From the NCBI GenBank assembly GCA_012798695.1, contig JAAZMR010000043.1, positions 1-41,250 of the forward strand: a DNA stretch of 41,250 nucleotides, read 5' to 3'. Under the pieces are notes generated by a model. It was not told where the DNA came from and made no database searches. It saw only the letters and a list, made by a program, of their open reading frames with translations. This document shows, piece by piece, positions 1-41,250 of the stretch (within the stretch, counting starts at the first letter, position 1; every line of letters starts with the position of its first letter). This DNA comes from Bacillota bacterium (GTDB lineage Bacteria > Bacillota > Limnochordia > DTU087). The translations under genes and the position numbers were made by a program.

Positions 1-2
1 CC

Positions 3-284
3 AATGAATTATCCGGCGGTCAAAAACAGCGAGTCGCTATCGCAAGGGCTATAGTCAAGGAGCCGAAGCTGATTCTTGCCGATGAGCCCACCGCTAACCT
101 AGATTCCAAGACTAGCGAAGAAGTTCTGGAAGTGATGGTGAGAATGAATCAGGAGCTGGGGACTACATTCATTTTCTCTACCCATGATCCCAAGGTGATG
201 GATTATGCTCGGCGACTACTTGAGATAAGAGATGGCCTTATTTCTCAAGACCAAAGGAGGGAGAAAGCCAATGTTTCTCACTAA
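3..284 (+). CDS. ABC transporter ATP-binding protein, C-terminal part (LolD/MacB-like)
   Basis: This is the 3' end of an ATPase gene that begins before the window. The visible 93 codons contain the ABC signature LSGGQKQR, the Walker B/D-loop stretch LILADEPTANLDS and the switch histidine in STHD, so it is a complete second half of an ABC nucleotide-binding domain. The signature and the ADEPTANLD wording are typical of the LolD/MacB/FtsE group, which work with FtsX-type permeases. The next gene, an FtsX-type permease, starts inside its last codons (14 bp overlap), so the two should be translationally coupled. It presumably powers the two permeases that follow. Its N-terminus and Walker A are outside the window. 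Confidence 0.9.
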   Translation, partial: NELSGGQKQRVAIARAIVKEPKLILADEPTANLDSKTSEEVLEVMVRMNQELGTTFIFSTHDPKVMDYARRLLEIRDGLISQDQRREKANVSH

Positions 285-1509
285 GCTCGCCTTAAGAAAC
301 CTTGCACGGCACCGAAACCGCACCTTGATTACCAGTATGATCATCGCGATAGCAATCTTCGCTTACATCTTGATGGACTCTTTGATCGGCGGTATGACTG
401 ATATGTCCTATGCCACCTTGATTGATTATGAGGTTGGCCACTTACAGGTGGCAAATAGTCAATACTGGGAGGAACAAGAGAAGCTTCCACTTAGAGACCT
501 ACTTCCCATGAAAACAGTTGATCAATTGGCTTTGGCAAATCCCATTGGCTACCAAGGGGGTTCTCCGGAGTTAGAGTTTGTTGCTCGGCTGAACAATGGG
601 GTTAACGAACTCCCCGTGATAGGCAAGGGGATTGTCCCTAGTGACTTTGGCAAGGTCATTTCCTTTGATGGGCGTTTTGTCGAAGGTGAGATGTTCGCTT
701 TGGGTGAACACCGGGCTGTTATGGGCAAAAGGCTAGCTGATCTCCTCGAACTGGAAACAGGTGATTATATCACCCTTCTAGTCAAGGACAAGAATGAGAC
801 CTTCAATACCATCGAGGCAGATATAGCAGGTCTTGTACACACAATCAATCCTAATGTCAACAATAACATAGTTTACCTCCCCCTTGATCTAGCTCAGCGA
901 GCCTTGGATGTAGAGGATGAGATAAGCCGGATAATCATTAGGCTAGAGGATAAAGACCTGGCCGGTAGGATTCATCCAGAGCTCGAACGTGGTCTAAAGG
1001 AGCTTGATGGTAGCATGAGCGTTTATCCATGGTATGAGTTGGAGGCCGTATCGGTGGCCGATGCCAAGAACGCTGGCATTAGGCTCATGCTAGCTATCAT
1101 TTTACTCATCGCGGCTATCGCCATCATTAATAATGTGATTCTAGCGGCACTAGAGCGGATGCAGGAGATCGGCATGATGAAGGCTATGGGTTTGGAGATG
1201 AAAGAGCTTATCTATGTATTCGTGATTGAATCCACTGGTATAGGGATCCTCGGTGGAACCTTGGGTATGCTCCTTGGTGCTATCGGTGTTGGGCTGCTCG
1301 CCAATATCGGTGTGGATTTTGCCTCGATGATGGACATCGATATGGCCAATTGGGGTATACCTGTCTTGGGTAGAATCTATGGCAGCTGGAACTTTGGCAC
1401 TTTCGTTCAAGGCTTCCTGTTTGCCACTATTGTTTCATTATTGGCTAGCATATGGCCGGCTTTGTGGGCGGCTAGAAAAGATCCTATTGAGGCTCTCAAT
1501 CACTTTTAG
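271..1509 (+). CDS. FtsX/LolC-family ABC transporter permease
   Basis: This 412-residue membrane protein begins MFLTKLALRNLARHRNRTLI, the usual start of MacB/LolC/E permeases. One N-terminal membrane helix (about residues 18-38) is followed by a long extracytoplasmic domain and three C-terminal helices carrying the FtsX-like permease domain (about 280-410, with EIGMMKAMGLE). I chose the ATG at 271 because AAAGGAGG lies 10 bases upstream; an in-frame ATG at 232 has no good ribosome site and adds a tail unlike the family. It overlaps the ATPase by 14 bp. It probably forms a heterodimer with the next permease. The substrate cannot be read from the sequence; mechanotransmission or lipoprotein release is known for this fold. 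Confidence 0.9.
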   Translation: MFLTKLALRNLARHRNRTLITSMIIAIAIFAYILMDSLIGGMTDMSYATLIDYEVGHLQVANSQYWEEQEKLPLRDLLPMKTVDQLALANPIGYQGGSPELEFVARLNNGVNELPVIGKGIVPSDFGKVISFDGRFVEGEMFALGEHRAVMGKRLADLLELETGDYITLLVKDKNETFNTIEADIAGLVHTINPNVNNNIVYLPLDLAQRALDVEDEISRIIIRLEDKDLAGRIHPELERGLKELDGSMSVYPWYELEAVSVADAKNAGIRLMLAIILLIAAIAIINNVILAALERMQEIGMMKAMGLEMKELIYVFVIESTGIGILGGTLGMLLGAIGVGLLANIGVDFASMMDIDMANWGIPVLGRIYGSWNFGTFVQGFLFATIVSLLASIWPALWAARKDPIEALNHF

Positions 1510-1520
1510 GGGGGTAAAGC

Positions 1521-2756
1521 ATGATTCTCGTGAAAATGGCTTTCCGGAATCTATCTAGGCACAGGTTACGTACCTTTGTGTCCATATTGGCGATTGCGTT
1601 TTCTGTTTTGATCGTAGTCTTCGCCAGGGGTTATATGACAGGCATGGCCGATGCAGTCGTCACTGATCACATTTACTATGACTCAGGACATATCAAGATA
1701 GCCCATCAAGAGTATCTTGCCCAAAAGCGTCTCCTACCCCTAAACTATCCGATAGATAACCTCACAGATACCATAGCGGCTCTGCAAACAGTAGAGAATG
1801 TCGACCTGGTTGTCCCCAGGCTTAGATTTGGAGCTATAGTAAGCACCGGTGAGGAGCTGGTTACAATGAATGGTTGGGGGGTTGATCCGACCAAAGAAAT
1901 AGCTTTCACCGATATCGCTGATTACTTGGTGGAAGGGAGAATGGCAGTGCCCGGCAAATTGGAGATTGTGATGGGCACAAAGCTCCTTGAAGAGATAGAC
2001 CGCCAAGTCGGGGATAAAGTGACTGTTGCATTTAATACTGCCTTTAACTCCCTAAGTGGAGCCACTTTCACCATCGTCGGCAGGATACAAAGTGGAATGA
2101 AATTACTGGATGAGTATGTCTTCTTCTTGCCGCTAGATGAAGCCCAGCGCCTTCTGTATATGGATGATCAGGCAACAGAGTTGCTGGTTGTCACACCTGA
2201 TCTTAGATTTGTTGATACCACCTTACCTAAGCTAAGAGATTTGCTGGCCAGCTGGAGTGGAGAGTATGTGGCTTTAGGCTACAGAGAGACCAGTGACCTG
2301 ATCCCCCTTATGGATCTGACAAAGCTGATCTATAACCAAATATACATTTTCCTCGTGCTTCTAGCCTGTGTAGTAGTGGTGAATACCATGATCATGATCG
2401 TCAAGGAACGAACAAGAGAGATTGGCATGATGGCTGCACTAGGGTTAGAAGGTAAGGATATCATGGGACTTTTCTTAGTAGAAGGTGGCATCATGGGTAT
2501 AACCGGTAGCCTCATCGGGGCGTCATCGGGATTCTTCTTAACAAAGCATTTTGCTAAGGTGGGCATCGATTTTACGTCGGCTTTGTCGGGGATGAGCCAG
2601 GATATTGTCATCAATGCGATTATCCGACCAACAACTTCCCTTGGCAATACCATCTTTGCCTTTATCCTGGGGGTAGTCATTGTCACACTTGCCTGTATGA
2701 TTCCTGCCCGGAAGGCGGCCAAACTAGAACCCACAGAGGCTATGCGGGCGGTATAA
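1521..2756 (+). CDS. FtsX/LolE-family ABC transporter permease
   Basis: A second, diverged FtsX-type permease of 411 residues lies 11 bp after the first and has the same plan: N-terminal helix (about 18-36), large extracytoplasmic domain, then three C-terminal helices with EIGMMAALGLE. The start MILVKMAFRNLSRHRLRTF matches the family, and GGGG lies just upstream. Two non-identical permeases with one ATPase is the LolCDE arrangement; MacB-type exporters instead use one fused protein. This supports a heterodimeric transporter. The substrate is unknown, and the downstream LolA-like gene makes lipoprotein or outer-membrane traffic the best guess. Confidence 0.9.
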   Translation: MILVKMAFRNLSRHRLRTFVSILAIAFSVLIVVFARGYMTGMADAVVTDHIYYDSGHIKIAHQEYLAQKRLLPLNYPIDNLTDTIAALQTVENVDLVVPRLRFGAIVSTGEELVTMNGWGVDPTKEIAFTDIADYLVEGRMAVPGKLEIVMGTKLLEEIDRQVGDKVTVAFNTAFNSLSGATFTIVGRIQSGMKLLDEYVFFLPLDEAQRLLYMDDQATELLVVTPDLRFVDTTLPKLRDLLASWSGEYVALGYRETSDLIPLMDLTKLIYNQIYIFLVLLACVVVVNTMIMIVKERTREIGMMAALGLEGKDIMGLFLVEGGIMGITGSLIGASSGFFLTKHFAKVGIDFTSALSGMSQDIVINAIIRPTTSLGNTIFAFILGVVIVTLACMIPARKAAKLEPTEAMRAV

Positions 2757-2775
2757 AGGAAAGGGGTTAGATACA

Positions 2776-3519
2776 GTGATAAGGCTATATAAGATTCTTT
2801 CATGTCTCATACTCATCTCACTTATGGTCTCGCCAATGGCAAGTGCCATGACGGCGGAGGAGATTATCCAGAAAAGGGATAGCAATGAATACGTGAAAAC
2901 AGCGATAGCCGAGTCAAAGATGGTGATTGTAAGTGGCAATCGAGAGATGATTAAGACCATGATCACGTACGTTGAAGATGATCATGCCCTAACCCTCTTT
3001 ACTAATCCCCGGGATCGGGGGACTAAGTTCCTGAAAAGAGGGGATGACCTTTGGATGTTTTTCCCCGATGCCGAGGATCTAATCAAGATATCTGGTCACA
3101 TGCTTAGTCAGGGCATGATGGGCAGTGACTTTTCCTATCAGGATATGATGGAATCCGACCAACTCACGGATCTATATGCTTTTGAGTTCTTGGGTGAAGA
3201 AGAGCTAGATGGCCGGCCTTGCTACGTCTTAGAGGGTGTCGCAGTAGAAGGCAAGCAGGTTTCTTACTATAGGCGCAAATCCTGGGTGGATAAGGAGCGG
3301 TTTGTTGGGCTTAAGGAAGAACTATATGCTCGGAGTGGTCGCCTCCTCAAGGTAATGAATACCAAGAAAGTAGAGCTGCTGGAGGAGAGATGGTACCCGG
3401 TAGAAGCAGTGATGGAGGATAAGTTGCGCAAGAATACAAGAACCGAGTTTTGCGTTGAAGCAATTGAGTTTAATCCTGAGATTCCTGCTGCAACATTCAC
3501 CCTAGAAAACCTACGTTAA
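2776..3519 (+). CDS. Outer-membrane lipoprotein-sorting-like protein (TP_0789/LolA-like fold)
   Basis: A secreted protein of 247 residues with a GTG start, preceded by AAAGGAAAGGGG. A signal peptide ends near residue 24 (PMASA|MT) with no lipobox cysteine, so it should be free in the periplasm. The rest (ALTLFTNPRDRGTKFLKRGD, then DLWMFFPDAEDLIKISGHML, GSDFSYQDMM, and a late YYRRKSWVDKERF) matches the outer-membrane lipoprotein-sorting family typified by treponemal TP_0789, which shares the LolA/LolB half-barrel fold. Such proteins are commonly encoded with FtsX-type ABC transporters. Here it sits 19 bp after the second permease and 12 bp before a beta-barrel gene, so it may carry a lipidic cargo between them. 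The family assignment is firm; the function is inferred. Confidence 0.85.
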   Translation: MIRLYKILSCLILISLMVSPMASAMTAEEIIQKRDSNEYVKTAIAESKMVIVSGNREMIKTMITYVEDDHALTLFTNPRDRGTKFLKRGDDLWMFFPDAEDLIKISGHMLSQGMMGSDFSYQDMMESDQLTDLYAFEFLGEEELDGRPCYVLEGVAVEGKQVSYYRRKSWVDKERFVGLKEELYARSGRLLKVMNTKKVELLEERWYPVEAVMEDKLRKNTRTEFCVEAIEFNPEIPAATFTLENLR

Positions 3520-3531
3520 GGGGTCATGTAA

Positions 3532-4683
3532 ATGCGGAAACTAGCAGTCATCGCTTTTTTCATATCTGTATTATTCACTTATCCGCAAGGGCTTCTAGCA
3601 ATGGAAGTCGGAGGGCAGGTGGATATCCTATGGTCAGGGGTGTTTCAAGGTGGCGGGCATTTTGACGGTGAGTTGACGGAAAGCCTTGAGCTCGAGCTTT
3701 TTCTGCCACCTTTGGCGAGTAGTGAGGTGCGCTATGGGTTTCTGGTGACAAAGCCATTACAGGGTCTATTGCGCGACAATGAAGCCTCTTACTTTACAAA
3801 GAAGCTTTACATCAAGCATAGGTTTGAGCATTTTCATTTAACCCTAGGGCGGCAGCCCATCTCCTGGTCCTTTGGCTCGCTGCTTAACCCGGTGGATTAC
3901 ACTCTGGGGGCGGTGGCCCTAGATGAGGAAAGCAGCAGCAAATATACTGATGCCTTGGAGATCTATATACCGGTCAATTGGAATTCTGGTGTAGACATGG
4001 TGGTTTCATTTCCCGGAGGGTTTGATCCTGCTTTTAATCAACTAAAGTGGGGAGCTCGGGGTCGGTTCGGGATCAAGGGCTTTGATGTAACCTTCAACTA
4101 TGTACAAGAGCCTTCCAGTACCGGGGCGGGGAGAGGGGATAGTACTGGGACTTTGGGGTTAGCCAGTAGTTTTCCCAGTGTACTCTTTCCCAGGCATAGG
4201 GTTGGGGCCACACTCAAAGGGGATATAGGTGGGTTTGGTGTATACGGCTCCGTAGGCCGCTATTTTGAAGAGGGGATGCAAAGCAGTACTAGTTACCTTG
4301 TAGGAGCAGACTGCAGCTATGATGTTGACTACTTTACGAAGATCACTATGCAAGCAGAGTACTTAGGTCTACAACCAGACAGCCTTGACGCAGACCTTAA
4401 GGCAAGCTTACTGAAGATGAACCCCTCTGATACTCGGCTAGACTTGCTGCTGGGTAGAGTAAGCTATCCTTTGGACGAGTTTGCGTCTATCTCCTTGCTG
4501 GCCGTGGTAAATGCTAATGATGGTAGTTTAGTAGTTGGCCCATCATATCAAGGTGTTTTGCCCTACAACCTTGAGCTTACACTAGGAGGCATCGTTGCCA
4601 TAGGCCGGGAGGATACCCTGTTTGCCCCAGGCGGGCTGATACCACGGGCAGCAGTCTCCTTAGGCCTAAGCTATGCTTTCTAA
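3532..4683 (+). CDS. Predicted outer-membrane beta-barrel protein
   Basis: The 383-residue product has a signal peptide (cleavage near residue 23, GLLA|ME) and then alternating amphipathic strands rich in Gly, Tyr, Phe and Leu with no long hydrophobic helix. It ends in AAVSLGLSYAF, with a C-terminal phenylalanine and alternating hydrophobics, the signal recognised by the BAM machinery in outer-membrane barrels. A segment HFHLTLGRQPISWSFG resembles barrel proteins that bind or form pores for small molecules, but I do not recognise a named family. It closes the ABC/LolA-like operon, 12 bp after the previous gene. Its presence implies a second membrane. It could be a porin or the exit channel of the transporter. 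Confidence 0.75.
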   Translation: MRKLAVIAFFISVLFTYPQGLLAMEVGGQVDILWSGVFQGGGHFDGELTESLELELFLPPLASSEVRYGFLVTKPLQGLLRDNEASYFTKKLYIKHRFEHFHLTLGRQPISWSFGSLLNPVDYTLGAVALDEESSSKYTDALEIYIPVNWNSGVDMVVSFPGGFDPAFNQLKWGARGRFGIKGFDVTFNYVQEPSSTGAGRGDSTGTLGLASSFPSVLFPRHRVGATLKGDIGGFGVYGSVGRYFEEGMQSSTSYLVGADCSYDVDYFTKITMQAEYLGLQPDSLDADLKASLLKMNPSDTRLDLLLGRVSYPLDEFASISLLAVVNANDGSLVVGPSYQGVLPYNLELTLGGIVAIGREDTLFAPGGLIPRAAVSLGLSYAF

Positions 4684-4861
4684 TTGAAGACTGCAAGAAT
4701 CGAGCGTAAGCTAATCCTTTACAACCAGGGCTCGTGATCATCTGACCATAACCAGCAATAGAGAGCAGAACCCTTCCTTGGAAGAGCTGCAGTAGTGCTA
4801 GGTGCCCCCAGCTGTCATTAGTGTTAGGGTTGGATACGGATATCCCTGGAAGTATGTGAAA

Positions 4862-4885
4862 GGGGCTACCCTCTCAGGTAGCCCC
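4862..4885 (-). terminator. Terminator hairpin between convergent operons
   Basis: A perfect 9-bp stem (GGGGCTACC / GGTAGCCCC) with a 6-base loop. Read on the minus strand the stem is followed by TTTCAC, so it most likely ends the sugar-transporter operon. The plus strand has no T-run after it. The rest of the 230-bp gap between 4684 and 4916 shows no gene. Confidence 0.65.
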
Positions 4886-4916
4886 AGTAGCAGCAATTCA
4901 GCATGTTCCATTCTCT

Positions 4917-5897
4917 TTATTTCACATAAAACGCCTCTACATTCTCCTTGGTGACCACGTTAGTTCCAGTATCTACTACCCCCGGTAAGGGGTTGATGCC
5001 CTTGGTTTGCCAGCCTTCAACTGGTTTTACCAGATCATGCCTGACGCTGAACAGCATCAGCATGGACCAATAGCCCATGTTCCAGGTCCCTTGGGCAATG
5101 GAGGCATCGATGATGCCTTCATTGATCAGGTCTAAGGTGCCTTGGTCAGTATCAAAGCTGACGATCCGAACTATACCGGCTTTGCCGGCTTCTCGGACGG
5201 ATGTGGCAGCACCAACTCCACCCAAGGCATCTGTACAGAAGATGCCACTCAAATTCGGATGGGCCTGTAGGAATCCAGCTACTAAGGTGGCTGCTATCGT
5301 TTGGTCATTGTTGTCATTGCCGGTGGCGACCACTTTGACATTAGGGTATTCCCTGGCGAGTGTATCTATGAAGCCAGCTTTTCTCTCTTCGTGGTTGAGC
5401 TGACCAGTTACAGTAGAGATAGCTACTTCGCCTTTGCCTCCAATTAACCCGGCCAGATAGCGGGCAGCCATGGCGCCGGCATTGTAGTTGCCTGTCCCTA
5501 GATAGCAGTAGCGCTTGCTAAGGGGTGAGTCTGCGTCAAAGGTGACAACAGGGATCCCGGCTTCAATGGCCTTATCAATGGGAGCCCTTAGACCATCAGG
5601 GTTGCTGCAGGTCACTGCTATGCCGGCTGGGCTTTTGGCAATCACCTGTTCCAGAACCGTAACTTGTTGATTCACGTCAGCTTGGGGTGCCCCAGTATAG
5701 ATGGCCTTTACCCCCAACAGCTGAGCCGCATCCTCCATCCCGGCAAAGCAGCCTTTCCAATACTCGATGCCGGAGACAAAGGTAACCATGTAGTACTCTT
5801 CTTTTGGCTCACCAACAAATGGCCCACTGGCCAGAGCTAGGGTGGAGAAGGCTAATGCCAATAGTAAAGCTACCACCACAGCCAAGGATCTCTTCAT
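4917..5897 (-). CDS. Sugar ABC transporter substrate-binding protein (RbsB-like, type 1 periplasmic binding fold)
   Basis: The 326-residue protein has a signal peptide (residues 1-24, LALAS|GPF) and a two-lobed periplasmic binding domain of the ribose/galactose class (VTFVSGIEYWKGCFAGMEDA near the start, GIPVVTFDADSP about 110-121, GIFCTDALGGVGAA about 217-230). It delivers a sugar to the permease and ATPase encoded upstream in the same operon. There is no Cys lipobox, unlike the lipid-anchored binding proteins of single-membrane Bacillota, so it is likely a free periplasmic protein. The ligand cannot be read from the sequence; the C-terminal DTGTNVVTKENVEAFY is common in binding proteins for ribose, rhamnose and related sugars. 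Confidence 0.88.
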   Translation of the reverse strand: MKRSLAVVVALLLALAFSTLALASGPFVGEPKEEYYMVTFVSGIEYWKGCFAGMEDAAQLLGVKAIYTGAPQADVNQQVTVLEQVIAKSPAGIAVTCSNPDGLRAPIDKAIEAGIPVVTFDADSPLSKRYCYLGTGNYNAGAMAARYLAGLIGGKGEVAISTVTGQLNHEERKAGFIDTLAREYPNVKVVATGNDNNDQTIAATLVAGFLQAHPNLSGIFCTDALGGVGAATSVREAGKAGIVRIVSFDTDQGTLDLINEGIIDASIAQGTWNMGYWSMLMLFSVRHDLVKPVEGWQTKGINPLPGVVDTGTNVVTKENVEAFYVK

Positions 5898-6027
5898 TGG
5901 GCAATCCTCCTTCTAGGTACTAATCCTCTTATACGGGACTCTAGATAGCCGCTTGATGTTCACCTCCCCCGAAGATCGTGTTGGATGGTTGCTCCATATG
6001 GTGGGTTTATCTATGTCAAGAAACAAG

Positions 6028-7041
6028 CTACTTGGTTATATAGCTAGAGCGATGGGTGAGAAAGTCGAGCAAGACAGCACTAATCAAGATGATGCCAGTA
6101 ATCAGGTCTTGCCAGTAGACCGACACATTGAGAAGGACTAGAGCATTATTTACTAGAGCTAAGAGAACCACACCGAGGACAGAGCCTAGGACTGTTCCCT
6201 CACCACCCCGCAGGCTGGCACCACCGATGACGGAGGCTGCTATAGCCCGCATTTCCGCTGACATGCCGGCATTGGGGGCGGCTACGGTGAATCTAGACAG
6301 AGTGAGTATGCCAGTGATCGATGCTAGTGTGCCCGTTAAGAAAAATACTCCGGTCTTGACTTTGGAGACATCGATTCCAGATAAGGCGGCAGCTTTCTCG
6401 TTGCTTCCCACATAGAAGACATGCCGCATAGCTGCGGAGCGGCGCAGGGCGAAATCCATGATTATTACAATGGCTAGATAAATCAATACCATGACCGGGA
6501 ATCCCAAAATCCTGCCTCCGCCTAAGAACTTGAAGCCTTTAGAAATGCCCGCTAAGGATAGGGGTGAACCCTTAGTCAACACATAGGAGCTCCCCCGGGC
6601 GATACTCATCATCCCCAGGGTGGTGATAAAAGGATTAAGGCCTACATGGCCGATAAAGTAGCCATTGACCAAACCACACAGCATGCCCACGGCCAAAGCT
6701 ATGACGGCTGCCAACCAGATATTGATACCGCTAAGGTATAGGGAGCCGGCGACAACCCCGCTTAGAGCCATGACTGAACCCACGGAGAGGTCAAAACCCC
6801 CCAGGACTAAAGCTACAGTCATGCCTACCGCGATGATACCATCTGCGGCTAGCCCAATAGCCGTAGTAGTTATATTTGCCCTCGTGAGAAAATGAGGGGT
6901 GAGGAGACTAAGAACCAGTGAAAAGCCGATGATGATAATAAACAGTGTGAATTCTCTAAAGCCAAGAGCCTTAGCCAAGAGGCTGCCGGGCTGGCTTTCT
7001 AGCCTTTGTTTCAAAGACTGTCCCCCTGAAGCTAGATTCAT
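6028..7041 (-). CDS. Sugar ABC transporter permease (RbsC-like)
   Basis: This is a 337-residue inner-membrane permease of the CUT2 class with about eight to ten helices. Recognisable landmarks are GMTVALVLGGFDLSVGSVMA near the first third and the cytoplasmic coupling region GGASLRGGEGTVLGSVLGV near the C-terminus, both typical of RbsC. The ATG follows AAAGGGGATG by five bases. It lies 18 bp downstream of the ATPase gene and 130 bp upstream of the binding-protein gene. It should form a homodimeric pore energised by the RbsA-like ATPase. Confidence 0.9.
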   Translation of the reverse strand: MNLASGGQSLKQRLESQPGSLLAKALGFREFTLFIIIIGFSLVLSLLTPHFLTRANITTTAIGLAADGIIAVGMTVALVLGGFDLSVGSVMALSGVVAGSLYLSGINIWLAAVIALAVGMLCGLVNGYFIGHVGLNPFITTLGMMSIARGSSYVLTKGSPLSLAGISKGFKFLGGGRILGFPVMVLIYLAIVIIMDFALRRSAAMRHVFYVGSNEKAAALSGIDVSKVKTGVFFLTGTLASITGILTLSRFTVAAPNAGMSAEMRAIAASVIGGASLRGGEGTVLGSVLGVVLLALVNNALVLLNVSVYWQDLITGIILISAVLLDFLTHRSSYITK

Positions 7042-7059
7042 TTCTACATCCCCTTTCGG

Positions 7060-8565
7060 TCAAGCACTCTTTTCTCTTTGTGTGGCTGCAAGCCGCATGA
7101 TATTATCTTCGGTAATATCACTTCCCATGAGCTCACCGGCTATTGACCCTTCATTCATGACTACCACTCGATCACACATTCCGATAATTTCCGGCAATTC
7201 CGAAGAAATCAGTACGATGCCGACACCTCGATTGGCCAGCTGTCTCATGAGGTAGTGGATCTCTGTTTTAGCTCCAACATCAATCCCGCGAGTGGGTTCG
7301 TCCATGAACAGCACCACGGGATCAATTGCCAGCCATTTAGCGACAATTACTTTTTGTTGGTTTCCCCCACTTAGATTGACGACTCTTTGCAGAAGGCTAG
7401 ATGTCTTGATGCGAAGCGCATTGATAAACTGCCTGGCCAGGTCTTTTTCTTTCTGTCGGTGGATGAGTTTATGCTTGGTAATGCTCTCTAGGGATGTGAC
7501 GGAGATATTTGGCTGGATGGCCATATTGAGAAACAGCCCTTCTTCCTTGCGATCTTCGGTCAGGTAGGCAAGCCTGGCCTCGATAGCATCATGGAAACTC
7601 TGGAAGTGGATTGCCTTTTGGCCCAGATAGATTTGGCCGGTATCGTAAGCGTCGATGCCACATACCGCTCTCGCCACTTCTGAGCGGCCTGCACCGACGA
7701 GACCGGCAAAACCAAGGATCTCTCCTTTCTGGACCGTAAAGGAAATGTCTCGAAAGATATTGCTCCTGGTCAAACCTTCTACTCGCAGGATTTTCTCCTG
7801 GCCCCGGCCCGTCTTTTCGGGATAGAATGTGCTAATACTCCGCCCTACCATGTTGCGGATAACTTCATCTTCATTGGTGTCTTTTGCTTCCAAGGTGGTG
7901 ACATAGCGCCCGTCTCGTAGGACAGTTATGCGGTCACAGATCCGGAAGACCTCCTTGAGCCGGTGGCTTATGTAAAGGATGCTGATACCTCTTTGCTTCA
8001 GATCCCCGACAATCGCAAATAGGTTTTCTGTCTCTAGTTCTGTTAGAGAGGAGGTGGGTTCATCGAGAATCAGAAGTCGGCAATCTAGGGACAGAGCTTT
8101 GATGATCTCTACGACTTGCTGGTTGGCAATACTCAGGTCTTGAACCTTAGCCATTGGATCTAGTTGTGCAGCAAACCTCTCTAGTAGTTTGGCTGTCTCT
8201 AGCCGGGCCTGCCCAAAATCCGCTAGCATCGACAAGTTACGGGGCATACGGCCCAAGAATACGTTCTCGGCTATGGATAGGTGAGGGCAGAGGGCGGTTT
8301 CTTGATGGACAAACCCAATCCCAAGTTCTTGCGCTTCCCGGGGGTTAGAGGGTGTATACTTCTTGCCATCGAAATGCATTTCTCCACCATCAGGCTGATG
8401 TACCCCGGAAACGATGTTTACTAGGGTAGATTTCCCGGCTCCATTTTCGCCCACTAGGGCATGAATTTCACCAGGCATTACTTCTAAGCTAACTTGATCG
8501 AGGGCTCTTACTCCAGGGAATATTTTCGTGATGTCGACCATGGAAAGTAACACTTCTTCAGGCAC
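7060..8565 (-). CDS. Sugar ABC transporter ATP-binding protein (RbsA-like, two ABC domains)
   Basis: The 501-residue ATPase has two ABC domains in tandem. The first has Walker A GENGAGKST and Walker B LLILDEPTSSL; the second has the altered Walker A GLVGAGRSE normal for RbsA/MglA, the signature LSGGNQQK and Walker B VLFMDEPTRGID. I set the start at the GTG at 8565, because GGGAGGT lies six bases upstream and it gives the family length of about 500; an ATG at 8673 would add 36 residues with no family resemblance. It is the first gene of a three-gene sugar importer with the order ATPase, permease, binding protein. No regulator is adjacent. Confidence 0.92.
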   Translation of the reverse strand: MPEEVLLSMVDITKIFPGVRALDQVSLEVMPGEIHALVGENGAGKSTLVNIVSGVHQPDGGEMHFDGKKYTPSNPREAQELGIGFVHQETALCPHLSIAENVFLGRMPRNLSMLADFGQARLETAKLLERFAAQLDPMAKVQDLSIANQQVVEIIKALSLDCRLLILDEPTSSLTELETENLFAIVGDLKQRGISILYISHRLKEVFRICDRITVLRDGRYVTTLEAKDTNEDEVIRNMVGRSISTFYPEKTGRGQEKILRVEGLTRSNIFRDISFTVQKGEILGFAGLVGAGRSEVARAVCGIDAYDTGQIYLGQKAIHFQSFHDAIEARLAYLTEDRKEEGLFLNMAIQPNISVTSLESITKHKLIHRQKEKDLARQFINALRIKTSSLLQRVVNLSGGNQQKVIVAKWLAIDPVVLFMDEPTRGIDVGAKTEIHYLMRQLANRGVGIVLISSELPEIIGMCDRVVVMNEGSIAGELMGSDITEDNIMRLAATQREKSA

Positions 8566-8750
8566 TTTGAAACCTCCCACAAAGATAGATTGCAGACTAT
8601 CCATATAATTCTGCATACTAGAGGAGAAGTCCTGCTGATATGGGAAATTACTGATTATTTGTCTGCCGTTCATGTTCGGGTTTTGACGAGACTAGGAGAG
8701 TATTGGGGGGGACATGCATATCTATAACATTTGTTAAGGCCGTAAAGCAA

Positions 8751-8777
8751 GACGACTCCCTTGCCTAGGGAGTCGTC
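8751..8777 (-). terminator. Terminator hairpin after GH42 gene
   Basis: A perfect 10-bp stem GACGACTCCC / GGGAGTCGTC with a 7-base loop, followed on the minus strand by TTGCTTT. It lies 34 bp past the stop of the GH42-like gene and before the sugar importer, so the importer should have its own promoter between 8566 and 8750. I could not identify a clear one. Confidence 0.7.
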
Positions 8778-8810
8778 TACCTTAGGGCACCAGAGGAAAT
8801 CGCCAAAGAC

Positions 8811-10217
8811 TCACTTCACCAGCATTGCCACGGCATAAGGTTCTAGACTTAAGACCTCTTTAGTCTTCTTGCCGGATATCAGGTCCGTATAAGAGTCATC
8901 CAAGGTCAGAACAGCCGGTGTGGCGTTGTGATTCAGAACCATCAGGTAAGGCTTTTCGTCGTCCTTCTCTTTCTTGACGACCTCAACTCCAGGAACAATG
9001 GGGGAGATTGGCGGTACTATCCCGGCGCTGCCAGCCACATGCTGCATGAGTACCTTCATGCTGGTGCGATCAAGATCACACCCAATGTAGTAGACTTTCC
9101 CTTTACCAAAGCTATTGACAGTCACTGCAGCTTCGCCACAGTAGAAATCTCCTGAATATCTGGCTAGCACCTGAGCACCTTGGGGTTTGAGAATATCGCA
9201 CCAGATAGATGCTGTCCCATGCCCAAAGGCACCAGTCACGGGCACTGTTCTACCATGATTCAGGGAGTCGAATTCCTCCACCTCTACACCTACCAGGTTT
9301 CTGAAGAGGCCGGGTAAGGTCTCTTCGGTCATGGCATTGCTCCACTCCTTGGTGCCGGAGCGGAAACTGAGGATCAAGGTACCACCCTGGGCCACGTAGT
9401 TCTCCAAGCGTTGACGGATGTCGTCCTTCATCAGGTTGAAGGCCGGCATAATCACTAGTTTATACTTGGCAAGCGAGCTATCGATACCTGTTGCGTCAGT
9501 GGTATAGCCATTGTTGACTATGGCCTTATAGTACTCCAGAAGAAGCTTGTTGTAGTCAAAGGCGTCTAGCAGAAGGCCAGGACTATGTCCATGCAAGTTG
9601 GGGTCAGAATCTTCGCATACTGTATAGGTGGGGAGAATGATCTCATCCCAATCTGTATAGGTCTGGCTCCAGAAGACCGTTCCCCAAGTCTCGTTGAGTG
9701 CTTTTAGTGATCCATATTTAGCTTTCAACCATTGCTTGAAGGCTGTCAAGCAGTCTTCGCAATAGCATTGTCCGGTATCTTGGCAGCCGAACTCGTTATC
9801 GATCTGCCAGGCGATAATCTGGGGGTTGTCAGCATAGTGGCGAGCCATCTCACCCACTATGCGTTTTGTATACTCCCGGTAGGTGGGATCGTTATAGCAG
9901 TAGTGGCGGCGGCTACCAAAACCGCGTACCTGTCCCTTGCGATCCTGCATGAGGATACCCGGATGCCTATCCACCAGCCACTTGGGTGGGGTAGCTGTAG
10001 GGGTACCCATGATTACCTTGATCCCTTCCTTGGCCAAGGTGTCAATGGATTCATCTAGCCATGAAAAGTCGTACTGGCCTTCTACGGGCTCTAGCTCTAC
10101 CCAGGCGAATTCAGCCACTCGCACTACATTGAGATTGCCTTCTTTCATCAGCCTAGCATCAGTGGCCCAACGTTCCGGGGGCCAGTGTTCAGGATAGTAA
10201 TCTGCACCAAAGTACAT
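8811..10217 (-). CDS. GH42 beta-galactosidase with a large internal deletion (probably inactive)
   Basis: The N-terminal 219 residues are the first part of a glycoside hydrolase family 42 TIM barrel: FGADYYPEHWP at the start, the acid/base motif WQIDNEFG (Glu142) and the zinc-binding cysteines C145, C151, C153 and C156. At about residue 220 the text jumps from GHSPGLLLDA to FDYNKLLLEYYKAI, which in full-length homologues belongs to the trimerisation (beta-galactosidase-like, class-I glutaminase-type) domain. The rest of that domain and the small C-terminal domain follow normally. The product is 468 residues against about 650-700 for the family. The missing part includes the second half of the barrel with the nucleophile Glu. 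The frame is kept and no stop is present. It is likely a decayed gene; a misassembly is the alternative. Confidence 0.85.
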   Translation of the reverse strand: MYFGADYYPEHWPPERWATDARLMKEGNLNVVRVAEFAWVELEPVEGQYDFSWLDESIDTLAKEGIKVIMGTPTATPPKWLVDRHPGILMQDRKGQVRGFGSRRHYCYNDPTYREYTKRIVGEMARHYADNPQIIAWQIDNEFGCQDTGQCYCEDCLTAFKQWLKAKYGSLKALNETWGTVFWSQTYTDWDEIILPTYTVCEDSDPNLHGHSPGLLLDAFDYNKLLLEYYKAIVNNGYTTDATGIDSSLAKYKLVIMPAFNLMKDDIRQRLENYVAQGGTLILSFRSGTKEWSNAMTEETLPGLFRNLVGVEVEEFDSLNHGRTVPVTGAFGHGTASIWCDILKPQGAQVLARYSGDFYCGEAAVTVNSFGKGKVYYIGCDLDRTSMKVLMQHVAGSAGIVPPISPIVPGVEVVKKEKDDEKPYLMVLNHNATPAVLTLDDSYTDLISGKKTKEVLSLEPYAVAMLVK

Positions 10218-10255
10218 AGTTTTCTCCCTTTCTAGTGATGTGAATTTCGGGCTAT

Positions 10256-11041
10256 CTAGCCTTTGATCGCACCAGCTGTGAGGCCGGCCATGAATTTCTT
10301 CGCTGACATAACAAAAACGATGAGTACCGGTAATACTGCCATAGCTGTACCGGCCATTAAGACGGCATAGTTAGTGCCTCGGTAAGGATCCCCCCTCAGC
10401 AATGCCAATGCTACTGGCAAGGTAAATCGGTGAGTTTCCCGCAGCAAGATGAGAGGCTGCATGAAGTTATTCCAAGTGGTCATGAAGGTCATTATGCCTA
10501 ATGCACCCAGGGCTGGCTTGAGCAAGGGCATCACTACTCGGAAGAGAATCAGAAATTCAGGGCAGCCATCGATACGAGCGGCATCTAGCAATTCGTGGGG
10601 GACACTTCCTTGGGTATACTGACGCATCCAAAAGATTCCGAAGGCATTGACGGCACCGGGAACAATTAGCCCTCTGAAATCGTTGATCCAGCCTATCCAA
10701 CGCATCATGATAAACCAGGGAATCACTTGAACTATTCCCGGGATCATCATGGTGGCTAGCATGATGATGAAGAGCTGTCTCTTGCCGGGGAAGTCATACA
10801 TAGCAAAGGCATAACCGCCCATGGAGCAAAAGAAAAGCACTAGGGCAGTCTGGGTGACGGATATAAAAGCACTGTTAAAAAGGTTAGTCCAGAAGGGTAT
10901 TACCTCAAGTACTTTATGGTAGTTAACTAAGGCCTGTTCAATTGATCCAAACCACAGCGGTGGTGGGAAACGAAAGATGTTCTCGGGCTTCTGCGTAGCT
11001 TGCACAAACATCCAATAGAACGGGAATGCAGAGATTAGCAT
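10256..11041 (-). CDS. Sugar ABC transporter permease, MalG/CUT1 type, 5'-truncated
   Basis: The product matches the inner-membrane permeases of CUT1 importers, with FPFYWMFVQATQKPENIF after the first helix and the EAA-type loop ELLDAARIDGCPEFLILFRV that docks the ATPase. Its normal beginning is missing. From the ATG at 11041 the first membrane helix is cut in half. The same frame stays open upstream to a stop at 11113 and supplies the rest of that helix (ILAWAGKILISILVSAG), but there is no start codon with a ribosome site. Sequence beyond about 11100 belongs to something else. The partner MalF-like permease and binding protein are absent. It lies 38 bp before the GH42 gene, so both are remnants of one operon. 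Confidence 0.8.
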   Translation of the reverse strand: MLISAFPFYWMFVQATQKPENIFRFPPPLWFGSIEQALVNYHKVLEVIPFWTNLFNSAFISVTQTALVLFFCSMGGYAFAMYDFPGKRQLFIIMLATMMIPGIVQVIPWFIMMRWIGWINDFRGLIVPGAVNAFGIFWMRQYTQGSVPHELLDAARIDGCPEFLILFRVVMPLLKPALGALGIMTFMTTWNNFMQPLILLRETHRFTLPVALALLRGDPYRGTNYAVLMAGTAMAVLPVLIVFVMSAKKFMAGLTAGAIKG

Positions 11042-11100
11042 CCCCGCGGAAACGAGTATGGAAATCAGGATCTTGCCGGCCCAAGCCAGAATATTTCCGG

Positions 11101-11421
11101 ATGTTGGTAATTAGGACCAAGGTGGATTTTGCTTCGATTGATGCAGCGTCTTTCATCCCTAGCATTGCACTAATCGGGGACCTGCCGGTATTAGTCCTGG
11201 ATGAGCCGACTAATGACTTGGATCCTGAGAACCGCCGTCTAGTATGGGATATACTACTGGAGAAGAATGGGACCCTGGGTGCAACTATTATCTGGCAGCT
11301 GCTGGCCCCAGTCATTGGACTCAGTGTGCTTTCCATGGCGAGGATAGGAGTCATGATCGGTGTTTACGCCAACAGTGCTGCCCATGCCAATGTGCTCAAC
11401 AATCTGATTCTGGTGTATTGA
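11101..11421 (+). pseudogene. Chimeric remnant: ABC ATPase fragment joined to ABC-2 permease-like tail
   Basis: An open frame of 106 codons holds LPVLVLDEPTNDLDPENRRL, the Walker B and D-loop of an ABC ATPase, with no Walker A or signature before it. About 25 codons later it switches to a hydrophobic stretch (APVIGLSVLSMARIGV) and ANSAAHANVLNNLILVY, which resembles part of an ABC-2 type permease, and then stops. Neither half is long enough to work. The two pieces look like scraps of an exporter operon brought together by deletions. Its left edge meets the truncated MalG-like gene on the other strand at about 11100. Confidence 0.55.
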
Positions 11422-11553
11422 ATGGCGGGAAGACTAATTCAGCTGATAGGTTTCTTTGAGCCGAAGGGAGATTCAAGAGAAAAGAGGAATATACATATGT
11501 CGTAAAGAACAATGAATTTTGGGTTAGGCTTATGGGAAACTGGAGGTATCGTT

Positions 11554-12729
11554 ATGAAGACATTGCCTGAATATATAGGTTCTGCTGCCTTGGGGCTAAG
11601 AATGGGTGTATTTTTGCCGGGAACTGATCTCATTGGGGAATTGGCAGCATTAGCTGAGGAGCTGAACAGAGATGGACTCCTAGATGATGGCGATGTCATA
11701 TGTGTTACCGAATCGGTAGTTGCTCGGGTGCAAAATAACATTGTCACTACCGACCAGGTGGGCGAGGAAGTCAGAGCCAAGTTAGGCTTAGAAGCGACAT
11801 CTACGCTAGGTGTAGTTTTTCCTATAGCTAGCCGCAATCGTTTCAGTGTAGTCCTCGAGGGCTTGGCTAAAGCTGTTGCTCAGGGTCGGGTGGTGGTGCA
11901 GCTGTCTCACCCTCAAGATGAGGTGGGTAATCAGGTGATTGATCCTATATATGTAGAGACTCATGGCGGGTTTGGTGCTGTACTATACCATCAGGATATG
12001 CCGGAGGAGCTGCTCTTACATCCGGTGACCAAGATAGACTATGGCTCTTATTATCGTGAAGTGATTCGTCGACAGGGTGCGGAACCGCTCATTCTTTATG
12101 CTAATGATCCCCGGGCAATCTTGGCTGAGCAGCCAGATGGAATTATCGTTGCAGATATTCGCACTCGCGAGCAAACTAGAGCCAAGTTGCAGAACTCGTT
12201 TGCTAACTGTATTACCTTGCAGGACATCTGTAATAATGGGGATATCGCCAGCCAGTGGGGGCTTTTGGGCAGCAACATGTCCAGTGAGGGCAAATTGAAG
12301 CTAGCTCCCAGGGATGGAGATGAGATAACCACGAATATACAAACTGAGATCTGGCGGAGGACGGGTCGTAAGGTGGAAGTGCTGATTTATGGGGATGGTG
12401 CTTACAAAGACCCGGAAACTGGTATTTATGAACTCGCTGACCCTGTGACAACCTTTGGCTCTACACCTGGTTTGAATAACTGTGTGCGGGGTGGGGTCAA
12501 GTACAAGATGCTGGCAGACAAACTTCATGCTGAAGGCAGGTCTGTTGAGGAGATTGAAGCAGCCATTGAGGAAGCCCGCAATAGTGACCTGGACGCAGAT
12601 AGTATGGAGACTGAGGGCACGACACCTAGGAAGATGACCGATATTCTGGCCAGCCTAGCGGACTTGGTCAGTGGCTCTTCGGATGCCGGGACACCAGTCA
12701 TCTTGGTGAAGAGTGTCTATAAACGATAG
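11554..12729 (+). CDS. CofE-like protein (coenzyme F420-0:L-glutamate ligase family)
   Basis: A 391-residue protein whose N-terminal half fits the F420 ligase domain (LNRDGLLDDGDVICVTESVV at about 39-58). The C-terminal half holds a GDGAYKDPETGIYELADPV motif common to the Bacillota relatives. CofE adds glutamate to coenzyme F420-0. The Bacillota members are often found in organisms with no known F420 pathway, and no other F420 gene is present here, so the substrate is uncertain. The start is the ATG at 11554 with GGAGGT seven bases upstream; an in-frame ATG at 11512 lacks this. The gene stands alone and ends at a strong terminator. Confidence 0.75.
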   Translation: MKTLPEYIGSAALGLRMGVFLPGTDLIGELAALAEELNRDGLLDDGDVICVTESVVARVQNNIVTTDQVGEEVRAKLGLEATSTLGVVFPIASRNRFSVVLEGLAKAVAQGRVVVQLSHPQDEVGNQVIDPIYVETHGGFGAVLYHQDMPEELLLHPVTKIDYGSYYREVIRRQGAEPLILYANDPRAILAEQPDGIIVADIRTREQTRAKLQNSFANCITLQDICNNGDIASQWGLLGSNMSSEGKLKLAPRDGDEITTNIQTEIWRRTGRKVEVLIYGDGAYKDPETGIYELADPVTTFGSTPGLNNCVRGGVKYKMLADKLHAEGRSVEEIEAAIEEARNSDLDADSMETEGTTPRKMTDILASLADLVSGSSDAGTPVILVKSVYKR

Positions 12730-12754
12730 CCGCATTACAAGTTGGATAATTGGG

Positions 12755-12781
12755 AAGCGGAGATTCAGATCTCCGCTTTTT
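12755..12781 (+). terminator. Rho-independent terminator
   Basis: A 10-bp perfect stem AAGCGGAGAT / ATCTCCGCTT with a 4-base loop TCAG, running into TTTTT. It lies 26 bp after the CofE-like gene. Confidence 0.9.
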
Positions 12782-12964
12782 GCTATCCCCTAAGCCATTG
12801 TGGCTAGTCGCTGAGGCAGCACTTTCAGACAGGTAGATCCCTGCCATTGGGGAATACATTCATATACAGGTAATATTTGAAGGAGACTGCCGACCACGTT
12901 CCCGAATACTGGGCGGCGTGGAGCAGTGCATGTGAGAAGACCAAACGGAAGGGAGCCTTATAGT

Positions 12965-13948
12965 ATGGGATTTGATCTGATTGCTTTCGGGGAGACCCTG
13001 GTAAGATTATCGCCACCGGGACCGGAGGTCATAGAACAGGCGACATCTTTGAAGATGTATCCGGCGGGAAGTGAGCTCAATGTATCAGTCGCAGCCAAGC
13101 GACTTGGTCTCAAGGTCTCATATGTTTCTAGATTGGCCAACAACCCGTTGGGCAGGTGGATCGTCAACAAATGTCGAGAACACGGTATCGATGTTTCCCA
13201 TATAAAATATGCCGATGATCGTCAGGGACTATATTTCTTCGAAAATGGTGTGCCGCCAAGGCCAGGAGTGGCTTATTATGATCGGGCGGATTCCGCGTTT
13301 GCCAATGTCAGCTTGGCTGATTTTGACTGGGCAAGCATCGTCAGCGAGACTAGGGTGTTTCTGGCCAGTGGGATTAACCCTGCCCTAAGTTCCAGTGCTC
13401 ACGCGGTTACTCTCGAGGCTGTAAAGCAAGCTCATGCTGCAGGAAAGCTAGTGGCTTTCGATCTCAACTACCGCAGTAAGCTGTGGGATACAGGCACAGC
13501 CAAAAAAGTGCTCAGCGAATATTTGCCCTATGTGAGCATTCTCTTTACATCGGGTGGAGATGCTGCTGATGTATTGGGATTCACCGATCCACCAGGTGAG
13601 GATTTGGCCCTGAAGCTCAGTGAGCAACTGGAGATTCCTACCGTTTGTCTGGTATATGGGCCCGGAGCTGGCTCAAATGCCCTTTGGCGAGCTATCTGTG
13701 TATCGGAAGGAAAGACGTACACGGCAGAGCAGCAGGGTAGCTTAATGACTGTCGACCGCTTGGGAGCAGGGGACGCTTTTGCAGGGGGATTTCTCACCGG
13801 CTTTCTGGAATCGGGGCCTGCACTAGGTGTGAAGATGGGCAATGCGGTGATGACTTTGAAGAATACCTATCAAGGTGATATTGCTTGGATTACCAGGGAC
13901 ATGGTAGATGCTTACCTAGCCGGTGAAGGTGGCATGCTGAGAAGGTAA
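12965..13948 (+). CDS. PfkB-family carbohydrate kinase (2-keto-3-deoxygluconate kinase-like)
   Basis: A 327-residue cytoplasmic sugar kinase of the ribokinase fold. The N-terminal glycine pair (GSELNVSVAAKRLGL) and the C-terminal signature VDRLGAGDAFAGGFLTGF, with the catalytic Asp in GAGD, are both intact. The ending NTYQGDIAWITRDMVDAYL is like KdgK, the kinase that phosphorylates 2-keto-3-deoxygluconate from hexuronates, though other sugars are possible. The ATG at 12965 is preferred to the one at 12926 because GAAGGGAG lies just upstream and the family begins with FDLIAFGETLVR. It is monocistronic with terminators on both sides. Confidence 0.85.
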   Translation: MGFDLIAFGETLVRLSPPGPEVIEQATSLKMYPAGSELNVSVAAKRLGLKVSYVSRLANNPLGRWIVNKCREHGIDVSHIKYADDRQGLYFFENGVPPRPGVAYYDRADSAFANVSLADFDWASIVSETRVFLASGINPALSSSAHAVTLEAVKQAHAAGKLVAFDLNYRSKLWDTGTAKKVLSEYLPYVSILFTSGGDAADVLGFTDPPGEDLALKLSEQLEIPTVCLVYGPGAGSNALWRAICVSEGKTYTAEQQGSLMTVDRLGAGDAFAGGFLTGFLESGPALGVKMGNAVMTLKNTYQGDIAWITRDMVDAYLAGEGGMLRR

Positions 13949-14020
13949 CCAAATACGGTAGTGTGGAAGCTTGGATACCTAGAGAATCTAGTAAGCAGAC
14001 TAACATGAGAAGGACTGACT

Positions 14021-14056
14021 AAAAGGGGATTTTGCCTAGAGGCAAAGCCCCCTTTT
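14021..14056 (+). terminator. Terminator hairpin after the PfkB-family kinase
   Basis: The outer stem AAAAGGGG / CCCCTTTT encloses an inner stem TTTGCC / GGCAAA, and the right arm ends in TTTT. It lies 73 bp after the kinase stop codon. The remaining bases up to 14138 hold only the leader and ribosome site of the next gene. Confidence 0.75.
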
Positions 14057-14138
14057 GGGTATCTGCCCAAATAGCAGGAGTTCTATAGCAGAGTGAGTAA
14101 GCCTATGCAGGGATGAGCACAACACGGAAGGTGGAGCT

Positions 14139-15857
14139 ATGTATATTGCCGGTATAGATGTAGGTGGCACCAATACCGATGCCGCTTTAATCAAGGATAA
14201 TGTGGTATTGGCCACTGGTAAGGTACCAACTGATCACGACAACCTGGTGGAAAGCACTGCTGCAGCCTTGGCAGCCATTCTCGATGTCTATCAGGGTTCG
14301 CAGCCATTGGAACTGCACTTGAGTACCACGCTTTCCACCAATATCATCGTTGAAGGAAAAGGAGATCCAACTGCGGTACTAGCCGTACCGGGTCCGGGGA
14401 TGCGTATTGAAGAATTGGGTTTGGGGTTTCCTGTCCACATACTCTCTGGCTCGGTGGATCACAGGGGACGAGAGGTAGCAGGGATCAACTCCCATGAGGT
14501 ACAGGCCGCTCTAGCTGCTGCACAAAAAGCAGATATGGTGGCCTTAGCGGTTGTGGGGAAGTTTTCTCATCGTAATCCCACCCATGAGCTGGCAATCGAG
14601 GGTATAGCCCAACAGACGAACTGGGGATTTCGCCAGATCACACTGGGTCATCGGCTGTCAGGTCGCCCCAATTTCCCTAGGCGTTTGGCTACTAGTTACC
14701 TAAATGCCGGTGTAGCCAGACAGCAGGCAGTTTTTGTGGAAATGGTGAAAAGGCTCATGATTCGGGGTAGAAACATCGGCCGAGTGTTTTTGCTCAAGGC
14801 TGATGGTGGGACTATGACCCTAGATGACTCCTTAGCTCGCCCGGTGGAGACTATCTTGAGCGGACCGGCCGCGAGTCTCATGGGGGCTCAAGCACTCACC
14901 GATTATCCAGCAGGTAATGCTGTGATTGTGGATATTGGGGGAACTACCACGGATGTTTCCGTTCAGGTAGGCGGTGAGCCGGTATTCCAGCGACAAGGGG
15001 CGGAGATCGCAGGCCGTAGGACCTTGGTGCCGGCCTTGTTTGCCCAGTCCATAGGTCTGGGGGGTGATTCAGAAGTAAGAGTGGTCTCCCAGCCAACTGA
15101 GAAAGGTGCAGCTAAGCTGGAGATTGGGCCCAAGCGGGCTGGCACTCCTGCTGCGTTGGGTGGAAGCAAGGTGACCCCCACCGATGCCGCAGTAGTTCTG
15201 GGATTAGCCAAGATTGGCGATATCGATCGAGCCAGGAAAGCAGTTGAAGAGCTAGGGGCAATCTTGGACTTAGAAGTGGAAGCTGCCGCTCAAGCTATCG
15301 TAGAAAGATTTACTTGGCAGTTAGTAGACAAGATCCAGGATGTTTATCGGTATTTGGAGTCACGGCCTGTCTATACAATATCCGAATTGTTGGCACCACC
15401 AGATATTCGTCCACAGGTGCTGATCGGCTTGGGTGGGCCGGCAAGAGTCTTTATCCCTCTCGCGGCCGAAGCCATGGGTGTGGAATGGGAAGTCTTGCCA
15501 TACTATCAAGAAGCAAATGCCATTGGAGCTGCAGCTAGCCGGCCCACTGCGGCGGTCACTTTGCACGCTGATACAGCTTTGGGTACAATCACGGTTCCAG
15601 AAATGGATTACATGGATAAAATCAAGAGGGCCATGCTGTTTGATCTAGAAAAGGCGCGGGCAGAAGCAATCAGGTGGGCAGCACAAAAGGGAGAGGATCT
15701 GGGCATTACCAGTTTAGACGATATAGCAATTATGGATGAAGAGAGTTTCAACATGGTACGGGGTTTCCACACAGTCGGCCGGATTTTCACTATTAGGGCA
15801 CAGGTACGGCCACGAGTTCGGCGAATAGCTGCCGGGCAGGAAGGAGGGAGAGACTAG
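14139..15857 (+). CDS. Hydantoinase/oxoprolinase family protein (HyuA-like)
   Basis: The 572-residue protein belongs to the actin-fold family of ATP-dependent hydantoinases and oxoprolinases. The first phosphate loop GIDVGGTNTDAALI is at residues 5-18, and the second, VIVDIGGTTTDVSV, is near 265-280. ADGGTMTLDD and SGPAASLMGAQAL lie between them as in HyuA. Family members open cyclic amides such as hydantoins or 5-oxoproline using ATP, usually with a HyuB partner, which is absent here. It is shorter than two-subunit HyuA proteins (about 650-700). AAGGTGGAG precedes the ATG. Its stop abuts the ATG of the deacetylase-like gene (TAGATG), so the two are probably made together. Confidence 0.85.
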   Translation: MYIAGIDVGGTNTDAALIKDNVVLATGKVPTDHDNLVESTAAALAAILDVYQGSQPLELHLSTTLSTNIIVEGKGDPTAVLAVPGPGMRIEELGLGFPVHILSGSVDHRGREVAGINSHEVQAALAAAQKADMVALAVVGKFSHRNPTHELAIEGIAQQTNWGFRQITLGHRLSGRPNFPRRLATSYLNAGVARQQAVFVEMVKRLMIRGRNIGRVFLLKADGGTMTLDDSLARPVETILSGPAASLMGAQALTDYPAGNAVIVDIGGTTTDVSVQVGGEPVFQRQGAEIAGRRTLVPALFAQSIGLGGDSEVRVVSQPTEKGAAKLEIGPKRAGTPAALGGSKVTPTDAAVVLGLAKIGDIDRARKAVEELGAILDLEVEAAAQAIVERFTWQLVDKIQDVYRYLESRPVYTISELLAPPDIRPQVLIGLGGPARVFIPLAAEAMGVEWEVLPYYQEANAIGAAASRPTAAVTLHADTALGTITVPEMDYMDKIKRAMLFDLEKARAEAIRWAAQKGEDLGITSLDDIAIMDEESFNMVRGFHTVGRIFTIRAQVRPRVRRIAAGQEGGRD

Positions 15858-17201
15858 ATGCGGGCCAGTCAACACAAAGTAGGCTTGATCTTTTTCCCGG
15901 CGTTCGATTGGGCAATCTCGCCTGATCATCCGGAAAGAGAAGAGCGATTACTGTATACCCGGGATCAGATAATGGAGGAAGGGCTCTTAGATGTGCCTGG
16001 GATAGAGGAGTTTCGACCAGGCGTAGCCAGTGATTTGGAAATCAGCCGGGCCCATATCTGTGTTCCCTCAACCGCAGAAATTATCACTGAATCCCATAGA
16101 ATCGCGGCCGGAGGCAGTATTACCGCGGCTGATCTAGTTTTTACCAACAGAGTGGATCGTGCTTTTGCTTTGCTAAGACCGCCGGGACACCACGCCAATC
16201 GGATAGTACATGGATCCCGGGGATTTTGCATCATCAATAACGAAGCTATTATGGTGGAACATATTCGCCATACCTATGGCCAGAATCTGCGAATGGCGAT
16301 CGTGGATACCGATGCACATCATGCCGATGGCACCCAAGACATTTTCTACAATGATCCCGGGATATTGCATATTTCTTTACATCAAGATGGACGCACCTTG
16401 TATCCGGGCACGGGGTTCATGAGTGAACGGGGTGGCCCGGCAGCCTATGGCCAGACCGTCAATGTGCCTTTACCACCAGGGACTGGGGATGAGGGGCTCT
16501 TATATGCACTACAGCATCTAGTGCTCCCCATATTGGAGGAATTCCAGCCAGATGTAATTATTAATGCGGCTGGGCAAGACAATCACTATACTGATCCACT
16601 AACCAACATGAATGTCACCGCCCAGGGCTATGCTCAGCTAACTGAGTTGCTGGCTCCGGACATCGTCGTTTTGGAAGGTGGGTATTCCATTGAAGGGGCT
16701 TTGCCTTATGTCAACGCGGGATTGCTCTTGGCATTAGCTGGGCTGGATTACAGTGCAGCTCGGGAACCGGACTGGTCAGAAGATAAGGTCAGGCAATTAC
16801 CCCAGGTGACTGAGGCGGTCAAGGGAATTGTCGGACAATTGCAGGACATGTGGAGTACACGCCATGAGGTTGATTTAGAGCAAGTGTTCGGTAATGGCCC
16901 CATATTCAAGAGACACCGCCGCATCTACTATGATACCGACAATATCATGGAGGAACAGGTGGAGAGGATAAGATTGTGTTCCAACTGCAGTGGTTGGCGC
17001 TCCATTTATTCCGGTGCTGCCCGAGGACTTGGTGGTATCTTAGGCCGCACTACTATGATTGCTGCTATCCTTGTCCCTTGGCATGCTTGTGAAGAATGCC
17101 GCCAAGAGGCAGAAGAGCAGTTCGAAGAGGCTCTGGGCAGCGGCAGATTCCGCTATGTATACTTGCAGGATTTGGAAAGGGACATCTATAAGCGTTCTTG
17201 A
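15858..17201 (+). CDS. Histone deacetylase-family (AcuC-like) hydrolase with C-terminal zinc-ribbon-like extension
   Basis: Residues 1-300 form an arginase/deacetylase-fold amidohydrolase with an intact zinc site: the His pair in RPPGHHA (H111, H112), ligands D152 and H154 in DTDAHHADGT, D241 in AAGQDNHYTDP and the catalytic Tyr276 in LEGGYS. Relatives deacetylate lysines, polyamines or small amides. Unlike the usual 320-380-residue AcuC proteins, this one has about 140 further residues with two Cys pairs, C374-x2-C377 and C411-x2-C414, likely to bind a structural metal. The gene begins directly at the stop of the hydantoinase-like gene. The pairing suggests both act on the same amide-containing compound. 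The substrate is not known. Confidence 0.87.
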   Translation: MRASQHKVGLIFFPAFDWAISPDHPEREERLLYTRDQIMEEGLLDVPGIEEFRPGVASDLEISRAHICVPSTAEIITESHRIAAGGSITAADLVFTNRVDRAFALLRPPGHHANRIVHGSRGFCIINNEAIMVEHIRHTYGQNLRMAIVDTDAHHADGTQDIFYNDPGILHISLHQDGRTLYPGTGFMSERGGPAAYGQTVNVPLPPGTGDEGLLYALQHLVLPILEEFQPDVIINAAGQDNHYTDPLTNMNVTAQGYAQLTELLAPDIVVLEGGYSIEGALPYVNAGLLLALAGLDYSAAREPDWSEDKVRQLPQVTEAVKGIVGQLQDMWSTRHEVDLEQVFGNGPIFKRHRRIYYDTDNIMEEQVERIRLCSNCSGWRSIYSGAARGLGGILGRTTMIAAILVPWHACEECRQEAEEQFEEALGSGRFRYVYLQDLERDIYKRS

Positions 17202-17327
17202 AGGAATCCGTCTCCAGCGTGAGGAAGATACCGACGTGCCAAATACCGGTGCAATAGACGCAGTAGTGTAAACCAATCGGTAGCTCTTGAATCGCACGAG
17301 CTGCCCACGGCTAGAGAGGGATGTTGT

Positions 17328-18521
17328 ATGACGTATGATTTTGATGAGGTAGTGGAACGATGTGGTACAAATTGCGTAAAATGGGATAGTCTGGAACAGA
17401 CATATGGTGAAAAGGGTCTGCTGCCCTTTTGGGTGGCTGATATGGATTTCCAAGTGGCAAAGCCGATTCAGGAAGCTATTGTGGAACGCATACAGCATCC
17501 TATCTATGGTTATACTCAAGTGGCCCCTTCTGTGTACGAGGCGATCATAGGTTGGCTGGCCAAACGGCATGGCTGGCATGTACAACCGGAATGGATTGAC
17601 TTTACCACCGGGGTAGTCAATGCGCTGAACCTAATAATTCAGACTTATACCCTGCCCGGTGATAAGATAGTGGTACAGCCACCAGTGTATGCTCCTTTCT
17701 TTAATTCTATTTTGAACAATGGCCGCCAGGTGGTATACAACCCCCTGGTTCGGGACGATCATGGCTTCACTATGGATCTGGAGGATTTGGAGAGCAAGAT
17801 CGACTCCCGCACTAAAATGCTGATTCTCTGTAACCCCCATAACCCGATCGGCAGGGTATGGACCAAAACTGAACTGGAGAAGCTGGCGGAGGTTTGCCTC
17901 AAACATCATATTCTGATGGTGTCTGATGAAATTCATTCTGATTTCATTTACTCCGGACATAAGCATGTACCCTTGGCATCATTGTCCCCAACGGTAGCTC
18001 AAAATACCCTTACGTGTATGGCTCCCAGCAAGACCTTCAACCTGGCTGGGCTCTCTACTTCTTTTGTGGTGATTTCCGATGAGCAGCTGCGCAATTACTT
18101 TCAAAATACAAAGGCAAATACCGGTGTAAGCAATGCCCTGCTCGGGGTAGTCGCTTTGGAAGCTGCCTATCGCCATGGGGAAGAGTGGTTAGAGGAGCTG
18201 CTGATCTATCTTGAGGGAAATCGGGATTTTATGCAAGCATTCATTGCACAGCGGGTCCCTGGTATCGAGATGATTAGATCTCAGGGAACCTATCTTACCT
18301 GGCTTGATTGTGGTGGCCTGGAACTGGAAGGCCTGACCCCGCAAGACTTCTTTGCTCATAAAGCCAAGATCGTAGTCAATGACGGCCAGTGGTTTGGCCC
18401 TAATGGCGACGGTTTTGTCAGATTCAATATCGGTTGCCCCCGGCCACTGCTCAAAGAAGGTCTTGTGCGGATGGAGATGGCAGTCAAGGAACAGTTAGGA
18501 GTTTCCACCAGCAGATCCTAA
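17328..18521 (+). CDS. MalY/PatB-family pyridoxal-phosphate C-S beta-lyase / aminotransferase
   Basis: This 397-residue fold-type I enzyme starts with YDFDEVVERCGTNCVKWDSL and has PFWVADMDF (33-41), both diagnostic of the MalY/PatB group. It also has CNPHNPIGRVW (168-178), SDEIHSDF (199-206) and the pyridoxal-phosphate lysine K235 in APSKTFNLAG. Members split cystathionine or other S-alkyl cysteines to a thiol, pyruvate and ammonia; some act as aminotransferases. It is 126 bp after the deacetylase-like gene, so cotranscription is possible but not certain. Confidence 0.88.
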   Translation: MTYDFDEVVERCGTNCVKWDSLEQTYGEKGLLPFWVADMDFQVAKPIQEAIVERIQHPIYGYTQVAPSVYEAIIGWLAKRHGWHVQPEWIDFTTGVVNALNLIIQTYTLPGDKIVVQPPVYAPFFNSILNNGRQVVYNPLVRDDHGFTMDLEDLESKIDSRTKMLILCNPHNPIGRVWTKTELEKLAEVCLKHHILMVSDEIHSDFIYSGHKHVPLASLSPTVAQNTLTCMAPSKTFNLAGLSTSFVVISDEQLRNYFQNTKANTGVSNALLGVVALEAAYRHGEEWLEELLIYLEGNRDFMQAFIAQRVPGIEMIRSQGTYLTWLDCGGLELEGLTPQDFFAHKAKIVVNDGQWFGPNGDGFVRFNIGCPRPLLKEGLVRMEMAVKEQLGVSTSRS

Positions 18522-18546
18522 GCACCTAGGTGCAACTATGAAGGGG

Positions 18547-18570
18547 TACCGTCATGTATACATGGCGGTA
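18547..18570. repeat. Near-perfect 24-bp palindrome
   Basis: The arms TACCGTCATGTA and TACATGGCGGTA differ from perfect symmetry at one position (a G-U pair in RNA). It begins 26 bp after the PatB/MalY stop and ends 12 bp before the -35 box of the next operon. With no T-run after it, it could be an operator rather than a terminator. Confidence 0.5.
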
Positions 18571-18582
18571 TCCGCTCTTGCC

Positions 18583-18610
18583 TTGACATAGAGGGAGTTT
18601 GTGATAGTAT
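18583..18610 (+). promoter_or_regulatory. Sigma-A-type promoter of the riboswitch/SulP/antiporter operon
   Basis: A perfect -35 box TTGACA (18583-18588) is followed after 16 bases by TAGTAT (18605-18610). An overlapping TATAAT at 18611-18616 is 22 bases away, which is too far for that -35. It lies just upstream of the c-di-AMP riboswitch. Confidence 0.6.
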
Positions 18611-18645
18611 TATAATTGTGGCTTGTTTAAGCACAAAATATACGT

Positions 18646-18760
18646 TATCTCCGAATTCCTCCATATAGGAAACGGGGGACCCCTTAAGTGGGGTGAATCC
18701 TGAATACCAGGTAGGGCAACTTGGGTGCCCGAACCCGTCAGCTAACCCCGTAGGAGTGGT
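18646..18760 (+). ncRNA. ydaO/yuaA-type cyclic di-AMP riboswitch
   Basis: The conserved blocks of this class appear in order: CCGAATTCC, GGAAACGGGGGACCCC, GGGGTGAATCC, GTAGGGCAACTTGGGTGCC and then CCGAACCCGTCAGCTAACCC with CGTAGGAG closing the outer helix with the 5' CTCC. The strings GGTGAATCC and CGAACCCGTCAGCTAA are strongly diagnostic. Riboswitches of this class bind c-di-AMP and usually turn expression off, mostly of potassium-uptake, osmolyte and wall genes. Here the RNA precedes a SulP transporter and a long Mrp-type operon. A possible expression platform follows: CCGGTG (18781-18786) can pair with CACCGG (18827-18832), but it lacks a clear T-run, so the mechanism is open. Confidence 0.92.
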
Positions 18761-18868
18761 CCAAGCGTTGTGTCTTAGCCCCGGTGGGACTTTGCCTGCG
18801 CTTTGTCGTCGTCGGCAGCGTCTTGCACCGGACTACTTGGTACCACTACTATAGACGGGGTGATTTTT

Positions 18869-20404
18869 TTGAAATCCTGGTGGCAGCGTGTCCGTGGTGA
18901 TGTAATCGGAGGGGCCACTGCAGCGGTTGTAGCTCTTCCTTTAGCTCTGGCCTTTGGTATTGCCAGTGGTGCAGGGGCTGTGGCCGGTTTGTATGCCTCA
19001 ATTTTCGGTGGCCTGACAGCAGCCATATTTGGCGGCTGTGGAGTACAGATCACCGGGCCTACCGGAGCGATGACAGCAGTATTGGTCAGTGTCGTCAGTC
19101 AGCACGGGGTAAGTGGCATGTTTCTGGCTGGCGCATTGGCCGGCCTCATGCAGGTAGTTTTGGGTCTTTTGCGGCTAGGCAAGTTCGTCAAGTATCTTCC
19201 TCAGCCAGTCATTGCCGGCTTTACCAATGGTGTCTCCATCCTCTTCTTCATGACGGCAATAGGTGATGCCTTAGCCACACCTTCCATCACAATCATTACT
19301 ACTCTGGTAATTATCTTGGCATTGCGCTATTTTAAACAAGTACCTGAGTCACTTTTTGGACTAGTTGCAGGTTTAGTTGTGAATGAGCTTTTCATACATA
19401 CTCCACATGTGGTGGGCGATCTGCCTTTTGGTATACCACGGCCAGTATTGGGGCTCATGCCTTTTGCCGATCTTGGCCAATTGATCATGCCTGCCATTAC
19501 GATTTGCCTCTTGGGCAGTATTTCTGCATTGCTGTCAGCCGAAGTTACTGATGGAATGATTGGCGCGCAGCATAATAGCAACCGGGAGCTGATCGGCCAA
19601 GGCCTGGGCAATCTGGTAGCTTGCTCTATCGGGGGAGTTCCCGTTTCCGGAGCTGTTGCCCGCTCTGGTGTCAATGTGCATAGTGGGGGCCGCACTCGTC
19701 TTTCCAGTATTCTGCATGCCATTTTCTTGTTGCTGATGGTCATAGTCTTAGGACCAGTAGCCAAGCGCATACCATTAGCTTCTTTGGCCGCTATCCTCAT
19801 GGTGGCTTCTGTTCGTACAGCTGATTGGAAGAGCCTCAAGTTAATGCCCCGGGCCCGCTGGAGTTATGGGGTGATCATGACTATTACGACCATATTGACG
19901 GTGGTCCGAGACTTGACCATTGCTGTAGCAGTCGGTGTAGTCTTGGCAGCTATTGTGGTAATGGTTGAACTGGCATCCTCACCACGGGGTAAAGAAGCAG
20001 CCCATGGTGAAGCCTCTGGGTCCCGTACTTTGCCAACCCATTCCGATGTTCAAGTATTGTCCCTAGATGGTCCTCTGTTTTTTGTGGGGATGGAGAACTT
20101 GCGGAATCAAATCAGGGATGTCTCCAGTAAGCCGATCCTGGTTCTGGATTTTTCGCGTGTACTGGCCATAGATGAGACTGGTGCCTTGGCACTAGCGGAT
20201 CTGGCAGAGAGGCTTCAGAAACAAGGCAAGAGCCTTTACATAGCTGGGCTGAAAAACAAGCCTTTGCGTATGTTGGTGAGAATGGGTGTGGTGGATGACT
20301 TAGGCCGGTCTCGAGTACACAAGGGCCTTAGCGGAGCTTTACGCAAAGCCGTTCGAGAGGCGGCGCAAATGACTGGGGCCAAACCGAGCCTAACTCAGGC
20401 CTAA
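18869..20404 (+). CDS. SulP-family anion transporter with STAS domain (bicarbonate/sulfate-type)
   Basis: This 511-residue protein has the SulP transport core, opening VIGGATAAVVALPLALAFGI and continuing GCGVQITGPTGAMTAVL. A cytoplasmic STAS domain (about residues 395-500; VLDFSRVLAIDETGALALADL) follows. The early GGATAAVVALPLALAFG and SGAGAVAGLY phrases resemble the Na-dependent bicarbonate transporter BicA more than classical sulfate permeases, but substrate cannot be assigned with confidence. The likely start is the TTG at 18869, with GGGGTGA six bases upstream; in-frame TTG 18803 and GTG 18860 lack a ribosome site. It follows the c-di-AMP riboswitch and precedes mrpE by 56 bp. Confidence 0.88.
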   Translation: MKSWWQRVRGDVIGGATAAVVALPLALAFGIASGAGAVAGLYASIFGGLTAAIFGGCGVQITGPTGAMTAVLVSVVSQHGVSGMFLAGALAGLMQVVLGLLRLGKFVKYLPQPVIAGFTNGVSILFFMTAIGDALATPSITIITTLVIILALRYFKQVPESLFGLVAGLVVNELFIHTPHVVGDLPFGIPRPVLGLMPFADLGQLIMPAITICLLGSISALLSAEVTDGMIGAQHNSNRELIGQGLGNLVACSIGGVPVSGAVARSGVNVHSGGRTRLSSILHAIFLLLMVIVLGPVAKRIPLASLAAILMVASVRTADWKSLKLMPRARWSYGVIMTITTILTVVRDLTIAVAVGVVLAAIVVMVELASSPRGKEAAHGEASGSRTLPTHSDVQVLSLDGPLFFVGMENLRNQIRDVSSKPILVLDFSRVLAIDETGALALADLAERLQKQGKSLYIAGLKNKPLRMLVRMGVVDDLGRSRVHKGLSGALRKAVREAAQMTGAKPSLTQA

Positions 20405-20460
20405 GTATCAAAACCCCTATGGGATAGAGATACTTCGATAGCAGACAAAGGGGGTTAACT

Positions 20461-21039
20461 ATGCGCAAGCGCTCTTTCGTTTTATTTGCCTTATTATTAG
20501 TGTTTTGGTTAGTAGTGTCCGCAGAGGTTGATAGCCAGCACCTTGTGGTCGGAGCTGTTCTGGCCGTGATGACTGTTTGGTTTTGGCAGAATCTTGGCCC
20601 AAGGCTGCCCCGTCTGCTCTCGGGTACAGAACTATTGCTGCTGGGCCACTGTCTTGTGACCCTAGTTCGCTTCATTATTCAATCCAATATCGCTGTGGCC
20701 AAAACCATCTTGTTATCCAGCCCACCGGTGGGGCCGGTGTTTGTTGTCATGCGGCCTCCGATAGAAAGCAACTGGGGAAGGGTGCTTTTGGCTAACTGTA
20801 TAACCATTACGCCGGGTACTGTCACCATCGATATTGATCCTGAAACAGGTCAATTCATTGTCCATGCGCTGACAGAAGAGGCTGCCCGTGGATTATTCGA
20901 TTGGCAGATTATCCATGAAGTCAGCAATCTGGAATCATGGAAACAGAGGAGGGCAAAACATGCTGTGGCTGCTAGTGGGTCTCATGGTGTTGATTCTCTT
21001 CGTCCTGTTGCGGGCGATTATCGGCCCGACAGTAATTGA
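20461..21039 (+). CDS. mrpE: Na+/H+ antiporter subunit E (MrpE/MnhE/MbhA-like)
   Basis: First gene of the antiporter cluster. The 192-residue product has two N-terminal hydrophobic helices and the MrpE landmarks SNIAVAKTIL and ANCITITPGTVTIDID followed by FIVHAL. Family members are about 160 residues; here a further 30-odd residues (from about ESWKQRRAK) have no family resemblance and lie over the start of mrpF in another frame (80-bp overlap). MrpE belongs to the membrane arm of Mrp antiporters and is equivalent to MbhA of membrane-bound hydrogenases. Confidence 0.88.
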   Translation: MRKRSFVLFALLLVFWLVVSAEVDSQHLVVGAVLAVMTVWFWQNLGPRLPRLLSGTELLLLGHCLVTLVRFIIQSNIAVAKTILLSSPPVGPVFVVMRPPIESNWGRVLLANCITITPGTVTIDIDPETGQFIVHALTEEAARGLFDWQIIHEVSNLESWKQRRAKHAVAASGSHGVDSLRPVAGDYRPDSN

Positions 21040-21271
21040 TCGCTTGCTTTCTATCAATGCCATCAGCAGCAAGGTGAGTATGATCATCTTATTGATGGCT
21101 TTCATGAGAGGCGATTATGGGTTCATAGATGTGGCCTTTGTCTTTGTGTTGTGTGGATTTGTGGGAGGGCTGTGGATATTGCGGGTACTGACTCCGGGTG
21201 ACTGGCAGCTGAGGTTGCCGGGGTTAGGTGGATTTGACGGGGATGGAGAGGAAGCGATTTCCCATGATTGA
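20960..21271 (+). CDS. mrpF: Na+/H+ antiporter subunit F (MrpF/MnhF/MbhB-like)
   Basis: A small membrane protein of 103 residues with three helices and the MrpF motif RAIIGPTVIDRLLSINAIS. The ATG at 20960 has GAGGAGGG seven bases upstream. An in-frame start at 20888 would lie deeper in mrpE and adds non-family sequence. The gene overlaps the mrpE tail by 80 bp and mrpG by 8 bp. The C-terminal twenty residues are rich in Gly and Asp. Confidence 0.87.
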   Translation: MLWLLVGLMVLILFVLLRAIIGPTVIDRLLSINAISSKVSMIILLMAFMRGDYGFIDVAFVFVLCGFVGGLWILRVLTPGDWQLRLPGLGGFDGDGEEAISHD

Positions 21272-21575
21272 GTTCTTAGCAAATGTATGTTTTGCCGGGT
21301 CGTTTTGTGCCTTTGCCCTGGGTACATTAGGGTTGTTTCGCTTGCCAGATCCCTATACCCGCCTGCATGGAGTGGGGATGGGGGATACCTTGGGTATGGG
21401 GTTGGCGGGGTTGGGACTTTTGCTGATCAGTCCTACTTGGGCTTTGCGGATCAAGCTGCTGGTCATTCTTGCCTTATTTTGGACAATTAACCCGACTATG
21501 ACCCATTTGGTAGCTAAAGCCGGCCTCATTCACGGGGTGCAGCCCGTGGAAGGCACGAGAGTAATCAAGGGGTGA
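21264..21575 (+). CDS. mrpG: Na+/H+ antiporter subunit G (MrpG/MnhG/MbhC-like)
   Basis: The product is 103 residues with three helices and the MrpG signature GLFRLPDPYTRLHGVGMGDTL in the first third, found in essentially all MrpG and MbhC proteins. I placed the start at 21264, because GAGAGGA is just upstream and family members begin with this helix; it overlaps the mrpF stop by 8 bp. Confidence 0.9.
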   Translation: MIEFLANVCFAGSFCAFALGTLGLFRLPDPYTRLHGVGMGDTLGMGLAGLGLLLISPTWALRIKLLVILALFWTINPTMTHLVAKAGLIHGVQPVEGTRVIKG

Positions 21576-21579
21576 GCAT

Positions 21580-21831
21580 ATGGGCTTTACAGCTGTAGAT
21601 TATGGGACGATGGTCATGCTATCGATTTTGATCGTGGCATCTTTGGCGATGTATTTTATCCGGGATCTACTTCATGCAGTTATCGTCTATGGCGCGTATA
21701 CTTTGATCATGGCTTTGATTTGGCTGCAGATGAACACCCCTGATATTGCTATTACTGAAGCTGCGGCGGGGATCGGTATGACAGTATTGATGATGGTCGT
21801 CATTTCTCGCACTAGTCGAAGGGAGGAATAG
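21580..21831 (+). CDS. mbhD: MbhD-like subunit (DUF4040; equivalent to part of the MrpA C-terminus)
   Basis: An 83-residue protein of three helices with the DUF4040 motif NTPDIAITEAAAGIGMTVLM. In standard Mrp antiporters this segment is part of the C-terminal domain of the large MrpA subunit; here, as in Mbh hydrogenases, it is a separate gene. It starts 4 bp after mrpG, and its stop shares a base with the next start. Confidence 0.85.
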   Translation: MGFTAVDYGTMVMLSILIVASLAMYFIRDLLHAVIVYGAYTLIMALIWLQMNTPDIAITEAAAGIGMTVLMMVVISRTSRREE

Positions 21832-22130
21832 TGTTGCGATTGCGGACTTTGTTTGTACTGGTGATTGCTCTGTTGGCTGCCTATGTAGTCCTGATCGCCG
21901 TAGCAGAGCTGCCTCCCTATGCAATGCCTGGAAATCCGGCCCACAATGAGGTGACCGAGCGTTATGTCAACGATGCCTTGGAGGAAACGGGAGTCCTCAA
22001 TATGGTGACCGCCATTGTCCTGGATTATCGGGCCTATGATACCATGTTTGAGACTATCGTGCTGTTTACCGCTGTCCTGGCGGTGATCATCACCCTGAAA
22101 ACGACCGAGGGAAAGGATGGCACCAAGTGA
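21831..22130 (+). CDS. mbhE: MbhE-like subunit (equivalent to the end of MrpA)
   Basis: A 99-residue protein with a helix at each end and a loop carrying the motif TGVLNMVTAIVLDYRAYDTM, which is conserved in MbhE and at the extreme C-terminus of MrpA. The start is GTG at 21831, overlapping the previous TAG by one base with GGGAGGA five bases upstream. It overlaps the next gene by 4 bp (GTGA). Together with the MbhD-like gene it represents the split-off end of MrpA. Confidence 0.83.
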   Translation: MLRLRTLFVLVIALLAAYVVLIAVAELPPYAMPGNPAHNEVTERYVNDALEETGVLNMVTAIVLDYRAYDTMFETIVLFTAVLAVIITLKTTEGKDGTK

Positions 22131-22552
22131 GAGATTTTGTCTTAAAAAGGGTAGCGGCATTGCTCTTGCCATTGATTCAGATGTATGGACTATATGTGAT
22201 TTTCCATGGACATGTCTCCCCGGGTGGTTCTTTTGCCGGGGGCATGGTGGTGGGGCTGGCATTTATCGCCTATGCTACCATCTATGGCCTGGAAAGGGGA
22301 CGAGAGAAACTACCGGAAACGGTGACTACCTTGACTGAAAGTCTCGGCACCCTTTGGTATGGGATCATGGGCCTGGTTGGCATCTGGAAGGGTGCTCCTT
22401 TCCTGGCCAACAAGCTGGCCGGGGTGAATTTGGGAGAACCGGGGGCACTGTCTTCTGGAGGGCTGATCTCTCTGATCGGTCTTGGTGTTGGGATCAGGGT
22501 GGCCAGCACCATGGTGACTTTGTTTTTTACCATGATGGAGGAAGAGTCGTGA
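22127..22552 (+). CDS. mrpB: Na+/H+ antiporter subunit B (MrpB/MnhB/MbhF-like)
   Basis: This 141-residue protein has four helices and the MrpB signature GLYVIFHGHVSPGGSFAGG at about 21-39. A GTG start overlaps the previous stop by 4 bp, and its own stop overlaps the next start by 4 bp. These tight overlaps run through the middle of the operon and favour balanced synthesis of the complex. Confidence 0.9.
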   Translation: MRDFVLKRVAALLLPLIQMYGLYVIFHGHVSPGGSFAGGMVVGLAFIAYATIYGLERGREKLPETVTTLTESLGTLWYGIMGLVGIWKGAPFLANKLAGVNLGEPGALSSGGLISLIGLGVGIRVASTMVTLFFTMMEEES

Positions 22553-22932
22553 AAATACTACTAGGCAAGTTAATGGTTAACTACCCGTACTTTGCGGCTA
22601 TGATCTTGTTTATTATCGGTGCGCTGACTGTGCTCACCCGTTCGAACCTATTCAAGAAGCTAATTGGCATCAATATCATGGAAAGCGCTATCTTCCTCAT
22701 GTTTATTGCCGCAGGCAATACCCGGGGCGGTGCGGTGCCGATCCTCGATCAGGCAGAACCCAACGCTGCCTATATTAACCCGCTGCCATCAGCCTTGATG
22801 TTGACTGGCATCGTGGTTAGTGTCAGTGTGACTGCCTTTGCTTTAGCATTGATTATCAGGTTATATCAATCTTATGGCACCACTGATGCTCAGCGGATTG
22901 CTGAGATGAGAAATGGGGTGGCCGAAAGATGA
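22549..22932 (+). CDS. mrpC: Na+/H+ antiporter subunit C (MrpC/MnhC/MbhG-like, NuoK-like)
   Basis: The product is 127 residues with three helices, homologous to NuoK of complex I. Family landmarks are KKLIGINIMESAIFLMFIA and the later PLPSALMLTGIVVSVSVTAF; the Glu in the MES motif matches the conserved helix-2 carboxylate. The GTG at 22549 overlaps the mrpB stop (GTGA), and the gene overlaps mrpD by 4 bp. Confidence 0.9.
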   Translation: MKILLGKLMVNYPYFAAMILFIIGALTVLTRSNLFKKLIGINIMESAIFLMFIAAGNTRGGAVPILDQAEPNAAYINPLPSALMLTGIVVSVSVTAFALALIIRLYQSYGTTDAQRIAEMRNGVAER

Positions 22933-24425
22933 CGGCAGCGATCATCACTAACTTACCGGCATTTGTTGTCATTGCCCCGCTTTTTGTCGCCTTTATCTTG
23001 CCGACTATCGCTCGGCGGATACGATTGGTGGAGAGTTTAGTCATTGTGATCGAAGCTCTCGGGCTTTTCGGGGCAGGATATCTAGCCTCACTCATTCTCA
23101 TGCAACAAGGCCTTCCCATCATCTATAACATGGGGGGCTGGCCGGCTCCGTGGGGTATAGAGCTCATAGCAGGCAGCTTAAGTGCCTTTTTCCTGTTGGT
23201 AGTGGCGGGTGTTAGTCTGCCGGTAGCCCTCTTTGCCGTAGGCAACATGTCCCATGAGGTGGGAGGACCGCAGCGCACCACTAGGTTTTATGTGCTCTAT
23301 CTGCTGCTCGGTGGCGCTCTGGCAGGTATGGCTATGACCAATGACCATTTCAATGTCTTTGTCTTGGTGGAAGTGGCGACCCTCAGTTGCTGTGGCTTGG
23401 TGAGTGCCCGGAACCATCCTCGAGCAGCCGAAGCTGCCTTCAACTATCTGATCTTGGCCACTTTAGGTTCTGATCTTATTCTTGGTGGGATCGGGTTCTT
23501 ATACATTGTTACGGGGCATCTGAATATGGAGTTTGCCTCCCAGCAGCTTACTGCGATTTGGCGGGATTATTCCCATGTGGTATGGATGGCGGCTAGTTTT
23601 CTTCTGGTAGGTTTTGGTGTAAAAGCGGCCCTCTTCCCGCTGCATATTTGGCTGCCTGATGCTCACTCCACAGCCCCATCACCGGCTAGCGCGATCTTAT
23701 CCGGGCTGGCAGTCAAGGGGTATCTAATTTGCCTGATGAAGGTGCTGTACAACGTATTTGGCGTTAGTTTGATGCAGGAGTTTGCCATCGATCGGATACT
23801 GGTACTTTTGGGTATGATTGCGATCATTGCCGGATCCATATTAGCCTTAGCTCAAGATGAGCTGAAGCGCCGGTTGGCTTTCTCTACTGTCGCACAGGTG
23901 GGGTACATCTTCCTGGGATTAGGCCTGATCAATACTAAGGGCCTGACAGGTACGCTATTTCACCTGGCCAGCCATGCTGTGATCAAGTCGAGTTTATTCT
24001 TGGCAGCGGGAGCGATGATCACCACTACAGGTAAACACCGGATTAGTGAAATGGCAGGTGTGGGCAGGAAAATGCCCATAACGATGGGAGTTTTCACTAT
24101 CGGCAGTTTGGGGTTGGTGGGTATACCGCTATTCTCCGGGTTTATTGGTAAGTGGTACCTGCTCTTCGGGAGTCTGGAAGCAGGAAGCTCCCTGGCTGCA
24201 GCAGTGATCATTGCGGGAAGTGTATTGTGTGCAGGTTATCTGTTTCCCGTGATTCGGATCGCCTATTTTGAGCCCGCGCCTGAGAGAGATTGGCAGGATC
24301 CCGGCTTATTACAGAGGATTGCCATGATTATGCTGGCGGCCGGTGTAGTGATCCTGGGCATAATCCCGGGGCCTTTTCTGGAGCTAGCCGGCGGAGCGGC
24401 GGTTGAGTTTTTGGTGAGCAAGTAG
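22929..24425 (+). CDS. mrpD: Na+/H+ antiporter subunit D (MrpD/MbhH-like, NuoM/N-like), copy 1
   Basis: A 498-residue antiporter-like subunit with about 14 helices. The two residues central to ion translocation are kept: Glu148 in FVLVEVATLS and Lys232 in GFGVKAALFPLHIWLPDAHS. It is in the position of MbhH/MrpD after subunit C and overlaps that gene by 4 bp (ATGA). It should form one of the proton or sodium channels of the complex. Confidence 0.9.
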   Translation: MTAAIITNLPAFVVIAPLFVAFILPTIARRIRLVESLVIVIEALGLFGAGYLASLILMQQGLPIIYNMGGWPAPWGIELIAGSLSAFFLLVVAGVSLPVALFAVGNMSHEVGGPQRTTRFYVLYLLLGGALAGMAMTNDHFNVFVLVEVATLSCCGLVSARNHPRAAEAAFNYLILATLGSDLILGGIGFLYIVTGHLNMEFASQQLTAIWRDYSHVVWMAASFLLVGFGVKAALFPLHIWLPDAHSTAPSPASAILSGLAVKGYLICLMKVLYNVFGVSLMQEFAIDRILVLLGMIAIIAGSILALAQDELKRRLAFSTVAQVGYIFLGLGLINTKGLTGTLFHLASHAVIKSSLFLAAGAMITTTGKHRISEMAGVGRKMPITMGVFTIGSLGLVGIPLFSGFIGKWYLLFGSLEAGSSLAAAVIIAGSVLCAGYLFPVIRIAYFEPAPERDWQDPGLLQRIAMIMLAAGVVILGIIPGPFLELAGGAAVEFLVSK

Positions 24426-24450
24426 GGGTGCGCGAGGAGGATTAGAGTAA

Positions 24451-25902
24451 ATGATGGATCTGGTTTTGGCTTTACTGAGCGGGGCAGTTGGAGGTTTGCT
24501 TGTGGCCCTCATGCCCCGGGCGAGCAGCCGCCTGCGCAATACAATCACACTCACTTTCTCTGTTATGGGCATGATCTTCAGCTGGCGAGTGGCTGGGGCG
24601 GTCTTGGCCGGGCAGACTGTACGGATAGCAGGTGAAATCGCGGGATTGGCGTGGAGCATACACCCGGACCCGCTCGGGGCGGTATTTGGGGTGATCGTCT
24701 CGACCCTCTGGCTCTTCGCTGCCATCTACTCCTTCGGCTATATGGCAGATGCGCAGAAACAGCGGACTTATTACACCTATTTTCTATTGGCTTTCAGTGT
24801 GACGTTGGGGGTGGCCTTTTCAGGTAACTTGTTGTCTCTTTATCTGTTCTATGAGCTGCTTACTCTTGTTACTTATCCCCTGGTGATCCATGAGCGTAAC
24901 ACGGAGGCCATGCAAGCAGGTGCCAAGTACATAATCTACAGCCTCTCTGGAGCAGGAGCTATCCTAATAGCTATAGTCATCACCTATGGTTGGGTAGGAA
25001 ACCTCGACTTTGCCGGTGGGGCCTTATTAGCTGATATGGGGCTGAGGCCGGGCTTAGGCTGGTTGTTGGCTCTATTTGTGGCTGGGTTTGGTGTAAAGGC
25101 TGCCATCATGCCACTACATCGCTGGCTGCCGGCGGCCATGGTAGCTCCCACTCCGGTAAGTGCTTTGTTACACGCTGTGGCAGTAGTCTATTCCGGTGTC
25201 TATGGGGTTTTGCGGGTAGTGTATTCCGTATTTGGGCATGAGTTGATGGGGCAGTTGCCTGTTAGTCATTTTCTACCCGTGGTAGCAGCCTTTACGATCT
25301 TGGTTGGGGTTACCATTGCCACTCAGCAGGATGTGCTGAAGCGGCGGTTGGCTTATCATACCATTAGTCAGCTCTCATATATCCTCCTGGGCGCTTTCAC
25401 CCTACATCCCTTGGGGTTAGCCGGGGCCATATTTCATATGATCAGTTACTCTACACTCAAGGTCACACTTTTCTTTGCTGCCGGGATTATCGCCAAACAG
25501 ACCGGTGAGGTAAATGTGAGCAAAATGAGTGGGGTAGGTTGGCAGTTGCCCTGGACCATGACGGCTTTTGGTGTTGCTAGCCTAGGAATGATCGGAATGC
25601 TGCCCCTGAATACCTTTTGGAGTAAGTACTACTTAATGAAGGGCAGTGTAGCTGGGGGCAAATGGCCATTAGCATTAGTGCTAATTGGCAGCGGCGTAAT
25701 TAACGCTTTCTGCTTCATTCCCACTGTAGTGACTGCTTTCACTGGGAAAAAGGGACAGCCTTCTCTGGAACAGGGGGGCGAGGTGGGACTCATGCTGGCC
25801 CCGACTTTGCTGCTGGCGGGGATTGCAGTTGTGATGGGTCTAGGGCCGGGATTGGTTTGGCCTGGAGTTGAAGCCGTTGTGAAATGGTTTTTCGTAAGGT
25901 AG
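24451..25902 (+). CDS. Antiporter-like membrane subunit (MrpD/NuoL-M-N family), copy 2
   Basis: A second antiporter-like subunit of 483 residues. It keeps the key Glu135 (LFYELLTL) and Lys216 (GFGVKAAIMPLHRWLP). It differs from copy 1 throughout, with AAMVAPTPVSALLHAVAVV in place of DAHSTAPSPASAILSG. CGCGAGGAGG precedes the ATG by 11 bases and the gap from copy 1 is 25 bp. It is about the size of MrpD and far shorter than MrpA, so it does not simply stand in for MrpA. Confidence 0.87.
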   Translation: MMDLVLALLSGAVGGLLVALMPRASSRLRNTITLTFSVMGMIFSWRVAGAVLAGQTVRIAGEIAGLAWSIHPDPLGAVFGVIVSTLWLFAAIYSFGYMADAQKQRTYYTYFLLAFSVTLGVAFSGNLLSLYLFYELLTLVTYPLVIHERNTEAMQAGAKYIIYSLSGAGAILIAIVITYGWVGNLDFAGGALLADMGLRPGLGWLLALFVAGFGVKAAIMPLHRWLPAAMVAPTPVSALLHAVAVVYSGVYGVLRVVYSVFGHELMGQLPVSHFLPVVAAFTILVGVTIATQQDVLKRRLAYHTISQLSYILLGAFTLHPLGLAGAIFHMISYSTLKVTLFFAAGIIAKQTGEVNVSKMSGVGWQLPWTMTAFGVASLGMIGMLPLNTFWSKYYLMKGSVAGGKWPLALVLIGSGVINAFCFIPTVVTAFTGKKGQPSLEQGGEVGLMLAPTLLLAGIAVVMGLGPGLVWPGVEAVVKWFFVR

Positions 25903-25915
25903 GAGGTTGAATCTG

Positions 25916-27862
25916 ATGCTGCTTATAGTCCTCCCCGCTATTCCACTTCTGGGAGCACTGGCCTTGCTGGGCATACGTGATCAGCGGATCAATATGCCGT
26001 TCATCATCAGCTCTATTGTTCTAGTTCTGGGGGGGTGGGGGCTCACTGGCGTGTTTAGGGGCACATCCTTGTCCTATGAGGTATCACTTTCCGGTCCCTT
26101 TGCCCCAAGTTTTCAAGCTGATCCCCTATCTGCCATCTTTGTGTTGCTAGCCACATTTCTTTGGTGGGTCGTATCCATATATGCACCAGAGTACATGCAG
26201 CACGAAGGTAGGGGACGAACTTTCGAGATCTGTACACTCTTGACCCAGTCAGCGGTTTTGGGAGTCTTTCTGGCCGGAGATCTTTTTACTCTGCTGCTTT
26301 TCTTTGAACTGATGACCGTAGCTTCGTACTTTTGGGTGATCCATCGATGGAATGCAGAAGCAATTCGGGCCGGGTATTTCTATCTTTTCTTTAGTATCGT
26401 GGGTGGGCTTTTTGTAGCCCTGGGGATTGTGCTGCTGGGAGCTAGTATTGATGGGCCGCTGGCCATTGGTGCCGGCCGCTTGGCTCCATTCAAGCCCGGA
26501 GATTTTGGATGGGGTTTAGCTCTACTGATAGCTGGCTTTGGCATCAAGGCCGGTATGGTACCTTTACACCTGTGGCTGCCTCATGCCCACTCGGTAGCTC
26601 CTACCCCCGCTAGTGCCCTCCTATCTGGGCTGGTGATCAAGGTAGGGGCCTATGGGCTGATTCGTACCGGGGAACTAGCCAGTTGGGGAGGGGGCTGGGA
26701 GAGTGTGGCGACGTGGTTGGGGCCTGCTCTGACTATCCTGGGCACCTGCACGATGCTGGTGGGGGTAGCTGCCGCTCTCCTGCAGAGTGATGCTAAGCGA
26801 CTCTTGGCCTATCATAGTGTAAGCCAGATGGGCTATATTATCTTGGGGTTAGGTGTCGGTCTGTACTTGGGGGCAGGGGGTGGCATGGGCCTTGTGGGGG
26901 CAATCTATCATATTGTCAACCATGCTCTCTTTAAGGCGGCTCTGTTCTTGGGTGTGGGAGTAATCTATGTTCACACTCAGGAGACCAATCTATATCACCT
27001 TGGTGGCTTGTGGCGTCGGTTCCCGGTCACTGCCCTACTCATGTTTTTGGCAGTCCTAGGCATTACGGGTGCACCTGGCCTCAATGGTTATGCCAGCAAG
27101 ACTTTGCTTCACCATGGAGTCAGTGCAGCGGCGGCAACGGGCTTGCCTTTGATGGTCTGGGCAGAGAGACTGTTTCTCTTGGTAGGGGTGGGTACAGCGG
27201 CTTCTTTCAGCAAACTGTATTATCTGATGTTTCTGGGTCGCCCTACCCAGATTGAAGTCTCAGGTGGCGAATCTCGCCTGTTCCAGATATCTATGACATC
27301 ACTGGCTGTAGTCATGGTAGGGATCGGGTTGAAACCGGAGCTCTTCCCGCAAGCCTGGGCGGTACCGGCAGCCGAGGCGTTGGGTATGCAGGCTGCTTCT
27401 AGAGCAATAGCTGGCATTTCCTTTTGGAATGCCAGTGATCTAATCGGTATGTTGATCACGTTGGGCCTAGGTGTGACCGTATGTTGGGCTGGGCTGAAAA
27501 GTGGAGTATTTCATTGGCAGCCCCCTCTATGGCTGACTTTGGAGGGTTTGGCGAAAATAGCCGGCCATAGTCTGTTAGCTGCTTTCCAGGTAGGGCAAGG
27601 GCTTTACCGTTCAATGGCTGCCTATTTTGCCAATATAGGCAGGACCATGGGGTCCCGCCTATATGCAGTCTGCCAGAAACTAGACCATTCAAGGGGAGGC
27701 ACCATCGGTGGGATTACCCTGTCGGGAATCAGTGCTGATGCCGCTCTCTTGATGGTGACCTTGGCTGTTTTGATCGTGTGCTATACCTATACTGATCTGG
27801 GCATACCCCGCCTGCGTTTACCCTTATCTGTACCCACATGGTTGAGAGTATTGGGTGGGTAG
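25916..27862 (+). CDS. Antiporter-like membrane subunit (MrpA N-terminal/NuoL-like), copy 3, long form
   Basis: The third antiporter-like subunit, 648 residues. It retains Glu131 (LFFELMTV) and Lys211 (GFGIKAGMVPLHLWLPHAHS). After the standard core it carries roughly 150 further residues with a long partly amphipathic segment (about 540-600) and a final helix, like the lateral helix and terminal helix of NuoL. The start is the ATG at 25916 with AGGAGG nine bases upstream; a TTG at 25907 is too close to that site. The gene ends the operon, and its last 39 bases overlap the 3' end of the convergent P-type ATPase gene. Confidence 0.87.
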   Translation: MLLIVLPAIPLLGALALLGIRDQRINMPFIISSIVLVLGGWGLTGVFRGTSLSYEVSLSGPFAPSFQADPLSAIFVLLATFLWWVVSIYAPEYMQHEGRGRTFEICTLLTQSAVLGVFLAGDLFTLLLFFELMTVASYFWVIHRWNAEAIRAGYFYLFFSIVGGLFVALGIVLLGASIDGPLAIGAGRLAPFKPGDFGWGLALLIAGFGIKAGMVPLHLWLPHAHSVAPTPASALLSGLVIKVGAYGLIRTGELASWGGGWESVATWLGPALTILGTCTMLVGVAAALLQSDAKRLLAYHSVSQMGYIILGLGVGLYLGAGGGMGLVGAIYHIVNHALFKAALFLGVGVIYVHTQETNLYHLGGLWRRFPVTALLMFLAVLGITGAPGLNGYASKTLLHHGVSAAAATGLPLMVWAERLFLLVGVGTAASFSKLYYLMFLGRPTQIEVSGGESRLFQISMTSLAVVMVGIGLKPELFPQAWAVPAAEALGMQAASRAIAGISFWNASDLIGMLITLGLGVTVCWAGLKSGVFHWQPPLWLTLEGLAKIAGHSLLAAFQVGQGLYRSMAAYFANIGRTMGSRLYAVCQKLDHSRGGTIGGITLSGISADAALLMVTLAVLIVCYTYTDLGIPRLRLPLSVPTWLRVLGG

Positions 27863-30013
27863 GCAGTGGCAAATTGGCTTAGAGCCGGGTTTAAAGCGCA
27901 GTGCCCGGGTCGAATTGAACACCGCTAGGAGTGCCACACCGACATCGGCAAAGACTGCTTCCCAAAGGGTGGCTACTCCGGCGATGCCCAGAGCAATGAA
28001 TAGAGCCTTTACGGCAAATGCCAAGACAATATTCTGGATGATGATGCGCCGGGTGTAGCGGGCAATGCGGATGGCTTCTGCCACCTTACCCGGCTTATCC
28101 TCCATGATCACTACATCAGCGGCCTCGATGGCTGCATCGGAACCTAGCCCTCCCATGGCGATCCCGACATCGGCTCGGGTGAGTACTGGGGCATCATTGA
28201 TCCCGTCACCGACAAAGGCCAGCTTGGCCTTGCTTTGATCTTGTGTGGCTAGTAGGGCCTCTACCTCAGCCACCTTCTCATGGGGAAGCAATGCTGCATG
28301 GACCTGATCGATGCCCACCTGATGACTGACTTGGTGGGCTGTGTCGATAGCATCCCCAGTCAACATGACCGTTCGTTTTACCCCCAAATGCCGCAAATCA
28401 TGGATAGCAGAGGCAGTATCTGGTTTGATGCGATCGGCAATAACAATGGTACCGGCAAACTCCCCATTTGCAGCAACATAGACAGTGGTGAAGCCATTGT
28501 TAGATGGGGAAGAGAAGCTGATGCCCTGATCAGTCAACAAGCTGGTGTTGCCTACCAGGATCTCAGTCTCATTGATTCTGGCCTTAACGCCTTTTCCGGC
28601 GACTTCCTCATATACACCTTCACCAGCGTGATTTGGCTTTGCCAAAGAGCTGGCCTCGAGAATGGAAAGGGCAATAGGGTGACTGGAGTGCACCTCTGCT
28701 TGAGCTGCCAGGTCTAGTACGGTCTCAGCCGCGAAACCATTGGCTGGGATGACCTGTTGGACTTGAAAAACGCCCTCTGTCAAAGTGCCCGTCTTGTCAA
28801 AGACCACTGTATCGATATCCACCAATGCCTCTAGGTAGTTGGCACCTTTGATCAATATGCCTTGGCGAGAGGCGCCGCCAATCCCACCGAAATACCCTAG
28901 TGGTACGGAAATAACCAATGCACAGGGACAGGAGATCACCAGCAAGACCAGAGCCCGATGTACCCATTCCCTTAGGCCTGCTCCCGGAACAAACAAAGGG
29001 GGCAGTATGGCAACTAGGCTTGCCCCAAAGACCACTACCGGGGTATAGTACCGGGCGAATTTCGTGATCAACTTCTCCGTCGGAGCTTTGCGGTGGGCAG
29101 CATTTTCCACTAGGTCTAGAATCCGAGCCAGAGATGTCTCTCCATAGGCTTTGGTGACTTTGACCTGTAGTAGGCCGGAATTATTGACCATACCCGCCAA
29201 TACGGCATTGCCTGGGGATACTCGCTTGGGTACTGGCTCTCCGGTTAGGGCAGAAGTATCAACAAAGGATTCTCCGGTGAGGATCTCGCCATCTAGTGGT
29301 ATCCTTTCACCGGGCCGCACGATAATCACACTGCCTACCTTGATTTGGGCAGGATGGACAGATTCGATACCCCCCGTTGTCTTCAAATTGGCAGAGTCAG
29401 GCCGAATGGCAAGCAGGGCCTGTATGGAGTTACGGGACCGGGAGACAGCTACGTCTTGCAGCAATTCGCCGACATAATAGAAGAGCATAACACCCACAGC
29501 TTCAGGCAAGTTGCCAATGGCAAAGGCACCTAGTGTCGCGATGGTCATCAGAAAGTTTTCATCAAAGATTTGGCCTCGCGCGGCATTGCGGATAGCGGTA
29601 CTGATAACTCCCCGGCCAACTAGGAAATAGGCGGCGAAAAAGATGATATATGCGCTCCAGCCACCGCCGAATGTTTCGAGCTGAGGTTGGAATATAAGTC
29701 CGATGCTGAATAATATACCGGCAAGAATTGGAGGCCAGAGCTGAACAGGTTCACCATGGCCCGCAGGTACTGAAGGCTCTACTGCTGAATTAGGATGAAT
29801 AATGACACCAGGTTCAATGGTATCCATAATCTGCTGAGCCTGTGAAACCTTGGCTGCATCAATCATCAAGGTGGATGTGGTAAAATCGATGGTAGCCTCT
29901 GGGTCTAGATCTTGCTGCAGCCGAGACTCTATCTTGGCAGCACAGGCAGCACAATCTAGGCCACTTAGGCGGCAAGTCTCGGGTGCAGCTGTTTTGGTCT
30001 CTGATGTGGGCAT
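27824..30013 (-). CDS. Zinc/cadmium/lead-exporting P1B-type ATPase (ZntA/CadA-like)
   Basis: A 729-residue heavy-metal ATPase. An N-terminal metal-binding domain has the GLDCAAC motif (C21, C24), whose Asp before the first Cys is typical of Zn/Cd pumps. Next come the actuator loop LTGEPVPK, the membrane motif SCPCALVIS, the phosphorylation site DKTGTLT and the hinge VGDGINDAPVL. The Asp in FADVGVALLAVFNSTRAL near the end matches the ZntA helix-8 ligand. It pumps Zn2+, Cd2+ or Pb2+ out of the cytoplasm. It is 9 bp downstream of a CadC-type repressor gene that probably controls it. Its C-terminal tail is encoded over the end of the antiporter operon. Confidence 0.93.
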   Translation of the reverse strand: MPTSETKTAAPETCRLSGLDCAACAAKIESRLQQDLDPEATIDFTTSTLMIDAAKVSQAQQIMDTIEPGVIIHPNSAVEPSVPAGHGEPVQLWPPILAGILFSIGLIFQPQLETFGGGWSAYIIFFAAYFLVGRGVISTAIRNAARGQIFDENFLMTIATLGAFAIGNLPEAVGVMLFYYVGELLQDVAVSRSRNSIQALLAIRPDSANLKTTGGIESVHPAQIKVGSVIIVRPGERIPLDGEILTGESFVDTSALTGEPVPKRVSPGNAVLAGMVNNSGLLQVKVTKAYGETSLARILDLVENAAHRKAPTEKLITKFARYYTPVVVFGASLVAILPPLFVPGAGLREWVHRALVLLVISCPCALVISVPLGYFGGIGGASRQGILIKGANYLEALVDIDTVVFDKTGTLTEGVFQVQQVIPANGFAAETVLDLAAQAEVHSSHPIALSILEASSLAKPNHAGEGVYEEVAGKGVKARINETEILVGNTSLLTDQGISFSSPSNNGFTTVYVAANGEFAGTIVIADRIKPDTASAIHDLRHLGVKRTVMLTGDAIDTAHQVSHQVGIDQVHAALLPHEKVAEVEALLATQDQSKAKLAFVGDGINDAPVLTRADVGIAMGGLGSDAAIEAADVVIMEDKPGKVAEAIRIARYTRRIIIQNIVLAFAVKALFIALGIAGVATLWEAVFADVGVALLAVFNSTRALRFKPGSKPICHCLPTQYSQPCGYR

Positions 30014-30022
30014 GAGGTGTTC

Positions 30023-30388
30023 CTACCTTTCTTCAGCATAGTGTTCTTGAGCTTGGCGAATCAGGGTGACTATGTGGTCATCATCTAATGTATAAAAAAC
30101 CTGCCTGCCTTCTCGGCGGTATTTGACTAGGCGCATAGCCTTCAGCAGACGCAGATGATGGGATATGGCCGGTAGCGACATCTCGAGGATATCGGCAAGA
30201 TCACATACACACAGTTCGTCTTCAGATAGGAGATAGATGATCTTGGTCCTGGTCTCATCACCGAGCACCTTAAATAGCTCAGATAAGCCAGCTACCTCCA
30301 ATAGTTTCTCACGTAATCTGTCCTTCTCTGGGCAGTTAGGACAATATTGGTCACAAATGTCCTGCCGGGAACGGCTGCATTCAGTCAT
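30023..30388 (-). CDS. ArsR/SmtB-family metal-responsive repressor (CadC-like)
   Basis: A 121-residue winged-helix repressor with the CadC-type metal site in helix 3 (ELCVCDLADI), the recognition helix region LPAISHHLRLLKAMRLV and the wing YRREGRQVFYTLDD. The N-terminus is rich in cysteine (C4, C12, C16, C19), as in CadC, where such residues help bind Cd2+ or Pb2+. The start is the ATG at 30388 with AGGAG eight bases upstream; an in-frame start at 30481 lies across the promoter and is rejected. It should repress itself and the downstream ATPase and release DNA when metal binds. Confidence 0.92.
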   Translation of the reverse strand: MTECSRSRQDICDQYCPNCPEKDRLREKLLEVAGLSELFKVLGDETRTKIIYLLSEDELCVCDLADILEMSLPAISHHLRLLKAMRLVKYRREGRQVFYTLDDDHIVTLIRQAQEHYAEER

Positions 30389-30412
30389 ATATGTCACTCC
30401 TATACTTCGAAG

Positions 30413-30430
30413 ATTAAGCAACTGTTTAAT
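30413..30430 (-). promoter_or_regulatory. Candidate ArsR/CadC operator
   Basis: The inverted repeat ATTAA-N8-TTAAT sits immediately downstream of the -10 box, over the expected transcription start, where a repressor of this family would block initiation. The arms are only 5 bp, so this is a position-supported suggestion. Confidence 0.45.
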
Positions 30431-30433
30431 TGT

Positions 30434-30462
30434 ATTATATGACCAGGCTGTGAAGCTGTCAA
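30434..30462 (-). promoter_or_regulatory. Consensus sigma-A promoter of the repressor/P-type ATPase operon
   Basis: On the minus strand TTGACA (30457-30462) and TATAAT (30434-30439) are separated by exactly 17 bases. Both boxes match the consensus at all positions. It lies 46 bp upstream of the repressor start codon. Confidence 0.85.
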
Positions 30463-30586
30463 CGACATTGTATCTGTTCATTGAATATTAACCTGGTTGT
30501 GATAATCTAGAGTAGGTTGCTTGCTGAGACCTATTCTCGGTAAGCTTGATGAAAAAGTGTAGGAACAAAGCAGAGGAGGACCGGCA

Positions 30587-31426
30587 GTGCTGGTAGATTA
30601 TCATCTTCATACAGTGTTTTCCCGTCATGCGGTGGGCTCTATAGAGGATTACTTGGGGAGGGCCGAGGCGCTAAAGATCGAAGAAGTATGCTTCACAGAG
30701 CATGTCTGCCGCCAATATATGACTGCAGAGATCCGCAGCAAACTAGGCGAACCCTGGCTGAGGGAACACGAAGTGCCCATTTATTTTGGGCTGCTCGATG
30801 CTGCTAGAGCGAAGACATCTGTTGATATCAAACAGGGATTAGAAGTAGACTATGTAGCCGGATGCGAAAAGCCCCTGGAGGAGCTTCTAGGCTCATTGCC
30901 CTTGGATTTCGTGTTAGGCACTATTCATTTCCTACCGGCATACCAGATGCAGTATATCGGCGACATCGAAGCTGAACCCGTTACTTTGCTTCTGGATTAT
31001 TTCGCTTATGCTCAACAGGCGATCGAAAGTGGGCTATTTGATTCCTTGGCCCATCTGCATTTGGGTTGGCAGGTGGTCCCTTGGCCGGATGGTGAGGGAC
31101 AGAAAGCCGTAGAAGAGGCTCTGGCCGGAGTAGTAGCTGCCGCCGGTAAGCAAGATATGTGTCTGGAGATCAACACCCGGGCGTTTAACTTTGAGGGATA
31201 TGGCCAACCCCGAGTCTATCGGAAATTCCTGCAGATGATCGCCGATTATGATGTACCGGTTACCATGGGCTCTGATGCTCATGATCCCCAGGACGTAGGC
31301 CGCAATTACCCTGCTGTTTTGCAGGCATTGAGTGACTATGGGATTGATGAGGTGGCTACGTTCCAAGAGAGGGAAAGGCAGATGGTACGGTTGGGTGGTT
31401 GGTCAGTGAGAACCGCAAGCAGGTGA
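30587..31426 (+). CDS. PHP-domain phosphoesterase, histidinol-phosphatase (HisK/HisJ)-like
   Basis: The 279-residue protein has the PHP metal-site motifs: DYHLHTVFSRHA at the start, FTEHV, LGTIHFLP in the middle and GSDAHDPQDVGR near the end. Its length and order match the Bacillus-type histidinol-phosphatase that performs the penultimate step of histidine synthesis. No other his gene is adjacent, so a different phosphate ester remains possible. The start is a GTG preceded by GAGGAGG. It runs toward the convergent MATE gene. Confidence 0.8.
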   Translation: MLVDYHLHTVFSRHAVGSIEDYLGRAEALKIEEVCFTEHVCRQYMTAEIRSKLGEPWLREHEVPIYFGLLDAARAKTSVDIKQGLEVDYVAGCEKPLEELLGSLPLDFVLGTIHFLPAYQMQYIGDIEAEPVTLLLDYFAYAQQAIESGLFDSLAHLHLGWQVVPWPDGEGQKAVEEALAGVVAAAGKQDMCLEINTRAFNFEGYGQPRVYRKFLQMIADYDVPVTMGSDAHDPQDVGRNYPAVLQALSDYGIDEVATFQERERQMVRLGGWSVRTASR

Positions 31427-31432
31427 AATGAT

Positions 31433-31458
31433 AGAGTACGGCAGTTGTGCCGCACTCT
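31433..31458. terminator. Hairpin between convergent genes
   Basis: The arms AGAGTACGGCA and TGCCGCACTCT pair over 10 of 11 positions around a 4-base loop. It falls in the 35-bp gap between the two convergent stop codons. Neither side has a strong T-run, so it may act weakly in both directions. Confidence 0.5.
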
Positions 31459-31461
31459 GTA

Positions 31462-32844
31462 CTAGTTGCTCTCGGCAGTTCTTTGGACAAGGACCCGCTT
31501 TTTCCAGCGGCCGGTTCTATAATAGATGAGATGAAAGGCGAAACCCATCAAGCTGCCGCAAGCGATGGCGAGCCAGACTCCACCTACCCCTAGCTGAGGC
31601 AGGGACGAAAGGTACTTGGCTAGAGGCACTCTCACTATCCAAAGAGAGCCAAGGGTGAGGAACATGGTAGCTACGGTATCCCCCGCACCGCGAATTACGC
31701 CACCTATGGTAAACATCAGGGCCATGGGGATGTATGATAGGGAAACATACCGCAGGTATCGGGAGCCTTCTGCCAAGACTGCTTCATCCTGTGTGAAGAG
31801 CACCATGAGTATGTCTGGCCGGGTGATGGCGACGACGGAGACGATGGCGGTGATACTTGACGCAAGGATAGCACTCCATTTGACTGTCTCAGCCACGCGT
31901 TCTGGCTTCCCAGCCCCTAGGTTTTGCCCCACCAGGGCAGAGACGGCTAAACCCATACTCATGGATGGCATGAAGGCAAACTGATCGAGGCGTGAGGCGG
32001 CGCCGAAGCCGGCGATCACATTAGCACCGAAACTGTTTACTATCGAGTTGACTACGACACTGCTGAGCGAAACCAGGACCTGTTGAATACCGGCAGGTAA
32101 CCCGATGCGAAATGTCAAGGCAGTCAATTCCCAGTCAAGGCGAAACATTCCGGGCTCATAGCGCAGCAAGCCCGATTTTACATACAGATATCTGAGCGCA
32201 ACCACTGCCGACATGCCTTGGGCGATGATCGTTGCCAGGGCTACACCACCAACCCCCATTTTTGGAATAGGGCCTAAGCCAAAGATGAACAGTGGGTCTA
32301 AGACAATGTTCAAGACGGTGGCATAGGCCAGGAACCGCAGAGGGGTGCGGGAATCTCCCAGGCCTCGCAAGACCGCACTGGCCACATTATACAGAAACAT
32401 GCCAACTAGCCCTGCCATAAAGACAGCCATATAATCCGATGCCATGTCAATGATTTCAGTAGGTGTGTTGATTAGCTCCAGCAGAGGGCGCCGGAAAGTG
32501 AAACCGATAATGGAAATTGCCAGGCCCAGCACGGTGAGCAGAATCAATGAATTGGTGACGGTTTTTACCAGCCGCTCATGCTGCTGGGCTCCGAAGTATT
32601 GTGATACCAAGATAGTGGTAGCCATAGTGATTCCGTTTACCATCGCAATGAGAGCGAAAATAATCGGAAAGCCTACAGATACAGCAGCTAGTGCGTGGGG
32701 GCCGAGGAAGCGTCCTACCCAGATGCTGTCTACGGTGTTATACAAGGCCTGCAGCATGTTCCCAAGCAGCATGGGAACGGAGAATAATACCAAATGACGC
32801 AGGATACTACCTTCAGTAAAATCAGTGATTTGCTTGTTTTGCAC
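31462..32844 (-). CDS. MATE-family efflux transporter
   Basis: A 460-residue inner-membrane protein with about 12 helices in two similar halves, typical of multidrug and toxin extrusion proteins. Landmarks are SVPMLLGNMLQALYNTVDSI near the start, RGLGDSRTPLRF in the first half and the matching RGAGDTVATMFLTL in the second. These exporters use Na+ or H+ gradients to expel drugs or metabolites. The GTG at 32844 has AAAGGGG eight bases upstream; an in-frame ATG at 32883 lacks a site and adds 13 residues. The substrate is unknown. Confidence 0.9.
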   Translation of the reverse strand: MQNKQITDFTEGSILRHLVLFSVPMLLGNMLQALYNTVDSIWVGRFLGPHALAAVSVGFPIIFALIAMVNGITMATTILVSQYFGAQQHERLVKTVTNSLILLTVLGLAISIIGFTFRRPLLELINTPTEIIDMASDYMAVFMAGLVGMFLYNVASAVLRGLGDSRTPLRFLAYATVLNIVLDPLFIFGLGPIPKMGVGGVALATIIAQGMSAVVALRYLYVKSGLLRYEPGMFRLDWELTALTFRIGLPAGIQQVLVSLSSVVVNSIVNSFGANVIAGFGAASRLDQFAFMPSMSMGLAVSALVGQNLGAGKPERVAETVKWSAILASSITAIVSVVAITRPDILMVLFTQDEAVLAEGSRYLRYVSLSYIPMALMFTIGGVIRGAGDTVATMFLTLGSLWIVRVPLAKYLSSLPQLGVGGVWLAIACGSLMGFAFHLIYYRTGRWKKRVLVQRTAESN

Positions 32845-33346
32845 TCTAAAACCCCTTTCAAACCCGAAAGATTGACTATACATTCATCTAGTCTGAGCCT
32901 AGGTCTAGTCATTCACATTAACCTGTGAGTTGATTTTGAAGATCACTGAACTTGCATGGCGTAATCCAACCTTTCCTAGAAGGGTCAAGAAGACTATGAG
33001 CTCTTCGGCGCCAAAGAGCTGAAGCGTGGCAGATGAAGGCACTGTACGCAGATTCTACGATCGGAAACAGCTGCCGGCCCGGAGGTAAAGTAAGAGTTGT
33101 ATCTTTACCATTCTATAGTTTCCTATAAATGACAAAGACAACAATACAAGAACTAGTTTACCATGGAAGCTACCAACCAGCAAGCTGTTATCTGCCTGCA
33201 GTAGAAGTTGCTGGTATGGAAAGCGACGGATATGCGCAGGGATTTGGCGCCCAGCCGATGAACGACTACTGCAGTTGCAGTTACGCTCTTTTTGGAATCT
33301 AGAAGCTTGGTGCTAGGCAGAAGGTTTGGTAAAGGAGATTGTGATT
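32845..33346. other. Intergenic region between divergent genes, no gene seen
   Basis: About 500 bp separates the divergent MATE and nitrilase-like genes and should hold promoters for both. I found no consensus promoter, RNA motif or convincing small gene in it. A 32-codon frame from the ATG near 33033 has no ribosome site or recognisable content. Confidence 0.5.
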
Positions 33347-34225
33347 ATGAGAGTTGCTGCCCTATCTTTGGCTGGGTTAAAGATGGACCCCAGAGAGGAT
33401 TACATTGCTTATCTATCTGCCTTGCTGGAGGAGTCACAGGTTGAGCTGGCTGCCTTACCCGCCTACACTGGTTTTCTGCTCTGGATGAAGGCGGGGCACT
33501 TGGCAGAGAGTTGTGGGTTTATCGAAGGGTTTCAGCACTTTATGCAAGCCGCCAACCAATGGAATGAAGCATTTTTGCAGCTGCATAGTGATCTAGCTAG
33601 TGACAATAATACTTATTTGGTCACGGGGACCACCGTGGAGGAGGCGAATGGCCGGTTCTATCAGACGGCATACTGCTTTGACCCTAGGGGAGAGGTCTGT
33701 GGCCGACAGCGCCAGACTCATCTGACCCGTGAGGAGCGTGCACTTGGTCTAAGTAGGGGGGATGAACTGCAGCTGATGGATGTGGCAGGACTGAGAACGG
33801 GCCTGATTGTTGGCACTGATGCTCGCCATCCCGAGGTTGGCCGTATTCTTGCTATAGAAGGAGCGGAGCTGGTTGCCCATGTCGGTTGCCTAATCGATGG
33901 CCTGGAGACTCAAGTACAGCCGGCGGGGATCTGGGCCCAGGTACAGCAAAACCAGTTTTGGGCGATCGAGGCACAGCTAGGAGCCCCTATTTGTGATCGT
34001 TCTTTTCGAGGACAGTGTGCAGTAATGGGGCCGTGTGAAGCAACCCCTGGCTTGACCGGTTATCTGGCCCGAGCAGAGGCGAACGAGCCCTTGGTCACGG
34101 CCGAGCTGGTAGAAGCCGATCGACAGAGAATCAAAAAGGACTATCCCTTGTTGAGACTGCTTCAGCCTAATGCCTATGTAGGACTACTGCCTGAGCTCTA
34201 TGAGACGGATACAGAAAACCGGTAA
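33347..34225 (+). CDS. Nitrilase-superfamily pseudoenzyme (catalytic triad lost)
   Basis: The 292-residue product lines up with the carbon-nitrogen hydrolase fold over its whole length, but all three catalytic residues are changed. The usual PE is PA (A39 in AALPAYTGF), the usual Lys is Gln (Q123 in GRQRQTHL) and the usual Cys is Gly (G156 in LIVGTDARHPE). The surrounding framework, including GAELVAHVG and ARHPEVGRILA, is kept, and the frame is intact, so this looks selected rather than decayed. The ATG at 33347 has AAAGGAGA upstream. An intact nitrilase-like gene follows 59 bp later. A regulatory or partner subunit is the most natural guess. Confidence 0.75.
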   Translation: MRVAALSLAGLKMDPREDYIAYLSALLEESQVELAALPAYTGFLLWMKAGHLAESCGFIEGFQHFMQAANQWNEAFLQLHSDLASDNNTYLVTGTTVEEANGRFYQTAYCFDPRGEVCGRQRQTHLTREERALGLSRGDELQLMDVAGLRTGLIVGTDARHPEVGRILAIEGAELVAHVGCLIDGLETQVQPAGIWAQVQQNQFWAIEAQLGAPICDRSFRGQCAVMGPCEATPGLTGYLARAEANEPLVTAELVEADRQRIKKDYPLLRLLQPNAYVGLLPELYETDTENR

Positions 34226-34284
34226 GCTTAGCTATGGATGTAGACCAGCAATGGTCATAGGGATCGCGGTGAGGAGATGGGAAG

Positions 34285-35349
34285 ATGGCTGGTGTTGGGT
34301 GGAAAGAAAAACTTTTGCGACAGTACCGTTATTGGCAGTGCCGTCCCGCGAGGGTCAAGAAACGTCTGCTTGCCCAAAGCGAGGAGAAAAGGGAGATAGC
34401 TTCCATAAAGGGGCGCTGCCTCAGAGTCGCGGCTCTACAGGTGGAAGTAGAACTGTTTAGTGATCCTTTGGATTATGTAGATGCCATGCACCGCCGAGTG
34501 AGGGAGGCTGCGGCCTTGGGGGCACATCTAGTTGCCTTCCCTGAATATAACAATCTCCCCCTTTTGGGGATGCTGCCCGGTATCGAGGCAATGGGGGAAG
34601 AGGTCTCTCGCACAGAACCAGGCTCTGCAGAATCAGCTGATCAGCCTGGCATTACTGTTGCCGATGTGGTTCGCTATATCGGCCCAGCCATGGCCCCTTT
34701 CTTGGATACCTTGTACTCTACCCTGGCTGCTGAATATGGTATTTACCTAATGTCCGGCAGTTTCTTGCTGCCTGATGGTGATCAAGTAGTAAATCGTGCC
34801 TTTCTCTACAGCCCTCAGGGACAGCTGATCGGGATCCAAGACAAAGTACACCTCATGCCCATGGAAGCCGCATGGGGTGTCTCTGCCGGCACCAGGTTCA
34901 ATCTCTTTGACACCGAGATAGGAAGCATTGCCGCGCCGGTATGTATGGATGCAACGTATTTTGAGACTTTTAGAATTCTCGAGCTGCAGGGAGCAGAGAT
35001 CGTGATTATCCCCATAGCTAACCCCGAACCATATAATCAGTGGCTGGCCCTGCGGGGCATCTGGCCGCGGGTGCAGGAGTGTCCCGTATATGGAATAAAG
35101 AGTGCGTTGGTAGGAAGGCTCCTCGGGTTTGAATTTACTGGACGGGCTGGGATCTTCGCTCCGGCGGAGCTGACCTCCGATGGCAGTGGCATCCTTGACA
35201 TAGTGGTATCGCCCGAAGAAGAAGGGATTGCCTTAGCGGAAATCGACCTGGCTGAGCTGCAGAAGCTGCGCTCTGATCATCCTTGGCGTGATAACAACCA
35301 GGCGCTTTACCGGCGCTACTTTCCCCGGATATATCATTCACTGACCTAA
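34285..35349 (+). CDS. Carbon-nitrogen hydrolase (nitrilase superfamily), active-site intact
   Basis: A 354-residue amidase/nitrilase-type enzyme with the full Glu-Lys-Cys triad: E87 in LVAFPEYNNLP, K187 in GIQDKVHLMP and C220 in APVCMDATYF. It has about 45 N-terminal residues before the fold begins (LRVAALQVEVE), rich in Arg and Lys. A further insertion at about 100-130 makes it longer than the usual 260-300. It hydrolyses a carbon-nitrogen bond in an amide, nitrile or carbamoyl compound; the substrate cannot be told. GAGGAG lies upstream of the ATG. It follows the pseudoenzyme gene and is probably cotranscribed with it. Confidence 0.88.
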   Translation: MAGVGWKEKLLRQYRYWQCRPARVKKRLLAQSEEKREIASIKGRCLRVAALQVEVELFSDPLDYVDAMHRRVREAAALGAHLVAFPEYNNLPLLGMLPGIEAMGEEVSRTEPGSAESADQPGITVADVVRYIGPAMAPFLDTLYSTLAAEYGIYLMSGSFLLPDGDQVVNRAFLYSPQGQLIGIQDKVHLMPMEAAWGVSAGTRFNLFDTEIGSIAAPVCMDATYFETFRILELQGAEIVIIPIANPEPYNQWLALRGIWPRVQECPVYGIKSALVGRLLGFEFTGRAGIFAPAELTSDGSGILDIVVSPEEEGIALAEIDLAELQKLRSDHPWRDNNQALYRRYFPRIYHSLT

Positions 35350-35429
35350 GTGGGGATTTTGTCATCTGGCCTGATGGCGCTGCTCACCAGCCCAGACCCC
35401 GCGGCAGCCACCAGACCAGGAAATGATGC

Positions 35430-35576
35430 CTATACCTCGGTCGGTTCTTGCTGGTAGTTGGTGATTATTTCTTCCGGATAGTGGGAGAAGATCAGCGCAC
35501 CGATCAGAGTGACTAAGGGGGCGACCGGACAAGTCCAAGCGGTCTTGGTTAGAGCGTGCCAATTCCGGCAATCGGG
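35430..35576 (-). pseudogene. Possible remnant of a membrane-protein C-terminus
   Basis: The 385-bp gap before trpB has no intact gene. One minus-strand frame of 48 codons reads like the end of a membrane protein: a hydrophobic stretch CPVAPLVTLIGALIFSHYP followed by a polar tail EEIITNYQQEPTEV and a stop. There is no start codon or ribosome site, and upstream sequence is closed. I do not recognise the family. Confidence 0.3.
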
Positions 35577-35734
35577 CTAGATGCTGACTATTTCTCTGGC
35601 GGAGCATGGCAGGGGAACACAGCTTTCTGGCGAAATAGATAGCCATTAGCCAGCTTCTCGGTGGAGAAGGGCAGCGTAAGTGCCATGAGCAGAGCCGAGC
35701 ACAGCTGAGATTAGCCTAGCTGAGGAGGAGTCAA

Positions 35735-36943
35735 ATGGACACTGAGCAGAAGACTGGTTTCTATGGCGACTTTGGAGGGAGTTTCGTATCACCGGAGCTG
35801 CAGGTAGTGTTGGAGCACCTGGAGAAGGCTTTTGAGCGTTATCAAGATGATCAGGAATTCCAGGAAGAACTCGCTTACTACTTCAAACACTATGTGGGTC
35901 GTCCCAGCCCTCTTTACTATGCTGCCCGGTTGTCGGAGCAGTTAGGTGGAGCCAAGATCTATATCAAGAGAGAGGACCTAAACCATACCGGTTCTCACAA
36001 GATCAATAATGTGATTGGCCAGGCGTTGCTGGCCCGGCGGATGGGTGTAGAGCGTGTAATCGCTGAAACCGGGGCAGGTCAACATGGAGTGGCTACGGCT
36101 ACAGCCTGTGCTCTCTTTGGTATGGATTGTACTGTCTATATGGGTGAAGAAGATATTCGGCGCCAGGCACTAAATGTTTTTCGCATGGAGCTGTTGGGTG
36201 CTCAGGTAATATCGGTTACCAAAGGAACTCGTAGGCTGAAAGATGCTGTGGATGAAGCCTTTACTGACCTTCTGGCCAACTATAAACATACTTACTATAT
36301 GCTGGGTTCCGCCGTTGGTCCCCACCCCTTCCCATTGATTGTTCGCCATTTCCAGAGCATTATTGGCAGAGAGGCCAGGCAGCAGATTTTGGAGCAAGAG
36401 GGGAAACTACCCAGCTATATCATAGCTTGTGTCGGAGGCGGCAGTAATGCCATTGGGTTATTTCATCCCTTCTACCAAGACCAGGGAGTCAAGATGATCG
36501 GGGTAGAACCTGCGGGCAAGGGATTGGCAACAGGCCAACACGCAGCACCGCTGAGTGTGGGCAAACCCGGCCTTCTCCATGGCTTTAAGTGCTATGTGGT
36601 TCAGACTGAGTCCGGTGAACCTATGCCAACTCATTCCATTGCCGCGGGATTAGACTATCCTGGTGTCGGCCCTGAACATAGTTTCTATAAAGCCAGCGGC
36701 AGGGCTGAATATGTCGCGGTTACGGACGAGGAGGCCCTAGAGGCCTTCAAGCTGCTTTCCCAAGTGGAAGGCATTATACCCGCTCTGGAAAGCGCCCATG
36801 CCGTAGCCCAAGCAGTGAGACTCGCACCTAGCCTTTCCCAGGACGAGATCATTATTGTCAATCTCTCCGGCCGAGGGGACAAGGATGCTCAACTAGTATT
36901 CGAAATGAGGCAGAAGGCGGGCGAGGTGGCAGCTAAAGCGTGA
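35735..36943 (+). CDS. trpB: Tryptophan synthase beta chain
   Basis: This 402-residue protein is a canonical TrpB1-type subunit: [13 protein letters not shown] at the start, the pyridoxal-phosphate lysine K89 in [10 protein letters not shown], the catalytic Glu111 in [10 protein letters not shown], the phosphate loop VGGGSNAIG and SGRGDKD near the end. It joins indole and serine to make tryptophan, normally in complex with TrpA. GAGGAGG precedes the ATG. No trpA or other trp gene is next to it; the neighbours are a nitrilase and a glycosidase. It may salvage indole or work with a TrpA encoded elsewhere. No T-box or trp leader was seen upstream. Confidence 0.95.
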
Positions 36944-37032
36944 GGATTTACTGCCGATGATAGCCTGGTACTGTCGGCATCCTATATATAACTGAAACCG
37001 ATGGTTGATCATAGCCAAAGATCACAGCCAAA

Positions 37033-37064
37033 ACGCCCCCCGGTACTAATATACCGGGGGGCGT
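37033..37064 (-). terminator. Strong terminator between trpB and the GH106-like gene
   Basis: A perfect 13-bp stem (ACGCCCCCCGGTA / TACCGGGGGGCGT) with a 6-base loop. On the minus strand it runs into TTTTGG, which ends the GH106-like gene; it could also stop trpB transcripts from the other side, where the T content is weaker. Confidence 0.85.
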
Positions 37065-37078
37065 CTGTCTACTAGACA

Positions 37079-40000
37079 CTATCTGCGTTCGATTACCTTC
37101 ACTCCATCTATCCCTTGAGGCACCAAGTGATACTCATCTTGCCAGTTATTGGGGTCAGAGAAGGTGTCTGGCCCAGCAATGAACTGCATCGTAACGTAGT
37201 GCAGTGGATCCAAGAGGTTGCGCAAGCTGTTGGTGACCACTACGCACAGCTCATTTTCACCAGGCCGAACCCATGGTGTGATGTCGATCTCATAGGGTGG
37301 TAGTGCTATCCGCCCACAATACTCACCATTGACATATATACCGGCAATCGGAGCCTGTAGATTCACTAACTGGAGCACGGCTTGGCCTCGGTTGGATGCA
37401 CGCCACTGGAAGGTGGTCTTGTATTCCATCTCACCGGCATAGAAGGGGTAACCCTGTGTGACCCAGTCGCCTAGCCCAATAGAAGCCAGTTTGAAGTCTG
37501 CCTTATGCGGTTTCCTAATTTTGTCATGGGTGACTTGGAAGTCGCCTAAGACAAAGCAGTTCTCCAGCTCCCACAACTCGCTGAAAGTAGTGGATAGAAT
37601 GACGGTGTTGTCCCCTTCTTGGAGACCTTTAGTGATGTCGAAGGTGGTGAAGGCTGGATCCAGCCAAGTGCCGGCAGGGCAAATGTCTGTATTGCCATTT
37701 ACACTAACCGCATATTGGTTGCCAGACTCCACGACTAGTTTTACCACACCCTGGTTCTTGTCCAGGTTGTTAAGGACAAATGTCAACTCGATTTCTATCT
37801 GATCATCAGCGGTAATCGGCTGACGATCTTGCATTTGCCGCCAGGGCTGCACATCTCTATTGTCTCTGAAGGTGGGCAGTCCGTAGTAGTTGCGAATCTT
37901 GGTAAAGGCATCCCAGATGGGAACAGTCTGACTCCAATCCCCATTGTTGATTCGGTAGCGGCACCAATCAAGGACCAGGGGATTACAGGAACGGGGCTGA
38001 ATTGCCCATTGGTTTGGAGTTATTGTCTGTATTTTCTTGGCGCTGTCGGTAGCAGATTCATAGGGTAAGCCCGAAGCCCATTCGGCTGCCACGATTCCTG
38101 CCAGCAATAGATGAGACTCGGCCTCCAGGAAGCGCATCTGCAGCTTTAACCCCTCTGCCGTCTGCTTGTAGCTTAAGGGTTGGATTTCACCAGTAAGCAG
38201 ATCCAGCCGGGCAAGTGGTCCGGGGTGATGGATGATGACTTCTGCTTCAGGGCAAGAGGCTTCTCCGACATTAGTCAAGAAGACCAAAAGATTATCATCT
38301 AGCCGGCGAGTATGCGTGTAAATGCGAGGACGGTGGTAATCCTTGCCATCCCCAGCTTTTGCATCGCTTGGGGTCTCGCCAGTGAACTTCACGGATACTG
38401 TGCGTTCAGCAGTCTTGCGCAGTTCCTGCTCAAGAGAGGCAAAGTCCTTGACGGCTTGCATAGAGGGGATTAGTGATTCGAGACGCTCTCGATCGACTGC
38501 CCGCACTGTCTCTGGAGGTGTTCCCAGGTAAATGACGTGGCCGCCGGCCTCGATAAATTCTGCCAGCAGATCGAGGGTGGAGGGAGCCAACATGGTCTCA
38601 TCTGGTAGAACGAAGACACTGTACTGCCCCTCGCCGATCTCTAGCTGATTCCCGTTTACCCGCGCCATAGTCTCCATGAGTACTTCGTCTGCCAGATCAT
38701 AATCCCAGTTGGCTTCAGTTAAGTCTTTGCATAGATCCTCAAAGCGGCGGGCTGTATCCTGTTTGCCGAAGCCCTTCACCCAGAAGACGGTAACGGGGTG
38801 CAAGACAGCGATGTCGGCTGCAAAATCTCCCCGAGATAGGGCGTAACTCAGCCGCCCGAAGTAATCTGCCAAATAATCATATTCGGCGGCCCAAGGCTGA
38901 TGCTCTCCCCAACTTGGTGGGTAATCTCGTTTCCTCAAGCCTCTGAGCGAATAATGATAGAGGTGTTGATTCAGCAGATTCACCCCTAAGGCATACTGCC
39001 AGTCTCCCATAATTTTTTGTTCAGCAAATGAGATGTCGGACATAGCTCCACCATAAGTCTCCGACAGAACTCGCTTGCTTCCCGTCTGGTGTGCTACACT
39101 GGAAGCCAGCTTGATCATTTGCACATTACCCATCTGGCGTTGAATGGTATCTCCCGGTAGTTTACCCGTAAAGGCTCTTCCCCCTAAGAGGTCTACTCCC
39201 GGTACATGCAAATAGGCCAGAGGGGCCATAAAGGATCCAGACTTATAGAAATAAGGGAATTCATGTTCCCAGTAATGGCCCGTCCACAGCAGTCCATTTT
39301 GGTCACACCAATCACAAACGGGTTGACACCAGTTTTCCAGGAATAGTTGAGTAGTGGTGAGCCAAAAGTCATAACGTACTTGAGGCGAATTCTCTAGATC
39401 TAGGACTAAGCTTGGTAGGTGCGGAATCAGATCATAGCCACAGCGGCGGCGAAACTCAATCGGGAGCCGGGGAGTCCAGGGTAAGGTTGAGGTATCTGGT
39501 CCGGTTCTCTCATTGTATATCCGCACCTCATCGGTGAATACACCGGGAATCCGACGGCCGAATTGACTGGCAAAACGTTCCTTATAGGGTTCTAGGCCAT
39601 GCCTAATAAAGGAGCGCACCGCATCGGCATCGAGGGTATCCAAATATGCATAGCCATTGAACCATGTGTCGGGTGCAGCATTCGTCCAGTAGAAGGTCAG
39701 GCATTTCTCGCTGCCTTCGGGGAGCTCGTTTGCCTCCAAGGGCCGTGCCGACACGGAACCATCTTTGTCGGGCTCATAGGCAAAGCGTTGCAGTATATTT
39801 CCCTCGATTGGGCCTGGGGTGTCTTCATCGGCGAATGTCAAGTACTTGGCAGCAAAGGCGGTGAAATTGCGCTCTAGTGCTAAGCCTCCTACCGGGCCAC
39901 TCGGATATCGGTCCTCATCATACAACCAAGCTTCCATACCGAGTTTTTCCGCCTCATTGACAGCAGCAGCTACAGCTTCCATCCATTCATCGGAAAGAAA

Positions 40001-40168
40001 CGGTGTTGCCAGCCCTTGCCGGGAGTGCATAAAAAATCCTCCCAAGCCAATGGAATGCATGTGCTGTACCTGTTCGCGGATGCGTTTTGGCTCTAGGTGG
40101 TCATTCCAAGACCAAAAGGGCATAGGACGGTAGGCATTGCATGGGTTCTGAAAGAATTGCTTCTTCAC
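37079..40168 (-). CDS. Large glycoside hydrolase, GH106 (alpha-L-rhamnosidase)-like
   Basis: The 1029-residue protein begins with the GH106-type opening FRPMPFWSW-like segment (YRPMPFWSWNDHLEP) and IGLGGFFMHSRQGL, followed by TIM-barrel segments with PGVFTDEVRIYN and RVLSETYGGAM that carry likely catalytic carboxylates. The middle has a glutaminase-like domain (DIAVLHPVTVFW, then AEFIEAGGHVIYLG). The end has two jelly-roll carbohydrate-binding-like domains (IYVNGEYCGRIALPPYEIDI). Family members remove L-rhamnose from pectic or other polysaccharides. There is no signal peptide, so it acts inside the cell on imported oligosaccharides. The start is the GTG at 40168 with GAGGAGGT eight bases upstream. 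The exact substrate is inferred. Confidence 0.8.
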   Translation of the reverse strand: MKKQFFQNPCNAYRPMPFWSWNDHLEPKRIREQVQHMHSIGLGGFFMHSRQGLATPFLSDEWMEAVAAAVNEAEKLGMEAWLYDEDRYPSGPVGGLALERNFTAFAAKYLTFADEDTPGPIEGNILQRFAYEPDKDGSVSARPLEANELPEGSEKCLTFYWTNAAPDTWFNGYAYLDTLDADAVRSFIRHGLEPYKERFASQFGRRIPGVFTDEVRIYNERTGPDTSTLPWTPRLPIEFRRRCGYDLIPHLPSLVLDLENSPQVRYDFWLTTTQLFLENWCQPVCDWCDQNGLLWTGHYWEHEFPYFYKSGSFMAPLAYLHVPGVDLLGGRAFTGKLPGDTIQRQMGNVQMIKLASSVAHQTGSKRVLSETYGGAMSDISFAEQKIMGDWQYALGVNLLNQHLYHYSLRGLRKRDYPPSWGEHQPWAAEYDYLADYFGRLSYALSRGDFAADIAVLHPVTVFWVKGFGKQDTARRFEDLCKDLTEANWDYDLADEVLMETMARVNGNQLEIGEGQYSVFVLPDETMLAPSTLDLLAEFIEAGGHVIYLGTPPETVRAVDRERLESLIPSMQAVKDFASLEQELRKTAERTVSVKFTGETPSDAKAGDGKDYHRPRIYTHTRRLDDNLLVFLTNVGEASCPEAEVIIHHPGPLARLDLLTGEIQPLSYKQTAEGLKLQMRFLEAESHLLLAGIVAAEWASGLPYESATDSAKKIQTITPNQWAIQPRSCNPLVLDWCRYRINNGDWSQTVPIWDAFTKIRNYYGLPTFRDNRDVQPWRQMQDRQPITADDQIEIELTFVLNNLDKNQGVVKLVVESGNQYAVSVNGNTDICPAGTWLDPAFTTFDITKGLQEGDNTVILSTTFSELWELENCFVLGDFQVTHDKIRKPHKADFKLASIGLGDWVTQGYPFYAGEMEYKTTFQWRASNRGQAVLQLVNLQAPIAGIYVNGEYCGRIALPPYEIDITPWVRPGENELCVVVTNSLRNLLDPLHYVTMQFIAGPDTFSDPNNWQDEYHLVPQGIDGVKVIERR

Positions 40169-40610
40169 GTTCAGTGACCTCCTCACGCGTTCTTATTTCA
40201 GCAATGTCCCGACTTGTATCGAGAAAAGTCTTCCACACATCCATACCTGAGACTGTTGCTTAGACCGGAAACATCCCCTCCTAACTTCCACAATTTGACG
40301 TCCTGCTTTTAGAACTGCTTTTCAAATACCCTAGCCTGTACTTCGCCTCCAGGCAGTGGGTAAATCCAGGCAACCATGGTAATCACTTGCAACAATGGAA
40401 AGATTAGTATTCGAATCAACGCTTCTACGAAAAAATGCATAAACCTGCATAGATGCCAGATAGTCAACAGAACTTTAACTTTCTTGCCCTCATAGGCGAT
40501 AAGCAGAGGGATCAGTATAGCCCGCACCACAGGAATATGTGGATGGCAAACGGAATCATTCTTTGAGTTGGTTTGGCCACCAGGATGTGTGTCCACTGGA
40601 GGAGGGAGTT
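40169..40610. other. Divergent intergenic region, no gene supported
   Basis: About 440 bp between the divergent GH106-like and thioesterase genes. It should contain both promoters, but no consensus boxes were clear. A minus-strand frame (40309-40596) has a hydrophobic centre but no ribosome site or recognisable motif, so I do not call it. Confidence 0.5.
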
Positions 40611-41117
40611 ATGTTGCCAGAAAGAGTAAGAAGTAAAGGAGCTCTAGAGCCTGCTCAAATGCGAGAGCTGCCGCCTAGTAGTGGTTGCTTCGCTTGTGGC
40701 TTAGATAATCCTACCGGCCTGCAGATCCGTTTTCTCACAGATGGTAAGGCTGCTTACGGCGAATATGTACCCAAGGGAAGTGATCAGGGATATGCAGGAG
40801 TGCTGCATGGGGGCATACTTGCCACTCTCTTGGATGAGGTGATGGTCAAAGCTCTTGCTATACAGGGTGTTGCTGTAGTGACCGGGAAGATCGAGATGCG
40901 CTTTCGACACCCTGCTCCCATCGGAAAGAAGCTGTTGATCAAAGGGTGGGTCAAGACTAAACGCAGAAACAGTTTCGCAGCTGCCGGAGCAATCACTGAC
41001 CAGCATGGCCAAGTATTGGCTGAGGCTCAAGGCCTTTTCTTTCCTATCCAAAAGAGTCCAAGCTCTAGTATGGGTGATCAATCAGACTCTTCTACTCATA
41101 GGAGCAAGACTTCATAG
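40611..41117 (+). CDS. Hotdog-fold thioesterase (PaaI-like)
   Basis: A 168-residue protein of the hotdog acyl-CoA thioesterase family. The N-terminal SSGCFACGLDNPTGLQIRF motif is typical of a widespread PaaI-like subgroup, and the active-site helix GVLHGGILATLLDEVMVKAL contains the conserved HGG and catalytic Asp/Glu. FRHPAPIGKKLLIKGWV follows as the core strands. The ATG at 40611 has GGAGGAGGG five bases upstream. It should cleave thioesters of CoA or carrier protein in the cytoplasm; the acyl group is unknown. Its stop codon lies within a 16-bp tandem duplication that has altered the C-terminus. Confidence 0.85.
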   Translation: MLPERVRSKGALEPAQMRELPPSSGCFACGLDNPTGLQIRFLTDGKAAYGEYVPKGSDQGYAGVLHGGILATLLDEVMVKALAIQGVAVVTGKIEMRFRHPAPIGKKLLIKGWVKTKRRNSFAAAGAITDQHGQVLAEAQGLFFPIQKSPSSSMGDQSDSSTHRSKTS

Positions 41118-41127
41118 GAGCAAGACT
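41096..41127 (+). repeat. Tandem duplication of 16 bp at the thioesterase stop codon
   Basis: Two perfect copies of TCATAGGAGCAAGACT lie head to tail (41096-41111 and 41112-41127). Because 16 is not a multiple of three, the second copy brings a TAG into frame and ends the thioesterase gene at 41117. With one copy the frame would run nine further codons (ending IAAPK). Confidence 0.85.
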
Positions 41128-41154
41128 GAGGATGAAATTGCAGCTCCGAAATAG

Positions 41155-41181
41155 AGAGGCAGGCCGAGTAAGCCTGCCTCT
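41155..41181 (+). terminator. Terminator-like hairpin after thioesterase gene
   Basis: A perfect 10-bp stem AGAGGCAGGC / GCCTGCCTCT with a 7-base loop. No T-run follows directly; TTTT comes 14 bases later. A smaller hairpin AGCCATC-TGCT-GATGGCT lies at 41228-41245. Confidence 0.6.
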
Positions 41182-41250
41182 GCTAAACGATCGGCCTTTT
41201 GCTTAGGTAGGTGCGGCAATGGACACCAGCCATCTGCTGATGGCTTAGCG

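Follow-up and report, generated by a model that had tools for sequence, protein, structure and literature searches.

Signaling by c-di-AMP is the main means by which bacteria register potassium and turgor, and the riboswitches that sense it have been described as switching uptake genes OFF. We asked what such a riboswitch controls, and in which direction, when it precedes an anion transporter and a set of antiporter genes, as it does in the window (the whole 41,250-nucleotide stretch of Bacillota DNA that was analysed). A sequence-only reading had proposed that a ydaO-type riboswitch heads an operon of SulP and Mrp-type antiporter genes, and that SulP takes up bicarbonate together with sodium that the antiporter recycles. 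The riboswitch-headed operon stands and is conserved, and the sodium-coupled bicarbonate uptake is not supported. The direction of control had been left aside.

The riboswitch and its operon

An Rfam covariance search matched RF00379 over its full length (1-134) at 18639-18772 on the forward strand, scoring 93 bits (gathering score 38; E 8.8e-21), and no other Rfam family matched in the window. This aptamer is one of three RF00379 matches in the 2.68 Mb genome, which also encodes a diadenylate cyclase (DAC) domain. The P7 pseudoknot is present (CUUGG at 18720-18724 with CCAAG at 18761-18765), and the P7 loop and 3' tail co-vary across leaders; the predicted aptamer presumably binds c-di-AMP. 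The promoter-like site upstream was the best of 11 promoter candidates, and because that count equals the chance expectation of 10.3 we list it as a candidate only.

18583..18610, +, candidate sigma-70 promoter, TTGACA-N16-TAGTAT (10/12 consensus match, TG before the -10)
18639..18772, +, c-di-AMP (ydaO-type) riboswitch aptamer (RF00379)
18720..18724, +, 5' strand of the P7 pseudoknot in an aptamer loop, complementary to 18761-18765
18746..18765, +, aptamer 3' strands CCCCGU (P3), A, GGAG (P1), UGGU and CCAAG (P7), from the Rfam structure; doubles as the 5' arm of hairpin L, described below
18869..20404, +, SulP/SLC26 anion transporter with STAS domain, TTG start (PF00916 and PF01740)
20461..21039, +, mnhE (PF01899)
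20960..21271, +, mnhF (PF04066)
21264..21575, +, mnhG (PF03334)
21580..21831, +, MbhD-like subunit, DUF4040 (PF13244)
21831..22130, +, MbhE-like subunit (PF20501)
22127..22552, +, mnhB (PF04039)
22549..22932, +, mnhC (PF00420; NCBIfam subunit C)
22929..24425, +, antiporter subunit D, first copy (PF00361)
24451..25902, +, antiporter subunit D, second copy (PF00361; nearest PDB chain MBH subunit H, 6cfw)
25907..27862, +, antiporter subunit D/HyfB-like, third copy (PF00361; nearest PDB chain 6cfw_H)

Pfam and NCBIfam searches confirmed the gene content, in which SulP, whose start is likely TTG 18869 and not 18803, is followed at 20461-27862 by ten antiporter genes that encode MnhE, F, G, MbhD, MbhE, MnhB, C and three Proton_antipo_M subunits. 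As had been read from the sequence, the genes are closely spaced, with 56 nt after SulP and thereafter overlaps or gaps of at most 25 nt. No convincing internal break was found, and terminator-like sites number 15 across the region, close to the 11.7 expected by chance. Of 35 close relatives of SulP, the riboswitch precedes 33, and antiporter genes come next in 27, so the riboswitch-SulP-Mrp arrangement is widely conserved, in many uncultured bacteria.

The riboswitch might instead govern mainly SulP, with the antiporter genes separately controlled and the linkage incidental. The leaders L109, L115 and L117-L121 precede SulP without an adjacent Mrp, which indicates that the riboswitch-SulP link also stands without Mrp, and the 56-nt gap between SulP and mnhE contains an inverted repeat. 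However, SulP lies directly before mnhE with gene order unchanged at 27 loci, no promoter-like site is listed in the gap, and in another family a c-di-AMP riboswitch directly serves a distinct Mrp operon of the canonical type. We therefore regard control of mainly SulP as very improbable and infer that SulP and the antiporter genes are carried on a single transcript. Within the open-access literature, a scope that excludes subscription journals and with them the principal list of genes under such riboswitches, the link between c-di-AMP riboswitches and Mrp appears undescribed, because the match for the two together concerns Na+ riboswitches.

The antiporter subunits and the SulP transporter

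Subunits B, C, D, E, F and G of Mrp (CPA3) are all present according to Pfam and NCBIfam, and these are shared with both Mrp (Mnh/Sha) and the Mrp-like arm of MBH. No full-length MrpA (DUF4040 plus an MbhE-like C-terminal part) was found among the operon genes; its parts occur as the separate MbhD and MbhE genes, and two extra D-type subunits take the place of the A core. The split MbhD/MbhE and the second and third large subunits, which are closest to 6cfw_H, resemble the MBH arm. In contrast to Mrp and MBH, the operon combines three large antiporter-like subunits with neither a full-length MrpA nor hydrogenase genes, and no domains of hydrogenase or sulfide reductase modules (Mbh/Mbs) were detected among its genes. 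The next genes after the operon, on the other strand, encode a P-type ATPase and ArsR.

SulP scored 198 bits for Sulfate_transp and 51 bits for STAS, and its PDB relatives are SLC26Dg (5da0) and BicA (6ki1, E 1.8e-53). Its earlier description as BicA-like holds only in a loose sense, since the NCBIfam BicA model scored 268 bits, well short of its cut-off of 880. SulP resembles BicA and SLC26Dg in its transport domain, its STAS domain and its anion-site residues, with BicA Thr69 and Ala301 kept as Thr65 and Ala262. The Na+ ligands of BicA are Asp258, Thr262, Gly300 and Thr302 (PMC13249358), which align with Ser219, Ser223, Gly261 and Val263 of SulP; the BicA Na+ site is not found in SulP, in which two of the four ligands, Asp258 and Thr302, are replaced. 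The coupling acid is Asp258 in BicA and Glu in SLC26Dg, whereas every Mrp-linked SulP examined has Ser at position 219, so that SulP probably does not act as a Na+/bicarbonate symporter of the BicA kind. The proposal that SulP takes up bicarbonate with Na+ and that Mrp recycles the sodium draws on the homology to BicA, on the retained substrate-site residues and on the fact that cyanobacterial BicA works with Na+/H+ antiporters, Mrp among them (PMC13249358). Given the two ligand replacements and the low score for the BicA model, we consider it unsupported and improbable.

Alternative pairings in the leader

Tested c-di-AMP riboswitches are OFF switches (PMC9960051, PMC5575661). A rule for the sign of control holds that a terminator overlapping the aptamer gives an ON switch and a terminator apart from it an OFF switch (PMC9337991). 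Two hairpins in the window leader bear on this rule.

18763..18803, +, proximal terminator hairpin T (AAGCG...CGCUU), from folds and leader comparison; degraded in the window (tail UGUCGUCG)
18836..18861, +, 3' arm of hairpin L, CUUGGUACCACUACUAUAGACGGGGU, which contains second copies of CUUGG and ACGGGG, the partner strands within the aptamer
18857..18870, +, Shine-Dalgarno GGGGUGA (18857-18863) and U7 run (18864-18870), which close hairpin L (from the sequence)

Hairpin L pairs CCCCGUAGGAGUGGUCCAAG with CUUGGUACCAC...ACGGGGU and thereby re-uses the 3' strands of P3, P1 and P7, which makes its pairings and those of the aptamer mutually exclusive. Both the MFE and centroid structures pair 18746-18765 with 18836-18861, a duplex of -26.7 kcal/mol that was equalled by 0 of 5797 other 70-mers in the window. 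Folding of the 129 nt that contain hairpin L gives -53.4 kcal/mol (z -3.3). The ligand-free MFE of the leader is -87.6 kcal/mol with hairpin L formed, and in the ligand-free ensemble the Shine-Dalgarno is paired to the aptamer 3' strands with a probability of 0.81. The bound state was approximated by P1 and P3 constraints in fold models that hold no ligand or pseudoknot energy. Forcing P1 and P3 cost 9.7 kcal/mol relative to the ligand-free MFE, and reserving P7 as well cost 17 kcal/mol, a figure that leaves out the P7 and ligand energies. With the aptamer forced, Shine-Dalgarno accessibility rose only modestly, from 0.04 to 0.19. A promoter within the 3' arm of L was rejected by eye for its poor spacing and hexamers and its lack of conservation.

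Both T and the terminator-like L use the aptamer 3' strands in the window, where T has no U-run and L has gained one, and an OFF-type layout, with a terminator apart from the aptamer and an antiterminator, was not found there. Because the OFF-state hairpin re-uses aptamer 3' strands, and terminators overlap P7 or P3/P1 in relatives, we predict that this leader is an ON switch for c-di-AMP, opposite to the tested members; on the mutually exclusive pairings and the overlap rule, ON is the most likely sign. Taken together, we lean toward a model in which c-di-AMP controls a single transcript for SulP and a ten-subunit Mrp/Mbh-type antiporter, most likely as an ON signal for salt export or pH adjustment. 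Without c-di-AMP, the 3' strands of P3, P1 and P7 would refold with the segment before the start codon into hairpin L; because this hairpin has a U-run at its end and would conceal the Shine-Dalgarno, transcription or translation would be halted. With c-di-AMP bound, the aptamer would retain these strands and the operon would be expressed. The products would exchange cations (sodium or potassium) for protons and move anions without Na+ coupling, and the module may export salt or adjust pH once c-di-AMP signals high K+ or turgor; the ions moved and this physiological role are our inference.

The B. subtilis ydaO/kimA and ktrAB riboswitches and the Dehalobacter ablA tandem riboswitch share the RF00379 aptamer, with P1, a P3-type helix and the P7 pseudoknot. 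They are OFF switches, and in ablA the terminator and the aptamer are separate (PMC9337991), whereas in the window leader the OFF-state hairpin is made with strands of the aptamer, and the controlled genes encode an anion transporter and an antiporter. Na+-I (DUF1646) riboswitches also head cation transporter genes, overlap their terminator and are proven ON switches (PMC9337991), although they have another aptamer and ligand and resemble the SulP-Mrp leader in logic only. The C. glutamicum nlpC riboswitch probably acts on translation (PMC9960051), similar to Shine-Dalgarno sequestration by L, but it is of the OFF type and its gene encodes a wall peptidase.

Leaders of relatives

Hairpin T is intact and carries a U-run in most relatives; the proximal terminator of relatives overlaps P7 or P3/P1. 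In L090 and L098 the terminator end CCUACGA-U6/7 pairs with the aptamer strand UCGUAGG, and in most other leaders the terminator is AAGCG...CGCUUUUUU, with the AAG at its base also belonging to P7. Hairpin L is strong in one subclade only. Pairing of the Shine-Dalgarno with the aptamer is absent in L090, L099, L104, L114 and L120, and Shine-Dalgarno accessibility was dropped as a general readout, its mean moving from 0.20 to 0.30 with the aptamer forced. Across 30 leaders the arms of L are mostly identical, the variants L090, L093 and L100 lose pairing, and an arm-swap test for covariation was not significant (P = 0.16); we therefore claim L for the window's subclade only. Local compensations in L110 (AGUAAU:AUUACU), L028 (GUGA:UCAC) and L121 (UCCACC:GGUGGA) are suggestive only.

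These leaders also bear on a conventional OFF switch, in which c-di-AMP would favor termination at T or another hairpin and lower SulP-Mrp expression, as for KimA and KtrAB. Such a switch would match the tested riboswitches and the U-run of T in most relatives. In the relatives tested, a terminator shortened by P7 retains -10 to -14 kcal/mol and might still terminate alongside P7, and several longer T' terminators (L092, L094, L100 and L123) have low ligand-free probability, as an OFF design requires. However, terminators with their base at +5 to +8 form already in ligand-free folds of most leaders (pairing probability about 0.9), which is why an antiterminator is not evident. Furthermore, T, T' and L have strands in common with the ligand-bound aptamer, and in the window the U-run belongs to L and not to T. 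We consider an OFF switch unlikely, though a serious competitor to the predicted ON switch.

Across these lineages, leaders whose terminator overlaps the aptamer precede SulP-Mrp, canonical Mrp, CPA2 exchangers, an ATP synthase operon and veg, and leaders whose terminator is separate or absent precede peptide, betaine and Ktr import genes, with the terminators of a few leaders assigned by eye (e.g., L006 and L010 as apart from the aptamer). We tentatively propose, at slightly under even odds, that the c-di-AMP riboswitches of these Bacillota include a second functional class, in which a hairpin built from aptamer P7, P1 and P3 terminates transcription or hides the Shine-Dalgarno and so gives ON control; this class would control cation/proton machines and ATP synthase, and ordinary OFF members importers. 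If so, one messenger would halt salt and osmolyte uptake and start salt export, and the conserved set with opposite predicted sign on exchangers would place both halves of ion balance under RNA-level control. The prediction is testable, and it gives a salt and pH context to an Mrp variant that is little understood, which has three large subunits and a SulP that looks uncoupled.

The riboswitch and its operon

A covariance search matched the ydaO-type c-di-AMP riboswitch family RF00379 at full length ahead of the SulP gene, with 93 bits against a gathering threshold of 38 (E 8.8e-21), which bears out the arrangement proposed in the sequence-only reading. Its claim of ten tightly packed antiporter genes after SulP also held, as the domains were identified and the intergenic gaps are 56 nt after SulP and otherwise at most 25 nt or overlaps; these genes probably share a single transcript.

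18639-18772, forward strand: c-di-AMP riboswitch aptamer
18746-18765, forward strand: aptamer 3' strands CCCCGU (helix P3, 18746-18751), A, GGAG (helix P1), UGGU and CCAAG (pseudoknot P7, 18761-18765)
18836-18861, forward strand: 3' arm (26 nt, CUUGGUACCACUACUAUAGACGGGGU) of the long, proposed OFF-state hairpin L, ending inside the Shine-Dalgarno (SD) sequence
18869-20404, forward strand: SulP gene, TTG start after GGGGUGA
3' of SulP: MnhE, F, G, MbhD/DUF4040, MbhE, MnhB, C and three Proton_antipo_M subunits

A P-type ATPase gene and an ArsR regulator gene come next, in convergent orientation. The source genome (2.68 Mb, 130 contigs) carries two further riboswitch copies detected with Rfam and encodes a diadenylate cyclase domain, which makes c-di-AMP synthesis plausible. 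Upstream of the riboswitch lies a candidate promoter, TTGACA-N16-TAGTAT, although such sites are as many as chance predicts. The SulP-mnhE gap (20404-20440) holds an inverted repeat, AAGTATC...GATACTT, that has no U-run and is a possible RNA processing or stability element. With three large Proton_antipo_M subunits (22929-27862) and split MbhD/MbhE, the antiporter resembles the MBH membrane arm more than it does canonical Mrp, and no hydrogenase genes lie nearby.

Alternative pairings and the sign of control

The hairpin L arm CUUGGUACCACUACUAUAGACGGGGU complements most of the aptamer 3' strands and contains copies of their aptamer partners, CUUGG and ACGGGG. The resulting duplex has an energy of -26.7 kcal/mol, which was reached by 0 of 5797 other overlapping 70-mers of the window. 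Hairpin L is present in the ligand-free minimum free energy fold (129 nt, -53.4 kcal/mol, z -3.3), and the ligand-free ensemble pairs the SD to aptamer strands with probability 0.81. Folding energies of the leader, which exclude contributions of the P7 pseudoknot and ligand, were -87.6 kcal/mol when free, -77.9 with P1 and P3 forced, and -70.6 with the P7 strands also reserved. Hairpin L and the ligand-bound aptamer are mutually exclusive pairings. Because hairpin L contains the SD and is followed by GA-UUUUUUU, in these folds it looks like a terminator and an SD lock at once. Across leaders, an arm-swap test of hairpin L was not significant, and SD-aptamer pairing fails in several relatives, which indicates that OFF-state formation differs between subclades.

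Most SulP leaders have a nearer terminator, T (CCAAGCG...CGCUUUUUU), 3' of P7. Its U-run is degraded in the window, L089 and L091, exactly where hairpin L is strongest. Loop and tail of P7 co-vary across leaders (CUUGG:CCAAG, CUUGAG:CUCAAG, CUUUUUC:GAAAGAG, CCUCUG:CAGAGG), which indicates from sequence that the pseudoknot is real. In leaders L090 and L098, the terminator ends in CCUACGA-U6/7 and pairs with UCGUAGG, a strand of the aptamer (P3/P1), so that terminator and aptamer overlap unambiguously. The distance from the P1 end to the terminator 5' arm is bimodal, at -9 to +8 nt or at least 14 nt, bar a few algorithm errors, and the former terminators share P7 or P3/P1 strands. Where the arm lies at +5 to +8, T forms without ligand in most leaders, with a pairing probability of ~0.9, so ligand could only weaken it there. 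Lower values were obtained for the SulP leaders L102, L119 and L121 and for several of the longer T' variants.

Published c-di-AMP riboswitches are termed OFF switches (PMC9960051, PMC5575661). In the Dehalobacter example, shown to be OFF, the aptamer lies apart from its terminator, whereas an aptamer that overlaps its terminator makes an ON switch according to White et al. (PMC9337991), whose reasoning we apply to the SulP-Mrp leaders. Against an ON switch, a T shortened by P7 might still terminate. From the pairing logic seen in the sequences and predicted folds, we infer that c-di-AMP, when high (high K+ or turgor), would bind and stabilise P1, P3 and P7, which would block hairpin L and switch the operon on. 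Cation/H+ exchange parallel to anion exchange (e.g., Cl-/bicarbonate) could then shed salt at small pH cost, which would complement the way in which c-di-AMP represses uptake genes.

Predicted anion transport by SulP

The solved structures nearest to the window SulP are SLC26Dg (5da0) and BicA (6ki1). In BicA, Na+ is liganded by Asp258, Thr262, Gly300 and Thr302, and bicarbonate is contacted by Thr69 and Ala301 (PMC13249358). These align with Ser219, Ser223, Gly261 and Val263, and with Thr65 and Ala262, which suggests that the acidic Na+ ligand is lost and the anion site retained. Ser219 occurs in all Mrp-linked SulPs examined, and Glu takes its place in four riboswitch-linked SulPs without Mrp. 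Arg265 is invariant and lies as far from the GG(K/R)T motif as Arg399 does in prestin. In SLC26A6, Arg404 is a proposed bicarbonate or oxalate binder (PMC10328499). The Na-coupled bicarbonate uptake suggested earlier fits poorly with Ser219 and Val263 in place of Asp258 and Thr302, and an uncoupled or exchange-type anion transporter appears more likely than a Na+/bicarbonate symporter.

Conservation and downstream genes

Alignment against the genome collection yielded 35 close SulP relatives (L089-L123), nearly all on contigs labelled Bacillota or Clostridia MAGs. A riboswitch precedes SulP in 33 (29 by motif, four more, L105, L115, L117 and L118, by Rfam), and mnhE-F-G-mbhD... follow in the same order in 27, within contig limits, in keeping with the proposed link. 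Motif and Rfam searches found no riboswitch at L111, and the sequence upstream of L116 is too short for a call. Chance juxtaposition of riboswitch, SulP and antiporter genes is excluded. The set of 41 genomes has 15 riboswitches upstream of SulP, including some broken or truncated SulP genes. In L177 (G005) and L035/L123 (G010), the leader and the antiporter genes persist beside a broken or shortened SulP gene, which suggests that SulP can be dispensable or that the contigs contain errors. A locus from another family, L195 (G018:C1:1-9400, reverse complement, motif near 611), independently ties c-di-AMP riboswitches to Mrp. Its riboswitch scores 102 bits and lies ahead of a canonical Mrp operon (MnhA-B fusion, C, D, E, F, G) that lacks SulP.

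Among the 41 genomes, riboswitches of the overlapping type stand ahead of SulP(-Mrp), six CPA2 Na+/H+ exchangers, canonical Mrp, an F1Fo ATP synthase operon and veg. Those with a separate terminator, or with none, precede genes for peptide and betaine ABC transporters and one KtrA-like gene (KtrA by reading). In 299 genomes of the phylum, the motif CAGCTAACCYCRNAGGAGNNNNCCAAG was matched 25 times, in 19 genomes. Ten of the matches lie in front of SulP, 7 in front of CPA2 exchangers, 3 close to veg and one in front of a gene read as encoding a DUF1538-like membrane protein; the remainder have no assigned gene, and no recognised importer lay behind any of the 25. Neither set of counts is adjusted for common ancestry, and this overlapping platform may have spread en bloc.

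Several individual loci were also observed. The riboswitch of L196 (G025:C250:7800-16500, motif near 664), with an aptamer-overlapping terminator, precedes an apparently whole F1Fo ATP synthase operon, read as atpI, a, b/delta, alpha, gamma, beta and epsilon. Riboswitch-led CPA2 exchanger genes occur in L038, L042, L047, L061, L066, L070 and L172-L175, where AAG belongs to both the base of the terminator and the P7 strand. Genes for the biofilm stimulator Veg lie close 3' of riboswitches in L021, L026, L043, L046 and L060. L054 (G019:C10) has two riboswitches (6139-6329 and 7641-7805) on one strand, separated by ~1.5 kb and each followed by a gene of its own. Octopine/nopaline-dehydrogenase-like genes lie behind riboswitches in L009, L030 and L071 (Pfam run on L009), possibly for opine-type osmolyte synthesis.
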